Part shown: in pieces, positions 1-64,000 of the stretch
Layout: every line of letters starts with the position of its first letter
How positions within the stretch are numbered: the stretch's first letter is position 1
NCBI RefSeq assembly: GCF_037971845.1
Contig: NZ_CP150227.1
Coordinates: forward strand, 2,976,001-3,040,000
Reading direction: 5' to 3'
DNA length: 64,000 bases
DNA from: Paenibacillus sp. FSL R5-0766
GTDB lineage: Bacteria; Bacillota; Bacilli; Paenibacillales; Paenibacillaceae
Notes under the pieces: model-generated
What the model was told of the DNA's origin: nothing
The model's database searches: none
The model's input: the letters and a program-made list of their open reading frames with translations, nothing else
Made by a program: the position numbers and the translations under genes

Positions 1-131
1 TCATTAATCTCTCGGGATATTATATCTTGTTTGGTATCGTGGTAAGTACAGCGATTAGTATTGTTGCGGGTTTGATGCCATCATCAAAAGCGGCGAAGCT
101 GGACCCGATGGAATCCTTACGATACGAATAA
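1..131 (+). CDS. ABC transporter permease, C-terminal fragment (FtsX/MacB type)
   Basis: Reading in the frame that starts at base 3, the sequence encodes the last 42 residues of a membrane protein and stops with TAA at 129-131. The peptide has a hydrophobic helix followed by PSSKAAKLDPMESLRYE. A tail of the form 'P(S/A)xxAAxLxPxExLRYE' is typical of FtsX/MacB-type permeases of peptide or antibiotic export ABC transporters. The start lies outside the window. A response regulator begins 28 bp downstream on the same strand, so the transporter and the two-component system probably form one unit. Confidence 0.85.
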   Translation, partial: INLSGYYILFGIVVSTAISIVAGLMPSSKAAKLDPMESLRYE

Positions 132-159
132 AACCAATTGCGGAAAGGATAATGGCTAC

Positions 160-828
160 ATGAACACAATTCTGGTGGTGGACGATGATTCCCATATCCG
201 CAAATTAATCCGAATCTATCTTGAAAAGAATCAATTCTCCGTGCTGGAAGCACCAGACGGTCAAGAGGCGTTAGATATCCTCTCGCATACGAAAGTTGAT
301 CTGGCGATTGTGGATGTGATGATGCCACGAATAGACGGTATTGAACTGACGGAAGATATTCGGTCTTATCTGGATATCCCAATTCTGATGGTGACTGCCA
401 AGGGAGAATCCAAGGACAAAGTCAGAGGATTTAATGCCGGGTCAGACGATTACCTGGTTAAACCGTTTGATCCTGTGGAGTTAATCCTGCGTGTAAAATC
501 ATTACTGAAACGATATAACAAAAGTTCATCAAACATGATTCAGGTCAGCGGTGTAACGATTGATTTGGGCAATCTGATGGTCATTGCGGACGGACAAACT
601 ATCGAATTGAAAAAGAAGGAATGTGAATTGTTATTTTCTCTGGCGAGTTCGCCAGGGAAAATATTCACACGTACACAGCTTATAGATGACATATGGGGCA
701 TCGATTACGAAGGAGATGAGCGTACGGTTGATGTACATATCAAGCGGTTAAGGGAGCGACTTGAACCTGTACCTGAGTTAGTGATCTCAACTATCAGAGG
801 ACTCGGTTATCGCCTGGAGCGGGCATGA
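160..828 (+). CDS. OmpR/PhoB-family response regulator
   Basis: The 222-residue protein has an N-terminal receiver domain (about 1-118) and a C-terminal winged-helix DNA-binding domain (about 125-222). The acidic pocket is D8-D10, the phosphoacceptor is D52 (VDVMMP), and T79 and K101 (VTAK, LVKPF) complete the active site. The C-terminal part contains DIWGIDYEGDERTVDVHIKR, characteristic of PhoB-type DNA-binding domains. The stop overlaps the start of the sensor kinase gene by four bases, so the two are translationally coupled. It follows an ABC permease gene and may control it. Which genes it binds cannot be read from the sequence. Confidence 0.95.
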   Translation: MNTILVVDDDSHIRKLIRIYLEKNQFSVLEAPDGQEALDILSHTKVDLAIVDVMMPRIDGIELTEDIRSYLDIPILMVTAKGESKDKVRGFNAGSDDYLVKPFDPVELILRVKSLLKRYNKSSSNMIQVSGVTIDLGNLMVIADGQTIELKKKECELLFSLASSPGKIFTRTQLIDDIWGIDYEGDERTVDVHIKRLRERLEPVPELVISTIRGLGYRLERA

Positions 829-2168
829 AAATGTTTAGGAAGAGCCTGCGACTTCGCATCGTAGCTACGTTTATCGGGATTGTTCTGGTTAGTTTAATTC
901 TTTCCTTTATGATAAATAACGGGTCCCAGGAAAAGACACCGAATCGTTTTATGGTTACTTTTGCTGAAGACCTCGCTACACTGATTAACCTGATCGATGA
1001 TCCGGAAAAAGTGAAATCAAGCTTGGATATTTTTGCTCGCTACGGCTTAAATATCACTCCCGTGAATGAACAAAGTGAAGTGTTATCTTCCTTGCCAGAG
1101 GACAAAGTTCATTCGTTATTTGATTCGGGTACAACCGATGCTATGTTTCTATCGAGTAAAGATGGCATCGCGACCATAGGTGTTCCCGGAACAAACGAGG
1201 GGATAGGCACATTTCTGATTCAAAGCGATTTTTCCTCTCTTTTTCATACGCTGCGAAACACGCTCTTAACCTCATTGTTAACGGTTCTGATCATTGGGAG
1301 TTTATTAATCCTGTTCATGTCAGGGTTCATTGTGAAACCGATTAAGAGGTTAACCGTTGCTGCGAAGGAGATGTCATCAGGGGATCTTTCGGTGCGGTTA
1401 AAACATAATAACCAGGATGAGTTCGGCGAACTGATGGAGAGCTTTAATCATATGGCCAGTGAGTTGCAAAAAATCGATTCGGTTCGTGATGACTTTGTCA
1501 GTAACGTTTCTCATGAAATGCAGTCTCCACTGACATCGATTAGAGGGTTTACCAGAGCGCTGCAAGACGGCGTTATTCCACTAGAAGAGCAGAAAGAGCA
1601 TCTGGATATCATCTATGAGGAAACGCTGCGCTTATCGAGGCTCAGTGATAATCTGCTTCGGCTAGCCTCGCTGGATTCGGAGCATCATCCGGTTCATTTC
1701 ACCACATTCCAGTTGGATGAACAATTAAGAAGGGCGATTTTACTGGCAGAGCCGCAGTGGTCACAGAAGGACATACAGATCGAACTGGATTTGTTGCCCT
1801 GCGAGATCACAGTGGACAAAGATTTGTTTGATCAGGTCTGGCAAAATTTAATAAACAATGCGATCAAATACACAGGTCCTAAAGGTACCATTCATGTCGA
1901 AATTGAGACGTCTTCTACACATGTGAAGATATTGATTAGAGATTCAGGACAAGGTATACCTGAGGACGCCCTTCCGTATATCTTTGATCGATTCTACATG
2001 GTGGACAAAGCACGGAGCAGCTCGCTTCGAGGGAATGGATTAGGGTTGTCCATTGTGATTAAAATATTGAAGTTGCATCAATGTACAATTGATGTAGAGA
2101 GCGAAGTAGGAAAAGGAACGCAGTTTATTGTCACGATTCCCAGATCGACCATTACACCTACACCTTAA
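825..2168 (+). CDS. Two-component sensor histidine kinase
   Basis: The 447-residue kinase has a first membrane helix near residues 10-25, an extracytoplasmic sensor region of about 120 residues, a second helix (about 145-168), a HAMP domain (about 165-220), a HisKA domain with the phosphorylated His at about residue 230 (SNVSHEMQSPLTSIRGF), and a HATPase_c domain with N box (NLINNAIKY), DSGQGI and GNGLGLSI motifs. The start overlaps the upstream regulator gene (ATGA junction), and the two form a cognate pair. The signal is unknown. No gene directly follows in the unit; the decarboxylase 210 bp downstream appears to have its own promoter. Confidence 0.95.
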   Translation: MKMFRKSLRLRIVATFIGIVLVSLILSFMINNGSQEKTPNRFMVTFAEDLATLINLIDDPEKVKSSLDIFARYGLNITPVNEQSEVLSSLPEDKVHSLFDSGTTDAMFLSSKDGIATIGVPGTNEGIGTFLIQSDFSSLFHTLRNTLLTSLLTVLIIGSLLILFMSGFIVKPIKRLTVAAKEMSSGDLSVRLKHNNQDEFGELMESFNHMASELQKIDSVRDDFVSNVSHEMQSPLTSIRGFTRALQDGVIPLEEQKEHLDIIYEETLRLSRLSDNLLRLASLDSEHHPVHFTTFQLDEQLRRAILLAEPQWSQKDIQIELDLLPCEITVDKDLFDQVWQNLINNAIKYTGPKGTIHVEIETSSTHVKILIRDSGQGIPEDALPYIFDRFYMVDKARSSSLRGNGLGLSIVIKILKLHQCTIDVESEVGKGTQFIVTIPRSTITPTP

Positions 2169-2381
2169 GGCAAGCCAGAACAGAGAGAGCAATATGGAAA
2201 CAATCGGTCCCTGTGCGTTCAGGATTCAGATTGCTGCCAGATTGCTTTTTTTGATATCTGTATTCGCGACAAAATTTCACATATAGTTTTGTTTAGCAGA
2301 GGATCATTTGTTAAAATAGAAGAGACGTTATGTGAATCTATGAACTTAATCAATTTATCATACACAGAATGGAGCCATCCA

Positions 2382-4217
2382 ATGAAATATCGCAACATGG
2401 AAGATTGTATTAACGATCTGGAGCAGCACGGTCATTTGATTCGGGTCAAAGAAGAGGTTGATCCTCATCTGGAGATGGCAGCGATCCACATGAAAGTGCA
2501 CGAGGCTAAAGGCCCGGCATTGTTATTCGAAAATGTAAAAGGCTCAAAGTTCCAGGCCGTATCGAATCTGTTCGGCACGGTGGAACGAAGCAAGTTCATG
2601 TTCCGCGGTACGCTGGAAGGCGTACAACGGGTCATGGCTGTTCGTGACGATCCCATGAAGGCGCTTAAGACGCCATTTCAGCATGTCCAAACAGGTCTAG
2701 CTGCATGGCAGGCACTGCCAAAACAGAAGTCTATTAGCCTGCCGGTGTCGGCGCAAGAGATTCAAATCTCGGACTTGCCACTCATCAAACACTGGCCTAT
2801 GGACGGTGGGGCATTTGTGACGTTGCCGCAGGTGTATTCCGAAGATCCAGATAAGCCAGGTATCATGAATTCAAACTTGGGGATGTACCGGGTTCAACTG
2901 GATGGCAATGATTTTGAAATGAACAAGGAAATTGGATTACACTATCAGATTCATCGCGGAATCGGTATACATCAAGCCAAAGCTGTCAAAAAGGGAGAAC
3001 CGCTTAAAGTGAGTATTTTCATTGGTGGTCCACCTGCACATACACTTTCAGCGGTTATGCCTTTGCCTGAAGGACTAAGTGAGATGACATTTGCCGGTTT
3101 GCTCGCTGGACGTCGTTTCCGGTACAGTTACAAAGATGGGTATTGCATTAGCAATGATGCCGATTTTGTCATCACAGGTGATATTTACCCAGGCGAGACA
3201 AAACCCGAAGGGCCGTTCGGTGATCATCTGGGTTATTACAGTCTGACACATGAATTCCCGTTAATGCGTGTGCATAAAGTCTATGCCAAACCTAATGCCA
3301 TCTGGCCGTTTACGGTTGTTGGTCGTCCGCCGCAAGAGGATACGGCGTTTGGCGATTTGATTCATGAGATTACGGGAGACGCGATCAAACAGGAGATTCC
3401 AGGTGTCAAAGAAGTGCATGCGGTCGATGCGGCAGGGGTCCATCCATTACTGTTTGCAATCGGCAGTGAACGTTACACGCCGTATCAGGCGGTGAAGCAG
3501 CCGACAGAGTTGCTTACGATTGCCAATCGTATTTTGGGTACGGGTCAGCTCAGTCTGGCGAAGTACCTGTTTATTACTGCTGAGGATCAGCAACCTCTGG
3601 ATACCCACAAGGAAGTTGAATTCCTGACCTATATCTTGGAGCGTATGGATATGCAGCGGGATATTCATTTCCATACCCATACAACGATTGATACACTCGA
3701 TTATTCGGGTACAGGGCTGAACAGCGGCAGCAAGGTCGTTTTTGCAGCATATGGCGACAAGGTTCGTGATCTGTGCACGGAAGTGCCGGAGTCTTTGAAA
3801 AACATTCGTGGTTATGAGAATCCACAGCTCATCATGCCGGGTATCGTTTCGATCCAGACATCGGCCTTCACGAGTTATGCGGATACAGCACAGGAGATGC
3901 AAGCATTCACGTCTCTATTGAAAGAACAGGGAGGCCTGGACTCGTGTCCGATGATCATTCTATGTGACGACAGTTCGTTCCTGAGTGCTAACCTCAGCAA
4001 CTTCTTATGGGAAACCTTTACTCGCAGCAACCCTTCACATGATATGTATGGGGTTAATAGCGGATATGACCACAAGCATTGGGGCTGTGATCAGGTGATT
4101 ATTGATGCACGTACCAAACCCCATCAGGCACCGCCGCTGATTCCCGATGCTTCGGTCGAGAAGAGCATTGAACGATTTTTTGTTAAAGGTGCTAGTCTGG
4201 GTTCGATCAAAATCTAA
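2382..4217 (+). CDS. UbiD-family (prenylated-FMN) decarboxylase
   Basis: This protein of 611 residues belongs to the UbiD family of decarboxylases acting on aromatic or unsaturated acids with prenylated FMN. The family hallmarks are visible: SNLGMYRVQ near residue 167 (cofactor and metal binding) and the EGPFGDHLGYY motif near residue 280, with conserved arginines and glutamates around it. The ORF is open 93 bases upstream, but ATG 2382 has GGAG seven bases before it and begins the conserved part (MKYRNMEDCI), so I chose it. It is longer than E. coli UbiD (about 497) and matches the longer Firmicute group. No UbiX flavin prenyltransferase gene is in the window. The substrate is unknown. Confidence 0.88.
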   Translation: MKYRNMEDCINDLEQHGHLIRVKEEVDPHLEMAAIHMKVHEAKGPALLFENVKGSKFQAVSNLFGTVERSKFMFRGTLEGVQRVMAVRDDPMKALKTPFQHVQTGLAAWQALPKQKSISLPVSAQEIQISDLPLIKHWPMDGGAFVTLPQVYSEDPDKPGIMNSNLGMYRVQLDGNDFEMNKEIGLHYQIHRGIGIHQAKAVKKGEPLKVSIFIGGPPAHTLSAVMPLPEGLSEMTFAGLLAGRRFRYSYKDGYCISNDADFVITGDIYPGETKPEGPFGDHLGYYSLTHEFPLMRVHKVYAKPNAIWPFTVVGRPPQEDTAFGDLIHEITGDAIKQEIPGVKEVHAVDAAGVHPLLFAIGSERYTPYQAVKQPTELLTIANRILGTGQLSLAKYLFITAEDQQPLDTHKEVEFLTYILERMDMQRDIHFHTHTTIDTLDYSGTGLNSGSKVVFAAYGDKVRDLCTEVPESLKNIRGYENPQLIMPGIVSIQTSAFTSYADTAQEMQAFTSLLKEQGGLDSCPMIILCDDSSFLSANLSNFLWETFTRSNPSHDMYGVNSGYDHKHWGCDQVIIDARTKPHQAPPLIPDASVEKSIERFFVKGASLGSIKI

Positions 4218-4231
4218 TTTGAGATGTTTTG

Positions 4232-4266
4232 AAGAAGTTCAAACGGAGCGTTTGAACTTCTTTGGC
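4232..4266 (+). terminator. Hairpin terminator after the UbiD-like gene
   Basis: Starting 15 bases after the stop codon there is a perfect 12-bp inverted repeat (GAAGTTCAAACG / CGTTTGAACTTC, arms 4234-4245 and 4249-4260) with a GAG loop, extended by two A-T pairs. The T tract is short (TTT), so termination may be moderate. Confidence 0.75.
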
Positions 4267-4500
4267 TTACTCTGATACGGCAATGAGGCACAAAAGTGTG
4301 TAAAAGTTTAAAACCGGGACTAATTTGGATATTGGAATGAGGATAAAGTCTTAGGCGTTCGTATTTACCATTGTGATTAAGGTCGTTTGAACTATGTATG
4401 AAATGAAGAATTATAACGATATAAAGAAGTATAGGTATTTTTGTGGCCCCGTTCCGTTGGGTGCTGTTACTATAATGAATTGTTCAGGGGGAATACCGAT

Positions 4501-5586
4501 TTGAGAATCCATATTATGAACCTGCAAGACGGAGACCGTCTAACTGCGGATACATTCAGCGATGCAGGATTACACGTTCTCGGGAAGGGAACTGTGATCA
4601 AAGGTGAGGATATCACCTTGCTTATGCAGCACCGTGTAGATTATGTAGATATTGAATCACGCGAAGAAGAAATCACTGAAGCAGAATTTTTTGCTGCAGC
4701 GGCAAAACATGCTTCCGGGATAACTACGAAGGAAGAACCGCCTGAAGAAGAGCTGAAGTCCCAATTTATTCAGACTGTACATAATTATCAAAATGCTTTT
4801 CTCGAAGCTCTGACCGTTGGCAAGTTCAACGCCACCATGGTGGATGATGCACTGCAACCGATGGTTGAGGGACTGGATGAGCAAAAAGATGTCGTTCATC
4901 TCCTGATGATGCTGGAGCGGGATGACGTCAATAACTATACACATTCAATCCAGGTAGGATTGTTGTCCTTCTACCTTGCGAACTGGCTTGGATATTCTCA
5001 GAAGGAGAGTTATCAGATTAGTCGCGGTGGTTATCTGCATGACATTGGAAAGTGCAAAGTATCCCACCGGATTCGGAACAAAACAGAACCGTTGACGGTG
5101 GATGAGCAGCTTGAAATGCAGCGTCACACCATATATGGCCATGAAATTATCAAAAATTCGATGACGGATGAAGTGACAGCACTGGTTGCTCTGCAGCATC
5201 ACGAGCGGGAAGATGGATCGGGTTATCCGATGCAACTGGAGAAAAGTGAAATTCATCCCTATACCCAGATTGTATCTGTAGCGGATATCTATATAGGTAT
5301 GAGATCCGGGAACCACGGAGGAAGCAATCCAAATCTGATCAACAACCTTAGAGATATCTATGGAATGGGATTTGGTAAATTGAATGAAAAACCCGTTCAG
5401 GCATTGATGCAGCATTTGCTTCCTAATTTCATCGGGAAACAGGTTCTGCTCAGCAATGGAGAAAAAGGTGTGATTGTCATGAACAATACATCTGATATCT
5501 TCAAACCACTGATCAAAGTGGAGTCTGAAGAATATCGCGATCTCTCCAAAGAGCGTACGCTTGCCATTGATGAATTGCTTATTTAA
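4501..5586 (+). CDS. HD-GYP domain protein, probable cyclic-di-GMP phosphodiesterase
   Basis: The protein of 361 residues has an N-terminal region of about 130 residues and a C-terminal HD-GYP domain. Visible motifs are THSIQVG, the HD dyad in YLHDIGKCKVS, HEII, and the GYP signature HHEREDGSGYPM. Such domains hydrolyse cyclic di-GMP in the cytosol. I chose TTG 4501 because AGGGGGA lies eight bases upstream and MRIHIMNLQDGDRLTADT matches the usual N-terminus; an open frame reaches 4441 without a ribosome site. It stands alone between two terminators, preceded by about 230 bp of promoter-type sequence. All catalytic-type residues appear present. Confidence 0.9.
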   Translation: MRIHIMNLQDGDRLTADTFSDAGLHVLGKGTVIKGEDITLLMQHRVDYVDIESREEEITEAEFFAAAAKHASGITTKEEPPEEELKSQFIQTVHNYQNAFLEALTVGKFNATMVDDALQPMVEGLDEQKDVVHLLMMLERDDVNNYTHSIQVGLLSFYLANWLGYSQKESYQISRGGYLHDIGKCKVSHRIRNKTEPLTVDEQLEMQRHTIYGHEIIKNSMTDEVTALVALQHHEREDGSGYPMQLEKSEIHPYTQIVSVADIYIGMRSGNHGGSNPNLINNLRDIYGMGFGKLNEKPVQALMQHLLPNFIGKQVLLSNGEKGVIVMNNTSDIFKPLIKVESEEYRDLSKERTLAIDELLI

Positions 5587-5621
5587 TCTAAATATGATCT
5601 GTATTCCTTATTTATATTGAG

Positions 5622-5660
5622 AACGGGCCTCCTGTACGAAGACAGGGGACCCGTTTTTTG
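5622..5660 (+). terminator. Rho-independent terminator after the HD-GYP gene
   Basis: A long hairpin (arms 5622-5635 and 5642-5655, AACGGG...CCCGTT, with a one-base offset) is followed by TTTTTT. It lies 35 bases after the stop. Confidence 0.85.
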
Positions 5661-5746
5661 TTATATCATCTAGATGTGTTGTTCGACCAAGGAAGCAAGC
5701 GTATACTTTGCAAAGACCTTATTTTTCCTGCCAAGGAGCGATCGCC

Positions 5747-6202
5747 ATGATTGAAGTTTCAACCGAGATTACGATACATGCCTCGATTGAACGGTGCTTT
5801 GACTATGCCCGGGATATTGATGTACATACTCAGACCGTCTGGCAACATACGAGAGAGCGAGCAGTTGCAGGGGTAACAACAGGAAGAATTGGAGCAGGGG
5901 ATACCGTTACATTTCAGGCTACTCATTTTGGGGTCAGACAGAAGTTGAAGTCCCGGATCGTACAGTTTGAACAACCTTTCCTTTTTGTGGATCAGATGGA
6001 GAAAGGGGCTTTCAAGAGCATGCGACATGAACATCATTTCAGCGTAATTGGGGATCAGATGACTTGCATGAGAGACACACTTCGATTCGAAGCTCCACTT
6101 GGATTACTGGGATGGGCAACGGAGCGATTTGTGCTGAAGAGATACATGCAGGCATTTCTGGAGGATCGTAATCGTAAGCTCAAAGATATGCTTGAGCAGT
6201 AG
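5747..6202 (+). CDS. SRPBCC-family (START/Bet v 1-like) ligand-binding protein
   Basis: This 151-residue protein begins MIEVSTEITIHASIERCFDY, the usual first strand and helix of the SRPBCC helix-grip fold, and ends with the long C-terminal helix (FVLKRYMQAFLEDRNRKLKDML). Members bind hydrophobic ligands or act as cyclases or dehydratases; no specific function can be assigned. ATG 5747 has AAGGAG eight bases upstream, so the longer open frame from 5708 is not used. The closest group is the cell-division-inhibitor-like SRPBCC proteins of Firmicutes. A tiny membrane protein gene follows 35 bases later and could be co-transcribed. Confidence 0.75.
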   Translation: MIEVSTEITIHASIERCFDYARDIDVHTQTVWQHTRERAVAGVTTGRIGAGDTVTFQATHFGVRQKLKSRIVQFEQPFLFVDQMEKGAFKSMRHEHHFSVIGDQMTCMRDTLRFEAPLGLLGWATERFVLKRYMQAFLEDRNRKLKDMLEQ

Positions 6203-6237
6203 CCAGAATTGAAGGGATAGAGGAGAGAAGACATTTG

Positions 6238-6396
6238 ATGGATAATGAATATTTTGTAGGTTGGGGCACACTTGCCTTGATTAATGCCGGACTGGCTCAG
6301 GGAAAAAACAGAAGTGGTCGGAACTGGTTTCTGATTTCCCTGTTATTTGGTCCGTTGGCAACCCTCTTTATTGTGGTGTGGAATAAACTGGACTAA
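6238..6396 (+). CDS. Small membrane protein, 52 residues
   Basis: This short ORF encodes 52 residues beginning MDNEYFVGWGTLALINAGL and containing AQGKNRSGRNWFLISLLFGPLATLF. AGGAGAG lies 10-16 bases before the ATG. It has two hydrophobic stretches separated by a basic turn (GKNRSGRN). Small proteins with this 'QGKNRSxxxWFxxSLLFGPxATL' pattern recur in Firmicutes and have no assigned role. It ends two bases before the stop of the convergent MFS gene. The coding assignment rests on the ribosome site and the recognisable pattern. Confidence 0.7.
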   Translation: MDNEYFVGWGTLALINAGLAQGKNRSGRNWFLISLLFGPLATLFIVVWNKLD

Positions 6397-6397
6397 T

Positions 6398-7621
6398 TCA
6401 ACGATCGAGATTCCGATGCATATAACGATCGATTATCCAAAACACAAGGGCTGCTGCACTAACGCCAGCACCTAACCAGCATACGGCTGTCCAGCCCGCC
6501 CATGCATACACTTGGGTAGAAACGATGGAGCCGGTTGCACTGCCGATGGAATAAAAGATCATATAAGCTGCCGTCAGGCGGCTCTGCGCTTCGGGACGAA
6601 CTTCGTAGATCAGGCTCTGGTTGGTAACATGTACGGCCTGCACGGCGAGATCGAGCAGGATAACACCCAGGATCAGAAACCAGAGAGAATGATGGACATA
6701 ACCGATGGGCAGCCAGGACAAGAGCAGAATGACAAGGGCGACACCGGTTGTTTTCTGCCCAAGGCCCCGGTCGGCAAGTTTACCTGCACGGGCAGCAGCC
6801 AATGCTCCCGCCGCTCCTGCGAGACCGAATGCACCTATGACTGTATGAGACAGGGACAGTGGGGGGCTACTTAGTGGCAGTACCATGGAAGTCCATAAGA
6901 TGCTGAAGGCTGTAAAAATCAGCATGGCCAGCACACCTCGTACTCGTAACACACGCAACTCACGGTACAGTTGCAAGACGGAACCGAGTAATTGGGTATA
7001 GCTTTGTTTTACTTGTGGTGATTGTTGCCTTGGGAGAACAAAAAATAAGGCAACAATTCCGAGTAATGTAAGGCTGGCGGAGAAGAGATACACCGATCTC
7101 CACCCGAGCCAATCGTTCAGCGTACCTGCAACCGTTCGTGCAAGTAAAATGCCAATGACGATTCCGCTGGTTACCAACCCGACAATGCGACCACGTTCGG
7201 AAGGGGCTGCCAAGTGTGCAGCAAAGGCAACGAGCGTTTGCGTAATGACCGCGAGTAGACCTACGACAGCCATGCCCGTGAATAAAAGTGAGCTGGATTG
7301 TGCGGTTCCTACGAGAACCAGTGCAAGCACGGATAAGAGCATTTGAATGATGATCAGCTTGCGACGATTTAAGAGGTCACCAAGGGGAACGAGAAGGAAC
7401 AGCCCCAAGGCATAACATATTTGAGTCACTGTGATGACAATCCCTATGGATGATGGAGAGAGGCTGAATTCTTGAGCGATGGAGTCCAGCAAAGGCTGAG
7501 CATAATAGATATTGGCGACCGCAAGTCCGCTGCACACGGCAAAGAGTAGAGCAACTAACCGTGACATGGCTGGACGATCCTTATTGGATAATTGTGCATC
7601 TGAAGAAGAAGAAGTTTGCAT
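6398..7621 (-). CDS. MFS transporter, DHA1-like drug exporter
   Basis: The 407-residue protein has about 12 hydrophobic helices. Typical MFS features are YYAQPLLDSIAQEFSLS after helix 1 and GDLLNRRKLI in the loop between helices 2 and 3 (motif A, usually GxLaDrxGrr). Helix 5 carries SGIVIGILLARTVAGTLNDWLGWRSVYLFSA, matching antiporter motif C of exporters. It is probably a proton-driven exporter of a small organic compound in the cytoplasmic membrane. The gene is divergent from a TetR-type regulator, and operator-like sites lie at both ends of the shared 286-bp promoter region, so the regulator probably represses it. The substrate is unknown. Confidence 0.9.
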   Translation of the reverse strand: MQTSSSSDAQLSNKDRPAMSRLVALLFAVCSGLAVANIYYAQPLLDSIAQEFSLSPSSIGIVITVTQICYALGLFLLVPLGDLLNRRKLIIIQMLLSVLALVLVGTAQSSSLLFTGMAVVGLLAVITQTLVAFAAHLAAPSERGRIVGLVTSGIVIGILLARTVAGTLNDWLGWRSVYLFSASLTLLGIVALFFVLPRQQSPQVKQSYTQLLGSVLQLYRELRVLRVRGVLAMLIFTAFSILWTSMVLPLSSPPLSLSHTVIGAFGLAGAAGALAAARAGKLADRGLGQKTTGVALVILLLSWLPIGYVHHSLWFLILGVILLDLAVQAVHVTNQSLIYEVRPEAQSRLTAAYMIFYSIGSATGSIVSTQVYAWAGWTAVCWLGAGVSAAALVFWIIDRYMHRNLDR

Positions 7622-7644
7622 GAGTATTTATCACCTTTCTATTA

Positions 7645-7662
7645 TGTACTGATCGGTATGTT
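7645..7662. promoter_or_regulatory. Putative TetR operator at the MFS promoter
   Basis: The 18 bases TGTACTGATCGGTATGTT form an imperfect dyad around GATC and lie about 25 bases upstream of the MFS start. The same TACTGATCG(G/A)TA core recurs at 7876-7893 next to the regulator gene. Two copies flanking one divergent promoter region suggest binding by the adjacent TetR protein. No binding data are available. Confidence 0.6.
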
Positions 7663-7875
7663 ATGTTTCGGAATAACCATACTTTATTTGCGTGAATTCT
7701 GTCAACAGAGATTTAGTTGAGGGTTAAACTAAAGATTATTTACCCAGAGAATATGACGACAAAATAACCATGTGATCGCTTCTACTCCAGATTTTTCGAT
7801 TCATTTATAGCTAAAAACTCCTTTCCTGTTATTAGGTTTTGACTTTGTAATAAGAGTGAGGTTAAAATATATAAA

Positions 7876-7893
7876 TATACTGATCGATACATA
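7876..7893. promoter_or_regulatory. Putative TetR operator at the regulator's own promoter
   Basis: TATACTGATCGATACATA lies just before the ribosome binding site of the TetR gene and matches the site at 7645-7662 in its TACTGATCG(A/G)TA core. Placed there, a bound protein would block its own transcription start or early elongation. Confidence 0.6.
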
Positions 7894-7907
7894 AAGAGGT
7901 GAATTGT

Positions 7908-8489
7908 ATGGTTAGACAACGGGAATTTGATACGGATAAAGCACTCGATGCAGCGATGCACACGTTTTGGGACAAAGGGTTTGAAGCGTCATCTTTAAAT
8001 GACTTGACGACCGCAATGGGCATACAACGTCCCAGTCTGTATGCGGCTTTTGGCGATAAAAAGGAATTATTCGAAACAGCACTTCGCAGGTATACCACTC
8101 AGCATGCGGCTCAAGTCAGAGCCAGACTTCAACAGAGCTCCTCCGTGCGGGAAGCCTTTCGTGGATTGTTTGAACATATTGGAGCAGAGGGGAGTGTGAC
8201 CGAACCTAGTCACGGCTGTTTTTGCATTAATACGATGGTTGAGCTAGCTCCACATGATCCCAAATTCGCTGTCCTTACACGGGAGCATCAGATGTACCTG
8301 GGTGTTCTTTTCAAAGAAACGATAGAACGAGGGCAACAGAGCGGGGAGTTGTCCACTGACATGAACGCGAGTGCGGTCGCACAGTCTTTGGTGGTATCCA
8401 TGATTGGATTGACTGTTCTGATGAAATCAGGACCGGACCGCTTATTTGTAGAACAGAGCATCCAGGTTACGTTGTCTTTGTTACAGTAA
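7908..8489 (+). CDS. TetR/AcrR-family transcriptional repressor
   Basis: The 193-residue protein has an N-terminal TetR helix-turn-helix: REFDTDKALDAAMHTFWDKGFEASSLNDLTTAMGIQRPSLYAAFGDKKELF (residues 4-54), followed by a helical ligand domain. ATG 7908 is preceded by AAGAGGTG with seven bases of spacing; the frame is open to 7899 but a start there would overlap the ribosome site. The C-terminal half carries HGCFCINTMVELAPHDP, with two cysteines, resembling the YxaF/LmrA-like subgroup. It is divergent from the MFS exporter, which it probably represses together with itself. A second regulator of the same subgroup is at 38857. Confidence 0.9.
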   Translation: MVRQREFDTDKALDAAMHTFWDKGFEASSLNDLTTAMGIQRPSLYAAFGDKKELFETALRRYTTQHAAQVRARLQQSSSVREAFRGLFEHIGAEGSVTEPSHGCFCINTMVELAPHDPKFAVLTREHQMYLGVLFKETIERGQQSGELSTDMNASAVAQSLVVSMIGLTVLMKSGPDRLFVEQSIQVTLSLLQ

Positions 8490-8608
8490 TCGGAATGATA
8501 CTTTTGAAAGTGATGCGGAATACCTTATTTTACAAGGATTATGTAAGTTGTTTCCCTGCTCTTATGTGTCTGATGGCATTGGGCAGATCAAACCATAGTT
8601 GCTACAAT

Positions 8609-8803
8609 ATATATAAATTGAACTTAACATTTACACAAAACGGAGAGGACAGAAATAAGCTGAGGAAGCGGAGCGTTCGCCTTTATCCCCGGATTTTTCC
8701 TTTATAAAAAGGAATCGTAGAAAATCTGGGGATAACAGCGATCAGAAGGTTGTTCTGTCATTGGAGTGACTAGTGTAAATATTCTTTAGTTTAATTTATA
8801 TAT
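8609..8803 (+). repeat. Dispersed inverted-repeat element, copy A1
   Basis: About 195 bp between the TetR gene and the dehydrogenase gene. The ends are inverted repeats (ATATATAAATT 8609-8619 with AATTTATATAT 8793-8803), continued inward with a small bulge to ATTTACAC / GTGTAAAT. Inside are GACAGAA / TTCTGTC (8648-8654, 8753-8759), a 14-bp stem (8684-8697 with 8721-8734) and an apical hairpin (TTTCCTTT..AAAAGGAA). The core box GGGGATAACAGCGATC is shared with copies at 37966-38197 and 63702-63892. I see no convincing coding potential. It may be a MITE or a structured RNA. Confidence 0.85.
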
Positions 8804-8837
8804 TTAAGAAGTGAGCAGATATAGGAGGAGATCAGGA

Positions 8838-9806
8838 ATGAATACAAAGTTGCGCTGTGCCGTTTTGGATGACTATCAGAACGTTGCGCTGACGTCGGCG
8901 GATTGGAGTCCGTTGATGGATCAGGTGGAGATTCAGACATTCAACAACTATATGGGCTCGGAAGAAAAAGTCATTCAAGAATTGCAGGATTTTGATATTG
9001 TGGTTCTGATGCGGGAACGTACACCGTTCCCGGAGAAGGTCATTTCGCAACTCCCTAAGCTAAAACTTCTGATTACAAGTGGTATGCGCAACGCGTCGAT
9101 AGATCTCAAGGCTGCAGAGAAGAACGGGATTATTGTGTGTGGAACCGAGGGCAGCTCTAATCCGCCGACGGAGCTTACATGGGCACTGATTCTGGGGCTG
9201 TCCAGACAACTGGTTACGGAAAATAATGCACTTCGCTCCAATCGTAACTGGCAGAGCACAGTCGGGTTGGATCTGCATGGGAGAACACTGGGATTGCTTG
9301 GTTTGGGCAAGATAGGTACTCGCATGGCTGAGATCGCACAAGCATTTGGCATGAATGTGATGGCCTGGAGCGAGAATCTAACACAAGAGAAAGCCGAAAA
9401 ACATGGTGTGATCTGGGCCGAGACCAAGGAGCAATTGCTTGCAGAGAGCGACATCGTATCCATACATCTGGTATTAAGTGATCGTACGCGGAATCTGATC
9501 GGACAAGCCGATTTTCAACTAATGAAATCGAGTGCGCTACTCATCAATACGTCGCGAGCGGGCATTGTTGATCAGGAAGCCATGGTGGAGGCATTGCAGA
9601 GTGGTGTGATTGCTGGTGCAGGTCTGGATGTATATGAGCAGGAACCGCTACCCGTTAACCATGTGATGCGAACATTGCCCAACGTCCTGGCCACACCGCA
9701 TCTGGGTTATGTGACTCGTGGCAATTATGAGATCTATTATAATCATACCGTAGAGAATATAGCGATGTTCCTGAAGGGAACGCCGATCAGGCAACTGCTT
9801 TCTTAG
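8838..9806 (+). CDS. D-2-hydroxyacid dehydrogenase, NAD-dependent
   Basis: The protein of 322 residues belongs to the D-isomer-specific 2-hydroxyacid dehydrogenase family (phosphoglycerate/glycerate dehydrogenase type). The NAD-binding motif is GLLGLGKIGTRMAE (about residues 153-166). The catalytic triad is R240 (NTSRAGIVDQ), a Glu near 269 (YEQEPLP) and H288 (TPHLGYVT). ATG 8838 has AGGAGG nine bases upstream; the open frame from 8811 is rejected. It is shorter than SerA and lacks an ACT domain, so it is probably not the main serine-pathway enzyme. It stands alone; the substrate cannot be told. A dispersed repeat element ends about 35 bp upstream. Confidence 0.9.
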   Translation: MNTKLRCAVLDDYQNVALTSADWSPLMDQVEIQTFNNYMGSEEKVIQELQDFDIVVLMRERTPFPEKVISQLPKLKLLITSGMRNASIDLKAAEKNGIIVCGTEGSSNPPTELTWALILGLSRQLVTENNALRSNRNWQSTVGLDLHGRTLGLLGLGKIGTRMAEIAQAFGMNVMAWSENLTQEKAEKHGVIWAETKEQLLAESDIVSIHLVLSDRTRNLIGQADFQLMKSSALLINTSRAGIVDQEAMVEALQSGVIAGAGLDVYEQEPLPVNHVMRTLPNVLATPHLGYVTRGNYEIYYNHTVENIAMFLKGTPIRQLLS

Positions 9807-9987
9807 AATGAACGTATGCGGACGGAGTATGACTCTGCTATAGTTATACAGAATCAACGATAAATAAGGTGATGCCAGGAAAAAGTTAGACCTGAGCAAC
9901 ACCTTTTTAGTATATCTGTGTAACAGAACAAATGAAGGGATAGCCGTAAAATATATTCTATCCTAATGACCCATCCCCTCACCAAAT

Positions 9988-11025
9988 TTAACGGTGTGGC
10001 CCTCGCTGGGAAGAATGAATCATGGCAACGCTTGATTCACGAACGATTAAGCGCGGTTCAAATTGGATGTGTTCGTAATCGGTCGTGCTCATCTCCCGAA
10101 TTCGTTTTAACAACAGCTCGGTAGCAAGTCTGGCGACTTCTTCGCCCATAATGGACACGGAACTAATCTGCGGAGACGTGACGGTTGTCCATTGATTGTT
10201 ATCGACACCCACAACAGCCACATCTTCAGGTACACGAACCCCTAACTCCTTGAACCGATTAACCAATCCGATGGCAACCATATCATTAATGGCATAGACG
10301 GCATCTGGCATATGCGTAAGTCCATAGAAATAATCTGCAGCATTGGCACCTGTATTCAATGAAAAGTCCTCACCAAAGTAGACGAGAGAAATGTCCACAT
10401 GGCCTACAGCTTGCTCATACGCACGAAAGCGTTCTTCAATAATGTCCTTCGGTGCACCGGCGTATGCGATTCGAGTCCGGCCGATTTTGAACAGATGCTC
10501 CATCACCAGTTTGCCTTCGGGTTGAGAAAGAGAGACGATATCTGCCTTTATGCCCGGTTCCAGTTTTTTGCCGTAATTAATCATGGAGATAGGGAGCGGC
10601 GCTTTATCAATCAGTCCGGGTAACGTTTTGGGGTACGCCAGAGGCATGAAGATCAGTCCGTCCACATGCAATTTTTTGACATTACGAATGGTTTCAAGCT
10701 CCGTTCTGGCATTGCCTGCCGTATTGATCTGCACGACATGGTACCCATGCTGCTTCGCCGTTTGCTCTACAGACCAGGAGATTTCCGGAATGATGGCGTT
10801 TCGTATGTCGGGTACAACAAGAGCGATCTGGTGCGTTTGCCGGATTTTCAGACTCTGTGCCGAGGTGTTGGGTACAAACCCCAGTTCTTCAATGGCCTGC
10901 ATCACTTTATCCCGTGTTTTACTGCTGATGCCTTCTGAATTGTTGATGGCCCGGGATACGGTAGCGATGCCCACGCCGGCACGCTCTGCAACGTCCTTGA
11001 TCGTAAGTTTCTGTTCTTTCTTCAA
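9988..11025 (-). CDS. LacI-family transcriptional regulator
   Basis: The 345-residue protein has the LacI helix-turn-helix at residues 8-30 (TIKDVAERAGVGIATVSRAI), the hinge helix, and a periplasmic-binding-protein-like ligand domain ending in EPRLIVRESS. The probable start is TTG at 11025, with GAGG about 12 bases upstream. It is divergent from 2,3-butanediol dehydrogenase, and near-identical LacI-type palindromes occur before both genes (11047-11060 and 11363-11376). The likely job is autoregulation plus control of the dehydrogenase in response to a small ligand, which is unknown. It lacks nothing expected for the family. Confidence 0.92.
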   Translation of the reverse strand: MKKEQKLTIKDVAERAGVGIATVSRAINNSEGISSKTRDKVMQAIEELGFVPNTSAQSLKIRQTHQIALVVPDIRNAIIPEISWSVEQTAKQHGYHVVQINTAGNARTELETIRNVKKLHVDGLIFMPLAYPKTLPGLIDKAPLPISMINYGKKLEPGIKADIVSLSQPEGKLVMEHLFKIGRTRIAYAGAPKDIIEERFRAYEQAVGHVDISLVYFGEDFSLNTGANAADYFYGLTHMPDAVYAINDMVAIGLVNRFKELGVRVPEDVAVVGVDNNQWTTVTSPQISSVSIMGEEVARLATELLLKRIREMSTTDYEHIQFEPRLIVRESSVAMIHSSQRGPHR

Positions 11026-11046
11026 TGTACAGTTACCTCACTTTAT

Positions 11047-11060
11047 CGGAAACGATTCCG
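11047..11060. promoter_or_regulatory. LacI-type operator before the regulator gene
   Basis: CGGAAACGATTCCG is a 14-bp palindrome with one mismatched pair, centred on CG as in LacI/GalR operators. It lies about 22 bases upstream of the lacI-type start, over the likely leader or promoter. It matches the perfect palindrome at 11363-11376 at 13 of 14 positions. Confidence 0.75.
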
Positions 11061-11362
11061 AATTATTAGGAATATGTAAGAACTTCACGATAGGTATATA
11101 ACTTGATTATAACATTTGAACAATGAAGTATCCCATGAAAGGACCAGATTTATAGCGAGGCCTGATTAAATTTCAATAGGACTACAATAATATTTTCCAT
11201 AATATATGTTAATGACAAGGATTACATCGTTTGTAATACTGCTAAAATCACTTGAATTATAGTATAAGCATTCTTAAAGTGAACTCGATATGATCACGAA
11301 ATAGACATATTAGTGGAGAAATATGTTTGACAGCGTATCTAAAATGTGACATATTTAATTTA

Positions 11363-11376
11363 CGGAAACGTTTCCG
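11363..11376. promoter_or_regulatory. Perfect LacI-type operator before butanediol dehydrogenase
   Basis: CGGAAACGTTTCCG is a perfect 14-bp palindrome with the central CG of LacI-family operators, 36 bases upstream of the dehydrogenase start. It resembles a catabolite-responsive element only in its core. The matching site before the adjacent LacI gene makes that protein the better candidate ligand. Confidence 0.8.
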
Positions 11377-11412
11377 ATTATATCACAAATTATGATCTGG
11401 GAGATGAAATGA

Positions 11413-12462
11413 ATGAAAGCATTACGTTGGCATGGAGTCAAAGATTTACGTCTCGAAAATATTAATGAACCTCAGCCTGAAGAAGGAAAGGTCAAAATAA
11501 AAGTGGAATGGTGCGGTATCTGCGGCAGTGATTTGCACGAGTACACAGCAGGTCCAATCTTCATTCCCGCTCAAGCACCGCATCCGCTAACAGGGGAACA
11601 AGCGCCTATAGTTATGGGGCATGAATTCTCAGGACAGGTGGTTGAAGTAGGGGAAGGTGTTACGCGTTTCAAGGCGGGCGATCGTGTTGTGGTAGAACCC
11701 ATCTATGCATGTGGACACTGCGAAGCTTGTAAACAGGGCAGATACAATCTGTGCGATCAGATGGGTTTCCTCGGACTCGCTGGAGGCGGAGGAGGATTCT
11801 CCGAGTATGTAACTGCTGCAGAAAACATGGTACATGCCATTCCGGATTCAATCTCGTATGAGCAAGGTGCGTTGGTTGAACCTTCAGCTGTAGCACTCCA
11901 CGCTGTGCGTCAAAGTAAACTGAAAGTGGGAGATACGGCAGCCGTGTTTGGTGCAGGCCCGATTGGACTACTGGTCATCGAAGCGCTTAAAGCTTCGGGA
12001 GCGTCGGATATTTATGTAGTGGAGTTATCAGATGAACGGAAAGCAAAAGCCGAAGAGCTCGGTGCCATTGTGATTGATCCAATGCAGTTTAATGTCGTGG
12101 AAGAGATCCATCAACGTACACAAGGCGGCGTTAACGTAGCCTATGAAGTAACCGGTGTTCCACGTGTTCTGCAACAAGCCATCGATTCGACACGTATTGG
12201 TGGAGAGTTGATGATCGTCAGTATTTTTGAACAGGAAGCACCGATTTACCCGAACTCAATTGTCATGAAAGAACGTACAGTTAATGGCATTATTGGTTAT
12301 CGCGATGTGTTCCCGGCGGTGATCAGTCTGATGGATAAAGGTTTCTTCCCGGCTGACAAGCTGGTGACCAAACGAATTTCGTTGGATGAAGTGGTAGAGC
12401 AGGGATTTGAAGCACTGTTGAAAGAGAAAAATCAGGTTAAGATATTGGTAAAAGCTGAATAG
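11413..12462 (+). CDS. bdhA: (R,R)-2,3-butanediol dehydrogenase / acetoin reductase
   Basis: The 349-residue zinc-dependent medium-chain dehydrogenase interconverts acetoin and 2,3-butanediol with NAD(H). Catalytic zinc ligands are C37 (CGICGSDLHEY), H70 and E71 (GHEFSG); structural zinc cysteines are C100, C103, C106 and C114. The stretch GPIFIPAQAPHPLTGEQAPIVMGHE is typical of BdhA rather than of sorbitol or threonine dehydrogenases. The NAD site is GAGPIGLL. The ribosome site GGGAG is nine bases before the ATG. A LacI-type operator precedes it and a strong terminator follows, so it is monocistronic. Exact stereospecificity is inferred from the family. Confidence 0.9.
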   Translation: MKALRWHGVKDLRLENINEPQPEEGKVKIKVEWCGICGSDLHEYTAGPIFIPAQAPHPLTGEQAPIVMGHEFSGQVVEVGEGVTRFKAGDRVVVEPIYACGHCEACKQGRYNLCDQMGFLGLAGGGGGFSEYVTAAENMVHAIPDSISYEQGALVEPSAVALHAVRQSKLKVGDTAAVFGAGPIGLLVIEALKASGASDIYVVELSDERKAKAEELGAIVIDPMQFNVVEEIHQRTQGGVNVAYEVTGVPRVLQQAIDSTRIGGELMIVSIFEQEAPIYPNSIVMKERTVNGIIGYRDVFPAVISLMDKGFFPADKLVTKRISLDEVVEQGFEALLKEKNQVKILVKAE

Positions 12463-12479
12463 AAATCACAGATAGTAAC

Positions 12480-12526
12480 AAAAAGTAGACAGCACATCAA
12501 CAGATGTGATTGTCTACTTTTTTTGT
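12480..12526 (+). terminator. Rho-independent terminator after bdhA
   Basis: A long hairpin (AAAAGTAGACA...TGTCTACTTTT, inner CACATC/GATGTG) is followed by a run of seven T residues about 20 bases after the stop. Confidence 0.9.
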
Positions 12527-12643
12527 ATAAATAGGGCGGAATTTGTTGCATGTACAGGTAGTTTTACATAGTATAAAAAGATACAAATTGTATCATTTTG
12601 GTGTGAAGGTAATGATGATGAAAAAATGAAGGAGGAAGCGGAC

Positions 12644-13957
12644 ATGCAGAGACATACCAAATGGACAGCCGTAATTTTGACCATTGTCGCAGGAATGAGC
12701 TGGATGCTTATGGGGAACTCCAAGCCGAAAAACGCCACCTCAACGAGTCAACCCCCTGCGACGGAACGTGGGCTTGCCAAGGTGTCGAATGCACGGATCA
12801 ATTCAGCTGATGTAACATCGAAGATCGAACTGTTAGGCAGACCTTTTACCAAAACACCATATGCCAATAACGTCTGGGACATGCAACTGTACAACGGCAA
12901 GATTTATTTGGGCCACGGGAACAGTAGTAATCTGGGTGTAGCGCCGAATTCAGGCCCTATTCCAGTCATTTATTATGATACAGCAAATGCGAAATTCAAG
13001 ACCCAGTCGGTGACTAACAGCAACCCGGGCATCTTGCCGTCAACGAAGATGTATGTGGATGAGGAACAGATTGATATCTACAGAGTACTAAACGACAAGT
13101 TATATATTCCTGGCAATGATTCGGATAGTGAGAAATGGGAACTCGGCAATTTTTATCGTTTGGATGGAGAGGTGTGGACCAAATATCGCAATCTGCCGCT
13201 GGGTGTACACGTATACGATTTGGCATCTTATCAGGGCAAGATGTTTGCCGCGCTGGGTACGGAGTCCAAACCAACCATATTAATCTCTCATAATGGAGGT
13301 GAAACTTGGCAGAAATATGCGACGATCAATACGTTTGGTTTCCGGGCCTACACCATGTTCCATCTTAATGGCAAATTATATGCATCTGGCATGATGTATC
13401 CTGCCAATAAAATATGGAATGACAAAACTAATATTCTGGAAATAAACGAAAAGCTTGAGAAACGCGATGTTGTCATCTATGGTAGCAAAATGCTGCCAGG
13501 ACTAACCTATCAAACGGGCACGATTCCTTATAATAAAATAGGCAAAAATGTTAACTTCAATAACAAGTTGCTCTATATAGCAGGTGGTGTGTTTAATGAT
13601 GGGCAGCTGCTGCCCAAATCTTTGAATGTCATGACCGACATTAATCAGGCAAGGCGAGTTAATCTCCCGGATGCCAAGGCGCTCCCAACCGATGTGCTGT
13701 TGCGTGATGGCAAGGTGTATGTGCTTACGTACACTCGCCAAAGTGCCAATCTGTATATCAATCGGGTCTACCAATCCACGGATCTGACCACATGGAATGA
13801 GATTTTACGTTTTAACCAGGACACCTATGCCAAGTCTTTCGAAGAGAACGAGGGTGACTTTTACTTTGGTCTGGGTACCGATCCGGATGTGTTATCGACT
13901 TCATCAGGGAAATTGCTTCGAGTGAACCGCAGTGATATCCCCGTGAATGCTAATTAA
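12644..13957 (+). CDS. Exported protein with Asp-box repeat, function unknown
   Basis: The 437-residue protein starts with a basic N-terminus and hydrophobic stretch (KWTAVILTIVAGMSWMLMG, about residues 6-24), a signal peptide or anchor. The mature part is rich in short beta-strand patterns (NGKIYLGHG, NDKLYIPGN, QGKMFAALG, NGKLYASG, DGKVYVLTY) spaced at about 45-60 residues, and contains an Asp-box-like SHNGGETWQKY near residue 218. That pattern suggests a beta-propeller, as in sialidase-like or photosystem-stability-factor-like folds. I do not recognise a catalytic site and assign no activity. ATG 12644 has GGAGGA nine bases upstream. It stands alone. Confidence 0.75.
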   Translation: MQRHTKWTAVILTIVAGMSWMLMGNSKPKNATSTSQPPATERGLAKVSNARINSADVTSKIELLGRPFTKTPYANNVWDMQLYNGKIYLGHGNSSNLGVAPNSGPIPVIYYDTANAKFKTQSVTNSNPGILPSTKMYVDEEQIDIYRVLNDKLYIPGNDSDSEKWELGNFYRLDGEVWTKYRNLPLGVHVYDLASYQGKMFAALGTESKPTILISHNGGETWQKYATINTFGFRAYTMFHLNGKLYASGMMYPANKIWNDKTNILEINEKLEKRDVVIYGSKMLPGLTYQTGTIPYNKIGKNVNFNNKLLYIAGGVFNDGQLLPKSLNVMTDINQARRVNLPDAKALPTDVLLRDGKVYVLTYTRQSANLYINRVYQSTDLTTWNEILRFNQDTYAKSFEENEGDFYFGLGTDPDVLSTSSGKLLRVNRSDIPVNAN

Positions 13958-14190
13958 ATTCGAAGGAAGATTATGGATTATATACTATGCTACATCCACA
14001 TTATTGGTGACCGGTAAGTTTGAACGCCCAACTTCAAAAATTTGAAAATAAAATTAAGAAACTATAAAATGGATAGAGAAATAATCCTAAACCAGTCAAC
14101 TGGATTACACGTGTTACAATATACAAAAGCATGTCGCATTTCATGTGGATGCGGAGTTCCACACTTCCAATTGCAAAGGAGCAATGTACT

Positions 14191-15294
14191 ATGAACGTAC
14201 CTTCAGCATTATTCAAACCTTTCACCTCGGACAAGCTAACATTGTCTAATCGAATCGTTATGGCACCCATGACTCGCGGATTCTCACCAGAGGGCGTACC
14301 TGGACCGGAAGTTGCTGAATACTATCGTCGCAGAGCAGCAGGTGGAGTGGGGCTCATCATAACAGAAGGTACAGGCATTAATCATCCATCTTCGGTTAGT
14401 GGAGTGAGTATTCCATTATTCCATGGTGAAGATTCGTTGCAAGGATGGGCTAATGTAGTGAAAGCAGTACATGAAGCGGGTGGCAAAATCATGCCACAAT
14501 TGTGGCATGTGGGTACAGCACGTCGTTCCGGTGACTTGCCTAACGCAGAAGCTGAGCCTGTAAGTCCGTCAGGGGTTAGCATGGCGGGTGAACCATCACG
14601 TGAACCATTAACGGAAGAGGAGATTCAAGGGCTTGTACAGGCATTTGCCCAAGCGGCAGCGGATGCACAGCGAATCGGGTTTGACGGCATTGAACTGCAT
14701 GGCGCCCATGGATACCTGATTGACCAATTCTTCTGGGAGCAGACGAATCGACGGGCCGACAATTATGGTGGTGATTTGGTACGGCGAACTCAATTTGCGG
14801 TTGAAGTGATTAAAGCTTGTCGTGCGGCGGTTGGTCCTGATTTCCCAATTGTGCTCCGGTTCTCCCAATGGAAGATGGGGAATTATGAGGCACGTCTGGT
14901 GGAGACGCCAGAACAATTGGAGCAATTCCTGGCCCCACTCAGTGCTGCTGGCGTGGATATATTCCATTGCTCTACACGCCGGTTCTGGTTACCGGAATTC
15001 GAAGGATCTGAGCTGAATCTCGCGGGTTGGACGCAAAAAATAACGGGTAAACCAGCTATTTCCGTTGGATCGGTAGGTCTTGAAGCTGAATTTGTAGATA
15101 GAGCAACCGAGAACCAGGGAACAGGGGATGCCCATCTGGATCTATTAAATGAGAAGCTGGAGAACAATGAATTTGACCTGATCGCCTTGGGTCGTGTTCT
15201 GCTTAGTGATCCCGAATGGCCTGCCAAAGTTCGTGAAGGTCGCATATCCGAAATCATTCCATTTACAACGGAAGTGTTGCAAACACTCCATTAA
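14191..15294 (+). CDS. Old Yellow Enzyme family NADH:flavin oxidoreductase
   Basis: This 367-residue TIM-barrel flavoprotein begins LFKPFTSDKLTLSNRIVMAPMTRGFSPEG, the N-terminal FMN-binding segment of the family. HGAHGYLIDQFFWEQTNRRADNYGG (about residues 170-194) carries the His/Asn-or-His pair and Tyr used in substrate binding and protonation. GRVLLSDPEWPAKV near the C-terminus is the phosphate-binding end. Members reduce activated C=C bonds or nitro groups with NAD(P)H. ATG 14191 with AAAGGAG upstream is preferred over the longer frame from 14131. No neighbouring partner gene is evident. Confidence 0.9.
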   Translation: MNVPSALFKPFTSDKLTLSNRIVMAPMTRGFSPEGVPGPEVAEYYRRRAAGGVGLIITEGTGINHPSSVSGVSIPLFHGEDSLQGWANVVKAVHEAGGKIMPQLWHVGTARRSGDLPNAEAEPVSPSGVSMAGEPSREPLTEEEIQGLVQAFAQAAADAQRIGFDGIELHGAHGYLIDQFFWEQTNRRADNYGGDLVRRTQFAVEVIKACRAAVGPDFPIVLRFSQWKMGNYEARLVETPEQLEQFLAPLSAAGVDIFHCSTRRFWLPEFEGSELNLAGWTQKITGKPAISVGSVGLEAEFVDRATENQGTGDAHLDLLNEKLENNEFDLIALGRVLLSDPEWPAKVREGRISEIIPFTTEVLQTLH

Positions 15295-15382
15295 TAGAAG
15301 CCTAAGAACGTTTGGTGAAAGGTGAACTAACACTGAACGGCAACGATTTACAACGAAAAGTAAAACAAAAACCAACAAATAG

Positions 15383-15403
15383 GCCGCCTTTGGGCGGCTT
15401 TTT
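15383..15403 (+). terminator. Rho-independent terminator after the Old Yellow Enzyme gene
   Basis: GCCGCC TTTG GGCGGC followed by TTTTT, about 90 bases after the stop. A compact GC-rich stem. Confidence 0.9.
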
Positions 15404-15692
15404 GATCTACCTATACTAATAATTTCAACATATGAAAAATTCATAATAGAAAATCATTTCCTGCACCGTTACTCCTTTTTACTCTCCACATACCTCGCAC
15501 ACGCGCCTAGTCACAACACCATTAAGTTCCACATCTCAGGTTCCAGTGCAACCACTTTTTTTACCACTTAAGTGTCTGAACAACGATTCGATCTTCAGAA
15601 GCGCTCATTTTGAAAATCATTCACCTTGTGATAAGGTTAGGCCTGAACCTTTAGATTACCAAGATGACATTACATAAGGAGGATGAATATCC
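15404..15692. other. Intergenic region before the NagZ-like gene
   Basis: AT-rich and pyrimidine-rich sequence with no credible ORF. Near its end are two small overlapping hairpins: ACCTT..AAGGT, and AAGGTT (15633-15638) with AACCTT (15646-15651). They share the AAGGT segment and so cannot form together. An AAGGAGG ribosome site at 15676-15682 belongs to the next gene. I see no clear promoter hexamers. Confidence 0.5.
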
Positions 15693-17033
15693 TTGTACAA
15701 CTATAGGTACACCTCGAACAATAAATGGAGAAAACCACTGCATATGATGTGTCTTCTGCTGGGGATCGTTCTGCTTTTATCGGCATGTGGCCAAGCACAG
15801 AAACCTTCCTCCGCAACGGACTCGAATACCGGATCGAACGCTAGCTCCAACTCAGGGCAATCTTCCTCATCGCCGGAGCAGAATACCGCTCCACCGCAGG
15901 AAGAAGTACCAGAGGAACCGCAAGAAGAAGTCGATCCGGTGCAGGAGCAGCTCAATTCATTAACGTTAGAAGAGAAGATTGGACAGATGATACTGGCCGG
16001 TGTTCAAGGGACAACGTTGGATGATCAAGCCAAACAGATGATTACGAATCAAAAGGTAGGGGGCATTATTTTCTATGCCAACAATGTTTCGACACTTGAG
16101 GGAACAGCCAAGTTTGTGCAATCCATCAAGGAAGCGAATCAGTCCAACCCGATACCGATCTTCATGAGTGTAGATCAGGAGGGCGGCAAAGTCAGTCGTA
16201 TGCCGGAGACGGTGGAATCCATTCCTTCCAGTAGAAAAGTAGGCGAGACGAAAGACAGCGCGCTTGCTGAAACGATGGGCGAATTGCTGGCCAGACAAGT
16301 TCAGCTTGCGGGTTTTAATGTGGACTTTGCTCCTGTGCTGGATGTGAACAGTAACCCGAAGAACCCGGTGATTGGAGATCGTTCATTCGGCAGCTCGGCA
16401 GAACTGGTGTCACGTATGGGGATTGCAGAGATGAAGGGATTACGTAATGAAGGCATTATTCCGGTAGTGAAACATTTTCCGGGTCATGGTGATACGTCCG
16501 TGGACTCCCATCTCGATCTGCCTGTTGTGAACAAAACGGAAAAACAACTGGCCGAGCTTGAATGGATTCCATTCCAGGCCGCAGTGAAGGAGCAGGTAGA
16601 GGCGGTCATGGTTGCACACATTTTGTTCCCGAAGCTGGACCCGGATCATCCGGCATCCTTATCCGATGTCATAATTGGTGAACATTTGCGTGGGAAGTTC
16701 AAGTATGATGGTGTGGTCATCACAGATGACCTGAGTATGGGTGCAATCGCGAAGAACTTCAAGTTGGACCAGGCAGCCCTGGCAACTGTTAAAGCAGGAA
16801 GTGACATTCTGTTGGTAGCTCACAGTTATGAGAGTGCCAAGACAATTTTTGATACGCTAATAAGTGCAGTTAAGTCAGGCAAGATCACCGAGTCCCGAAT
16901 TGATGAAAGTGTATATCGTATCCTGGCATTGAAGCAACAATACAAGTTATCGGATGATCAGAAAGCTTCCGGAGACCTGAAGCAATTGAATGCAGATATT
17001 GTGGATTGGCGTAAGCAAATCGATGCTAGATAA
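15693..17033 (+). CDS. nagZ: Lipoprotein beta-N-acetylhexosaminidase, GH3 family (NagZ-like)
   Basis: The 446-residue protein starts at TTG 15693 with AAGGAGG ten bases upstream. It has a signal peptide with lipobox LLLSAC near residue 32, then a low-complexity Ser/Asn/Pro/Glu linker to about residue 85. The GH3 barrel includes MSVDQEGGKVSRMP, the NagZ signature KHFPGHGDTSVDSHLDLP (about residues 259-276, with the catalytic Asp/His pair) and VITDDLSMGAI, holding the Asp nucleophile near residue 343. It cleaves N-acetylglucosamine from muropeptides in cell-wall recycling and acts outside the membrane. Two-component genes follow 41 bp later but probably serve another function. Confidence 0.92.
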   Translation: MYNYRYTSNNKWRKPLHMMCLLLGIVLLLSACGQAQKPSSATDSNTGSNASSNSGQSSSSPEQNTAPPQEEVPEEPQEEVDPVQEQLNSLTLEEKIGQMILAGVQGTTLDDQAKQMITNQKVGGIIFYANNVSTLEGTAKFVQSIKEANQSNPIPIFMSVDQEGGKVSRMPETVESIPSSRKVGETKDSALAETMGELLARQVQLAGFNVDFAPVLDVNSNPKNPVIGDRSFGSSAELVSRMGIAEMKGLRNEGIIPVVKHFPGHGDTSVDSHLDLPVVNKTEKQLAELEWIPFQAAVKEQVEAVMVAHILFPKLDPDHPASLSDVIIGEHLRGKFKYDGVVITDDLSMGAIAKNFKLDQAALATVKAGSDILLVAHSYESAKTIFDTLISAVKSGKITESRIDESVYRILALKQQYKLSDDQKASGDLKQLNADIVDWRKQIDAR

Positions 17034-17074
17034 TAAATCCTGTGTTATGATTTTGCCAGAGGTGAGATCCAATA

Positions 17075-17779
17075 ATGTATACCATTATGATAATAGAGGA
17101 CGATCCCAAGATTGCGGGGTTATTGAAATCTCATATTGAACGCTACGGGGACCGTGCCGTTCTGGTCGAGGATTTTGAGATGATTGTACAACAGTTTGAG
17201 CAGGTACAGCCACATGTGGTACTTCTGGATATCAACTTGCCCAGTTACGATGGTTTCTATTGGTGCCGCCAGATTCGTACGCTGTCCACATGCCCCATTT
17301 TGTTTATCTCCGCGCGGAGCGGAAAAATGGATCAGGTCATGGCACTGGAGAACGGGGCAGATGATTATATCACGAAGCCATTTGAGCATGAGATTGTTAT
17401 AGCGAAAATTCGAAGTCAGCTACGCCGGGTATATGGGGACTATGCTACACGTGATGAAGAGCGCAAGGTGGAACTGGACGGCTTGGTCGTGTACTTGGAA
17501 AGACTGGAGATTCAGCTTGGTGATCGCAAAGTGCAGCTGACAAAGAAGGAAACGATTCTGCTGGAAACGTTACTGCGCCGCAGTCCCAAGCTGGTGAGCA
17601 GAGAGACTATCTTGGAGAAGCTGTGGGATGACTCTTTTGTGGATGACAATACTCTCAGCGTTAACGTTACTCGGGTGCGTAAACGATTAGCTGAGCTTGG
17701 TATTACGGATGCACTGGAAACGGTCAGAGGTTCTGGTTACCGATTGAACAATACCTGGAAGGCCTCTTCACCATCATGA
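17075..17779 (+). CDS. BceR-like response regulator
   Basis: The 234-residue OmpR-type regulator has receiver residues E8-D10, phosphoacceptor D52 (LLDINLPSYDGFYWCRQIR) and a Lys in ITKPFEHEI. The DPKIAGLLKSHIERYG and NLPSYDGFYWC segments are typical of the BceR/VraR-type (peptide antibiotic sensing) group. The winged-helix domain ends with TLSVNVTRVRKRLAELG. Its stop overlaps the kinase start by four bases. With the kinase and the ABC genes downstream it forms a complete Bce-type detoxification module. A matching BceR-like box lies before the ABC genes at 18914. Confidence 0.93.
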   Translation: MYTIMIIEDDPKIAGLLKSHIERYGDRAVLVEDFEMIVQQFEQVQPHVVLLDINLPSYDGFYWCRQIRTLSTCPILFISARSGKMDQVMALENGADDYITKPFEHEIVIAKIRSQLRRVYGDYATRDEERKVELDGLVVYLERLEIQLGDRKVQLTKKETILLETLLRRSPKLVSRETILEKLWDDSFVDDNTLSVNVTRVRKRLAELGITDALETVRGSGYRLNNTWKASSPS

Positions 17780-18759
17780 GATTGTTTATACGAGAACATC
17801 TCGCTTTAACGTGCTGGGTTGTTGCTATCTTGTTCACCGTTGTTGCAGTGTTCTGGTATGACGGCTATAACGATTGGATCACGGCTGGTTATGCCGTAGC
17901 GTTGGGATTATTTTTATACATCGGATATTTGGTGTATCGTTATTATTCACATCGCTCCTTTTATACCCGGATGTCACGATCAATGGATTCGCTGAAGGAA
18001 TTTGTACCATTGAACGAAACAAGTCCTTTATCACTGGCGCTGGAAAAGCTGCTGGATTCACAATACGGACAGTACCATGCTCATCTCCATCGGCTGGAAC
18101 AACGGCAGCAAGAATATCTGACATTCATGAACCAGTGGGTCCATCAGATGAAGACACCGTTATCCGTCATTGAGTTGACCGTGGAAGATCAGGAGGATGA
18201 CGATCCTCGGTTCATAAGCATTCGGGAGGAAGCGGACCAGATGAGGCGAGGTTTGGAGACTGTGCTGTATGTAGCGCGGTTGGATACCTTCGAGCAGGAT
18301 TTCAGTGTGGAACCTGTGATACTGAAGACCGCTGGGGAAGAAGCGATCCATGAACTCAAGCGATTCTTTATTCGCAATCACGTCTATCCAGAGATGCATA
18401 TCGATTCTGCGCTGGTTGTGCAATCCGATACCAAGTGGATTCGTTTTGTATTGGTACAGTTACTGTCGAACGCAATCAAATACTCCGCGGGCAGCGGGCA
18501 AAAGATCTATGTGCGTGCGTATGAAGCGGAACGCTCCATCATGCTGGAAGTACAGGATCAAGGCATCGGGATTCCGAAGTCTGATCTTAACCGGGTATTC
18601 CAACCTTTCTTCACCGGGGAGAACGGGCGACATTTCAAAGAGTCCACAGGCATGGGGCTGTATATTGCCAAAGAAGTGTTAACACGGATGAATCATCGGA
18701 TTGATCTTGAATCCGTGTACGGTGAAGGAACGATCGTCCGAATTACATTCAACTCCTGA
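17776..18759 (+). CDS. BceS-like intramembrane-sensing histidine kinase
   Basis: The 327-residue kinase has only two adjacent membrane helices (about 10-28 and 36-56) with almost no extracellular loop, the hallmark of intramembrane-sensing kinases that rely on a partner ABC permease to detect peptide antibiotics. The His box is NQWVHQMKTPLSVIELT with the phosphorylated His at residue 123; the ATPase domain has N box QLLSNAIKY, DQGIGIP and STGMGLYIAKEV. There is no HAMP domain. It overlaps the regulator gene by four bases. The nearby permease at 19822 is the probable sensor partner. Confidence 0.93.
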   Translation: MRLFIREHLALTCWVVAILFTVVAVFWYDGYNDWITAGYAVALGLFLYIGYLVYRYYSHRSFYTRMSRSMDSLKEFVPLNETSPLSLALEKLLDSQYGQYHAHLHRLEQRQQEYLTFMNQWVHQMKTPLSVIELTVEDQEDDDPRFISIREEADQMRRGLETVLYVARLDTFEQDFSVEPVILKTAGEEAIHELKRFFIRNHVYPEMHIDSALVVQSDTKWIRFVLVQLLSNAIKYSAGSGQKIYVRAYEAERSIMLEVQDQGIGIPKSDLNRVFQPFFTGENGRHFKESTGMGLYIAKEVLTRMNHRIDLESVYGEGTIVRITFNS

Positions 18760-18834
18760 GAGGCAGGTTGAAGATAAGATTGGACGTGAGCTGTGTATTT
18801 TTGTTGAAGAAGTGTCAGTGGAGTATGAATTACA

Positions 18835-18857
18835 GTGTAAGTGTAAGTGTAAGTGTA
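18835..18857 (+). repeat. Tandem hexanucleotide repeat (GTGTAA)
   Basis: Three full copies of GTGTAA plus GTGTA run without interruption between the kinase gene and the terminator hairpin. Copy-number change by slippage is possible; no function can be read from it. Confidence 0.8.
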
Positions 18858-18896
18858 GACGTCTATTGCCTGGTCGGGGCAGAGACGTCTTTTTTG
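18857..18896 (+). terminator. Terminator between the kinase gene and the ABC genes
   Basis: AGACGTCT (18857-18864) pairs with AGACGTCT (18883-18890), with further inner pairing (TGCC/GGCA), and is followed by TTTTTT. It separates the regulator-kinase transcript from the ABC transcript, which then needs its own promoter. Confidence 0.8.
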
Positions 18897-18913
18897 GTTA
18901 CCATGATGTAACC

Positions 18914-18927
18914 TTACAACATTGTCA
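18914..18927 (+). promoter_or_regulatory. BceR-type binding box before the ABC genes
   Basis: TTACAACATTGTCA fits the inverted-repeat form TNACA-N4-TGTAA described for BceR-type regulators at 9 of 10 defined positions. It lies 150 bases upstream of the ABC ATPase gene, just after the terminator, where a regulated promoter is expected. Binding by the upstream BceR-like protein is inferred. Confidence 0.6.
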
Positions 18928-19076
18928 TGTTGATGAAAGGTTAAACCATAGGAGAATGGCCGAAACTTCGATAGACTGTAGTCAGAAGATCACAGGAAAG
19001 GCTACGCACAATACGCATGCACACAGCATGAATGTAACTTGATTTTGAATTCATACATCACTAAGGAGTTGTAACC

Positions 19077-19847
19077 ATGGAGATTTGTTCTGTGAAACAG
19101 ATCAGTAAAATCTACAAAGGCATCGTATCTTATGAAGCGTTATCAGGTATTGACCTCAGTATTCAGGAAGGTGAGTTTGTTGGCATCATGGGACCATCGG
19201 GTAGTGGAAAAACAACGCTGCTGAACATGATCTCAACCATTGATCATCCAACATCAGGAGAACTGCGAATTGCAGGGAAGAATCCGTTTGAATTGGATCA
19301 GGATGAACTCGCGCTGTTCCGGCGCAAAGAGCTTGGTTTCGTTTTTCAATCGTTCAATCTGTTAAATACACTGACAGTCAAGGAAAACATTGTGCTGCCA
19401 CTGACTCTTGACGGTGTTTCGCTAGCAGAGATGAACACACGTGTGGAACAACTGGCAAGCAAGCTCGGGATCGAAAGTATTCTGAACAAACGGACATATG
19501 AGATATCAGGAGGACAGGCACAGCGTACGGCCATTGCCAGAGCGCTTATCCATTCCCCGAAGCTGATTCTGGCTGATGAGCCAACAGGCAACCTGGATTC
19601 GAAGGCGGCAAGAGATGTGATGGAGATTCTCGAAACCCGCAATCAGGAGGATCAGGCTACGATGCTATTGGTCACCCATGATGCAGTAGCCGCAAGTTAT
19701 TGCAGTCGGGTTGTCTTTATCAAGGATGGCAAACTGTACAATGAAATTCACTACGGCGATAATCGTGCAGCTTTTTACCAGAAGATTATTAATGTATTAT
19801 CCCTAATGGGAGGGTCAGGACATGAATTTTCGCCAGTTCGCCATTAA
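19077..19847 (+). CDS. BceA-like ABC transporter ATP-binding protein
   Basis: The 256-residue ATPase has Walker A GPSGSGKTT, Q loop FVFQSFNLLNTLTV, signature ISGGQAQRTAIARAL, Walker B LILADEPTGNLDS and H-loop LVTHDAVAASYCSRVVF. It is of the MacB/Bce export type. AAGGAG lies 9-14 bases before the ATG. It overlaps the permease gene by 26 bases. With the permease it should remove cell-wall-active peptide antibiotics from their lipid targets and signal to the kinase upstream. The exact peptide is unknown. Confidence 0.94.
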   Translation: MEICSVKQISKIYKGIVSYEALSGIDLSIQEGEFVGIMGPSGSGKTTLLNMISTIDHPTSGELRIAGKNPFELDQDELALFRRKELGFVFQSFNLLNTLTVKENIVLPLTLDGVSLAEMNTRVEQLASKLGIESILNKRTYEISGGQAQRTAIARALIHSPKLILADEPTGNLDSKAARDVMEILETRNQEDQATMLLVTHDAVAASYCSRVVFIKDGKLYNEIHYGDNRAAFYQKIINVLSLMGGSGHEFSPVRH

Positions 19848-21780
19848 TAACGTTGTTCGCAACAAACGAATTTATCTGGCTCATTTTCTGAGCAGTACAT
19901 TTTCCGTTATGATCTTTTTTACTTACGCATTGCTCCTGTTCCATCCTGATTTGAAAGCGGGGTTAAAGGGATCAAGTGGTACGGTTACGTTGCTTGCGAA
20001 TCAGGGGTTTATGATTGCAGAGATCATTATATTCATTTTTTCATTCCTGTTCCTGCTCTATTCCGTTGGTTCATTCCTGAAGACACGCAAGAAGGAATTT
20101 GGTATTTTCCTGATCATTGGTATGACACGTAAACAGATGAACAGGCTTCTGTTTATGGAGAACATGTGTATCGGATTAGCTTCCATTATTACCGGTATCG
20201 GACTCGGAATTATTTTCGGCAAATTGATTCTGCTGATCTGTGGCTCCATGCTGGCTGTTGAGAACAGCCTTCGATTCTATTTTCCACTGAAAGGCATTGC
20301 CCTGACGGCTGGTGCATTTCTGCTGCTGTTTGTTGTGATCGCGATGTCATCATCCTTGCTCATTCGTAAAGGAACTCTCATAGACCTTGTGAAATCAGAG
20401 GAGAAACCGAAACCGGAACCCAAAGCATCACGTCTGCTCGCCTTGTTATCGGTATTGTTAATTGGCGGGGGTTATGCAGGAGTATTTACTTTTGTATGGA
20501 TAAGCTTCTCCTTTCCGTTATTACTCGCAAGTGTCGTTGTTGTTATTGCAGGTACGTACTTTTTGTTCACACAGCTCAGTGTATATATCATTCGGGCACT
20601 GAAAAGAAATCCAAGGTTGTTTTTCCGTAAAACTAATCTGCTCTTTTTATCTGAACTTACCTATCGAATGAAAGATAACGCCATCATGTTTTTCATGGTA
20701 AGTATCATTTCAGCTTCTTCATTTACGGGAATTGGCACCATGCTTGCTATTGCTGACCCGGGGTTGTCGTCCATGTCGAATCCGTACGCATTCAGTTATA
20801 TGAATAACTGGGATACTCCCAACTCCGAGCGACATATTCGGAAGATTGAAGAAACGTTGATTGATCATCAAGTTCCCTACGTGAAGGGCAGTTATGCTCA
20901 TATACCTGAAAATAATAATGGAAGGATTATCAAACTGAGTGATTATAACCGTCTGGCGAAGGCACTTGGGTACGAAGAACGTACGTTGAAACAGGTCGAT
21001 GAGTCATTTATGACACCTAGCAATTTGGCGGTTCGTAAGAAGTACCGTGATCAGGCTGAACAAGGATTCTCAGGGACGGAGGTCGATCTGGAGATTGATA
21101 ATCGGTCGGAACAGATTCGGCTAGTGACACCTGGTACCGATATTGTGATTCCTTTTCAAAATGAAATTAATCTCTACGTTGTAACCAACGAATTGTTTGA
21201 GAAGTTGAGCCCGGCGTATAACGAGGAAGTTGGCATGCCTGAAGGTTTCTATTCGAGTCGAACGATACAATTTATCGTGAAAGATTGGATGGGTACACGC
21301 AGCTTTGCTCCTGAATTGATCAAATCCATTCAAGATGATCATTCCGACAGAGGTTATTACGAGGTCAGCGCGCTTGTGGTGGATTGGCTTAATTCCAAGC
21401 AGACCAATGGCATCATTCTAATTTTGAGCGGCCTGATTGGCATTGTTTTCTTCACCTTTGCAGCAAGTTTCACGTATTTCAGACTTTACGCAGATCTAGA
21501 ACGGGATGAAGCGCAGTATCGCATGATTGGCAAAATGGGACTGAGTCGTCCCGAACTCCGTAAGATCGTAACAAGGCAGCTATTGCTTATGTTTTTCCTG
21601 CCAATTCTGGTGGCGGTCATCCACAGTTCGGTTGCCTTTGTAGCGTTACAGCAACTGGTTGACTTCTCGGTCTTCGGATACAGCCTGCGCATTTTCTTGG
21701 TGTTTGCTTCCATGCAGATTCTGTATTTTGCACTTGTGCGCTGGCGGTATCTACGTCACATGTATTCCAAATTAGTTTAG
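19822..21780 (+). CDS. BceB-like ABC transporter permease
   Basis: The 652-residue permease has the Bce layout: about ten membrane helices in total, FtsX-type segments at the ends and in the middle, and a large extracellular domain (about residues 310-520) between helices 7 and 8. N-terminal MNFRQFAINNVVRNKRIYLAHFLSSTFSVMIFF and KKEFGIFLIIGMTRKQMNRLLF are typical. The extracellular domain is thought to recognise peptide antibiotics in this family. ATG 19822 lies inside the end of the ATPase gene with GGGAGG upstream. It probably forms a sensory complex with the BceS-like kinase. Confidence 0.94.
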   Translation: MNFRQFAINNVVRNKRIYLAHFLSSTFSVMIFFTYALLLFHPDLKAGLKGSSGTVTLLANQGFMIAEIIIFIFSFLFLLYSVGSFLKTRKKEFGIFLIIGMTRKQMNRLLFMENMCIGLASIITGIGLGIIFGKLILLICGSMLAVENSLRFYFPLKGIALTAGAFLLLFVVIAMSSSLLIRKGTLIDLVKSEEKPKPEPKASRLLALLSVLLIGGGYAGVFTFVWISFSFPLLLASVVVVIAGTYFLFTQLSVYIIRALKRNPRLFFRKTNLLFLSELTYRMKDNAIMFFMVSIISASSFTGIGTMLAIADPGLSSMSNPYAFSYMNNWDTPNSERHIRKIEETLIDHQVPYVKGSYAHIPENNNGRIIKLSDYNRLAKALGYEERTLKQVDESFMTPSNLAVRKKYRDQAEQGFSGTEVDLEIDNRSEQIRLVTPGTDIVIPFQNEINLYVVTNELFEKLSPAYNEEVGMPEGFYSSRTIQFIVKDWMGTRSFAPELIKSIQDDHSDRGYYEVSALVVDWLNSKQTNGIILILSGLIGIVFFTFAASFTYFRLYADLERDEAQYRMIGKMGLSRPELRKIVTRQLLLMFFLPILVAVIHSSVAFVALQQLVDFSVFGYSLRIFLVFASMQILYFALVRWRYLRHMYSKLV

Positions 21781-21929
21781 AACCTTTCTTAATGCCTTGG
21801 CCTGAGAGCCAGGGCTCTATTTCTATTTATTTAGATTATCTTTAGAAATGATTTAGGTTGAATTAAGAGACGTAGTATATAGTAATAATGTAGAGATAGG
21901 CATAGAGTATAGGAAATGAGAGGAATAAC

Positions 21930-22637
21930 ATGAGATACACCGTATTAATTGCAGATGACGAACCAGAGATTGTTGAACTGCTTCAACTATATCTGGAGAA
22001 GGACTATACCATTAAAACTGCGGTGAATGGAGCCGAGGCGCTACAAACCATACGTTCAACACAGATCGATCTGGTCATACTGGACATCATGATGCCTGTA
22101 ATGGATGGATTGCAGTTGATCAAACAGATCAGAGCTACACATCACATGCCTGTATTGTTCCTATCCGCCAAAAGTCAGGATCACGATAAAATCCTTGGAT
22201 TAGGACTTGGGGCAGATGATTATATAGCAAAGCCATTCAACCCGCTTGAGATTGTCGCCAGGGTAGAGGCGTTGCTCAGAAGAGTCAATCATTTTGATGC
22301 AGCGGAGATCCCCGCAGCGAAAGAACAGAATCTGGTTTTAGGTGATCTGATGCTGGATCGATCCCAATGTATCCTTTTTCGTTCAGGAAGTCCTGTAACA
22401 TTAACCTCTACAGAGTATAAAATTATGGAATTGTTGCTTGATCAACCTGGCCGAGTGTTCACCCGTAAAAAAATATACGAAGCGGTCTGGGACGATTATT
22501 ATGCGCACGAGGACAGCACGATTATGGTACATATCAGCAACATTCGGGAGAAGATCGAGCGTGACTCCAGACAACCGGAATATCTCAAAACGATAAGGGG
22601 ACTGGGATACAAAATTGAAGCGCCCATGGAAAGCTAG
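21930..22637 (+). CDS. OmpR-family response regulator
   Basis: The 235-residue protein has a receiver domain with D9/D10, phosphoacceptor D52 (VILDIMMPVMDG), Ser in LFLSAKSQ and Lys in IAKPFNPLE, and a winged-helix output domain ending IREKIERDSRQPEYLKTIRGLGYKIE. It overlaps the following kinase gene by 23 bases. The pair has no ABC genes attached and is of the general PhoP/ResD-like or VanR-like type. The gene downstream of the kinase encodes an AI-2E family membrane protein, 35 bp away, which may be part of the same transcript. Confidence 0.93.
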   Translation: MRYTVLIADDEPEIVELLQLYLEKDYTIKTAVNGAEALQTIRSTQIDLVILDIMMPVMDGLQLIKQIRATHHMPVLFLSAKSQDHDKILGLGLGADDYIAKPFNPLEIVARVEALLRRVNHFDAAEIPAAKEQNLVLGDLMLDRSQCILFRSGSPVTLTSTEYKIMELLLDQPGRVFTRKKIYEAVWDDYYAHEDSTIMVHISNIREKIERDSRQPEYLKTIRGLGYKIEAPMES

Positions 22638-24072
22638 AGAAAAGCGACTGTTGCAGACATCCCTGACACTGGACTTCTTGCTGTTCAACTTCTTTTTGCT
22701 GTTACTGGTATTGATTGTGTACCTTATGGTTTCACTGGATGTCGTGGATTTTCGCATTTCGGATCAGGTGGTTGATCCGGATCTGAATGTTGAAGCCCAC
22801 GTGTATGTAGCAGAGCTGGAGAACGAATTTTACTCCGGTGGAGGTTCGGTGTCGAAAGGCCAAGACACAGAGATTCAACGTCTCAAGGATAGCGGTGGCT
22901 GGATTGAAATATTGGATGCGAATCGCAAAATCATTCGTCATGTGGGAGACAAGCAAGATGCGTTCACGCAATACAGTGAAGCCGATCTGTATGATGGACT
23001 GGAAAATCGGAGTGACCAGGAATACTATTATTCGATCACTCCTCTCTCGACAGAAGGAGCGGCAGCGTATGTATTGCTCAAAATCCCGCGTGATCTGGTC
23101 AGCGTGCGAATTAATGATAATCAGTTGATTACCAATCTGAAACATCCATTATCCTTTTACATTATGATTGGCATCGGTTTGGTTTTATTATTGATCTTTG
23201 TCTACAGCTATTGGGTCGCACGGAGAATCAAAAAACCACTTAGTATCCTCTCCTCGGGTCTTACGCAGATGATACAAGGGAATTATAGTACACGGATGTC
23301 GATCTCGGCCGAGAGGGAATTTGTCCAGATTGGTGAGACCTTTAACTACATGGCGGATGTCATTGAGAACACCTCTGCAGAGAAACGTTACGCCGAAGAG
23401 AGCAAACAGCGACTGATTGTAGATTTATCACATGATCTGAAGACACCGATAACATCCATACAGGGATATGCGCAGGCATTGGTGGAAGGACGTGGGGAGG
23501 ACAAGGACAGGCAGCAAAGATATCTGGGATACATCTATAACAAGTCCGTTCAAGTTGCACGCATGATACAGAATATGTTGGAGTTGCTTAAGGTGGATTC
23601 GCCCGATTTTCGCATGCATATTCAGAGAAGAGAGATTGGAGAATTCGTGCGCGAGATTATGGCAGATACCTATGGGGAGATTGAACAGAAACAGTTTGTC
23701 CTTCATGTACTTGTTCCTGATGAGGTGATCTACGCGAGGTATGATCCGGAGCTGTTATCCAGAGTCATCCAGAACCTGATTACCAATGCTCTGTCTTATA
23801 ATCCAATCGGGACCGAACTGCGCGTCGAACTCATTCCGCTTCATACCCATGTGGTGATAGAGGTGGCAGATAACGGAGTGGGCATACCACAAGAACTGTG
23901 GTCAACGATCTTTGACCCGTTTGTACGAGGGGATGAGGCGCGGACAGCGACCGGAGGCACCGGACTTGGTTTGTCCATCGCACGACGTAATACGGAGAAA
24001 ATGGGCGGACGGCTGATCCTTTCCCGGCGTGGGCGAGAGACCACCGTGTTTACCATTGAAATTCCAAATTAA
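22615..24072 (+). CDS. Sensor histidine kinase with HAMP domain
   Basis: The 485-residue kinase has a first helix (about 19-41), an extracellular sensor of about 130 residues, a second helix (about 180-200), HAMP (VARRIKKPLSILSSGLTQM onward), HisKA with the phosphorylated His at about residue 273 (DLSHDLKTPITSIQGY), and HATPase_c with N box (NLITNALSY), DNGVGIP and GGTGLGLSIARR. The start is probably TTG 22615 with GGGG ten to thirteen bases upstream; TTG 22651 is an alternative. Translation is coupled to the regulator upstream. The signal is unknown. Confidence 0.92.
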   Translation: MKRPWKAREKRLLQTSLTLDFLLFNFFLLLLVLIVYLMVSLDVVDFRISDQVVDPDLNVEAHVYVAELENEFYSGGGSVSKGQDTEIQRLKDSGGWIEILDANRKIIRHVGDKQDAFTQYSEADLYDGLENRSDQEYYYSITPLSTEGAAAYVLLKIPRDLVSVRINDNQLITNLKHPLSFYIMIGIGLVLLLIFVYSYWVARRIKKPLSILSSGLTQMIQGNYSTRMSISAEREFVQIGETFNYMADVIENTSAEKRYAEESKQRLIVDLSHDLKTPITSIQGYAQALVEGRGEDKDRQQRYLGYIYNKSVQVARMIQNMLELLKVDSPDFRMHIQRREIGEFVREIMADTYGEIEQKQFVLHVLVPDEVIYARYDPELLSRVIQNLITNALSYNPIGTELRVELIPLHTHVVIEVADNGVGIPQELWSTIFDPFVRGDEARTATGGTGLGLSIARRNTEKMGGRLILSRRGRETTVFTIEIPN

Positions 24073-24107
24073 ATAAGAGAAGAAATGTCCATGTGGAGGG
24101 AAATATT

Positions 24108-25187
24108 TTGTTCAAAGTAAATACGTTTGTCCGGTTCAGTATTGCACTGGCGCTGATATTGGTTAATATCTATTTATTATCACGTGTAAGCTTCATCTTT
24201 CAGCCGCTCGTCACCATGATCACGGTTATTACCGTGCCGATGATGTTGTCGGTGTTCTTTTATTATCTGCTAAGGCCGCTTGTGAATTATATGGAGAAGA
24301 AGAAAATAAATCGCACGCTAAGTATTTTGCTAATCTATCTGGTTATTGCTATTCTGGGAGTGTTCTTCATCATTGGCTTATGGCCATCGTTACGTGAGCA
24401 ACTGATCAATCTGGTTGATAACGCGCCGAATCTGATCAATTCATTAAGTGAACAGCTGAGAGAGCTGGAGCAGAATGGTGCCATTCAGGCCTTGTTCCCT
24501 GAGGGCTCGACACCTTTCTCCCAGATCACGGAGTATATCAACAAAGGATTTAACTTTGTGACCAACTACGTAAGTGGATTTTTCTCACTCGTTTCCAGTT
24601 TTGCGATCATCTTGTTTACACTACCGATCCTTTTGTTCTATATGCTGTTACAAGGCGAGAAATTTGGTCGTAAATTGGCACATATCGCTCCAAAACGTTT
24701 CCAAAAGGACAGCCGTGAAGTTGTAATTGAGATTGATCAGGCATTGAGTGGTTTTATCGTGGGAAGAGTTTTGGTGAATCTGGCACTGGGGGTACTGATG
24801 TATATCGGTTTCTTGATCATTGGACTGCCGTACGCATTACTGCTCACGGTAATTGCGGTCATCATGAACTTTGTTCCGTTTATCGGAGCGATTGTGTCGT
24901 CCGTGCCTATTGTGATCATGGGTCTCGTGGTATCACCATCGGTTGCCATCTGGTCTCTGATTATTATTCTTGTCGCTCAGCAGATTCAGGACAACCTGGT
25001 TGCACCGTACGTATTCGGCAAAAAGCTGGATATTCACCCGCTCACGACCATCATTCTGGTGTTGGGTGCAGGGGACCTGGGTGGAATTATTGCCATCCTG
25101 ATTATTATCCCGGTTTATATGATCGTTAAAATTCTTTTGGTTCGAATCTATAACATGTTCTTCAAGGACAAATGGCAGAATGCATAG
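24108..25187 (+). CDS. AI-2E family (PerM/YdiK-like) membrane protein
   Basis: The 359-residue protein has about eight hydrophobic helices and the family layout: two N-terminal helices, a soluble stretch rich in charged residues (SLREQLINLVDNAPNLINSLSEQL), then LPILLFYMLLQGEKF, the GRVLVNLALGVLMYIGFLIIGLPYALLL segment and NFVPFIGAIVSSVP, a strong family motif, ending VAPYVFGKKLDIHPLTTIILVLGAGDLGG. Members export small molecules or ions; the autoinducer name is historical. TTG 24108 is chosen because GGAGGG lies seven bases upstream; the frame is open to GTG 24093. It may be co-transcribed with the preceding kinase. Confidence 0.88.
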   Translation: MFKVNTFVRFSIALALILVNIYLLSRVSFIFQPLVTMITVITVPMMLSVFFYYLLRPLVNYMEKKKINRTLSILLIYLVIAILGVFFIIGLWPSLREQLINLVDNAPNLINSLSEQLRELEQNGAIQALFPEGSTPFSQITEYINKGFNFVTNYVSGFFSLVSSFAIILFTLPILLFYMLLQGEKFGRKLAHIAPKRFQKDSREVVIEIDQALSGFIVGRVLVNLALGVLMYIGFLIIGLPYALLLTVIAVIMNFVPFIGAIVSSVPIVIMGLVVSPSVAIWSLIIILVAQQIQDNLVAPYVFGKKLDIHPLTTIILVLGAGDLGGIIAILIIIPVYMIVKILLVRIYNMFFKDKWQNA

Positions 25188-25215
25188 AATTTAATTATTC
25201 GAAGGAGTGGAGCAC

Positions 25216-25614
25216 ATGTCTGAAATTATCGAAAAACAATACAATGAACCTGAATATATCGCACCTCAATCTGTTCAAATGGGTACCATTCACATCTCGA
25301 ACGATGTGTTATCCAAGATCGTGGGGATGGCCGCTCAATCAACGGCTGGTGTATCCTCCATGTCCGTTGGACTGACTGAAGGGATTGCCAAGAGTATTAG
25401 CGGCAAGAGTCTGCAAAAAGGGATTGACGTACACGTCAAAGACGATCAGGCAACCATCCAGCTGCGAATTAATATCCAATATGGCAACAAGATGCACGAG
25501 GTTTGCCGTGAACTTCAACATAATGTTCAACAGGCTGTAGAACAATTAGCCGGCGTCATGGTCGATGAAATCAAAGTGCAAGTTGTTGGCATATCCATGC
25601 CGGAGATGGTATAA
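25216..25614 (+). CDS. Asp23/Gls24 family envelope-stress protein
   Basis: This 132-residue protein carries the Asp23 fold: GTIHISNDVLSKIVGMAAQSTAGVSSMSVGL, then KGIDVHVKDDQATIQLRINIQYGNKMHEVCRELQHNVQQAVEQLAGVMVDEIKVQVVGI. Firmicute relatives (YloU, YqhY, Gls24) act at the membrane and are linked to envelope homeostasis or fatty acid synthesis control. ATG 25216 has AAGGAG eight bases upstream. It follows the AI-2E protein by 28 bases, so both are probably on one transcript that ends at the bidirectional terminator at 25666. Confidence 0.9.
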   Translation: MSEIIEKQYNEPEYIAPQSVQMGTIHISNDVLSKIVGMAAQSTAGVSSMSVGLTEGIAKSISGKSLQKGIDVHVKDDQATIQLRINIQYGNKMHEVCRELQHNVQQAVEQLAGVMVDEIKVQVVGISMPEMV

Positions 25615-25665
25615 ACCAATGAAAAGAATGTAAGGAATAACAATTGTAAAGATAAACGATTGGCA

Positions 25666-25713
25666 AAAACAGCACCTTCCCGATTAACAACTTAACTGGG
25701 AGGGTGCTGTTTT
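25666..25713. terminator. Bidirectional terminator between Asp23 and AraC genes
   Basis: A perfect 16-bp inverted repeat (AAAACAGCACCTTCCC, 25666-25681, with 25698-25713) has T tracts on both strands. It overlaps the stop and the last few codons of the AraC gene on the minus strand, so the hairpin serves both convergent genes. Confidence 0.9.
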
Positions 25714-26529
25714 ATGTTTGCGATAATAGGTGGGCGCTTCGCCCATCACTTTTTTGAACATTTTGGAGAAAAGCAATTGATCGGTGTAGCCCACAGAACG
25801 GGCAATATCACCAATGGTCAGACCGGGATCAAGGGTCAATTCGGCTGCCCTGCGCATCCGGTAATGAACAAGATACGACTGAATACTGCTTCCCATCTGG
25901 TCCTTGAACAGAGAGCACAGATAACTGCGCTGCAAACCGACATGGGCCGCGATGGATTGAACGGTAATGGCATTGGCATAGTTCATTTCAATGAAGTCCA
26001 TTACCTGCGTTACGTACGTTTCCTTCGAATAATCCTGCATGGGTTGAAGATGCTCTGAATTGGCCTGATCAATCAAAATGGAGAAGAATTGATACAGCAA
26101 ACCAGTCATGCTAATCTCCCAGCCTTTGTGAGTATTGCGGGAATTGATCATTCGGTGCAGGCAGGATCGCATCTCGTCATCCTCATTGCCCAGCTCAAAA
26201 ATCGGGTGATGCTCGGACAGACATGCTTGCTGTAAAAAGGATTGGCTATTGCTGCCTTGGAAAGCAACCCAGCTGTATTCCCAAGGGTCATCCTGATCTG
26301 CTTCGTAATGAACAACAGAGTGCGGAACAATTAGAAAACCTTGACCTTTATGCAGGGTATACGTTTTGCCACCAACTTCGAAGGTGCCTTTGCCATTCAG
26401 AATATAATGAATTTTATAATAGTCTCGCATGGCAGGGCCAAAGTGATGACCTGGTGTACAGGCTTCGGTTCCATAATGAAGGAACTGAAGCTCCTGAAAA
26501 TGATTGTTTTTGAACATATACGTAATCAA
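25684..26529 (-). CDS. AraC-family transcriptional regulator with cupin sensor
   Basis: The 281-residue protein has an N-terminal cupin ligand domain (HYILNGKGTFEVGGKTYTLHKGQGFLIVPHSVVHYEADQDDPWEYSWVAFQGS) and two C-terminal helix-turn-helices (ITVQSIAAHVGLQRSYLCSLFKDQMGSSIQSYLVHYRM and LTIGDIARSVGYTDQLLFSKMFKKVMGEAPTYYRK). This is the sugar-metabolism type (MsmR, RafR-like). TTG 26529 has AGGAG nine bases before it; ATG 26517 is an alternative. It is divergent from an aldo/keto reductase gene and may activate it when a sugar is bound. Its last codons sit in a terminator hairpin. Confidence 0.9.
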   Translation of the reverse strand: MITYMFKNNHFQELQFLHYGTEACTPGHHFGPAMRDYYKIHYILNGKGTFEVGGKTYTLHKGQGFLIVPHSVVHYEADQDDPWEYSWVAFQGSNSQSFLQQACLSEHHPIFELGNEDDEMRSCLHRMINSRNTHKGWEISMTGLLYQFFSILIDQANSEHLQPMQDYSKETYVTQVMDFIEMNYANAITVQSIAAHVGLQRSYLCSLFKDQMGSSIQSYLVHYRMRRAAELTLDPGLTIGDIARSVGYTDQLLFSKMFKKVMGEAPTYYRKHKTAPSQLSC

Positions 26530-26730
26530 GGGTATTCACTCCTGTACGATTTCGTCTCATCTTGCATTTTAACATACTAAATAGCTGAAAAGATTAATTA
26601 TTTAACATTAGTATATATGGATAACAATCATTATTCCATATGTTCAAAGTGAAATGCCATATCGTTTATCCAGGAAAATGTCTAAGATGAAAAGGAATTC
26701 AACAAACCTTACAGGAAAGTGAGAATAACG

Positions 26731-27735
26731 ATGCCCTATACTGCGAGTGAACAACGATATGATGAGATGAAATATGTACGTTCCGGCAAATCCGGAATCA
26801 GACTGCCGCAAATTGCGCTGGGTTTATGGCAGAACTTTGGTGGCAACCGCACATTGGATATTCAGGAAGAAATGATTTTACGTGCCTTCGACCTCGGAAT
26901 TAACCATTTCGATCTGGCGAATAACTATGGTCCACCTCCAGGATCAGCGGAAGAGAACTTTGGTGTGATTTACAAAAAACATCTGCGTCCTTACCGGGAT
27001 GAACTGCTCATCTCATCGAAGGCAGGCTACCATATGTGGAGTGGACCTTATGGCGAGTGGGGTTCCCGCAAAAACCTGATTGCCAGTCTGGATCAAAGTC
27101 TTGGTCGGATGGGACTGGATTATGTAGACATTTTCTATCATCACCGTCCAGATCCGGACACGCCATTGGAAGAAACGATGACGGCGCTGGATCATATCGT
27201 GCGGCAAGGTAAAGCGCTGTATGTGGGCTTGTCCAATTATAATGCAGAACAGACACAAGAAGCGGTAACCATTCTGCGTCGTCTGGGTACGCCATGTCTG
27301 GTTCATCAGCCAAACTACTCGATGTTGAATCGCTGGATTGAAGACGGTTTGCAGGACGTACTGGATGAGCAAGGCGTAGGTTCCATTGCGTTCTGTCCAC
27401 TCGGCCGCGGTCAGTTGACGAATAAATATGTCGATAAGATCAAGGAAGAACGCGCCAATCCAACAGGCAATTTGAAAAAAGAAGCTTACACAGACAAACG
27501 GATTGCCAAGTTCGATGCACTTCAGGCGGTAGCGGAGCGAAGAGGGCAGACGATCTCCCAACTAGCTCTGAACTGGATCTTGCGCGGTAACCGTGTAACT
27601 TCTGCATTGATTGGTGCAAGCCGTGTGTCCCAGATTGAAGAAAACGTGGCTGCCCTCCAGGCACCGGATCTGACAACGGAAGAGTTGAATGAGATCGAAA
27701 GCATTTTGGACGGAATGGGTAATTATCCGTGGTAA
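26731..27735 (+). CDS. Aldo/keto reductase, YghZ/GPR-like
   Basis: The 334-residue NADP-dependent TIM-barrel reductase begins YTASEQRYDEMKYVRSGKSGIRLPQIALGLWQNFGG, the pattern of YghZ (L-glyceraldehyde 3-phosphate reductase) and related Kv-beta-like proteins. The catalytic tetrad is visible: Asp and Tyr in HFDLANNYGPPPGSAEENFG, Lys in LLISSKAGYHMW, His in YVDIFYHHRPDP. The NADP end is TSALIGASRVSQIEENVAAL. ATG 26731 has AGGAAAG upstream. It is divergent from an AraC regulator, likely its activator. Detoxification of a reactive aldehyde is the usual role; the substrate is inferred only. Confidence 0.9.
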   Translation: MPYTASEQRYDEMKYVRSGKSGIRLPQIALGLWQNFGGNRTLDIQEEMILRAFDLGINHFDLANNYGPPPGSAEENFGVIYKKHLRPYRDELLISSKAGYHMWSGPYGEWGSRKNLIASLDQSLGRMGLDYVDIFYHHRPDPDTPLEETMTALDHIVRQGKALYVGLSNYNAEQTQEAVTILRRLGTPCLVHQPNYSMLNRWIEDGLQDVLDEQGVGSIAFCPLGRGQLTNKYVDKIKEERANPTGNLKKEAYTDKRIAKFDALQAVAERRGQTISQLALNWILRGNRVTSALIGASRVSQIEENVAALQAPDLTTEELNEIESILDGMGNYPW

Positions 27736-27800
27736 CATACACAGTATAGCTGTGTGAAAATTATAGTTAGGTAAGACTAATGTAATGTAAATGAAGAATG

Positions 27801-27842
27801 AAATGGCGCCTACCTGATCAATCAGGAAGGCGCCATTTTGTA
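27801..27842 (+). terminator. Rho-independent terminator after the aldo/keto reductase
   Basis: AAATGGCGCC pairs with GGCGCCATTT, with an inner CCTGAT/ATCAGG extension, followed by a short T-rich tail. It lies 65 bases after the stop. Confidence 0.85.
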
Positions 27843-28000
27843 TATGTCATTTTCTTTATAGGATAAGATCTATTATAATAGTTCATTAATTGACCTATGT
27901 TTATTTTTTCAGAATGAACCTAGTTCATAGCACCTGGTCCTAGGATTTAGGGTATAATATATAGAAGCTTTACAATTGAACTACGAAGGAGAGGCTCCAT

Positions 28001-29593
28001 TTGAACTTTGAACAGTGGATTTCGCCTGAAAGCTATAACCTGACATCCGAGATGGAGAATCATCCATCAGACCGGATTGCACTTAGATGGCTCAGCGATC
28101 AACGAGAATTGGAAGAGATTACGTATGGTGATTTGTTCAAGCAGGCGAATCGTCTTGCTGGAGGTTTGCGTGAACTTGGACTAGAGAAGGGTGATCGGGT
28201 GTTGGTCATGGTACCACGCCGTATTATTGCCTATGTCATTTATATTGCTTGTCTGAAACTGGGGATTGCCGTTATTCCTTCCTCCGAGATGTTACGGGCA
28301 AAAGATCTGGAATATCGTCTGCGTCACTCTGAGGCGCGGGCTGTTATTGTATGGTCCGAGACGACCTCAGAGGTAGAAAAGATGGACGCGGATCTGCAGT
28401 CACTGGCACATCGAATCGTGGCATCACCGAATGGGGAATTTAGCGTACCTGCTGAAGGTTGGGTCAATGTGCATCAGTTAATGCAGAATCAACCCGAAGA
28501 GATGGCTGCGGTGGAGACTCATCGTGATGATACGGCTATCCTTGCTTATACTTCGGGCACAACAGGTAATCCCAAAGGAGTTGTACATAGCCACGGTTGG
28601 GGATATGCCCACCTGCGGATCGCTTCTTCATTATGGCTGGATATTCAACCTTCAGATACCGTATGGGCAACGGCTGCACCTGGCTGGCAAAAATGGATCT
28701 GGAGCCCGTTCCTGTCCGTACTGGGAAGAGGCGCGACTGGACTGGTCTACAATGGATCATTCCAGCCCAAGCGTTATCTGGAACTGATGCAGGAACATCA
28801 TATTAATGTCCTTTGCTGCACACCAACGGAATATCGGTTGATGGCCAAAGCCGATGATCTTGGACATTATGACCTGTCTCATCTGCGCAGTGCTGTATCA
28901 GCGGGTGAACCGCTCAATCAGGAAGTCATTGAAATCTTCCAGCGTCACTTTGACCTGACTATTCGAGACGGATATGGACAGACCGAGAGCACGTTGTTAA
29001 TCGGCAGTCTCAAAGATGCGCCTGTACGTATTGGCTCGATGGGTCAGTCGATTACACCTGGGTTGATTGAAATTATTGACGATGAGGGACAACCTGTGCC
29101 TCCGGGTGAAGTAGGAGATATCGCGGTACACAAAGAGATGCCAGCTTTGTTCCGGTCCTATTATCAGGATGAGGGACGTAAGGAAGCGAGTCAGCGTGGC
29201 GATTATTTTGTAACTGGGGACCGTGCACGCAAAGACGAAGAAGGTTACTTCTGGTTTGAAGGCCGCAGTGACGATATTATCATTAGTTCGGGTTACACGA
29301 TTGGACCATTCGAAGTGGAAGAAGCACTCATGAAACACGCCAGTGTGAAGGAATGTGCGGTGGTTGCAAGTCCGGATGAGATCCGTGGAAATATTGTTAA
29401 AGCCTTTGTCGTGCTGAGAGATGATTCACTTGCTTCACCAGAATTAATGCGTGAATTGCAACATCACGTCAAGGAAATCACAGCACCTTACAAATATCCA
29501 CGTAAGATCGAATTTGTTACGGATCTGCCAAAGACCAACTCTGGTAAAATCCGCCGGATTGAGTTACGCGAACAAGAAAAACGTAATGGTTAA
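28001..29593 (+). CDS. Acyl-CoA synthetase, acetyl-CoA/medium-chain type (AMP-forming)
   Basis: The 530-residue protein is an ANL-superfamily ligase that activates a carboxylic acid with ATP to acyl-AMP and then acyl-CoA. Motifs are the P-loop-like YTSGTTGNPKGVVHSH (about residues 182-197), DGYGQTES (about 324-331), YFVTGDRARKDEEGYFWFEGRSDDIIISSGYTIGPFEVE, and the catalytic Lys region PKTNSGKIRRIELR. It resembles B. subtilis YtcI/AcsA-like MACS proteins. TTG 28001 has AAGGAGAGG upstream. A TATAAT at 27953-27958 may be its promoter. It stands alone; the acid used is unknown. Confidence 0.9.
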   Translation: MNFEQWISPESYNLTSEMENHPSDRIALRWLSDQRELEEITYGDLFKQANRLAGGLRELGLEKGDRVLVMVPRRIIAYVIYIACLKLGIAVIPSSEMLRAKDLEYRLRHSEARAVIVWSETTSEVEKMDADLQSLAHRIVASPNGEFSVPAEGWVNVHQLMQNQPEEMAAVETHRDDTAILAYTSGTTGNPKGVVHSHGWGYAHLRIASSLWLDIQPSDTVWATAAPGWQKWIWSPFLSVLGRGATGLVYNGSFQPKRYLELMQEHHINVLCCTPTEYRLMAKADDLGHYDLSHLRSAVSAGEPLNQEVIEIFQRHFDLTIRDGYGQTESTLLIGSLKDAPVRIGSMGQSITPGLIEIIDDEGQPVPPGEVGDIAVHKEMPALFRSYYQDEGRKEASQRGDYFVTGDRARKDEEGYFWFEGRSDDIIISSGYTIGPFEVEEALMKHASVKECAVVASPDEIRGNIVKAFVVLRDDSLASPELMRELQHHVKEITAPYKYPRKIEFVTDLPKTNSGKIRRIELREQEKRNG

Positions 29594-29647
29594 ATGAGAT
29601 TAGGTAACGAATGATTGAAAAATAATAGTATAAGTAGTGAAAGAGAA

Positions 29648-29786
29648 GGAATCGATTCTGCAGAAGCGATAGCGTTCGTATTTGTCTCCTAATTTTAACC
29701 TTTGAAAAATACGATGAAGAAAATTTGGAGACAACGACGATCTAAAGAACGATCCTTCGCTGTAACGGCCACTCAACAGAATCCAA
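29648..29786 (+). repeat. Inverted-repeat element related to the dispersed family, type B
   Basis: About 139 bp between the synthetase and aminopeptidase genes. It shares the layout of the A-type elements: GATTCTG / CAGAATC at the ends (29654-29660, 29777-29783), AAGCG-N2-AGCGTTCG, a 14-bp stem TGTCTCCTAATTTT (29683-29696) with AAAATTTGGAGACA (29720-29733), then ACGATC. Compared with copy A1, three base pairs of the stem differ but remain paired. It lacks the AT-rich outer arms. Not protein-coding. Confidence 0.7.
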
Positions 29787-29835
29787 GTCATTTGCAATCC
29801 ATGTCATAATATATGAAGCAGGAGTGAACACAACC

Positions 29836-31080
29836 ATGAGTCAATTTGAACAAACCTTTGAAAAGTCATTGGAACAATACGCAGAGCTGGTTGTTAAAGT
29901 CGGCGTGAATATCCAAAAAGGACAGGATCTGCTCGTCACTGCTCCCATTGAAACGCTTGAATTCACACGTCTGATTGTGCAAAAAGCCTATGCGGCTGGT
30001 GCAAACTATGTACAAGTGGACTTTGATGACGACAACATTACCCGCAGTCGTTTTGAGCATGGTTCCAATGACAGCTTTGATTATTATCCAGCGTGGAAAG
30101 CGGATATGATGGAGAAATTTGCAGAAGCAGGCGGCGCCACCCTGACGATCAAAGTTCCAGATCCTGAACTGTATAACGGAATTGACTCCGACAGCGTTTC
30201 CCGTGCTACCAAGGCAGCTGCACACGCACGTCGCGGTTATGCCAAATACACACGCAACCATGAAATTAGCTGGTGTCTGATCAAGGCCCCAACCAAGGCT
30301 TGGGCGAACAAAGTATTCGCCGACATCCCGGAAGAAGACCGAATCAACGTGATGTGGGAAACCATCTTTAAAATGAACCGTGTAGATGGCGGAGACGCCG
30401 TGCAAAATTGGAGAAAGCATCTGGATACCTTAACTGCAATGGGAGACTTGTTGAATAAAAAGAACTATAAGAGCCTGCATTACCGTGCGCCAGGTACAGA
30501 CTTGAAAATTGAATTGGTCCACAACCACATCTGGGGTGGCGGTGGTAGCGAAAATAAACAAGGTGTATACACCGTCGCCAATATGCCGACTGAAGAAGTA
30601 TTCACCATGCCTAAGCGTAGCGGAGTGAATGGGTATGTTAGCAGCACCATGCCTTTGAACCTGAACGGGCAACTGGTAGACCAGATGAGAATTACATTCA
30701 AGGATGGACAGGTTGTAGCGTTTACGGCAGCATCCGGTGAAGAGCATTTGAAGAACCTGTTTGCCACCGATGAAGGAGCACGTTATCTGGGTGAGGTCGC
30801 ACTCGTACCACATGACTCCCCAATCTCCAACCTGAATCGTATTTTCTACAATACAGGTATTGATGAAAATGCATCTTGCCACTTGGCTGTGGGAAGTGCG
30901 TATCCGTTCAACATGAAAGATGGCACAACCATGTCGAATGAAGAGTTACTGAAGCATGAGTGCAATGTGAGCTTGACTCACGTTGATTTCATGATCGGTT
31001 CCGCAGAACTGGATATCGATGGTGAGTTACAAGACGGTACAATCGAGCCGGTATTCCGTAAAGGCAACTGGGCATTTTAA
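29836..31080 (+). CDS. Aminopeptidase, peptidase family M29 (AmpS/AmpT)
   Basis: The 414-residue protein belongs to the thermophilic-aminopeptidase family M29, dinuclear-metal enzymes that remove N-terminal residues from peptides in the cytosol. Recognisable segments are LLVTAPIETLEFTRLIVQKAYAAGANYV, the metal-binding region NMPTEEVFTMPKRSGVNGYVSSTMPL, GARYLGEVALVPHDSPIS and the C-terminal HVDFMIGSAELDIDG carrying metal-ligand His and Asp. ATG 29836 has AGGAG 11-15 bases upstream; the frame is open twelve bases further up. It is preceded by a type B repeat element and followed by a strong terminator. Confidence 0.93.
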   Translation: MSQFEQTFEKSLEQYAELVVKVGVNIQKGQDLLVTAPIETLEFTRLIVQKAYAAGANYVQVDFDDDNITRSRFEHGSNDSFDYYPAWKADMMEKFAEAGGATLTIKVPDPELYNGIDSDSVSRATKAAAHARRGYAKYTRNHEISWCLIKAPTKAWANKVFADIPEEDRINVMWETIFKMNRVDGGDAVQNWRKHLDTLTAMGDLLNKKNYKSLHYRAPGTDLKIELVHNHIWGGGGSENKQGVYTVANMPTEEVFTMPKRSGVNGYVSSTMPLNLNGQLVDQMRITFKDGQVVAFTAASGEEHLKNLFATDEGARYLGEVALVPHDSPISNLNRIFYNTGIDENASCHLAVGSAYPFNMKDGTTMSNEELLKHECNVSLTHVDFMIGSAELDIDGELQDGTIEPVFRKGNWAF

Positions 31081-31118
31081 TTTCTAATCTAGCTAGTAGC
31101 AGTAATATTACTGAACGA

Positions 31119-31149
31119 GAAAGTGACTTCAACTTGAAGTCACTTTTTT
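31119..31149 (+). terminator. Rho-independent terminator after the aminopeptidase
   Basis: AAAGTGACTTCAA and TTGAAGTCACTTT form a 13-bp arm pair around a single C, so the real loop is several bases of the inner stem; it continues into TTTTTT. It lies about 40 bases after the stop and may also serve the convergent gene. Confidence 0.9.
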
Positions 31150-31169
31150 TCGTTTCTTTGTAACGCGGA

Positions 31170-31628
31170 TTACACAGGTCTTACAGGCACACATATTTCA
31201 CACCAATGCTGATTGAGCAGTTCCCAACGATATCGTTCTATAACTGGTTTGTTGTCCATCCGATAACCACTTGTTTGCAAATGAGGGATGATCATATTCC
31301 ATGCCTGCTGAATAGCTTCTGCCGTGTGCTTCACTTTACAGATGAGATAATCTCCGCCTGAAAGCTCGCCAAACTCAATGAAATCATCTTCCAGTCGTTC
31401 AGGTTCAGTAATAACAATACATGCATCATATCTACATTTCTCGGGTGGTGTGGTAGCCGGGTCATCTTGGGGAATACCCAGTAAAGTTGCTGATTCATGA
31501 AGCAATTGGTGTTTGTCTGCCCATTGTTTTAGTGTATTCATCGCTTGTGCATTGGCTGGACCGTAAGGCCCCACTTGTCGAACATAGGCAAGGCGACACG
31601 CCGGGAGGTTTTCGATATACATTTGCAT
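31170..31628 (-). CDS. GyrI-like small-molecule-binding protein
   Basis: This 152-residue protein carries one GyrI-like (AraC effector-binding, SHS2) domain without a DNA-binding domain: IENLPACRLAYVRQVGPYG at the N-terminus and GGDYLICKVKHTAEAIQQAWNMIIPHL, then KPVIERYRWELL. Relatives include SbmC/GyrI, AraC C-terminal domains and BmrR-type ligand domains. ATG 31628 is preceded by GAGAGGAAG; the frame is open to 31697 but the extra residues do not match the family. A single-domain protein like this binds or hydrolyses small molecules; the role is unknown. Confidence 0.85.
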   Translation of the reverse strand: MQMYIENLPACRLAYVRQVGPYGPANAQAMNTLKQWADKHQLLHESATLLGIPQDDPATTPPEKCRYDACIVITEPERLEDDFIEFGELSGGDYLICKVKHTAEAIQQAWNMIIPHLQTSGYRMDNKPVIERYRWELLNQHWCEICVPVRPV

Positions 31629-31874
31629 GGAATTCTTCCTCTCATTATGGTTTTCTCTTACATATTGGATGCTAACATGGTATAAAAAATATTTCATAAG
31701 TTTTTTGAAGAGATGTAGAACAATTAGTTTTGGCTGATGCAGAAGAATCTATATACTAAGCTAGGAAGTTTGCCGAATAGACTCAAGGGTTGTCGGGAAC
31801 AATTTCAAAGAATGACAAGCGTTGGCATTCATGTGAGACCAGTCTCCCAAAATCAGAATGGTGAGGTTCAATTA

Positions 31875-33455
31875 ATGAAAAAGAACGCTGAACAAGTACA
31901 ACAGGAACAATTCAAACGCTCAGAGTTCCTCCTGAACCGAAAACCAAATGTCCCTTTATCAACTCAATTGAACGTGAATGAACAGATGCTGAGAGAACGT
32001 TTTGATCAGTGTTCCGATGTGGTGTTCAGACCAGTGACGCTCGCAAAAGGAAACAACGTATTGTTGCTCTTTATGGATGGCTTGGTAGACACAAATATTA
32101 TAGACTTAGCCATTCTCAAACCTCTCTTTGAAGCGCAGAATGAGGAGGATTTGGAAGAAGAGCATGCCAGTCAGCTGATCCAGAGCGAGCGTCTAGCCAT
32201 GGTTCGCACCCGTAAGGTCTCCACGCTCTCTGACGTGATTCAGGGTGTGCTTAATTCATCTGTTGTAGTTATCATGGATGGACATGATACAGCCATGGTA
32301 GCCAATGTGGAAGGTGCGAAGACTCGAAGCGTGGAAGAGCCTGCCTCAGAGGCGGTTATTCGAGGTCCCCGGGAAGGGTTTAACGAATCCTTACGCGTTA
32401 ATACCAGCATGATCAGACGGAAAATCAAGTCGGATGCACTGAAAACAGAGTCGATTACAATTGGAGATGTGACACAGACCGAAGTGGTGATCACTTATAT
32501 TCAGGGGATTGCGAAGGAATCGATCCTTGATGAGGTCCGGACCCGCTTGAAAAACATAAAAACAGACAGTATTTTGGAGTCGGGATACATTGAGGAATTT
32601 ATACAAGATAAGATCCCTTCGCCCTTTCCTACTATTCAAAATACGGAACGTCCGGATACAGTAGCGGCCAGCTTGCTGGAAGGAAAGGTAGCCATAATCA
32701 CCGACGGTACGCCGTTTGTATTAATTGTGCCCTTTACATTCTGGACGGGAATGCAGTCCGCCGAAGATTATTATAATCCGAGCTTGTATTCTTCTGCGGT
32801 TCGTTTCATTCGAATTATTTTCATTTTCATCTCGCTGTTCTTGCCCTCTTTGTTCGTAGCCATCGTTAATTTTCACTCCCAGATGATTCCAACCAGTCTG
32901 GCCTTGAATTTTGCGGCAGCCCGAGAGAATAGCCCGTTTCCTACCGTGATTGAGACCATTCTGATGGAGATCTTGTTTGAAGGATTGAGAGAGGCGGGCA
33001 TCCGATTACCCAAGCAAGTTGGATCTGCGGTAAGCATTGTTGGCGCACTGGTTATTGGTCAGGCTGCGGTGGAGGCTGGTATTGTATCTGCTCCCATTGT
33101 CATTGTAGTTGCAGGAACAGGCATTGCATCTTTTACGATTGCACGCTTGAACTTGAGTCATCCCTTGCGGATGTTGCGCTTTGTTTTGCTCATTTTCGCG
33201 GGTATATTAGGCTTATACGGTATTGCAATTGTGACGTTGGCAACATTACTCCATATCACTTCACTGCGTTCGTTCGGTGTTCCTTACTTTAGTCCCATCG
33301 CTCCTCTGGTCAGGTCGGATCTTAAAGATGCGATATGGCGTTCCCCGCGATGGAGGATGTATAGTCGTCCGGAAGAAACGGCGGCTGCCGGATCACTTCG
33401 CACACCCCGGGGGCAGGCACCCGGTTCGAGAGAGAAAGGGGAGGGAGAGGCGTAA
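31875..33455 (+). CDS. Spore germination protein, GerA (A-subunit) family
   Basis: The 526-residue protein is an A subunit of a nutrient germinant receptor in the spore inner membrane. A soluble N-terminal half (SDVVFRPVTL, VLLLFMDGLVDTNIIDLAILKPL, TRSVEEPASEAVIRGPREGFNESLRVNTSMIRRKI) precedes about five membrane helices, with PSLFVAIVNFHSQMIPTSLALNFAAARENSPFPTVIETILMEILFEGLREAGIRLP, a strong family signature. ATG 31875 has GGTGAGG upstream; a 46-residue extension from 31737 has no ribosome site. It is followed one base later by a C-subunit gene; the B subunit faces it from the other strand. Confidence 0.93.
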   Translation: MKKNAEQVQQEQFKRSEFLLNRKPNVPLSTQLNVNEQMLRERFDQCSDVVFRPVTLAKGNNVLLLFMDGLVDTNIIDLAILKPLFEAQNEEDLEEEHASQLIQSERLAMVRTRKVSTLSDVIQGVLNSSVVVIMDGHDTAMVANVEGAKTRSVEEPASEAVIRGPREGFNESLRVNTSMIRRKIKSDALKTESITIGDVTQTEVVITYIQGIAKESILDEVRTRLKNIKTDSILESGYIEEFIQDKIPSPFPTIQNTERPDTVAASLLEGKVAIITDGTPFVLIVPFTFWTGMQSAEDYYNPSLYSSAVRFIRIIFIFISLFLPSLFVAIVNFHSQMIPTSLALNFAAARENSPFPTVIETILMEILFEGLREAGIRLPKQVGSAVSIVGALVIGQAAVEAGIVSAPIVIVVAGTGIASFTIARLNLSHPLRMLRFVLLIFAGILGLYGIAIVTLATLLHITSLRSFGVPYFSPIAPLVRSDLKDAIWRSPRWRMYSRPEETAAAGSLRTPRGQAPGSREKGEGEA

Positions 33456-33456
33456 C

Positions 33457-34647
33457 ATGGGAAAGGCAAAAAAAATGCTAGCCTGTTGTCTGGTCATGGC
33501 TCTGATCTCCGGATGCTGGGACAACCGCGAATTGAATGATCAGGCGATACAATTGGCAGCGGGCCTGGACTGGACTGAGGATCAAACGTATATAGTGAGT
33601 AATCAGTTTGCCCGAAATCCGGAAGCCGGTCAGAGCGATATGAAATCGCAAACCGGGTTTTACACTGAAATCGCTGAAGGTAAGACTCCAATGGCTGCAC
33701 TTGCTGCCATGCAATCCAAGGTCACGCGGATAATTAACCGGGGCCAGCGACGCAGTTTAGTCATCGGGGATAAGCTTGCACGAAGAGGATTCAAGGATAT
33801 TTTGGACTTTATTTTGCGTAATGCTGAATCTCCTATGCGTGTGGATCTGTTTATTGTAAAAAAAGGGGATGCATCCGATTTGCTTAAAAGCTCAACACCA
33901 TTTGGCGGCCAATCCCTGCGGGAATATTACAAGCTGCATCAAGCCAACTATGGCGCAGTCGATGTTACTTTTACAGATATGATCAGAATGATGAATGAGC
34001 TGTCTCATTCAGGGAATTTCATGCCTGCAATGGAAAAGGTATCAAAAAAAGGATCCGAAAAGATAGATGATCCGAAACAGGCTGTATACCGGTTTGCCGG
34101 TTCTGCTGTTTTGGATAATGATGCGAAACTACTGGGGTACTTGAATCTGGAGGAGACGAATAACAGTCTGTGGATCGTTAATTGGCCCCATCGACATCTA
34201 ATCACGGTTACTACGCCAGATGGAACTGGAACAATTACTATTCAGTTAAGGGGGACGAAAAGCAAGTGGAAAATGAAGAAAAATGACATAAAGAATATGC
34301 AACTGAATATGAGTGCGAACATTACTCTGGTTGAGAACACATCCAATCTCGATTTACTTAATACTGAAAATTTGGACGCAATCAAAAAGGAACTGGAGCA
34401 AGAAATAGAACGGCAGATGAAGCTACTCATCCGCAAATTTCAGCATGATCTCCACATTGATGCCATCGGTGTTGGTGAATACCTCTATCGTAATCATCCC
34501 CAACATTGGAGAACGGTCATGGATGAATGGCAGAACACGTTTCCTGCTATTGATTTCTCTTGTAGTGTTCGTCTGAAGTTCACACGTTTTGGGTTAACCG
34601 GAGCATCGGGATATCTCAAAAAAGAGGAGGTCAAAGATCCCCTGTGA
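33457..34647 (+). CDS. Spore germination lipoprotein, Ger(x)C family
   Basis: The 396-residue C subunit of a germinant receptor has a signal peptide with lipobox LISGC (Cys near residue 21, followed by WDNRELND, the classic GerC start). Inside are QFARNPE and RGQRRSLVIGDKLARRGFKDILDFILRNAESPMRVDLFIVKKGDASDLL, and the C-terminal domain ends with FPAIDFSCSVRLKFTRFG. It lies one base after the gerA-type gene with GGAGGGAGAGG upstream, so the two are co-transcribed. It stops 14 bases before the convergent gerB-type gene, with no terminator between. Confidence 0.93.
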   Translation: MGKAKKMLACCLVMALISGCWDNRELNDQAIQLAAGLDWTEDQTYIVSNQFARNPEAGQSDMKSQTGFYTEIAEGKTPMAALAAMQSKVTRIINRGQRRSLVIGDKLARRGFKDILDFILRNAESPMRVDLFIVKKGDASDLLKSSTPFGGQSLREYYKLHQANYGAVDVTFTDMIRMMNELSHSGNFMPAMEKVSKKGSEKIDDPKQAVYRFAGSAVLDNDAKLLGYLNLEETNNSLWIVNWPHRHLITVTTPDGTGTITIQLRGTKSKWKMKKNDIKNMQLNMSANITLVENTSNLDLLNTENLDAIKKELEQEIERQMKLLIRKFQHDLHIDAIGVGEYLYRNHPQHWRTVMDEWQNTFPAIDFSCSVRLKFTRFGLTGASGYLKKEEVKDPL

Positions 34648-34661
34648 CTGCAAAAACAGCC

Positions 34662-35765
34662 TCAAAGCTTCCGCCTTGCCTCCATCCATAATCTGATATG
34701 TGAAACGAGGTAGAGCATGAGCGGCAGGTATATAAACAAAGGCACCCAGACATAGGGGGTAATCTGTTTGATAGCCAACACATATATATGTTCTGCGATG
34801 TTATCTGAAACAATAAAACCTAACACAAAAACAATGAGCGCACCTGCCCAGATCAACACGCGTTTACCAACAAACGGGAGAAGGATTTGAAGTGCGGCCA
34901 GGGCGGTATACATTTTAAGAAAGAGCTTGAAATATGCAGTAATGATGAAATAGATTACAGCGAACGGATTCAGATTTGTTATAAATCCACCGATATTCAC
35001 CATACCGGTTAGGGAATAGAACGGGTACAAGCTTTTCTCAAACAAGACACCACCAAAGATGGTAACTGCCAGCAGGTCGAACGAAAGAAAGCTGATTGAA
35101 GCGATTATGGTTGCCAGCAAAGTATATTTCCATATCTTTTCCGGTCGTGCAACCTGGGTCCAAATCATCGCCATTGCCAGCGTTTCTCCATAGGTTTGTG
35201 AAATGCCTTCTGGAAAAGTGGCCTTCAGCACAGGCGCCCAGCCATTCCACAGGATCGGTTTAAGCAGCTTGGGAGAAACAATATTGGAAAACAGAAGTAA
35301 AGTGATTTCCAAAACAAACAGAACAATAATAAACGGAACAAGCAATTCCCCCACCTTAGCAACATTACTCAGACCCAGGTAAAGGCCATACACGATGATA
35401 ACGAGGAATAACAGCATGATGACCATTGGTGGGGTGTCCGGGAGAATCGTTGTCGGAATCAGGTCTCTCAGATCAGCGAGGATACGCCCTGCATCAAACA
35501 AAAACAACAGTGGATATAGCCAGGCAATGGGCAAGCCAATCCATTTACCGAATTGTTTGGGATACCACTCGACAAGTGTAAGCCCCGGGTTCATGTTCAT
35601 AATTGAGATGTATACCCGAATCAGAAGAATACCGGAGGTAGCCGATATCAAACCGACAATCCATGCATCTCGTCCCGCACTGGCGGCAAAGCCAAAGATA
35701 ACGGTTGTACCGAGTTGAAATAAAAACGTAAGGCAAAATAGCTGATAACCGGATAACTTGATCAT
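34662..35765 (-). CDS. Spore germination permease, GerB family
   Basis: The 367-residue B subunit is an amino acid-polyamine-organocation-type transporter with about ten membrane helices: LSGYQLFCLTFLFQLGTTVIFGFAASAGRDAW, GLTLVEWYPKQFGKWIG, ILWNGWAPVLKATFPEGISQTYGETLAMAMIW and FYSLTGMVNIGGFITNLNPFAVIYFIITAYFKLFL. B subunits hold the germinant-binding site. AGGAG lies nine bases before the ATG. The usual order is gerA-B-C or A-C-B on one strand; here it is inverted and convergent with the gerC-type gene. It probably belongs to the same receptor. Confidence 0.93.
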   Translation of the reverse strand: MIKLSGYQLFCLTFLFQLGTTVIFGFAASAGRDAWIVGLISATSGILLIRVYISIMNMNPGLTLVEWYPKQFGKWIGLPIAWLYPLLFLFDAGRILADLRDLIPTTILPDTPPMVIMLLFLVIIVYGLYLGLSNVAKVGELLVPFIIVLFVLEITLLLFSNIVSPKLLKPILWNGWAPVLKATFPEGISQTYGETLAMAMIWTQVARPEKIWKYTLLATIIASISFLSFDLLAVTIFGGVLFEKSLYPFYSLTGMVNIGGFITNLNPFAVIYFIITAYFKLFLKMYTALAALQILLPFVGKRVLIWAGALIVFVLGFIVSDNIAEHIYVLAIKQITPYVWVPLFIYLPLMLYLVSHIRLWMEARRKL

Positions 35766-35903
35766 TGCTAAAATCTCCTGTTCTTGTTGATCTTCGAGAT
35801 CTCTCTCTCATTATCGACAAGTAAGAGGAAGGGTAAACTACGGTTATAACTTTTGGTCATGCACAGGATACACGTTGGATACGTTGATCTATGAAACGTA
35901 TTA

Positions 35904-35927
35904 AAGCCACGAGAACGTGGCTTTTTT
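35904..35927. terminator. Hairpin terminator near the nitroreductase 3' end
   Basis: AGCCACG (35904-35910) pairs with CGTGGCT around AGAA and is followed by TTTTTT on the plus strand; the minus strand has a weaker TTTAAT tail. The converging transcript that could use it is the minus-strand nitroreductase; the stronger polarity is plus. Confidence 0.6.
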
Positions 35928-35952
35928 GCTGTGTCATTTAACTACTTTTATG

Positions 35953-36585
35953 TTATTCAGCGTGCATTTTGTTGAAGCTAACATATTCGTTAATCGGTTT
36001 ACGGTAACCGCGTGGGCGCTGTTTGGCTTCCGACTTTTTGCCGATGGTGATCAGCATAACGGGTACGTAATGGTTAGGGATTTCCAAACTCCGTTGCAGT
36101 TCTTCCGAGTCAAAGCCAATCATTGGACAAGTGTCCCAACCGCGATCCTGAGCGATCAGCATCAATTGCATGGCAGACAGGCTGGCATTGCGAATCGCAT
36201 CCTCACGTTGGAAGAATCTGCCGCGGGATTCGTAAAATTCAGTGACACTTTGGGATTCCTGCTCGTATTGGAATGGAGTAAGCGCGCCCAGGTTCAGCAA
36301 GCCTTCGTTAATCGTGCGGATATGATGATGGGCGTTGACGTCGCCCAGTACCACGATGACCGCAGAAGCTGTTTTTACCTTATATTGCTGGGAAGCTTCA
36401 TAGACTTTCTCTTTCTGTTCCTCGTCTTTAATCACAAGATAGTGCGTGTGTTGTAGGTTAAAGGCAGATGGTGCAAATTTGTTAAGGGCAAACATCTCTT
36501 GCAGTTCCGAATCTGAAATTTCAATTCCTTCTTCAAAAATAACGGCCGATCTACGGTTTTTGACTAGATTCTCCAACTCACTCAT
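35953..36585 (-). CDS. Nitroreductase family protein
   Basis: The 210-residue FMN-dependent oxidoreductase carries the family start ENLVKNRRSAVIFEEGIEISDSELQEMFALNKFAPSAFNLQHTHYLVI (RRS-type FMN phosphate site) and LSAMQLMLIAQDRGWDTCPMIGFDSEELQRSLEIP, ending VPVMLITIGKKSEAKQRPRGYRKP, all typical. It resembles YodC/YfhC-type Firmicute enzymes that reduce nitro or quinone compounds with NAD(P)H. GAGGGA lies upstream of the ATG. No regulator gene is adjacent. Confidence 0.9.
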   Translation of the reverse strand: MSELENLVKNRRSAVIFEEGIEISDSELQEMFALNKFAPSAFNLQHTHYLVIKDEEQKEKVYEASQQYKVKTASAVIVVLGDVNAHHHIRTINEGLLNLGALTPFQYEQESQSVTEFYESRGRFFQREDAIRNASLSAMQLMLIAQDRGWDTCPMIGFDSEELQRSLEIPNHYVPVMLITIGKKSEAKQRPRGYRKPINEYVSFNKMHAE

Positions 36586-36715
36586 GGTAGTTTCCCTCGC
36601 TTATGTATGATTTATAAACTGACTATAACACACTTAGTTACTTTATGTAAGTATAATTTTAGAATAAGACAAGGATTGTCTGCCATACGCTAAAATAAAA
36701 CACTAGAGGTGATTC

Positions 36716-36955
36716 ATGAAAGCATTGATCGCAAGGTATATGGGAGGACATGACCCTCATGAATTTCGGGTATATGTGATCCAATCTTCGACGTTAAAAC
36801 GTTTTGTAGTCGTGGAGATTATTCTAGGCCCTATCGTGTACAATGTCGCACTTTATTTGTGCCATAATGCAATACTTGCTGGAGTAGGCTCTTGGGCTGG
36901 AACAGAAGGTCTGAAGAGACTGCCACTGGTCTTTAGAAAAATCGTTGGGACATGA
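36716..36955 (+). CDS. Hypothetical 79-residue protein
   Basis: An ORF of 79 codons with AGAGGTGA a few bases before the ATG. The protein starts MKALIARYMGGHDPHEFRVYVIQS and has a hydrophobic middle (FVVVEIILGPIVYNVALYLC, about residues 30-49) that could cross the membrane. I do not recognise a family. It is divergent from the nitroreductase gene. The good ribosome site and the membrane-type segment speak for a real gene; its small size and lack of a recognised family speak against certainty. Confidence 0.5.
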   Translation: MKALIARYMGGHDPHEFRVYVIQSSTLKRFVVVEIILGPIVYNVALYLCHNAILAGVGSWAGTEGLKRLPLVFRKIVGT

Positions 36956-36980
36956 TGAAGTGTGTAAATGAGAAATTAAA

Positions 36981-37012
36981 GCAGAAGAGGGCCAGTTGCG
37001 GCCCCATCTTCT
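36981..37012 (-). terminator. Possible terminator of the carboxypeptidase gene
   Basis: An inverted repeat AGAAGAGGGCC / GGCCCCATCTTCT with imperfect outer pairing lies about 80 bases past the stop of the minus-strand carboxypeptidase gene. On that strand it is followed by a T-containing stretch (GCTTTAATTT), which is weak. Confidence 0.4.
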
Positions 37013-37089
37013 CCTTCAGCCATGTTATCTATAGTCACGCATCTTTTATCTGATCTAATAACTGTCTAAGCTTTGGGTTCAAACCTGCC

Positions 37090-37863
37090 TTATTTGGCAC
37101 GTTCCAAATACTGCTCGAGCGTAAGTTTCTGGTTGGTAATCTCACCAGCAATATATACCCCTACATAACGTACATGCCATGGCTCATAGGAGTAACCAGT
37201 CAATTTCTCCTGATCTTTGCCATAACGGATGATGAATCCATACTTGTGGGCATTGGCTTTCAGCCATTTGCCTTCTTTGGTGTTGCCAAAGCTTTGCTGA
37301 AGATCATAACCGGCCGAAGCGCTTGATATATCCATGGCTAGACCCGTTTGATGTTCGCTTTGTCCTGGCCGAGCACTTGTTTTATTGGCAACAGCTTCAC
37401 CTTTGATGCTGGCATTACGGTCAAAGATCGATTTTTGGGTCGCATAAGAGCGATAGCCCGACACGGCTTTGATATCGATGCCGTCTTTTTTGGCAGCCGC
37501 AAATAATTTTTCAATCGCGGTTGCAGCCACTTTACGCATTTGTTTCTTCGGACTTGAACCTGAGAAGCTAAAAGGAATATTTGGTACAACCAAATCTTGT
37601 GGTGCATAAGTTGAAGGCAGATTTCTCTTTTTATTGACAAGTACAACTGTACTGGACACATTGGTCACGGTTGCCACATTTTTAATCGTTTTGATCGTAC
37701 GACCAGGTGCATTATCATGCAGAAATTGAGTGAAGCTAGAGCTTGCCGCAGACGCGACGGGATTCAGGCTTGAAGTGATGGGAAACGTAGTAAAAGCAGA
37801 ACCTGCTACAACAGAACCTATGAGAATTGTAGATATGATGGATTTACGAGTAAAAGGTTTCAT
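37090..37863 (-). CDS. D-alanyl-D-alanine / LD-carboxypeptidase, VanY/LdcB type
   Basis: The 257-residue protein has a signal peptide (KSIISTILIGSVVAGSAFTTFPITSSLNPVASA) and a zinc peptidase M15B domain. Metal and catalytic motifs are SGYRSYATQKSIFDRN, PGQSEHQTGLAMDIS (SxHxxGxAxD-type) and GYSYEPWHVRYVG (ExWHxR). It trims the D-Ala or tetrapeptide end of peptidoglycan stems outside the membrane. AGGAGG is ten bases before the ATG. The intergenic DNA upstream contains a reversed copy of the dispersed repeat family, reading in the same direction as this gene. Confidence 0.92.
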   Translation of the reverse strand: MKPFTRKSIISTILIGSVVAGSAFTTFPITSSLNPVASAASSSFTQFLHDNAPGRTIKTIKNVATVTNVSSTVVLVNKKRNLPSTYAPQDLVVPNIPFSFSGSSPKKQMRKVAATAIEKLFAAAKKDGIDIKAVSGYRSYATQKSIFDRNASIKGEAVANKTSARPGQSEHQTGLAMDISSASAGYDLQQSFGNTKEGKWLKANAHKYGFIIRYGKDQEKLTGYSYEPWHVRYVGVYIAGEITNQKLTLEQYLERAK

Positions 37864-37965
37864 GATGTGTGTTCCTCCTCGGAATATATGAATCTATATA
37901 CCGAGTATACTAGAGGATTATATCCATAGGTTCTCCAATTGTTTCCGAGTTGTAAACAAAGTTTG

Positions 37966-38197
37966 CTATAAAATCTGTCTAGAGGATATTTACCTTGCCA
38001 CTTCGATGACAGAACAACCTTCCGATCGCTGTTATCCCCTGATTTTTTTGATTCAATTTTATAATGGTGAAAATCTTGGGATAGCGTATGCTTCCGATGC
38101 AGCTTTCTTTCAGAAAGCTTTTAGGCGAACACTTCGTTTCTTCAGGTTTTTTTCTGTCCTCTCCGTTTCGTGTAAATGTTTAGTTCATCTTTTATAG
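37966..38197 (-). repeat. Dispersed inverted-repeat element, copy A3 (reversed, with insertion)
   Basis: About 232 bp with 8-bp terminal inverted repeat CTATAAAA / TTTTATAG. Read on the minus strand it has ATTTACACGAAACGGAGAGG, GACAGAA, GTGTTCGCC, the stem arms, GGGGATAACAGCGATCGG and TTCTGTC, as in A1 and A2. About 40 extra bases sit between GTTCGCC and the left stem arm and form their own hairpin (AGCTTTC/GAAAGCT at 38101-38120). A plus-strand frame of 63 codons inside it is not believable as a gene. Confidence 0.8.
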
Positions 38198-38246
38198 AGT
38201 CTTTTTTGCAACTCTGATAGAGGCATATAAAGAAAAGCACGTTAAA

Positions 38247-38276
38247 AAAGCCGTTGCATTAGATGCAACGGCTTTT
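38247..38276. terminator. Bidirectional terminator after the HesB-like gene
   Basis: AAAAGCCGTTGCAT pairs perfectly with ATGCAACGGCTTTT around TAG. T tracts exist on both strands. It follows the minus-strand HesB-like gene by about 50 bases. Confidence 0.9.
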
Positions 38277-38326
38277 GATGTGAAGAGAGATAATGCTAGA
38301 TTACTTCAAGTATGCTGGAGACTGTG

Positions 38327-38689
38327 TTATAGCATGCAGGCGTCGGATCCACCGGAGCTTCCCGCAGTTACTGCACGGGTGTCACGAACGCGAACGTTGG
38401 CGCTGAGCACACCAGAATCACTGCTTAATTTGAAAGAAGGATAATTCTCTTCTGTATCCAGCTTCATGTGTTGCTCTAGGTTCAGCTGCTGCTTCGGATC
38501 AACATAGAACGGAACCAGATTGGTTTCAATCTGCGCATCGAGAGCCGCAAGTTCATCAACAATGATAATAGCGATAACTCCGTTACATCCGCAACCTTCC
38601 AAGTCATAGATCACTTTGAAATATCCGGGTTGGTCATTCAAGCTTTCCGTCAATCGTTTTGCAGCCAAATCTGTAATTTGAATATACAT
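38327..38689 (-). CDS. HesB/IscA-like iron-sulfur cluster biosynthesis family protein (YqkB-like)
   Basis: The 120-residue protein carries the beta-sandwich HesB fold: MYIQITDLAAKRLTES, YDLEGCGCNGVIAIIIVDE, then VLSANVRVRDTR. True IscA/SufA proteins have one Cys near residue 35 and a C-terminal CGCG; here the only paired cysteines are in EGCGCNG (about residues 32-34) and one Cys is in the tail (DACML). That is the YqkB subgroup, whose cluster-binding role is not established. AAGGAG lies nine bases before the ATG. Confidence 0.85.
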   Translation of the reverse strand: MYIQITDLAAKRLTESLNDQPGYFKVIYDLEGCGCNGVIAIIIVDELAALDAQIETNLVPFYVDPKQQLNLEQHMKLDTEENYPSFKLSSDSGVLSANVRVRDTRAVTAGSSGGSDACML

Positions 38690-38797
38690 ATAGGTACACT
38701 CCTTTATATGTGGTCATGGTTGTAAGTGGTAAAAGAATTCATTCAGCTTCTATTCACATTATACCACTTTGGCAAAAATCAAAGCATTTATTTTCTT

Positions 38798-38809
38798 GAC
38801 TGATCAGTC
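38798..38809. promoter_or_regulatory. TetR operator before its own gene
   Basis: GACTGATCAGTC is a perfect 12-bp palindrome 48 bases upstream of the TetR start, in the context CTT-palindrome-TGGAAAA. The same flank TCTGGAAAA and a related palindrome occur at 39521-39534 before the neighbouring operon. Confidence 0.75.
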
Positions 38810-38856
38810 TGGAAAAGGTATTCTTTAGTTAATGAATAGGGAGGTGAGGTCTTAAA

Positions 38857-39441
38857 TTGGGAAGAGCCAAGGAGTTTGACACGGAGACTGTTCTAAGAAA
38901 AGCAACGTCTGTATTTGGAGCGTACGGTTATGAAGGTACATCTTTGAGCTTACTGCTGAGTGAACTTGGCATTGCGCGGCAAAGCCTGTATGACACCTAC
39001 GGAACTAAACATGATTTATTTGTCTCTGCTCTTAAATTCTATATTCAGCAGAAGACAGAGGCGGGGATCAAACTATTAAACGAATGCACAAGTGTGAGGC
39101 AAGGCGTGACGGAGTTGTTCAACGAAGCGGTTAACGTGTTGACAGACAACGAACGTCGTAATGAATGTTTCATCATTAATAGCGCGGTTGAACAGGCACC
39201 ACAAAATCACGAAATCGCGGCCTTTATTCAAACCACTAACCAACAAATGGAAGATGTTTTTCATACTGCGCTGTTACGAGGCCAGAGGAGTGGCGAACTG
39301 AGGCACGCAGAGGAAGAATTGCCCGGGCTTGCCCGTTTTCTGAATTATTCCCGACTCTCATTGACCTTTACGGCGAAGAGCGGTGCAAGCACAGAAGTGC
39401 TGCGGGATTTTGTACAGATGACCCTAAGGGCTATGGATTAA
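38857..39441 (+). CDS. TetR/AcrR-family transcriptional repressor
   Basis: The 194-residue protein has a TetR helix-turn-helix (AKEFDTETVLRKATSVFGAYGYEGTSLSLLLSELGIARQSLYDTYGTKHDLF, residues 4-54) and a C-terminal ligand domain with ECFIINSAVEQAPQNHEIA, resembling the regulator at 7908. It starts at TTG 38857 behind GGGAGGTGAGG. Operator-like palindromes lie before it and before the downstream NTF2-like/NmrA-like pair, so it likely represses both. It probably senses an electrophile or a drug-like compound, but nothing in the sequence identifies the ligand. Confidence 0.9.
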   Translation: MGRAKEFDTETVLRKATSVFGAYGYEGTSLSLLLSELGIARQSLYDTYGTKHDLFVSALKFYIQQKTEAGIKLLNECTSVRQGVTELFNEAVNVLTDNERRNECFIINSAVEQAPQNHEIAAFIQTTNQQMEDVFHTALLRGQRSGELRHAEEELPGLARFLNYSRLSLTFTAKSGASTEVLRDFVQMTLRAMD

Positions 39442-39520
39442 CGTTTTGCATGATTCGAGTAAGAATTCTTTACGTTTTCTTGAAAATGAACGCTTAGGGC
39501 GTTTATTTTTTGACTATTAT

Positions 39521-39534
39521 AGACCGATTGGTCT
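39521..39534. promoter_or_regulatory. TetR operator before the NTF2-like/NmrA-like operon
   Basis: AGACCGATTGGTCT has 5-bp perfect arms (AGACC/GGTCT) and is followed by GGAAAA, as at 38798. It lies 39 bases upstream of the first gene of the pair. Both sites share GAC(C/T)GAT..(G/A)GTCTGGAAAA. Confidence 0.75.
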
Positions 39535-39573
39535 GGAAAAAGAACGCCAAACAAACTGAAGGAGGAAATAAGG

Positions 39574-40020
39574 ATGACACAATCTCAACAGTTGGAAGCG
39601 GGCAATAGTATACCGTATCGGATCATGCATGGATTTACTCAATTGCTACTGGAGGGAAAACTGGAACAATGGTTGGAGCTATATACATCTGACGCTATTT
39701 TCGAATTCCCATATGCACCAGCAGGATATCCTCAGAAACTGGAAGGCAAAGCCGCAATTACGAATCATCTTCATAATCTGCTGGGGATGATTGAAATTCA
39801 GCAGTTTTCTGAACCGGTGATCTTGGCTGATTCCACGAAACAACAGTTTGTGGCTGAATTTACTTGTAAAGGGCGTTCATTAGTTACAGGCAAGCCATAC
39901 AACCAAACTTACATCTCTGTAGTGAGCCACTCTAATGGGAAAATTACACATTATAAAGACTATTGGAATCCGATGGTCGTACTCGAATCGGACTTAGGAG
40001 GAAGCAAGCATGATCAATGA
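39574..40020 (+). CDS. NTF2-like (SnoaL-type) protein
   Basis: The 148-residue protein shows the cone-shaped alpha+beta NTF2 fold: ITQLLLEGKLEQWLELYTSDAIFEFPYAPAGYPQKLEGKAAITNHLHNLLGMI and NGKITHYKDYWNPMVVLES, as in SnoaL-like polyketide cyclases and ketosteroid isomerase relatives. A specific reaction cannot be assigned. AAGGAGG is nine bases before the ATG. It overlaps the next gene by 11 bases, so the two are co-translated, and a TetR operator precedes them. The same NTF2-like plus NmrA-like pairing under a TetR regulator is seen in other Bacilli. Confidence 0.85.
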   Translation: MTQSQQLEAGNSIPYRIMHGFTQLLLEGKLEQWLELYTSDAIFEFPYAPAGYPQKLEGKAAITNHLHNLLGMIEIQQFSEPVILADSTKQQFVAEFTCKGRSLVTGKPYNQTYISVVSHSNGKITHYKDYWNPMVVLESDLGGSKHDQ

Positions 40021-40870
40021 TAAACCGTTGACACTTATTACGGGAGCTAATGGAAAGACAGGAAGCCGTGTTGCGGCCATACTTCAAAAGCATCAATATC
40101 CGGTGTGTTTGGCAGGAAGAACTAAACCATCTCTTTCTGGTTCTGCCGATCATTATGTCTATTTTGATTGGTATGATTCCGAGACATATGCGCCGGCGCT
40201 GAAAAATGTGAATCAGGTGTACCTTGTCATGCCAGTCATGGATATGAACCCAGAAGACGTCATCATTCCGTTCATCAAGGAAGCATTGTGGAACGGCGTT
40301 AAGCGATTCGTTTTACTTGGCAGTGCTTCAATTGATGAAGATGGTCCTATATTTGGCAAAGTACATCAGTATATAAAAGCCTATGCTCCTGAGTGGGCTG
40401 TATTGCAGCCTTCCTATTTTATGGAGAACTTTACGGAGGGACCGCATCGGGAGACGACGAAGCAACTCGGGAAAATATACAGTGCTACGGGTGACGGGAA
40501 AATTGGATTTGTTAGTGCAGATGATATCGCAGCGGTGGCCTTCCATGCTCTGACAGATGTTGTCCCTCATAATACGGAGCATATCATTACAGGGCCAGAG
40601 ACGTTGTCCTATGGACAGGTTGCAGACGTCTTGAGCCGTGTACTGGGTCAGTCCATTCAGCATGAATCTTTGTCCGATAATGAATTGAGGAACAGCATGA
40701 TTCGCGCAGGAATGTCAGAAGAATACGCTGCTGCCCTCGCAGGACTGGATGTGCCTATCCGGGAGGAGGGGAGAGAAGATCAAAGGACGAATACGGTGAA
40801 AAAATTAACGGGGAATAACCCGATTTCATTCGAGCAATTTATTCTAAATCATATGGGAGTATGGGAATAA
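40010..40870 (+). CDS. NmrA-like NAD(P)-binding oxidoreductase
   Basis: The 286-residue short-chain-dehydrogenase-like protein begins with a nucleotide-binding motif, LITGANGKTGSRVAAILQ (GxxGxxG type), then YVYFDWYDSETYAPALKNVNQVYLVMP, WAVLQPSYFMENF and GKIGFVSADDIAAVAFHAL, typical of the NmrA/azoreductase/ergot-EasG-like group. Its C-terminal part binds the substrate. Members are NADPH sensors or reductases. It overlaps the NTF2-like gene and is probably controlled by the TetR protein upstream. A terminator follows at 40899. Confidence 0.88.
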   Translation: MINDKPLTLITGANGKTGSRVAAILQKHQYPVCLAGRTKPSLSGSADHYVYFDWYDSETYAPALKNVNQVYLVMPVMDMNPEDVIIPFIKEALWNGVKRFVLLGSASIDEDGPIFGKVHQYIKAYAPEWAVLQPSYFMENFTEGPHRETTKQLGKIYSATGDGKIGFVSADDIAAVAFHALTDVVPHNTEHIITGPETLSYGQVADVLSRVLGQSIQHESLSDNELRNSMIRAGMSEEYAAALAGLDVPIREEGREDQRTNTVKKLTGNNPISFEQFILNHMGVWE

Positions 40871-40898
40871 TGGAAGAAATATTTTCATATTCAATGAG

Positions 40899-40926
40899 AA
40901 GACGGTGCCTAGTGCCCGTCTTTTTG
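40899..40926 (+). terminator. Rho-independent terminator after the NmrA-like gene
   Basis: AGACGG (40900-40905) pairs with CCGTCT (40916-40921) with an inner GC/GC, followed by TTTT. About 30 bases after the stop. Confidence 0.8.
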
Positions 40927-41045
40927 CATGTCTACCAGCATGTTGACATCGTTGATTCGAATATGGATCTCTCTCTAACCAGGGTCACTACGGAAAGCAG
41001 TGATTATACGAACACACTTTTGGGGAAATAGATGAGAATGAATGT

Positions 41046-41070
41046 TAGGGCGTGTCTGAAACACGCCCTA
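41046..41070 (+). promoter_or_regulatory. Perfect 10-bp hairpin in the leader of the compatible-solute transporter
   Basis: TAGGGCGTGT and ACACGCCCTA form a perfect 10-bp stem with loop CTGAA, ending 22 bases before the ATG of the ATPase gene and abutting its ribosome site. No T tract follows, so it is not a classical terminator. It may affect mRNA stability or translation, or be the binding site of a regulator. Confidence 0.6.
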
Positions 41071-41092
41071 GATAAAGGGGCGAAGAGAGCGA

Positions 41093-42067
41093 ATGATTCA
41101 GTTCGAAAATGTATCGAAACAATATCCTGATGGAACAACGGCTTTGCGTCAGGTTAACCTCAACATTAACAAGGGAGAATTGTTTGTCATGATTGGTCCG
41201 AGTGGATGTGGCAAAACCACCATGCTCAAAATGATCAATCGCCTGATTGAACGAACAGATGGAACCGTGCGCATTAATGAACGCCCAATCGATGAATACA
41301 ACATTCACGAATTGCGCTGGAATATCGGATATGTGCTGCAACAGATTGCACTATTCCCGCATATGACCATTGCCGAAAATATTGCAGTTGTTCCTGAACT
41401 GCGAAAATGGAAGTCAGATCAAATCAAGGAGCGTGTACATACGTTACTGGACATGGTGGGTTTGCACGGAGATACGTACAGTGAGCGTAAACCGTCCGAG
41501 TTATCCGGAGGACAACAGCAGAGAATTGGTGTATTGCGTGCACTCGCTGCCGATCCCGAGATTGTTTTGATGGATGAACCGTTCAGTGCACTCGACCCAA
41601 TGAGTCGGGAGAAATTGCAGGACGATATTCTGGATATCCAGCGTCAGATGAAAAAAACAATTGTGTTTGTCACCCATGATATTCAGGAAGCGATGAAGCT
41701 GGGGGATCGCATCTGCATTATGAAGGATGGACAGGTTATGCAGGTAGGCACTCCGGAAGAACTGATCCGACAGCCAGCTAATGACTTCGTACGTGAATTT
41801 GTTGGAAGTCCTAACGCGGATACGAGTTCACAATCTGATTTTGATCTCGAATCCATCATGTCACCACTCTCACCGGGTCATGTGCCAAAATCAGCCAAAA
41901 CTGCCGTTCCTGTATCCATTACGTTGATGGAGTTAGTTGATATCATGGCTTCCCATGACCATCTGCTGGTTGAAAATAACCGCCAGATTATTGGCGAGAT
42001 CAGTCGAGTTGATCTGATGAAATACTGGTCTGGTCAGTTACAGGAACGAGGTGAAGGACATGAATAG
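41093..42067 (+). CDS. Glycine betaine/choline-type ABC transporter ATP-binding protein (OpuCA/OpuBA-like)
   Basis: The 324-residue ATPase has Walker [11 protein letters not shown] loop [13 protein letters not shown], signature [15 protein letters not shown] and Walker [13 protein letters not shown]. After the ATPase domain (about 1-240) a shortened C-terminal region has one CBS-like segment ([39 protein letters not shown]); B. subtilis OpuCA has two CBS domains in about 380 residues. It energises uptake of compatible solutes in osmotic stress. It overlaps the fused permease gene by eight bases. Confidence 0.92.
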
Positions 42068-43574
42068 ATTCACGGAGGTGTTCAGTGAGCGCAAAGGTCA
42101 GTTGTTGTCTGCTCTGCTGGAACATATTCAGATCTCATTTATCGCCTTGTTCTTTGCTGTCCTCATCGCTATTCCGCTTGGTATATACCTTACACGCAAA
42201 CCAAGAGTGGCTGAACCAATTATAGGGGTTACGGCTGTGTTGCAGACGATACCTTCCTTGGCGCTTCTCGGATTGCTCATCCCGTTATTCGGCATAGGAA
42301 CACTTCCTGCAATTATTGCATTGGTGGTGTATGCGCTGCTTCCCGTACTTCGCAACACGTACACAGGCATATCCGAAGTTGATCCATCCATGGTCGAAGC
42401 GGCAAATGCGATGGGCATGAATAGTTGGCAACGTCTAATCAAAGTGGAACTGCCACTGGCGATGCCTGTCATTATGGCCGGAATTCGGACCGCGATGGTC
42501 CTGATTGTAGGAACGGCGACACTTGCTGCTTTGATTGGCGCAGGAGGTTTGGGGGCATTAATCTTGCTGGGCATTGATCGGAACGATACGGCACTGATCA
42601 TCCTTGGAGCCATTCCGGCCGCCTTGCTGGCTATTTTGTTTGATGTACTATTGCGTCAGTTCCAGCGGTTATCCTTTAAGAAAACATTGGTTACCCTTGG
42701 TTCGCTGGCAATAATCGCAATACTTGTGATTACCATTCCCTTCGTGGCACGTGGTGGACAGAAGGATCTCGTCATTTCCGGGAAATTGGGGGCGGAACCC
42801 GAAATTCTCATTAATATGTACAAATTGTTAATCGAAAAAGACACAGACCTGACGGTTGAACTAAAACCCGGATTAGGCAAAACGCCATTCCTTTTCAATG
42901 CACTCAACTCAGGTGATATTGACATCTATCCCGAATTCACCGGGACAGCGATCTCCGAATTCATGAAGGAAACAGCAGTCAGCACCGATCGGACAGAGGT
43001 GTACGAACAGGCAAGAGATGGAATGCTGAGCCAGTTCAACATGGTGCTTCTAAACCCTATGGATTACAACAATACGTATACGTTGGCTGTTCCAAAGAGC
43101 ATCGCAGATCAATACAATCTCAAGACCATTTCGGATCTCAAACCGGTTGAGCAGCAGATCAAAGCAGGATTCACACTTGAATTCTCGGATCGGGAAGACG
43201 GATACCTTGGCATTCAGAAGAAGTATGGGATTGAATTCCCGAACGTTGCAACAATGGAACCCAAGCTTCGCTATGGTGCTCTTCAGCGCGGAGATATCAA
43301 TCTCGTTGATGCTTACTCCACAGACAGTGAGTTGAGACAGTATGAACTCGTTGTGCTGGAGGATGATCAGGAGTTATTCCCACCGTATCAAGGCGCGCCG
43401 ATGCTTCGTCAAGAAACGGCAGATCAATATCCACAACTGGTTGAGGTGCTGAATCAGCTGGCTGGCAAAATTACGGATGACGAGATGCGTCAGATGAACT
43501 ATGACGTGAACGTAGAGGGAGAGAATCCTGAACAGGTGGCAAGAGAATACCTTAAACAAGCTGGATTGCTGTAA
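42060..43574 (+). CDS. Compatible-solute ABC transporter, permease fused to substrate-binding protein
   Basis: The 504-residue protein joins a permease domain (about 1-215, with [55 protein letters not shown], the EAA loop) to a helix (about 222-238) and an OpuAC/ProX-type binding domain ([67 protein letters not shown] to the end). The binding domain sits outside. The order TMD-SBP is as in BusAB-like and OpuF-like transporters. ATG 42060 has GAGGTGAAGG upstream. The solute (betaine, choline, carnitine) cannot be settled by eye. Confidence 0.93.
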
Positions 43575-43621
43575 CTTCAGGTATCCCTGCAATAGATGTA
43601 CCAAAAGGACGAGGAGGAACC

Positions 43622-44971
43622 ATGATGACACAAGAAACCTATGACTTGATTGCGATTGGCACAGGAAGCGCGGCAAGCTCTGTAATCACCCGTTGCGCTG
43701 AAGCTGGCTGGAGAGTTGCTGTAATTGATGAACGTGAGTTCGGCGGAACGTGTGCACTACGTGGCTGTGATCCCAAGAAAGTGCTAGCTGGAGCGGCTGA
43801 GCTGATTGACTGGAATGAACGGATGCAAGGGAAAGGAATTCAGGGACAGGCGACCATCAACTGGTCTGAACTTATGGCCTTTAAACGCACCTTTACCGAA
43901 AGCATACCTAGAGCAAGTGAAGATCAATTCAAACAGGCCGGAATGGATACGTTCCATGGTAAAGCTTCATTTGTCGATGAAAATCATATTCAAGTGGGAG
44001 AAGAAATCCTTCATGGCAAACACATCCTGATTGCTACTGGTGCAAGACCAGCACCACTTGAGATTGAGGGCTCAGAGCATCTCATATATAGTGATGACTT
44101 TCTGGATCTGGAACGGTTGCCGGATCGTTTAGTTCTGGTAGGCGGTGGATACATTGCATTTGAGTTTGCGCATATTGCGGCCAGAGCCGGGACGGAAGTC
44201 CATATCCTGCATCGGAGTGAACAGCCTCTGAAATCGTTTGATGCGGATCTGGTAGAATCTTTGTTGCAAAAATCGAAAGAGATCGGTATTCATGTTCACT
44301 TGAACGCGGAGGTGAAGTCCATACGGCAAGAAGGGAACACCTACGTCGTTCATGGCACACGTAATGGTGCAGACCACCAGTGGCAGTGCGGACTTGTGGT
44401 GCATGGAGCAGGGCGCATTCCCAATGTGGATGGGCTGGAATTGGAGAAAGGTAACGTCAGCTACAGCAAAAAGGGGATTACGGTGAACGAGTACTTGCAA
44501 AGTGAAAGTAATCCGAGAGTGTATGCTGCTGGCGATGTGACCGATACAAAAGGGTTACCTTTAACCCCGTTAGCAGGTCAGGAATCCCGGGCTGTATCGT
44601 TCAATTTGTTGGAGGGAAATCAACACAAACCAAATTATAAAGTGATGCCGTCCATTGTGTTTACTGTCCCTGCCCTTGGAGCTGTAGGTATGAGCACGGA
44701 ACAAGCCAAGAAGGATGGCTACGAGGTGCAGGTAAATGATATGTCGAAATGGTATACTTACAAGCGAACTCATGAAAAATTTGCCATGGCCAAAGTGGTG
44801 ATCGACAAATCAACCGGACGTATTGTGGGTGCGCATGTGCTCGGGAGCAAAACAGAAGAATTGATCAACCTTTTTGCAATGGCGATTCAGTTCAATCTGA
44901 CTATCGATCAGTTAAACACCATGAATTTTGCATATCCTACTGCTGCATCGGATCTGGGTTCTTTAATTTAG
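43622..44971 (+). CDS. FAD-dependent pyridine nucleotide-disulfide oxidoreductase
   Basis: The 449-residue flavoprotein has an N-terminal FAD site (DLIAIGTGSAASSVITRCAEAGWRVAVID), the redox-active disulfide GGTCALRGCDPKKVL (Cys-x4-Cys), an NAD(P) site (LVLVGGGYIAFEFAHIAARAGTEVHIL) and a C-terminal dimer domain. The active-site spacing is that of glutathione reductase and mercuric reductase-like proteins. The usual C-terminal HPT/HxxP is replaced by FAYPTAASD. AGGAGG lies upstream of ATG 43622 (or 43625). The electron acceptor is unknown. It is 47 bp after the transporter and may be on the same transcript. Confidence 0.9.
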   Translation: MMTQETYDLIAIGTGSAASSVITRCAEAGWRVAVIDEREFGGTCALRGCDPKKVLAGAAELIDWNERMQGKGIQGQATINWSELMAFKRTFTESIPRASEDQFKQAGMDTFHGKASFVDENHIQVGEEILHGKHILIATGARPAPLEIEGSEHLIYSDDFLDLERLPDRLVLVGGGYIAFEFAHIAARAGTEVHILHRSEQPLKSFDADLVESLLQKSKEIGIHVHLNAEVKSIRQEGNTYVVHGTRNGADHQWQCGLVVHGAGRIPNVDGLELEKGNVSYSKKGITVNEYLQSESNPRVYAAGDVTDTKGLPLTPLAGQESRAVSFNLLEGNQHKPNYKVMPSIVFTVPALGAVGMSTEQAKKDGYEVQVNDMSKWYTYKRTHEKFAMAKVVIDKSTGRIVGAHVLGSKTEELINLFAMAIQFNLTIDQLNTMNFAYPTAASDLGSLI

Positions 44972-45016
44972 AAGTGATGAAGTGAGGATGAACCCCCCTT
45001 TGGGACGGAAGAAAGG

Positions 45017-45637
45017 ATGAAAATAACGATGTCATCGGATTTTATTGGGCTTCATGAAGGCAAGTGGACTAAGGAACCCGTTGCTGCACGGATGGATGGG
45101 GATCGTTTCGTTGTGGAAGCTCGGGAAGGCAGTGACTTTTGGGAGAACACATTCTACGGGTTCTGTCATCGGGATGGACACGCCATGCTTGCTCCATGGG
45201 ACGGAACGGAAGCGATTGAGGTATCGTTTGATCTAAGCTCATTCACCGAGTTATATGATCAGGCGGGACTAATGTTATGGTACGGAGAAGACCAATGGAT
45301 CAAGGCCGGAGTTGAGGTCAATGATGGCGTGGCACATGTTGGAGCCGTCGTGACGGATACGTATTCGGATTGGTCACTCTCTCCTGTGCCAGAGTGGGGT
45401 GGACGAATCGTAACAATCAGAGCCTCCTACAGCAATGAGGCTGTTGTCATTCGTGCTCGCACAGATGAGCATCCTTGGCGTACGATTCGGGTTGCACGGT
45501 TTGCCTATCCGACGAACAAACACGCAGGTCCATTTTTGTGTTCACCAAAGCGTGCAGGGTTCGAGGTAGCCTTTACCAAGTGGAGATCCACGACACCCGA
45601 TCAAGACTTGCATACAGATCCGCCGATTACAGATTAA
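45017..45637 (+). CDS. DUF1349 family protein
   Basis: The 206-residue protein has the concanavalin-like beta-sandwich of DUF1349: GSDFWENTFYGFCHRDGHAMLA, YDQAGLMLWYGEDQWIKAGVEVNDGVAHVGAVVTDTYSDWSLSPV, and GPFLCSPKRAGFEVAFTKW, with the typical GxxxC-SP-R-GF end. The fold resembles regulatory lectin-like domains; no activity is established. ATG 45017 follows GGACGGAAG; ATG 45029 is an alternative. It is downstream of the flavin reductase by 45 bp and is closed by a strong terminator. Confidence 0.88.
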   Translation: MKITMSSDFIGLHEGKWTKEPVAARMDGDRFVVEAREGSDFWENTFYGFCHRDGHAMLAPWDGTEAIEVSFDLSSFTELYDQAGLMLWYGEDQWIKAGVEVNDGVAHVGAVVTDTYSDWSLSPVPEWGGRIVTIRASYSNEAVVIRARTDEHPWRTIRVARFAYPTNKHAGPFLCSPKRAGFEVAFTKWRSTTPDQDLHTDPPITD

Positions 45638-45703
45638 AACAAGTTCAGATGCACGATAAACAATGAAACATGAACAGGTGTATCTGGCTTAGAAAGCAAG
45701 ACA

Positions 45704-45755
45704 ACACAAATAAGCAAGTCTTCCATTAACGGAGGACTTGCTTATTTGTGTGTTT
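45704..45755. terminator. Long terminator between the DUF1349 and SET genes
   Basis: ACACAAATAAGCAAGTCTTCC pairs with GGAGGACTTGCTTATTTGTG over about 20 bp with one mismatch, followed by TGTTTAAAC. It lies between convergent genes and may work in both directions. Confidence 0.85.
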
Positions 45756-45867
45756 AAACTTTGGACTGTGAAAAGTCTCCAGTTACTCATTTCATCATTC
45801 ACCGGGTACAGTGAGTTCTTTTCGCACATACAACAGAGTGCTTGCGAACTTTACTTGAGTTTAACGT

Positions 45868-46341
45868 TTATTTACTCGTGTCCGTATCCAGGGAATGGGG
45901 TTCAGTCTCTTTTTCACCCTCATCATCATTGGACTTATTGAACTCCAGCATACGCTCCTCGTAATCGTCCAGGAACCATAACGGGTCCATGCTGTCTTCC
46001 TCACCGTTGTAATTGATGACGATTTCTTCGCCAGCCTTGATGTCTGTATACGCGTAGAAGTCAAAGGTGTGGTTATCAAAATTGATATCATAGGTAGCGT
46101 TGGGTTCATAGGAGTGGTTGATCAGACTGCCGTAACCGAGCAAAATAGCGGTATGATTCGCCCCATATTCGAACACGTAATCTTCCAGAATCGTTTTTTC
46201 CACATGCTCATGATCTTCATTTGGGTAAGGCACAACGGGTGCCTGATGGATAAGCGTTCCTTTGGCAATATCAACGGTAGCAAATACCCCGCGGTTAAAC
46301 TCACCACCATCACCCAACTTGGATTGTTTCACTTCAATCAT
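45868..46341 (-). CDS. SET-domain protein, predicted lysine methyltransferase-like
   Basis: The 157-residue protein is a small SET domain: GRGVFA-type start (GGEFNRGVFATVDIAKGTLIHQAPVVPYPN), core LLGYGSLINHSYEPNATYDINF with the catalytic-type NHS, and YTDIKAGEEIVINYNGEED. These bind S-adenosylmethionine and the substrate Lys. It ends with an acidic tail (DDEGEKETEPHSLD). Bacterial single-domain SET proteins of this size are known in Firmicutes, but their substrates are not. ATG 46341 has AGGTGA six bases upstream; the frame is open nine bases further. Confidence 0.85.
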   Translation of the reverse strand: MIEVKQSKLGDGGEFNRGVFATVDIAKGTLIHQAPVVPYPNEDHEHVEKTILEDYVFEYGANHTAILLGYGSLINHSYEPNATYDINFDNHTFDFYAYTDIKAGEEIVINYNGEEDSMDPLWFLDDYEERMLEFNKSNDDEGEKETEPHSLDTDTSK

Positions 46342-46537
46342 ATTGTTCACCTGATGCTCTTCGAAGAGCTCCGTTCTATATAATAGTAATTCGTTAAGGC
46401 AAAATTTTAACCCATACTTTCATATAAGGCAAATTTCAGACAAAAAGGTGCAATATTTTTAATATGGCGTTGAGTTGTGCAGGATATAACGCTTATAATA
46501 TACAAAGAATTAAGTCTATATAGAAAAGGTGTCATGA

Positions 46538-48094
46538 ATGAGCATATTAAATGTAGAAAAATTAAGTCACGGTTTTGGTGACCGTGCTATCTTTAACGAC
46601 GTTTCATTCCGCCTCTTGAAGGGCGAACATATTGGTCTGATCGGGGCCAATGGTGAAGGGAAATCCACCTTCATGAACATTATTACAGGAAAACTTCAGC
46701 CGGATGAAGGCAAGGTAGAGTGGTCCAAACGGATGCGTGTTGGTTATCTGGACCAGCATGCTGTATTGAACAAAGGCCAATCAATCCGTGACGTACTTCG
46801 CGGCGCGTTCCAGTATTTGTTTGACATGGAGCAGGAAATGAATGATATGTATGGCAAAATGGGAGATGTGACTCCTGAGGAGCTTGAACAACTTCTTGAA
46901 GATGTGGGTACGATTCAGGATACACTGACAAACCAGGATTTCTACATGATTGACGCCAAAGTGGATGAAACCGCACGTGGTCTGGGTCTGACGGATATCG
47001 GTCTGGATAAAGACGTCAATGACCTGAGTGGTGGACAGCGTACCAAAGTCCTGCTTGCCAAGCTGCTGCTGGAAAAACCCGATATTTTGCTGCTCGATGA
47101 GCCTACGAACTATTTGGATGAATTGCATATCGAATGGCTGAAACGTTATTTGCAGGAATATGAGAATGCTTTTATTCTGATTTCTCATGATATTCCGTTC
47201 CTGAACAGTGTAATCAACTTGATCTATCACATGGAGAACCAGAATCTAACTCGTTATGTGGGCGATTATGATCATTTCCAGGAAGTGCATGAGATGAGAA
47301 AACAGCAGTTGGAGTCGGCTTACAAACGCCAACAACAAGAGATTGCTGACCTCAAGGATTTTGTAGCGCGTAACAAAGCAAGTGTAGCTACACGTAATAT
47401 GGCGATGTCCAGACAGAAGAAACTCGACAAGATGGATGTCATCGAGATCGCCAAGGAGAAACCGAAACCGCAGTTCAACTTCCGTGATGCAAGAACATCT
47501 GGCAAGCTAATTTTCGAAACCAAAGGTCTTGTAATTGGATACAACGAACCGTTGTCCAGACCACTGGACCTGCGTATGGAGCGCGGACAGAAGATTGCCC
47601 TTGTTGGTGCGAACGGAATCGGTAAAACAACCCTGATGCGCAGTATTCTGGGTGAAATTCAAGCTCTGGAAGGAACCGTTCAACGTGGTGAACATCTGGA
47701 GATTGGTTACTTCCAGCAAGAGATGAAGGATGCCAACTACAATACATGTATTGAAGAGATCTGGCAGGAATTCCCTTCCTATACCCAATTCGAGGTGCGT
47801 GCTGCACTTGCAAAGTGTGGTTTGACTACAAAACACATTGAGAGCAAGGTAGCTGTACTAAGTGGTGGCGAGAAAGCCAAAGTCCGTCTCTGTAAGCTGA
47901 TCAATAATGAAACCAACCTGCTTGTGCTCGATGAGCCGACGAACCATCTGGACGTTGATGCCAAGGAAGAGTTGAAACGTGCGCTCAAGGCTTACAAAGG
48001 CAGTATTCTTCTGATTTCCCACGAACCGGAATTCTACCGTGATGTCGTTACGGAGACGTGGAACTGTGAGTCGTGGACAACAAAAGTATTCTAA
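46538..48094 (+). CDS. ABC-F family ATPase (YkpA/YbiT-like)
   Basis: The 518-residue soluble protein carries two ABC domains: Walker A GANGEGKST and GANGIGKTT, signatures LSGGQRTKVLLAKLL and LSGGEKAKVRLCKLI, Walker B LLDEPTNYLD and LVLDEPTNHLD, and a charged P-site linker (RKQQLESAYKRQQQEIADLKDFVARNKASVATRNMAMSRQKKLDKMD). ABC-F proteins bind the ribosome E site and regulate or rescue translation; some protect against antibiotics. It matches the YkpA group. It stands alone, followed by a strong terminator. Confidence 0.93.
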   Translation: MSILNVEKLSHGFGDRAIFNDVSFRLLKGEHIGLIGANGEGKSTFMNIITGKLQPDEGKVEWSKRMRVGYLDQHAVLNKGQSIRDVLRGAFQYLFDMEQEMNDMYGKMGDVTPEELEQLLEDVGTIQDTLTNQDFYMIDAKVDETARGLGLTDIGLDKDVNDLSGGQRTKVLLAKLLLEKPDILLLDEPTNYLDELHIEWLKRYLQEYENAFILISHDIPFLNSVINLIYHMENQNLTRYVGDYDHFQEVHEMRKQQLESAYKRQQQEIADLKDFVARNKASVATRNMAMSRQKKLDKMDVIEIAKEKPKPQFNFRDARTSGKLIFETKGLVIGYNEPLSRPLDLRMERGQKIALVGANGIGKTTLMRSILGEIQALEGTVQRGEHLEIGYFQQEMKDANYNTCIEEIWQEFPSYTQFEVRAALAKCGLTTKHIESKVAVLSGGEKAKVRLCKLINNETNLLVLDEPTNHLDVDAKEELKRALKAYKGSILLISHEPEFYRDVVTETWNCESWTTKVF

Positions 48095-48110
48095 GGTAAT
48101 ACAATACGTG

Positions 48111-48188
48111 CGAGCTTGCGAACAAGCTCGAAGCGTGAGAAAAGGCGCGAATTTTGCTTGCAAAACAAGCAGAACTCGCGCCTTTTTT
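48111..48188 (+). terminator. Double hairpin terminator after the ABC-F gene
   Basis: CGAGCTTG CGAA CAAGCTCG (48111-48130) forms a perfect 8-bp stem. It is followed at 48140-48188 by a longer one, AAAAGGCGCGA..TCGCGCC, whose inner part includes GCTTG/CAAGC, and then TTTTTT. The second is a classical terminator. Confidence 0.85.
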
Positions 48189-48260
48189 GCGTGGTTTTAA
48201 CGAAAAATGTTTGAGCTCAATTCACAGTTGACAGCTTGAATAAGGCAATAATATAATTCA

Positions 48261-48274
48261 GGAAAGCGATTACA
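48261..48274. promoter_or_regulatory. Possible catabolite-responsive element (cre)
   Basis: GGAAAGCGATTACA matches the 14-base cre consensus TGNAANCGNWNNCA at all defined positions except the first. It is about 250 bases upstream of the glycosidase gene, which is the kind of gene CcpA represses. Confidence 0.5.
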
Positions 48275-48381
48275 TTTATATATTAAAAACCTGTTTCACT
48301 GCATAGGGGCAAGTAAGACATGGTATTCCGTATGGGTATCATTGCACTTAGAAGGGAAGACGGGTCTTTTTTTTGCACTCC

Positions 48382-48399
48382 AATGAAACCGGTTTCATT
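48382..48399. promoter_or_regulatory. Perfect 18-bp LacI-type palindrome before the glycosidase
   Basis: AATGAAACCGGTTTCATT is a perfect 18-bp palindrome with central CG, the form of LacI/GalR-family operators, 121 bases upstream of the SLH glycosidase start. No LacI gene is adjacent; the one at 9988 has a different site type, so the regulator should be elsewhere. Confidence 0.75.
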
Positions 48400-48520
48400 A
48401 AAATGAGGAGGTGGACAAACGCTCGTTACTGACAACTGGTTGCTGAGGATAGGCTGAACAACAACACCGCGTATACATGAACCATGCTTTCATCTTTCAT
48501 GCCAAAGGAGAGAATGAACA

Positions 48521-51500
48521 TTGGATAAACTCAGGAAACCCATGATATTTATGTTATCTGCAACACTTGCGCTGTCTTCCGGACCGTTGATGCTGCCGAG
48601 TAAGGCGTATGCCGATCTGAACAGTATACCCGCCACGTTGTTGCAGGACGATTTTTCGGATGGGAATTACACGGAATCACCCGTGTGGAACGTAAGCTCA
48701 GGCAACTGGGAAGTGTTCGCTGACCCGACAGATGCGTCCAATTCCACGCTTTTCCAGAGCGATACCAATGAAGGCATCATCTCTACTGGAGAATCCATCT
48801 CGGACATGACCGTGTCCATGCGCTTTTATACAGGAGAAGGTAAAGGATATCCGGGCATTTTGCCGCGGTTCCAAGATAAGAGCAATTTTTACTATTTTCA
48901 AATGCAGGTACCCAACAATAAACTCGTTTTCTCGAAAAGGGTGAACGGGACAGATACACCTCTGAAAACGGTGGACTATGCGTTTGCCAAAGATACATGG
49001 TACACACTCAAAGTGGTGTTATCAGATAGCACCATTCGCGGGTATATCGCGGAAAACGGCTCCGATCAGTTGGTATTTGATCTGGTCGATACTACATACG
49101 GGTCAGGGACCGTGGGCATTCGGAATAAGTGGCAGTCGGTACATGCAGATGACGTAATCATTGCCGAGCAGCCGCCTGGGAACGATATTCAGCTCTCCAT
49201 TGCTGAGCAGACGGCGTCTTCGGTTTCACTGCAATGGTCTGAAATCGCAGGTGCATCAGCCTATCGCTTGTATCGTTCCTCTTCGCCTGAAGGCGGTTAT
49301 TCCCTGGTAACCAATACCGGGACTTTGGGACACACGGATGAAGGATTAAGCGGAGATACGGTGTATTATTACAAGCTCGCTTATGAATACGGAGGCCTAA
49401 CCGAATCATTATGGACTGCTCCGCTGGAAGTTCGGACAACTGCGGCGGCACCACAGGCTCCTGGCGAATTAAAGGCTGAAGCACTCAATGCCACAAGCGT
49501 GAAGCTATCTTGGTCCGCCGTGGACAAGTCAACTGGTTATCGCGTGGTTCGGGCCAAAGCTGGCAGTGACCAGTATGAGCAGATATACGAAGGGAAAGGG
49601 CTTACTTTTACAGATCTGGAGCTTGAGCCTGGCAACAGCTACAACTATCGCGTAACAGCCTTTAACGCAGCTGGAGAGTCAGCATTCACTGTTGCAGAAG
49701 CCACGACATACTCCATTGACTCTCCAGCAGAGTTCGCTGCGACAGCTGTGACGGACACATCAATCTCTCTGGGGTGGAATGTCCTGCCTGGATCTGATGT
49801 AACGTATACCGTGTCCCGTGCAACCAGTGCTACGGGTACGTATCAGCAGGTCTACAGCGGCAATGAAAGCACGTATAACGATAGCGGTCTGACGATGGGC
49901 ACAGGATATTTTTACATCATCCAGGCGACCGTGGACGGCGTAACTTCTCCAGCATCCGCACCGTTGGGTGTTACGACGATTCGTACAAGCATTACACCGG
50001 GGCAATTGTGGCCGGATCTGGACGGTAAGCCGATTGATGCGCATGGGGCAGGTTTTTTCTATGATGAACAGACGGAGATGTATTACTGGTATGGTGAATA
50101 CCACACGGGCGGATGGCCAGCTGTTGGTGTGCGTGTGTATTCATCCAAGGATCTAATGAACTGGACGGACCGAGGCATGGCTCTAACGACACTTCAATCC
50201 ATGGATGATTTTGACCATGACCCGTTGATCTCCAAATTGTATGCGGGGCGTGAAGACCGTGTGGATATCTGGGGAGATATCCGCAAAGGACGGATTATTG
50301 AACGACCAAAGGTCATCTACAACGACAAAACAAAGAAATACGTGATGTGGGCCCACATGGACGGCGACAAAGATCCCTATAACGATAATGCGAATTATGG
50401 TAAGGCACGGGCTGGTTATGCGATCAGCGACTCTCCAACAGGGCCTTTTGTGTATCAGAAGAGTTACCGGATGGACAGAGCTCCCGAAGGGGAGAAAGAT
50501 TTCTTCCCAAGCGACCGGGGTATGGCACGTGATATGACGTTGTTCAAGGACGATGACGGCACTGGGTATCTGATCTATTCCAGTGAGGAAAACCTGACGC
50601 TGTATATCTCCAAACTGAATGAAGACTACAGTGACGTAACAGGGTGGCATAAGGAAGGACGAACGGATGACAAAGGCAATCCGGTACGAGATTCCACCTA
50701 TCAGGCGGAATACGGCGTAGATTACGTGCGAGTGTTCCCGGGAGGGCAACGTGAAGCACCGGCGATGTTCAAGTATCAGGGGAAATATTATATTTTGACT
50801 TCCGGAGCTTCCGGTTGGGCCCCTAACGAAAACAAAGTGACGGTGGCGGATAACATTTTTGGCCCGTGGTCAACGCAGACCAATCCGTTCGTGCGTACGT
50901 TGCCAACCGATCCTGATCCAGGCAAGGCATTTGGCACACAGACCACTTCCGTCATTCCGGTCGATCCGGAAAAAGGCAAATTCATTTACGTGGGGGATAT
51001 GTGGAATGGTGGCAATTTCTCGAATGATGCTGCAAAATACGTGTTCTTGCCAATTGAGTTTGGAATAGGCTCCGACATCGCGATCAAGTGGTATAACAGC
51101 TGGACACCTGATCTGCTGAATTCGATGGGCAAGGTAGATATTGCTGATCCGTTGCCAGAAGCCGTGGCGCTAGGCAAAGTACCATCCCTGCCAACAACAT
51201 TGAATGTGCGCGAGGGTGGAGCACTGGTATCAACGCCAGCAGTATGGACGATTGATAACCGGGAGATGACGGCAGAAGATTTTGCTAAGCCAGGACCGCT
51301 CACATTACAGGTAACGACACCGGAATATAACAACAAAAAGCAGGCAGTTCGCGTAAACGTCATTCCGGAGAATACACTATATTTCGTGAATAGCGGAGGT
51401 TACGAAACGGCTGATTATAGTCTCATGGGTGCTTATATGAAAGGAACGCTTGCGAACCCGGGAACGGCGGACCAGATGTACGCTCCGGCTGAGGGACGTA

Positions 51501-53707
51501 ATTGGGGTTATGTCAGTGCAGATGCACTGGCATCCGGTTCGAATGGCGGGGATATATTCTCGACCGTACGTTATCTGAACGGTGGCAATGTCAGCAATTC
51601 CCCTAAAGGCACGGACTTAACCTATAGATTTGATGTGCCAAACGGGACATACGATGTGTACGCCGGATTCAACGATCCGTGGACCAATACATCGCGCAGA
51701 GCGAATTTAATCATCAATGGCACCAATACCGGAGCAGTTACTTTTACTCCTGCCAGTGTTAGAGCCCATAAAGGCATCAGCGTGTCGGACAACAAGCTGG
51801 AGTTGACCGTGCGCAATACGGCATCGCAGGACCCGATGATTAGTTGGATTATGATCGTTAATCCTGACGCCGCGCCACCTGCAAATGATAGTGCTGGCCT
51901 TAATGCTGATACGTTGGATTCAACGAGCGCAACGCTTCACTGGGATGCTCATCTTGGTGCAGCAAGCTACAAGCTATACCGCTCAGATCGTGAGCAAGGT
52001 GAGTACAAGGTGGTCTACAGTGGCAATGGGCGGGAGTACACGGACAGTGAACTGAACCCCGGCACGGAATATTATTACAAAGTGGAAGCTTTGGATGCCA
52101 CGGGGCAATCCTTAAGAGGTGTATCTTCTGCTTATCAGGTTCACACGGCTCAGCAGAGCGCTGCTGATGTAGCTACAAGCATTACAGCTTTGGAACAGCC
52201 TTCCGCAGGTGCAAAAAAACTGAAGTTCCCATCCGTGCCACAAGGTTTCACGGTGAAGATCGCTTCCAGTTCGGTACCGTCGGTCATTCAAACTGATGGA
52301 ACGATTGTCCCACCATTTAAGGAAACAACAGTAACCCTGGAGTTGGAAATTACTCGAACTTCTGACGACAGTAAAGCCTTGACTGTACCGTTGACAGTGA
52401 AGGTGCCGGTATCTGTTCCTTCCCCTGGAGGCACGGACCCTGGTTCGGGCGGCAATCCAGGCGGCAATTCCGGTGGAAATTCAGGAAATGGTAACCCAAG
52501 TGCAGAGAATGCGGTACCACAACCTAAACCGGAGAAGGACCGTTCTGTTCTGGAGTTGCAGGGACAGTCCGATCAGAAGGGTGTAGTGCAGTCCAACGTG
52601 GATGCTTCAACGATTAAAAAGGCTTTTCAAGTTTCTCCCTCAACGGATGCGGGTCAGCGCTTGGTCGAACTTCGGCTGAAGCCGGTTTCGGGAGCAACGG
52701 CATATGAAGTATCTCTGCCTACCTCTGCGTTGATAGATCAGGGAGAGTCACATGTGTTCAACATTGTTACAGAGCTGGGAACGTTGGAGCTTCCTGCGAC
52801 ACTGTTAACAAAGGATATAGTTGTTGATGGGATTGCATCAATCCGATTGGTCAGAACGGAGCTGCCAAAAACAGTCGCAGATCAGCTTGGCACGCCATAT
52901 GGAGTCCAGCTTGAGCTTCAACTGGATGGTCAACCATGGCCATCGGAAAGCCAGTTAATACTTCGTCTGCCTTTCCAATCATCACAAAATGCTCAGCAGG
53001 ATCGGATTGTAGCATTTGCCATTGGTGCGAACGGTGTGGCAACCCCGTTGCCGCAAAGTTACTACGATCAAAAAAGCGGGCAGCTTGTATTTTCCGTAAC
53101 ATCACTCACAGGAAATTATGCTGTTGTGCCTGTGGAGCAGACATTCGCAGATCTTGCAGAAGTGCAGTGGGCCAAGAAAGCAATGGAGGCTTTGGCTGTC
53201 CGAGGTGTAATTGATGCTGAGGCAAGCGGTGATTCCACGCAGTTACATCCAAAACAGGAGATGACCCGCGGCCAATACATGCAATGGTTGATGACTGCAC
53301 TGGGTTTGAATGTTACTTCCGTGAATGCGTTCTCTGATGTAAACGAAATGGCTCCGTATTACCAAGCAGTTACAGCTGCTCGTTCGCTAGGTATCACCAG
53401 TGGTACCGGTGACGGGCGCTTCTTGCCAGAGTCGACGATCACTCGTCAGGAGATGATGACATTGACAGTTCGGGCACTTGCAGCGGCTGGACTGGTTGAC
53501 TCCGAGAAGGCTGGAACAGATAAGCTTACTCGTTTCCGTGATGCTTCCGAGATTCGCTCTTATGCCCGGGATAGTGTGGCATTACTTGTGGATCTGGGCA
53601 TCGCCAACGGGTACAACGGTCAGGTGAAACCACTTGCCGAAGCAACCCGAGCCGAATCGGCTACGTTGTTATATGCGATGATGAGCAAACTGGTATGGCA
53701 GAAATGA
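48521..53707 (+). CDS. SLH-anchored multidomain glycosidase with GH43-like domain
   Basis: The 1728-residue protein starts at TTG 48521, with AAAGGAG ten bases upstream. Domains in order: signal peptide (1-31); a laminin-G/LamG-like region (about 43-215); three fibronectin III domains (217-485); a GH43-like five-bladed propeller (487-860: HGAGFFYDEQTEMYYWYGEYH, SSKDLMNWTDRG, GREDRVDIWGDIRKGRIIERPKVIYN, YLIYSSEENLTLY); an Ig-like segment (868-950); a carbohydrate-binding malectin/CBM-like domain (950-1117); a fourth FN3 (1124-1210); a Gly/Asn/Ser linker (about 1300-1334); and three SLH repeats (1540-1728). It should hydrolyse galactan- or arabinan-type polymer on the cell surface. The subfamily, and so the substrate, is inferred. 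Confidence 0.9.
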   Translation: MDKLRKPMIFMLSATLALSSGPLMLPSKAYADLNSIPATLLQDDFSDGNYTESPVWNVSSGNWEVFADPTDASNSTLFQSDTNEGIISTGESISDMTVSMRFYTGEGKGYPGILPRFQDKSNFYYFQMQVPNNKLVFSKRVNGTDTPLKTVDYAFAKDTWYTLKVVLSDSTIRGYIAENGSDQLVFDLVDTTYGSGTVGIRNKWQSVHADDVIIAEQPPGNDIQLSIAEQTASSVSLQWSEIAGASAYRLYRSSSPEGGYSLVTNTGTLGHTDEGLSGDTVYYYKLAYEYGGLTESLWTAPLEVRTTAAAPQAPGELKAEALNATSVKLSWSAVDKSTGYRVVRAKAGSDQYEQIYEGKGLTFTDLELEPGNSYNYRVTAFNAAGESAFTVAEATTYSIDSPAEFAATAVTDTSISLGWNVLPGSDVTYTVSRATSATGTYQQVYSGNESTYNDSGLTMGTGYFYIIQATVDGVTSPASAPLGVTTIRTSITPGQLWPDLDGKPIDAHGAGFFYDEQTEMYYWYGEYHTGGWPAVGVRVYSSKDLMNWTDRGMALTTLQSMDDFDHDPLISKLYAGREDRVDIWGDIRKGRIIERPKVIYNDKTKKYVMWAHMDGDKDPYNDNANYGKARAGYAISDSPTGPFVYQKSYRMDRAPEGEKDFFPSDRGMARDMTLFKDDDGTGYLIYSSEENLTLYISKLNEDYSDVTGWHKEGRTDDKGNPVRDSTYQAEYGVDYVRVFPGGQREAPAMFKYQGKYYILTSGASGWAPNENKVTVADNIFGPWSTQTNPFVRTLPTDPDPGKAFGTQTTSVIPVDPEKGKFIYVGDMWNGGNFSNDAAKYVFLPIEFGIGSDIAIKWYNSWTPDLLNSMGKVDIADPLPEAVALGKVPSLPTTLNVREGGALVSTPAVWTIDNREMTAEDFAKPGPLTLQVTTPEYNNKKQAVRVNVIPENTLYFVNSGGYETADYSLMGAYMKGTLANPGTADQMYAPAEGRNWGYVSADALASGSNGGDIFSTVRYLNGGNVSNSPKGTDLTYRFDVPNGTYDVYAGFNDPWTNTSRRANLIINGTNTGAVTFTPASVRAHKGISVSDNKLELTVRNTASQDPMISWIMIVNPDAAPPANDSAGLNADTLDSTSATLHWDAHLGAASYKLYRSDREQGEYKVVYSGNGREYTDSELNPGTEYYYKVEALDATGQSLRGVSSAYQVHTAQQSAADVATSITALEQPSAGAKKLKFPSVPQGFTVKIASSSVPSVIQTDGTIVPPFKETTVTLELEITRTSDDSKALTVPLTVKVPVSVPSPGGTDPGSGGNPGGNSGGNSGNGNPSAENAVPQPKPEKDRSVLELQGQSDQKGVVQSNVDASTIKKAFQVSPSTDAGQRLVELRLKPVSGATAYEVSLPTSALIDQGESHVFNIVTELGTLELPATLLTKDIVVDGIASIRLVRTELPKTVADQLGTPYGVQLELQLDGQPWPSESQLILRLPFQSSQNAQQDRIVAFAIGANGVATPLPQSYYDQKSGQLVFSVTSLTGNYAVVPVEQTFADLAEVQWAKKAMEALAVRGVIDAEASGDSTQLHPKQEMTRGQYMQWLMTALGLNVTSVNAFSDVNEMAPYYQAVTAARSLGITSGTGDGRFLPESTITRQEMMTLTVRALAAAGLVDSEKAGTDKLTRFRDASEIRSYARDSVALLVDLGIANGYNGQVKPLAEATRAESATLLYAMMSKLVWQK

Positions 53708-53735
53708 TGATACACCAGAATCGTAACGTGTGAAA

Positions 53736-53783
53736 AAGAAGGCTTACTTTGACCTGGAACCCAGGTTGGAGTAAGCCTTCTTG
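53736..53783. terminator. Terminator after the SLH glycosidase
   Basis: AAGAAGGCTTACT pairs with AGTAAGCCTTCTT, with inner ACCTGG/CCAGGT. A T-rich end follows on the plus strand and an A-rich start precedes it. Confidence 0.85.
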
Positions 53784-53899
53784 ATTGCACGCCCGTCATG
53801 GGCTAAAAGTCAGTTACTCAAAGAAAGAGTAATTGAATGTTGTTTTGCAGTTGTTATCTGTAATGAATGCGATTTATTAATTGTAATGTCTGCAAATTG

Positions 53900-54460
53900 T
53901 TAATTGTAATGTTTGCCGATTTGATACGCTTGCTCCAACAAACCTTCGATATGTTCTTTGGATTCTGAGATGGTTTCATAGAGGAATTCGACTCGGGATT
54001 CCTGCATTCTTGCATAACCCGCGATCCCATTATTCAAATAATTCGAAATCATGTTGTAATAGTCGTATTTATGGAATGAAGCCTCCGTTCCTCCAGCTAG
54101 TGCAATCCAGAGTGCCTTTTTGGAGTTTGCCTTGTTCAGCAGCCCCATGTTCCATACCTTGTCCAGATAAGCTTTGAGCATGGAGGGAACGTTGTACCAC
54201 CAGATCGGGAAAACAAATACAATGGCATCAGCCGCAAGCACACGATCCAGCTCTTTGCGAATCACAGGGGCATGCTGTTTGTCGGGATTTTGCCAGTCTC
54301 GCTCATCTTCTACACGATATAGGGGATCGAATCCGTCATGATATAGATCGAGGATATCGATTTCATGGGAATTCTCCTGCATACCTTCTATAAAACGATT
54401 CATCACGGCAAATGTTAGGGAATCCTGTCTTGGGTGAGTAACGACCAGTTTAACTTTCAT
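53900..54460 (-). CDS. NAD(P)H:quinone oxidoreductase (flavodoxin-like)
   Basis: The 186-residue FMN/FAD flavoprotein has the flavodoxin-like quinone-reductase pattern: KLVVTHPRQDSLTFAVMNRFIEGM, DILDLYHDGFDPLY, ADAIVFVFPIWWYNVPSMLKAYLDKVW and ALWIALAGGTEASFHKYDYYNMISNYL. It is similar to MdaB/KefF/YwrO-type enzymes that reduce quinones by two electrons. It is divergent from an HxlR-type regulator gene, and such pairs commonly react to quinone or aldehyde stress. Confidence 0.9.
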   Translation of the reverse strand: MKVKLVVTHPRQDSLTFAVMNRFIEGMQENSHEIDILDLYHDGFDPLYRVEDERDWQNPDKQHAPVIRKELDRVLAADAIVFVFPIWWYNVPSMLKAYLDKVWNMGLLNKANSKKALWIALAGGTEASFHKYDYYNMISNYLNNGIAGYARMQESRVEFLYETISESKEHIEGLLEQAYQIGKHYN

Positions 54461-54637
54461 GTAGGAGTAACCATCCTTTTTTCTTTTTATTTTGGTTAAA
54501 CATTCTGACCAATGTTATTATAAGTTTCATGACATCTTCTTGAGAAGTACGCACCTGAGAGTGCTGTAGATACTTTGGGGTTCTTCGGTTACTTTTAATA
54601 ATGGATATACATATATGTGAATTATGGGGGAGTACAA

Positions 54638-55027
54638 GTGGAACAAGAAATGAAAAAATATGAGAGTGGCGTGCAGGCGATGCTGGAACTGGTCGGTGGA
54701 AAATGGAGGATTCTTATTCTGCATCAGCTGATATCAGGTAAAAAACGAACAAGCGAACTTCGCAGAGCCATTCCTGGCATTACCCAGAAGGTCTTAACCC
54801 AGCAGCTGCGTGAACTGGAAAAGAATGAAATCATCCATCGGATCATTCATCCCCAGATTCCGCCCAAGGTAGAGTATGAGCTGACAGAGTACGGCTTGAC
54901 ACTACAGGACATCATTGACCGCATATGTCTGTGGGGAGAAAATCATTTGGACAGAGTATACGGAGATAAAAGCAGAGTGCTGGGAAATCATTTTAGTGAC
55001 TATATTCCACTTTCAACTTCAACTTAA
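54638..55027 (+). CDS. HxlR-family winged-helix regulator
   Basis: The 129-residue protein is a MarR/HxlR-like winged-helix regulator: ALELVGGKWRILILHQLISGKKRTSELRRAIPGITQKVLTQQLRELEKNEIIHRIIHPQIPPKVEYELTEYGLTLQDII. Family members that sense quinones and aldehydes (YodB, CatR, HypR) have a conserved N-terminal Cys before this segment; here the N-terminus is VEQEMKKYESGVQAML and has none, only a Cys in DRICLWGENH. Sensing, if any, must be by another route. The start is probably GTG 54638 with GGGGGA upstream. It is divergent from a quinone reductase. Confidence 0.88.
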   Translation: MEQEMKKYESGVQAMLELVGGKWRILILHQLISGKKRTSELRRAIPGITQKVLTQQLRELEKNEIIHRIIHPQIPPKVEYELTEYGLTLQDIIDRICLWGENHLDRVYGDKSRVLGNHFSDYIPLSTST

Positions 55028-55055
55028 GCTGGCCGCCAAATTTAAAAATAAACCA

Positions 55056-55090
55056 AAACCGTCCTTGATTTGAAAAGGAGGGTTTTTGTT
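55056..55090 (+). terminator. Terminator after the HxlR gene
   Basis: AAACCGTCCTT pairs with AAGGAGGGTTT with one mismatch, followed by TTTTTG. It lies 30 bases after the stop. Confidence 0.75.
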
Positions 55091-55101
55091 GTTTTTTGTC
55101 C

Positions 55102-55122
55102 TTTATCAGCGAAACTGATAAA
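55102..55122 (+). promoter_or_regulatory. Perfect 8-bp hairpin upstream of cysJ
   Basis: TTTATCAG CGAAA CTGATAAA forms a perfect 8-bp stem about 125 bases before cysJ. I do not see a SAM riboswitch or T-box in the leader. It could be a small terminator-like element or a regulator site; its purpose is unknown. Confidence 0.45.
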
Positions 55123-55246
55123 TGCTATAAAATCATTGAAATTGACCCTCAACACCCGGTGTGTTAGGTTTTAGAGAGAAGAAATTAAATTAATGTGATG
55201 ATTTTAGTCGGAATTAAAATCGAAGCAATGCGCGAGGTGGCAAACA

Positions 55247-57082
55247 GTGGAACTTCAAGTGACAAACAGCCCTTTTAATCAAGAACAAGTTGAACTGCTT
55301 AATCGTCTTATTCCTACATTGACCGATGGACAACGTACTTGGTTGAGCGGATATATTGCAGCAATTCAGACAAGCGCGACAATAACAGCTCCAGCTAACC
55401 TGGTACAGGCTGCACCAACTACAGGTATTGCACCTGTCAGTGCTCCGCCAGTATCCCGGGAAGTTACCGTGCTTTTTGGTTCACAAACCGGGAATTCCAG
55501 TGGCCTATCGAAGAAGCTGGCCAAGAAACTTGAAGAGCAAGGTCTTCAGGTCACGTTGTCATCGATGGGAGATTTCAAACCGAACGGACTTAAGAAAATT
55601 GAAAATCTCCTCATCATCGTCAGTACGCATGGCGAAGGCGAACCACCGGATAATGCGATTCCGCTGCATGAATTCCTGAACAGCAAACGGGCTCCGAAGC
55701 TTGAAGGACTTCGTTACTCGGTGTTGGCTCTGGGAGATACCTCCTATGAGTTCTTTTGTCAGACAGGTAAGGACTTCGATAATCGGTTGCAGGAGTTGGG
55801 TGGTACAGCTCTTGTACCGCGTGTGGATTGTGATGTTGATTTTGATGAAGCAGCTGCGGAGTGGATGAATGAAGTACTGGCATCCTTAAGCAGTACATCT
55901 GCTGGTGCGAGTACGGTAACCACTGAGGCTGTTACAGCTGCGGTGAGCGGCGGGGAGTCCGAATATGATCGCACGAACCCATTCAAAGCTGAAGTGTTGG
56001 AGAATCTCAATCTGAATGGCAGAGGATCGGACCGTGAAACACGCCATATTGAGTTGTCTTTGGAAGGTTCCAACCTGGATTATGAGCCGGGAGACAGCCT
56101 CGGGGTATTCCCTGAGAATCATCCGCGCCTTGTGGATGAATTGATTGCAGCCATGGGATGGAATGCCGATGAACGCGTGACCGTGAATAAAAACGGGGAT
56201 CAGGCATCTGTGCATGAAGCGTTGCTGCGTTATTTTGAAATTACAGCTGTGACGAAACCGGTCGTGGAGCAACTTGCGAAACTGAATCCTGGGAGTGGCC
56301 TGACGGCGTTACTCGCAGATGATTCCGAATTCCGTACAGTCATGAATAGCTGTGATCTGCTGGATCTGGTTCAGGATTATAATCTGAAAGGGATTCCTGC
56401 CGGAGAATTTGTAGCTGCTCTTCGCAAAATTCCGGCACGTCTGTACTCCATAGCGAGTAGTTCGAAGTCTTTCCCGGATGAAGTTCATCTTACTGTTCGC
56501 TCGGTACGTTATGAAGCGCGTGGCAGAGAACGTTACGGTGTATGCTCGGTACATCTGGCTGAACGAATCGAAGCTGGCGACACCCTGCCTGTATATATAC
56601 AGCATAACCCGAATTTCAAGCTGCCTGAGAACCCGGATACACCAATCATCATGGTTGGCCCAGGTACAGGTGTGGCGCCGTTCAGATCTTTCCTTGGTGA
56701 GCGTGAAGAAACAGGAGCAGAGGGCAAGACATGGCTGTTTTACGGAGATCAGCATTTCGCCACTGACTTCTTGTACCAGACGGAATGGCAACGTTGGCTC
56801 AAAGATGGTGTGCTCACGAAGATGGATGTAGCCTTCTCACGTGATACGGAACAGAAAGTGTATGTACAACATCGCATGCTGGAACACAGCAAAGAACTGT
56901 ACCAGTGGCTTCAGGAAGGTGCAAGCGTATATATCTGTGGTGACGAGAAAAAAATGGCACATGATGTGCATGCTGCGCTCACCACGATTCTTGAACAAGA
57001 AGGCGGTTTATCGCCTGAGCAGGCATCGGAATATCTGACACGGTTACAGCAGGAGAAACGTTATCAGCGGGACGTCTATTAA
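55247..57082 (+). CDS. cysJ: Sulfite reductase flavoprotein alpha-subunit
   Basis: The 611-residue protein transfers electrons from NADPH through FAD and FMN to the CysI hemoprotein. Domains: a flavodoxin domain (about 70-210, [57 protein letters not shown]), a FAD domain ([23 protein letters not shown]), and an NADPH domain ([52 protein letters not shown]). It starts at GTG 55247 with AGG upstream. The CysI gene follows after 53 bp. Confidence 0.95.
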
Positions 57083-57135
57083 TTACCGGCCCAGCCGGAT
57101 TGCACCATCCCGCAGAGACGAGAGGAGAAAGCAGC

Positions 57136-58857
57136 ATGGTTTATAATAACTTACTTAACCCACAGCGCACGAATAGCGATGTGGAAGATATAAAGATCAA
57201 AAGTGATTACTTGCGCGGAAGTCTGACCGAGACGTTGGCTGATCGTATCACGGGGGCTATTCCAGAGGACGACAACCGTCTGATGAAACACCACGGCAGT
57301 TATATGCAGGACGATCGCGACCTGCGTAATGAGCGTCACAAATCCAAGCTGGAGCCTGCGTACCAATTCATGTTGCGTGTACGTGCTTCCGGTGGGATTG
57401 TAACCCCGGAGCAGTGGTTGATGATGGATAGGGTAGCGCATAAATATGCGAATGAGACGATTCGTCTGACCACACGTCAGTCTTTCCAACTGCACGGCGT
57501 ACTGAAGTGGGATCTTAAGAACACCATTCGCGAAGTGAACGATTCGTTGCTAAGCACACTGGCTGCATGTGGTGACGTAAACCGTAACGTGATGTGTAAC
57601 CCGAATCCGAATCAATCTGATGTGCATGCTGAAGTGTATGAGTGGGCATGTCAGGTGAGCAATCATCTGGACCCTCGCACCCGGGCTTATCATGAGCTGT
57701 GGCTGGACGGAGAGAAAGTGATTGATTCCCAGGACTCCGACGAAGAAGTTGAACCAATCTATGGCAAAGTGTATTTGCCACGGAAGTTCAAGATCGGTAT
57801 TGCTGTACCACCATCCAATGATGTGGACGTCTATTCACAAGATCTTGGCTTTATTGCTATTGTGGAGAACGGCAAGCTGCAAGGCTTCAACGTTTCCGTT
57901 GGTGGCGGCATGGGAATGTCTCATGGTGACGCCAAAACCTATCCTCAGGTGTCTAAAGTCATTGGTTTCTGTACTCCGGAGCAAATGATTGATGTTGCAG
58001 AGAAAACAGTTATGATTCAGCGTGATTATGGAGATCGTGCAGTTCGTAAACATGCTCGTTTCAAATATACGCTGGATGATCGTGGTGTGGAGTGGTTTGT
58101 CGAAGAGCTGACCAGCCGTCTGGGATGGAAACTGGATGTGGCACGTCCGTATCATTTTGAGACTAACGGAGATCGATATGGTTGGGTAAAAGGTAATAAT
58201 GGCAGATGGCACTACACGCTGTTCATTCAGAATGGTCGTGTAAAGGATGTTGATGGATATCCTCTCATGACGGGTTTACGTGAAATTGCCAAAGTGCATA
58301 CGGGTGATTTCCGTCTCACTGCGAACCAAAATCTAATCATCGGTAATATTAGCAGCCAGAAAAAGAAAAAGATTGAAGCGCTGATTCAGCAGTACAATCT
58401 GACCGATGGTGCACATTACTCTGCACTACGCAGAAGTTCGATGGCTTGTGTTGCGCTTCCGACTTGCGGCCTTGCGATGGCTGAGTCCGAACGTTACTTG
58501 CCGTCCCTGATCGACAAACTGGAGCCTGTACTCGACGAAGCCGGGCTGAGAGACGAAGAAATTGTCATTCGGATGACCGGCTGCCCGAACGGATGCGCAA
58601 GACCTATGCTGGCAGAGATTTCATTTATCGGTAAAGCACCAGGGAAATACAATATGTATCTCGGTGGCAGCTTCACTGGACATCGCTTGAATAAGCTGTA
58701 CAAAGAAAACATTGGTGAAACTGAGATTCTGGACACGTTAACTCCAATGGTGAATCAGTATGCCAAAGAGCGCAATGAAGGTGAACATTTCGGAGACTTT
58801 GTCATTCGTGCAGGCTATGTTCCTGAAGTGTTGGATGGTCGACAATTCCACGCTTAA
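57136..58857 (+). CDS. cysI: Sulfite reductase hemoprotein beta-subunit
   Basis: The 573-residue protein reduces sulfite to sulfide using siroheme and a 4Fe-4S cluster. The cluster cysteines are C438, C444 ([15 protein letters not shown]), C483 and C487 ([11 protein letters not shown]), in the family's Cys-x5-Cys and Cys-x3-Cys pattern; the siroheme-binding [13 protein letters not shown] and [18 protein letters not shown] ([14 protein letters not shown]) segments are present. ATG 57136 has AGAGGAG upstream; an open frame to 57100 is rejected. With cysJ it forms the assimilatory sulfite reductase; no cysH or cysDN is adjacent. Confidence 0.95.
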
Positions 58858-58899
58858 TTGACCGGGTCAGATGAACGAAGTTAGGACAGATTTAGGGAC

Positions 58900-58932
58900 G
58901 GAAGCATTCCTTATGGGGTGCTTCTTGTTTGT
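58900..58932 (+). terminator. Terminator after cysI
   Basis: GAAGCATTCC pairs with GGGGTGCTTC (with G-T pairs) around TTAT, followed by TTGTTTG. The stem lies about 43 bases after the stop. Confidence 0.7.
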
Positions 58933-59135
58933 TATATATGGAGTGAATAGAGGTAACGTTAGTTGCTGCTGAGAGATTTATGAGAGGATAAACTGAAGCT
59001 AATCTTCAAATGGAGAGGGATAATCACCGCAGTTATTCCCATTATTTCGTGTGTATTAACTTGTTGAAGTACGCTCAACAAGATATAATGGCATAGTAGA
59101 AAGCAGATTACATGTTGAAAGTGAGCGGAAACGAT

Positions 59136-59852
59136 ATGGGTCGTAAGTGGAATAATATCAAGGAAAAGAAAGCTTCAAAAGATGCAAACACGAGCCGGGT
59201 CTACGCTAAATTCGGCGTTGAGATCTATGTAGCTGCCAAGAAGGGCGAACCGGACCCGGAAGCGAACCGTGCACTGAAAGTCGTGCTGGAACGTGCCAAA
59301 ACGTATAATGTACCCAAAGCCATCATTGATCGTGCGATGGAAAAAGCTAAAGGCAGCGGGGATGAGAACTATGAAGAGCTGCGTTATGAAGGCTTCGGAC
59401 CGAATGGTGCGATGGTCATCGTTGATGCACTCACTAACAATGTGAATCGTACAGCGCCGGAAGTGCGCTCTGCGTTTAACAAAAACGCTGGCAACATGGG
59501 TGTCAGTGGTTCTGTTGCTTACATGTTTGATCCTACAGCGGTTATCGGTATAGAAGGCAAGAATTCCGAAGAAGTACTTGAACTTTTGCTTGAAGCAGAC
59601 GTGGATGTACGTGATATTGTGGACGAAGACGACGCTGTGATTGTATATGCAGAACCGGATCAATTCCACGCTGTACAAGAAGCATTCAAAGCTGCGGGTA
59701 TTACCGAGTTCACAGTAGCCGAGCTGACGATGCTTGCGCAAAACCATATTGAACTTCCAGAGGATGCACAAGCTCAGTTCGAGAAACTGATCGATGCGCT
59801 TGAGGATCTTGAAGATGTTCAGCAGGTCTACCATAACGTAGAGTTCGTGTAA
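59136..59852 (+). CDS. YebC/PmpR-family protein (YeeI-like)
   Basis: The 238-residue protein begins [35 protein letters not shown], the pattern of B. subtilis YeeI, a YebC-family member (YebC2 group). The family has three domains and has been linked to transcription control and to relief of ribosome stalling at proline-rich sequences. [40 protein letters not shown] is the central signature. I chose ATG 59136 because it matches the conserved start; the frame is open to 59112 and the ribosome site is weak (GCGGA). It stands alone, with a terminator on each side. Confidence 0.93.
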
Positions 59853-59883
59853 GAAAACGAGGCGTTACGTGGTTTGATTGCAT

Positions 59884-59932
59884 AAAAAGAGTGTCTGACC
59901 AATCTGCGGGATTGGACAGACACTCTTTTTTG
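59884..59932. terminator. Bidirectional terminator between YebC and the DMT gene
   Basis: AAAAAGAGTGTCTG pairs with CAGACACTCTTTTT, with inner CCAATC/GATTGG. T tracts occur on both strands. Confidence 0.95.
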
Positions 59933-59937
59933 TTCGT

Positions 59938-60426
59938 TTATGAGTCAGACTGCAACGTTCCAGGGGACTGCTCTGATTTTTCCGATTTACCCCCACCGAA
60001 CTTGAATAACACAATTCCACCAACAATGACAAGTACACCGAGCAGCTGATTCCACGAAAAAGGAATTTGCTCCAGACCGAGCCATCCCATGGAATCAAAT
60101 AGTAGCGCAAAACTCAGTTGGGATGTTAGCACGATTGAGATGGCATATGTGGGACCAAGTAGCTTCATCCCTTGCACGAGACAGAAGACCACGCCAACGC
60201 CGATGGCTCCACTGAGCCAGTACCAGGGTTGCATATGCTGGAAGCTGAATGTATTTTTGCCCTCTACCAGCAGAGAGATGAGGAAAGAAGCAATGAATCC
60301 CGTGAAAAGCACCATCGTTGTTGTGGACCATGAACCGGTGCGTTCATTGACTTTGCTATTAAAAATCGTTTGCAGACTGACAAGTGCACCTGCCAGTAGT
60401 GCAAGCGAAATACCTGTGATTAACAT
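59938..60426 (-). CDS. Small DMT-family transporter protein (DUF606/YdcZ-like)
   Basis: The 162-residue protein has about five membrane helices in the DUF606 layout: ISLALLAGALVSLQTIFNSKVNERTGSWSTTTMVLFTGFIASFLISLL, WYWLSGAIGVGVVFCLVQGMKLLGPTYAISIVLTSQLSFALLFDSMGWLG, QLLGVLVIVGGIVLFKF. Proteins of this size are half-transporters that must pair. A second one of the same family is at 61185, with a Crp/Fnr-type regulator between, so the pair may form a heterodimer. AAGGAG lies ten bases before the ATG. The substrate is unknown. Confidence 0.88.
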   Translation of the reverse strand: MLITGISLALLAGALVSLQTIFNSKVNERTGSWSTTTMVLFTGFIASFLISLLVEGKNTFSFQHMQPWYWLSGAIGVGVVFCLVQGMKLLGPTYAISIVLTSQLSFALLFDSMGWLGLEQIPFSWNQLLGVLVIVGGIVLFKFGGGKSEKSEQSPGTLQSDS

Positions 60427-60440
60427 GGTTGTCGAACTCC

Positions 60441-61139
60441 TTATTCATAAATGTTGTGACCTGTTATTTCACGTAGACCCGCCCGGTCCTTGATCATAAT
60501 TAATCCCTGATGTCGCTCGATTAATCCGTCTGCACAGAGCTTCTGGATGACCCGGTTCAGGTGTCGGTAACTGGTGCCGATCAGATTCGCGATGTCGGTC
60601 AGATTGAACGCGTCCAACTCTTCGTGAACGACGTTACCCGCTTCTTCTGTTGAGATGGAGAGCAGGTAGCTGACTAGACGAACCTCAACGGGATACATCA
60701 GGTTGAAATTGGAAAAGTTCGAGTCAATGTAGAATTTGTGTGAGATGATTTTGAGCAAAAATTTAAGTAAAGGTGCATAATCGCTGGCAAGCTCAGCGAG
60801 CCATTGATAATGAATGCGAAGCATCACCACAGGTGACACGGCCTGAACCGTATTAACAATATCGCTTTCACGGACATACTCTATGTCACCGACCACTTCA
60901 AGCGGTGTTTTGAAACAAAGCACCAGCGTTTTGTCCTGTGCGGATGTGGTGAAAATCTTGATTTTCCCCTCAACCAGTACGTACAAATATTCGGAAACTT
61001 CCCCTTCACGACAGATCAGTTCACACTTCTCAAAGTGGCATAACGTCATATGTGCACGCAGGGGCTCGTGAAATACAGTTTCGAGTTGATATTGCTTCAG
61101 ATATTGCATTAATTGTTGCTCGTTATGGATCTCTTGCAC
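60441..61139 (-). CDS. Crp/Fnr-family regulator (YeiL-like)
   Basis: The 232-residue protein has a cyclic-nucleotide-binding-type domain (about 25-140: GEVSEYLYVLVEGKIKIFTTSAQDKTLVLCFKTPLEVVGDIEYV) and a winged-helix domain with GTSYRHLNRVIQKLCADGLIERHQ, as in YeiL of E. coli. Three cysteines cluster near the N-terminus (LCHFEKCELIC, residues 34, 39 and 43), which could ligate a cluster or form a disulfide. I prefer GTG 61139, which has GGGGGTGA about eight bases upstream; GTG 61151 leaves no room for it. It sits between two small DMT genes on the same strand and probably regulates them. Confidence 0.87.
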   Translation of the reverse strand: MQEIHNEQQLMQYLKQYQLETVFHEPLRAHMTLCHFEKCELICREGEVSEYLYVLVEGKIKIFTTSAQDKTLVLCFKTPLEVVGDIEYVRESDIVNTVQAVSPVVMLRIHYQWLAELASDYAPLLKFLLKIISHKFYIDSNFSNFNLMYPVEVRLVSYLLSISTEEAGNVVHEELDAFNLTDIANLIGTSYRHLNRVIQKLCADGLIERHQGLIMIKDRAGLREITGHNIYE

Positions 61140-61184
61140 GCTGTGATTCACCCCCGACGATATATTTCAATCCTTCTTCAAAAA

Positions 61185-61610
61185 CTATAGTTTCATAATA
61201 ATGACACCAGTCACCATTAAGGCAATGCCTAGAAATTGCGGCAGTTTCATCTTTTGTTTCACCACGCCGAACCATCCGTTACTATCCACCAGAAAAGTCA
61301 GGAACAGCTGAGCAATGAGCAGAGCCGAGATCGTGAATGTAACCCCAATTTGCTGAATTGCTGTCACTTCGCTGAAAATAATGACGGCGCCAAAAGCACC
61401 TCCCGCCAGGTACATAGGTTTTACTTGTTTGAGTCCTTGAAGGTTGGTGTCTCTAACAAACATTAGGATCAGCGCCGCTAAGATGAATCCTGTCAGTTGT
61501 GTGATCGTAGCGGCCTGCCATGTGCCCATGTCGGTGCTAATCCGAGTATTGGCAACCCCTTGGAGTGTGATACACGCGCCGCCCAGTAATGCAAAAATAA
61601 TTCCTCTCAT
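61185..61610 (-). CDS. Small DMT-family transporter protein (DUF606/YdcZ-like), second copy
   Basis: The 141-residue protein has about five membrane helices: MRGIIFALLGGACITLQGVANTRISTDMGTWQAATITQLTGFILAALILMF, MYLAGGAFGAVIIFSEVTAIQQIGVTFTISALLIAQLFLTFLVDSNGWFGV, FLGIALMVTGVIIMKL. It is the same family as the protein at 59938 and the first gene of a likely three-gene unit (DMT - Crp/Fnr - DMT) reading leftward. AAGGAG is eight bases before the ATG. The two proteins may work as a heterodimer, one antiparallel to the other. Confidence 0.88.
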   Translation of the reverse strand: MRGIIFALLGGACITLQGVANTRISTDMGTWQAATITQLTGFILAALILMFVRDTNLQGLKQVKPMYLAGGAFGAVIIFSEVTAIQQIGVTFTISALLIAQLFLTFLVDSNGWFGVVKQKMKLPQFLGIALMVTGVIIMKL

Positions 61611-61936
61611 ATGTACGCTCCTTATTCAATCACTTCGACTTCTATTATTAAATGATAAATTAACTCTGAACGCCAAGGACAAATGTCCTGAGCTTTGAAG
61701 TCACAGCATTTAGAGTACAATAAAAGAACTCGGAAAATCCAGATGGGGCATGAAGAGATGCGTGGCATATGTGCTCAGTACTCATTTTTCATCATAGCTA
61801 GCTATCCAAGAAATGTAACGAGAGTCTGCCCAGCGTACCCCGGAGCATAGAAAGTATCCAAAGCTCCGGGGTAGGATAGGCAATGAGATTAGAACCAATC
61901 AGCTAGATCCTCTCCGTACACATCAAATTCATATCA
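61611..61936. other. Intergenic region with a hairpin between the DMT and Nif3-like genes
   Basis: This 326-bp stretch has no credible ORF. It holds the leader of the minus-strand DMT unit on its left and, on its right, an 11-bp hairpin TACCCCGGAGC (61836-61846) with GCTCCGGGGTA (61863-61873) and a 16-base loop. The hairpin lies past the 3' end of the Nif3-like gene but has no T tract on that strand, so termination by it alone is doubtful. Confidence 0.55.
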
Positions 61937-62734
61937 TTAGATGACTGTATACAAAGGCTTCTCGCCTACAAAACGAACAGACAACTCGGGAAAACGTTCT
62001 GCCAACCTGTCTGCCAATAGTTTCATGCCCGGAGCCTCGCTCTCGGCATGTCCCATCATGATTAGTGCCTTGGACTTGCCCTGTTGCACGGCATCACGGA
62101 TATATTCCGGTGTCTCCCATTCGAATCCTTCTCCAGCAATGATGAGGTCCACTTGCTCGTTCTGAATCAAGGGAATCGTCACATGTCCATTACCACGAAA
62201 ACCTACCAGTACCGCTGCGCGTCTACAGACTATTTCCGCATGGCCTGCAACGCGTACATAATCGATGCCTAGGGAACTTTTCACATGGTGAGCAATAGCT
62301 TGGGCGGTGCTTCCTTCTGGAAAAGAAAGGATGTCTGCTTCTGGTATTCGTTGCTCTACATAAGAGGACCACCCCAAGGCCTGAATCAGTCCTTCGGTAA
62401 TGCCATCCGGTTGGAAGTGGTGGATGATATCATGACATCGATAGATGGAAATGCCTGCTTCGTCGATCAACTTTCTTTTGTCCATATAAACCGAATCATT
62501 TGCAAGCCAATCCGTATGACTGTGATGGTTATAGAACGGAGATTCATGCGCGATGATTAAGTTAGCACCTTGCTGTATGGCTTGTTCAATAACATAATGT
62601 GTGGGCATAAAAGCAATGATAATCCCTGTGACCTTACGATCAAGTGAGCCCGTAATGAGCTGATCTACCGTGTTTTCCGGCAATTGAATGTTATCTGTGA
62701 GATGAAGTACAACGTCTTGAACTGTAAGATCCAT
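61937..62734 (-). CDS. Nif3-like dinuclear metal-binding protein
   Basis: The 265-residue protein shows the Nif3/YqfO pattern: ITGSLDRKVTGIIIAFMPTHYVIEQAIQQGANLIIAHESPFYNHH (metal-binding HE..) and GEGFEWETPEYIRDAVQQGKSKALIMMGHAESEAPGMKLLADRLAERFP (second metal motif, GHxxSE). Nif3 proteins form toroidal hexamers with two metals each; a GTP-cyclohydrolase-like or hydrolase activity has been suggested. ATG 62734 has GGAGGA nine bases upstream; the ATG at 62743 lies on top of it. The YqfO insertion domain is absent. Confidence 0.88.
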   Translation of the reverse strand: MDLTVQDVVLHLTDNIQLPENTVDQLITGSLDRKVTGIIIAFMPTHYVIEQAIQQGANLIIAHESPFYNHHSHTDWLANDSVYMDKRKLIDEAGISIYRCHDIIHHFQPDGITEGLIQALGWSSYVEQRIPEADILSFPEGSTAQAIAHHVKSSLGIDYVRVAGHAEIVCRRAAVLVGFRGNGHVTIPLIQNEQVDLIIAGEGFEWETPEYIRDAVQQGKSKALIMMGHAESEAPGMKLLADRLAERFPELSVRFVGEKPLYTVI

Positions 62735-63080
62735 AGAATGCATTCCTCCAATGACAGGATATAAAGTTAGTGTACCATGTTGACATTTGAAATCTACTGC
62801 CTACCAGATTATAGGGTCGTTTTTATTGTTTTCGGTTAATACTTAAACATACAGATTACAGTCGGTTAAGATAACAACGGAGAAATGTATTGGCTGTACA
62901 TGGACGTTGGATTCATATAGTTTTCTCAAACAAGAATAAGTATACTTACATAGAGTCTTTGCTTGTATTAAATGGAGCTGAGTGCAAGGAAAGCAGTTTC
63001 CATTTCAATATACTGAGAATCAGTTGAGGATAAGCGTTCATTTGCAACAATAGAACAGATTGTGAAAGGGGATAACTACG
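62735..63080. promoter_or_regulatory. Divergent promoter region between Nif3-like and heme oxygenase genes
   Basis: This 346-bp AT-rich stretch has no credible ORF. ACTGAGAATCAGT (63012-63024) is a perfect 5-3-5 palindrome 57 bases upstream of the heme oxygenase start and could be an operator; I cannot match it confidently to Fur or another known regulator. No other structure stands out. Confidence 0.5.
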
Positions 63081-63671
63081 ATGACAGCAACAACTATTAT
63101 GGAACGTCTGAAGAGCGAGACAGCTCATTATCACAGACAAGTAGAACAGAACCCTTATGCAAAAGCCATTATGAATCAAACCGTGACTATAGAAGAATAT
63201 AGAACATATTTAGAGAAATTTTATGGATTCCTGAAACCGCTGGAAGATCAGGCTGTACAACAGCCTTTCTGGGGAAGTACGGGATTGGATATCGAGATTA
63301 GAGGCAAGGCTGGACTGTTGGAAAAAGATTTACGAAATCTGGGTGCCGGTGAAGAAGAGATCACTCAACTTCCGCTCTGTGAAGAACTGCCGGATATTTC
63401 AACACCTGCGCGTTTGTTCGGATATCTGTATGTAATTGAGGGGTCCACGAACGGTGGCCAAATCATGACCAAGCGTTTGTCGCAGTTCCTACCCATTAAG
63501 GCCGATCGTGGTTTGGAATATTTCAATGCTTACGGCTCAGAGACAAGAACAAGATGGAGCGAGTTTACGGGTTTGCTGCAGCAGTCCATCAGCACTCCAG
63601 AAGATCATGACAACATGGTACACAGTGCATCAGAGACATTCCGACTACTGGATCAATGGATTAATACGTAG
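63081..63671 (+). CDS. Biliverdin-producing heme oxygenase
   Basis: The 196-residue helical protein opens heme to biliverdin, CO and iron. Near the N-terminus AHYHRQVEQ contains the proximal heme ligand (probably H18, as in xxHxxxE). The distal helix is ARLFGYLYVIEGSTNGGQIM, matching the family's LYVxEGSxxGG. It belongs to the BphO/HmuO-like bacterial group. The gene starts at ATG 63081 with GGGG 9-12 bases upstream. No bacteriophytochrome gene is in the window. A repeat element lies between the gene and its terminator. Confidence 0.9.
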   Translation: MTATTIMERLKSETAHYHRQVEQNPYAKAIMNQTVTIEEYRTYLEKFYGFLKPLEDQAVQQPFWGSTGLDIEIRGKAGLLEKDLRNLGAGEEEITQLPLCEELPDISTPARLFGYLYVIEGSTNGGQIMTKRLSQFLPIKADRGLEYFNAYGSETRTRWSEFTGLLQQSISTPEDHDNMVHSASETFRLLDQWINT

Positions 63672-63701
63672 GGCGGACTTTTTTCATATTTAAAAGGTAT
63701 C

Positions 63702-63892
63702 TATATAAGTTGAAATAATACATTTACACCTAACGGAGAGGACAGAAAAAAGCTGGAAAAGCGAAGCGTTCGCATTTATAACCGGATTTTTCCCTTTAGA
63801 AAAGGGAATCGGTAAAATCTGGGGATAACAGCGATTGGAAGGTTATTCTGTCATCGTAGTGCAATGTGAAAATCATTATTTCAACTTATATA
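63702..63892 (+). repeat. Dispersed inverted-repeat element, copy A2
   Basis: 191 bp with perfect 18-bp terminal inverted repeats TATATAAGTTGAAATAAT (63702-63719) and its complement (63875-63892), and TA on both outer flanks. Inside are ATTTACAC, GACAGAA / TTCTGTC, AGCGTTCGC, the stem arms (63777-63790 with 63814-63827, two mismatches), an apical hairpin (TTTCCCTTT / AAAAGGGAA) and GGGGATAACAGCGATTGG. It is about 85-90% identical to copy A1 in the interior by eye. It starts 30 bases after the heme oxygenase stop. Confidence 0.9.
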
Positions 63893-63902
63893 ACATCATG
63901 AT

Positions 63903-63932
63903 GAGAAGAGGGCAGAAATGCCTTCTTTTTTG
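63903..63932 (+). terminator. Terminator after the repeat element
   Basis: GAAGAGGGCA pairs with TGCCTTCTTT (one mismatch) around GAAA and is followed by TTTTTT. It probably ends the heme oxygenase transcript, so the repeat element would be in its 3' untranslated part. Confidence 0.8.
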
Positions 63933-63979
63933 TGTCCAGGAATGTCTAAATTTCGTCACCGCAGACACAGGACAAGTGA

Positions 63980-63985
63980 TATAAT
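63980..63985 (+). promoter_or_regulatory. Extended -10 promoter element near the window end
   Basis: TGATATAAT is a perfect extended -10 (TGN-TATAAT) ahead of a gene beyond the window end. No clear -35 hexamer is visible at the right spacing; extended -10 promoters can do without one. Confidence 0.45.
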
Positions 63986-64000
63986 GATCCCTATGGATAC

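Follow-up and report, generated by a model that had tools for sequence, protein, structure and literature searches.

The window, the whole 64,000-nt stretch of the Paenibacillus sp. FSL R5-0766 chromosome analysed here, contains three copies of an intergenic repeat that share one order of sequence blocks, as the sequence-only reading had described. A family profile places them at 8611-8801 (+), 37972-38195 (−) and 63702-63891 (+). With the TA dinucleotides at both ends included, copy 1 occupies 8610-8802 on the forward strand and belongs to a class of about 190 bp (177.8 bits); its site is empty in the related genome G011. Copy 2 (37967-38196, reverse strand, 143 bits) belongs to a class of about 230 bp that carries an extra 38-nt hairpin module, and its site is empty in G011 and filled in G022, G023 and G033. 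Copy 3 (63702-63892, forward strand, 159 bits) is again of the shorter class, with a match to model R1 at 63722-63873 (E 9.4e-33). Two further profile matches are more remote: a degenerate or diverged relative of the core at 29654-29742 (+; E 3.6e-7) and a weak, diverged one at 7722-7806 (−; E 2.9e-4).

The sequence GGGGATAACAGCGAT has three exact matches in the window and one with two mismatches, against 0.11 expected. As a correction to the earlier description of the core box, copy 1 departs from it at a single base (GATCAGAAGG). The box that we used for counting lies at 8728-8749 (+) in copy 1, where it has one mismatch to GGGGATAACAGCGATYGGAAGG. Copy 1 folds as a single rod (z = −5.9 against 200 shuffles), in agreement with the view that the entire element is one long rod. 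TA target duplications, more than the AT-richness of the terminal sequence, are the best guide to its limits. Scans for terminator-like sites around the three window copies found none. We do not favour a promoter carried by the element, as the 3 promoter-like sites in the three regions are at shuffle level. Copy 3 has no match in the plasmid and phage collections.

Copy number in the genome and the genus

The sequence-only reading had predicted a large number of copies in the genome, and was to be dropped if the core had none beyond the window. In the 7.0-Mb single-contig genome, the 22-nt core has 83 + 106 = 189 matches with up to 3 mismatches, while the reversed-pattern control has 0 + 0. 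Core matches occur in 68 of 75 genomes of the genus, FSL R5-0766 having the highest count. The exact core pattern is present in at least 120 stretches of named genomes, and all 80 titles among the matches listed are Paenibacillus, including amylolyticus, xylanexedens, pabuli and taichungensis. The family is also present in a genome with the title Paenibacillus polymyxa ISL-58 (L047, L070, L102), whose species assignment may be worth checking. The exact core pattern occurs, too, in eight IMG/VR stretches (L151-L158) from seven contigs; the flanks of L156-L158 are common to the chromosomal stretch L039, which places copies in prophage-like regions or at their edges.

Among 229 copies collected for analysis of open reading frames and neighbours (196 with both neighbours), 12 overlap an ORF of at least 80 aa, as called by a crude ORF caller, and 217 do not. 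In having no coding capacity, the family behaves as an IS630-family MITE (miniature inverted-repeat transposable element) does.

IS630-type ends and insertion at TA

Copy 1 starts with a left terminal repeat, TATATAAATTGAAC (8610-8623, +), that has 2 mismatches to a 16-base IS630-type end, and closes with a right terminal repeat (8788-8802, +) that has 2 mismatches to the same end, inverted. Insertion sequences (ISs) of 1166-1171 bp in G006, G069, G081 and G063 carry TATATAAGTTGAACTAAAGA or close variants of it at their termini, and a C precedes the TA at either end. The consensus right end of the element agrees with these ISs at 21 of 21 bases (L312), 20 of 21 (L311 and L290/L310) and 22 of 24 (L295), and BLAST against the IS ends returns pieces of 13 to 24 bases with 87-100% identity. 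The IS interiors show no similarity to the element past short chance pieces. Reading frames of L295, L290 and L311 match the IS630 model NF033545 of NCBIfam.

IS630 elements duplicate a TA on insertion, for which reason we searched for the DDE_3 domain: it is found in 21 of 75 genomes of the genus, with 0 matches in FSL R5-0766. The best NF033545 match in that genome scores 27.2 bits against a cut-off of 100, so that an autonomous partner, which is usual for a MITE and not strictly required, is not found there. Sites were compared over 400 kb each from this genome and three relatives, plus the regions syntenic with the window. Several hold a copy in one genome and none in another. The clearest, at about 2957209 of G022:C1 (against G011) and about 1710978 of G033:C1 (against the window), show one TA before and a TA on both sides after insertion, the AT-rich ends leaving several others ambiguous. 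Among 101 copies, the left TA is preceded by C in 62 and the right TA followed by G in 55, so the preferred target is C|TA|G. Duplications longer than TA show no clear excess among the 101 copies, a few small classes lying above expectation (e.g. 2 against 0.2). Single copies are dispensable, their sites being empty, shortened or inverted in close relatives.

In the window genus, then, IS630-type terminal repeats close the rod, and its insertion has been at TA, with C|TA|G preferred. Such ends and insertion sites, together with the lack of an own transposase, make the family an IS630-type MITE without a partner in this genome. A plain selfish MITE could be all there is: a recent burst from few masters with a functionless core, whose antisense copies were purged because an antisense rod blocks transcription. 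The ends, the insertion at TA, the empty sites and the copies shortened by deletion all suit such a burst, which we nevertheless consider improbable in view of what is found in other genera.

There, 49 of 52 copies have neither IS630-type end within 4 mismatches and two (L388, L389) have one. The sole copy with both ends, 2 mismatches each, lies at about 1292-1446 of L363 (G136, g29), so capture by IS630 is not confined to the window genus. The ends differ between genera, being IS630-type in the window genus and TGAAAAA..TTTTTCA in another.

Fold of the core

As best explained, the element is structured around a core that measures about 150 nt and is modelled as a three-way junction (helix P2, mini-hairpin P2a and the P3/P4 arm) within a long base-paired rod. 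The rod also carries a symmetric CGNAGNG internal loop that flanks P2. All parts are given here on the forward strand of copy 1. The 5′ half of the symmetric loop (8641-8647) has CGNAG in 33 of 35 other-genus copies; the 3′ half (8762-8768, TGGAGTG in copy 1) has CGNAG in 31 of 35, TGTAG or TGGAG in 3 and neither in 1. The strands of P2 (8648-8661 and 8747-8759) are complementary and covary across genera. Mini-hairpin P2a (8668-8674) has the form GC-GNA-GC, and its two pairs read GC:35 / AU:9 and CG:39 / UA:4 / UG:1 in the alignment A4 described below. The predicted helix P3, UCGC at 8677-8680 with GCGA at 8738-8741, is nearly invariant, and P4 (8683-8696 with 8722-8735) shows compensatory AU/GC and CG/UA changes. 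Copies from other genera share the core box and the junction block (GNAGAAGC, a GNA or GNNA mini-hairpin and TTCGCCTTTNTCC, with variants), the block lying outside the search pattern by which these copies were found.

Size classes and change in place

The two classes of genus copies, of about 190 and 230 bp, differ by the 38-nt hairpin module. Its presence varies at one site that is otherwise 99.5% identical between this genome (312972) and G022 (305621). The module sits between the 5′ strands of P3 and P4 in copy 2 (37967-38196), L369, L373, L388 and L389; L385 has it in opposite orientation, as if it were itself mobile. At another site (369404-369630 here, 368307-368535 in G022) the interior is inverted between the two species and the left terminal repeat is common to both. 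Some copies are shortened by deletion, and identity of element and flank at shared sites gives a mixed picture.

Long near-perfect palindromes are prone to quasi-palindrome correction, and hairpin-templated mutation of this type might alone keep the arms complementary, with no selection involved. The in-place inversion and the gain or loss of the module would fit. Such templating should, however, erase unpaired motifs, and the CGNAG loop on both strands, the junction strands and the 2×2 loop between P3 and P4 all persist unpaired; we regard it as very improbable.

Several arrangements were seen outside the window genus. Copies of lineage g21 (L395, L397, L398), whose termini read (G)TGAAA(AA)..TTTTTCA(C) or similar, sit within the apical portion of a second copy, which suggests that rod loops can be insertion targets; the host copies belong to the same family and are partly degenerate. 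In G131, copies lie beside a terminator-like hairpin with apparent long direct repeats (L399, L403), e.g. CAAAAATGCGGGGCTGCT on both sides in L399. G159 has three tandem copies with a spacing of about 245 bp (L405:2119-2763). The g33 copies L383, L384 and L385, from three genomes, stand upstream of the same gene start (AGGAGGACAACCATGTACAAA where read long enough) and are candidates for leader copies retained over a long time.

Range across the order

The sequence-only reading had proposed a search of related genomes and a covariance model, and both find the family well beyond its genus. The core, with up to 2 mismatches, occurs in 45 of 148 genomes of the family Paenibacillaceae and in 8 of its 19 genera sampled (control 0). 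Most positive genomes outside the genus have 1-8 copies, G163 (73) and G172 (34) being exceptions. The analysis of other genera drew on 30 of these loci and on 20 additional stretches. A covariance model built from the alignment A2 (see below) and roughly calibrated matches 198 of 246 genomes and 33 of 46 genera of the order Paenibacillales at E ≤ 0.001. As scoring stopped at 12 candidates in any one genome, the order-wide copy numbers are floors. In 299 genomes drawn from the class, a draw from which other families of the order may be absent, 27 match at E ≤ 0.0001, all of them of the window genus or its family. A selfish burst does not give a presence in 33 of 46 genera with the compensatory changes described below.

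Searches of the window and of 20 of the 30 loci from other genera yielded no Rfam 15 family at gathering score, and a riboswitch of a known class was set aside on these grounds. A permissive Rfam search with copy 1 gives 9 matches (8 microRNA families and 1 cis-regulatory stem-loop family), all far below gathering.

Covariation

Alignment A2 combines 13 copies from the genus with 22 of the 30 loci from other genera (L361-L390). It omits copies with the extra module, partial copies, L129 (missed by the junction pattern) and L241 (missed by the core pattern); copy 1, likewise missed by pattern, was put in by hand. Over its 35 rows and 24 pairs, 95.2% of cells are paired and 76 cells are doubly changed, against 23.4 in shuffles that, like the permutations below, ignore relatedness; none of 500 shuffles reaches this number. 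Ten pairs are doubly changed, against 6.0 in shuffles (2 of 500). In alignment A4 (41 sources and 46 matches, giving 44 distinct rows fitted to the covariance model), 13 of 24 pairs are doubly changed against 7.1 in shuffles, a value that 0 of 500 reach. One of five measures, the number of pair types, is not above shuffles (52 of 500 in A2, 70 of 500 in A4).

The changes fall in several helices. In P2a of A4, GC is replaced by AU in 9 of 44 rows and CG by UA in 4 of 44; in P4, rows switch between AU and GC and between CG and UA. P2 differs in sequence among lineages and yet keeps its pairing: in 22 copies, complementarity is 10.14 within copies against 4.42 with permuted 3′ strands (sd 0.56, maximum 6.82 of 10,000). 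For the outer helix P1 in the 35 other-genus copies scored for the internal loop, the values are 10.75 and 7.31 (sd 0.30, maximum 8.55 of 10,000). The search pattern covers the 3′ strands of P3 and P4 in whole or in part, and some of the conservation seen there therefore stems from how copies were chosen. This bias does not reach P1, P2, P2a or the 5′ strands.

Within the genus the picture is different. RNAalifold on 95 copies gives 10 pairs, of which 0 covary, and P2 complementarity is only 8.92 within copies against 8.05 between them. Pairing of the terminal repeats is 12.89 within copies, 11.17 when permuted and 12.38 with the nearest relative (p = 0.02), or 12.15 with the five nearest relatives (p = 7e-5); it is mostly common to subfamilies. 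The exact core by which most copies were picked is present in 77 of the 95, so invariance within the genus is partly due to search selection.

The alignments point to compensatory change of the kind expected for a structured RNA family, above the controls. The sequence-only reading was to fail if the family had the ends of an IS-derived MITE and no covariation: the IS630 ends are there, and so is the covariation, which is strong but visible against other genera only. For P1, P2, P2a and P4, such compensatory changes are not given by a burst of copies and make a plain MITE insufficient as an explanation, which the P2 and A4 results already weaken. Compared across genera, the core is older than its transposon ends, and the helices around the kept core change sequence and stay paired.

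Orientation relative to genes

For orientation, 253 copies of at least 100 bits (225 with both neighbours), from the window genus with the eight viral-contig stretches among the sources, were reduced to one copy per cluster of related flanks. Among the resulting 148 independent loci, 82 copies are sense and 18 antisense between co-directional genes (p = 6e-11), 26 lie between divergent and 22 between convergent genes. In divergent pairs the copy is nearer the gene to which it is sense in 21 of 26, and for 17 of the 22 copies between convergent genes, the 3′ end lies closer to the stop codon of the antisense gene. In genome tiles with 31 copies, shared sites included, densities per 1000 TA and orientation are 1.76 for sense, 0.95 for divergent, 0.29 for convergent and 0 for antisense positions. 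The depletion of co-directional antisense copies, together with the 17 of 22 convergent copies nearer the stop of the antisense gene, is what a purged selfish MITE would leave; that scans found no terminator-like site around the three window copies would count against it.

Replication was considered as a source of the bias in 78 copies of this genome, a set deliberately enriched for lagging-oriented copies, with origin and terminus assumed from coordinates. Leading-oriented copies comprise 33 sense, 1 antisense, 4 convergent, 7 divergent and 4 of uncertain context, and lagging-oriented ones 5 sense, 8 antisense, 10 convergent and 6 divergent. After correction by hand, convergent plus divergent copies are about even between the strands, which argues for transcription rather than replication, and an insertion preference for a replication strand is not favoured.

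In other genera, sense copies number 23 and antisense copies 14, a difference that is not significant (p = 0.19; 49 matches, 46 with both neighbours). On inspection, we saw no common class of gene downstream of the copies. The g21 copies end in TTTTTC or TTTC; our terminator finder flags few flanks, a result on which we do not rely.

Wobble pairs bear on which strand folds. In 95 genus copies, the sense strand has 121 G.T against 13 A.C, or 42 against 13 when one dominated pair is left out. In P3 and P4 of A4 the counts are 25 and 0, while over all 24 pairs they are 34 and 21 and not significantly different (p = 0.10), the A.C cells there being attributed to imperfectly aligned P2 columns. The excess of sense-strand G.T speaks for the sense strand being the molecule that folds, although transcription-linked C-to-T mutation could mimic it.

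The main rival to a folded RNA is folded single-stranded DNA used for movement, with the core as a DNA hairpin for a mobility enzyme, its structure kept for transposition and the genus bias a by-product of selection against harmful insertions. DNA hairpins recognised by mobility enzymes are familiar from REP and attC sites, and GNA mini-hairpins are very stable in DNA. The several dispersed copies in other lineages, the g21 copies with ends (G)TGAAAAA..TTTTTCA(C), some of which are nested within each other, and the lack of a significant sense bias outside the window genus would also be in keeping with a DNA hairpin. In the window genus, however, movement is already explained by the IS630 ends and insertion at TA, and the bias goes with transcription. 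We think folded DNA unlikely as the selected molecule, though it deserves more weight than a plain burst.

Comparison with known repeat families

The RUP element of Streptococcus pneumoniae, a proposed MITE of IS630-Spn1, is 107 bp long and intergenic, with 108 copies (PMC2229807). The Paenibacillus element resembles it, as described there, in being intergenic, in having ends like those of an IS630 IS and in its TA target. According to PMC3049150, RUP has a weak tendency to follow the coding strand (60.9% leading) and is in excess between convergent genes; the pneumococcal BOX, RUP and SPRITE repeats are 61-63% on the leading strand and likewise in excess there. The copies described here, in contrast, are sense in 82 and antisense in 18 co-directional pairs and have a low density in convergent ones. 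An order-wide structured core likewise sets them apart from RUP, as far as RUP is described in PMC2229807 and PMC3049150.

The bcr repeats of the Bacillus cereus group are also Firmicute elements, of 100-400 bp, with up to 130 copies of bcr1; as given in part of PMC6542083, they move in association with a TTTAT motif, and the first such element was shown to be confined to one species group, unlike the TA insertion, IS630 ends and order-wide core seen here. Correia/NEMIS repeats of Neisseria, as summarised in PMC2229807, come in two sizes, the longer one having an internal sequence of 50 bp; their transcripts are base-paired, and they have TA at the termini. Our element is like them, by description, in its two size classes and TA termini, and unlike them, as they are described in that source, in its core that covaries across genera.

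With structured RNA families of Rfam the element shares covarying helices around invariant unpaired motifs, and differs in that neither the window nor the 20 of 30 other-genus loci give a gathering-score match. In open-licence literature on Paenibacillus repeats, MITEs, IS630 or structured RNA, the element was not found in titles or abstract openings among the matches listed, nor was it in general bacterial literature on MITEs, IS630 and orientation searched at the same depth. The available text of a review of prokaryotic MITEs (PMC10969869) has no occurrence of Paenibacillus or IS630.

A mobile structured element

The sequence-only reading had preferred an RNA-like element to a passive MITE. 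The covarying cross-genus core bears out the first half, the IS630-type MITE ends in the genus do not bear out the second, and the family looks like both. We lean towards an undescribed structured element that probably acts as RNA in mRNA leaders and is mobilised by IS630 ends. The selected molecule would be the sense strand as a folded RNA, part of mRNA leaders and intercistronic regions, that may act in cis, e.g. in processing, stability or read-through. Upstream of genes, insertions in sense orientation would be tolerated or even of use, whereas those in antisense would be removed. The copies would have been moved in trans by an IS630 transposase that this genome now lacks.

More tentatively, the family may be an old structured RNA class in Paenibacillales whose core has repeatedly become mobile via different transposon ends, the folded RNA being the lasting unit. 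In the window genus, it might then have spread as a portable sense-strand leader element before perhaps a hundred genes.

Bacterial MITEs are often treated as transposon debris. A covarying, order-wide core that outlives its transposon ends would make the idea of a mobile repeat as a functional RNA module directly testable. The about 190 copies between genes are jumping elements with transposon ends of a known type, and their preserved centre points to an undescribed structured RNA hitch-hiking on those ends, one without an Rfam 15 match at the loci searched (the window and 20 other-genus loci). Judged by its number of copies, this structured element is common in a large bacterial group, and would mark many leaders for study.
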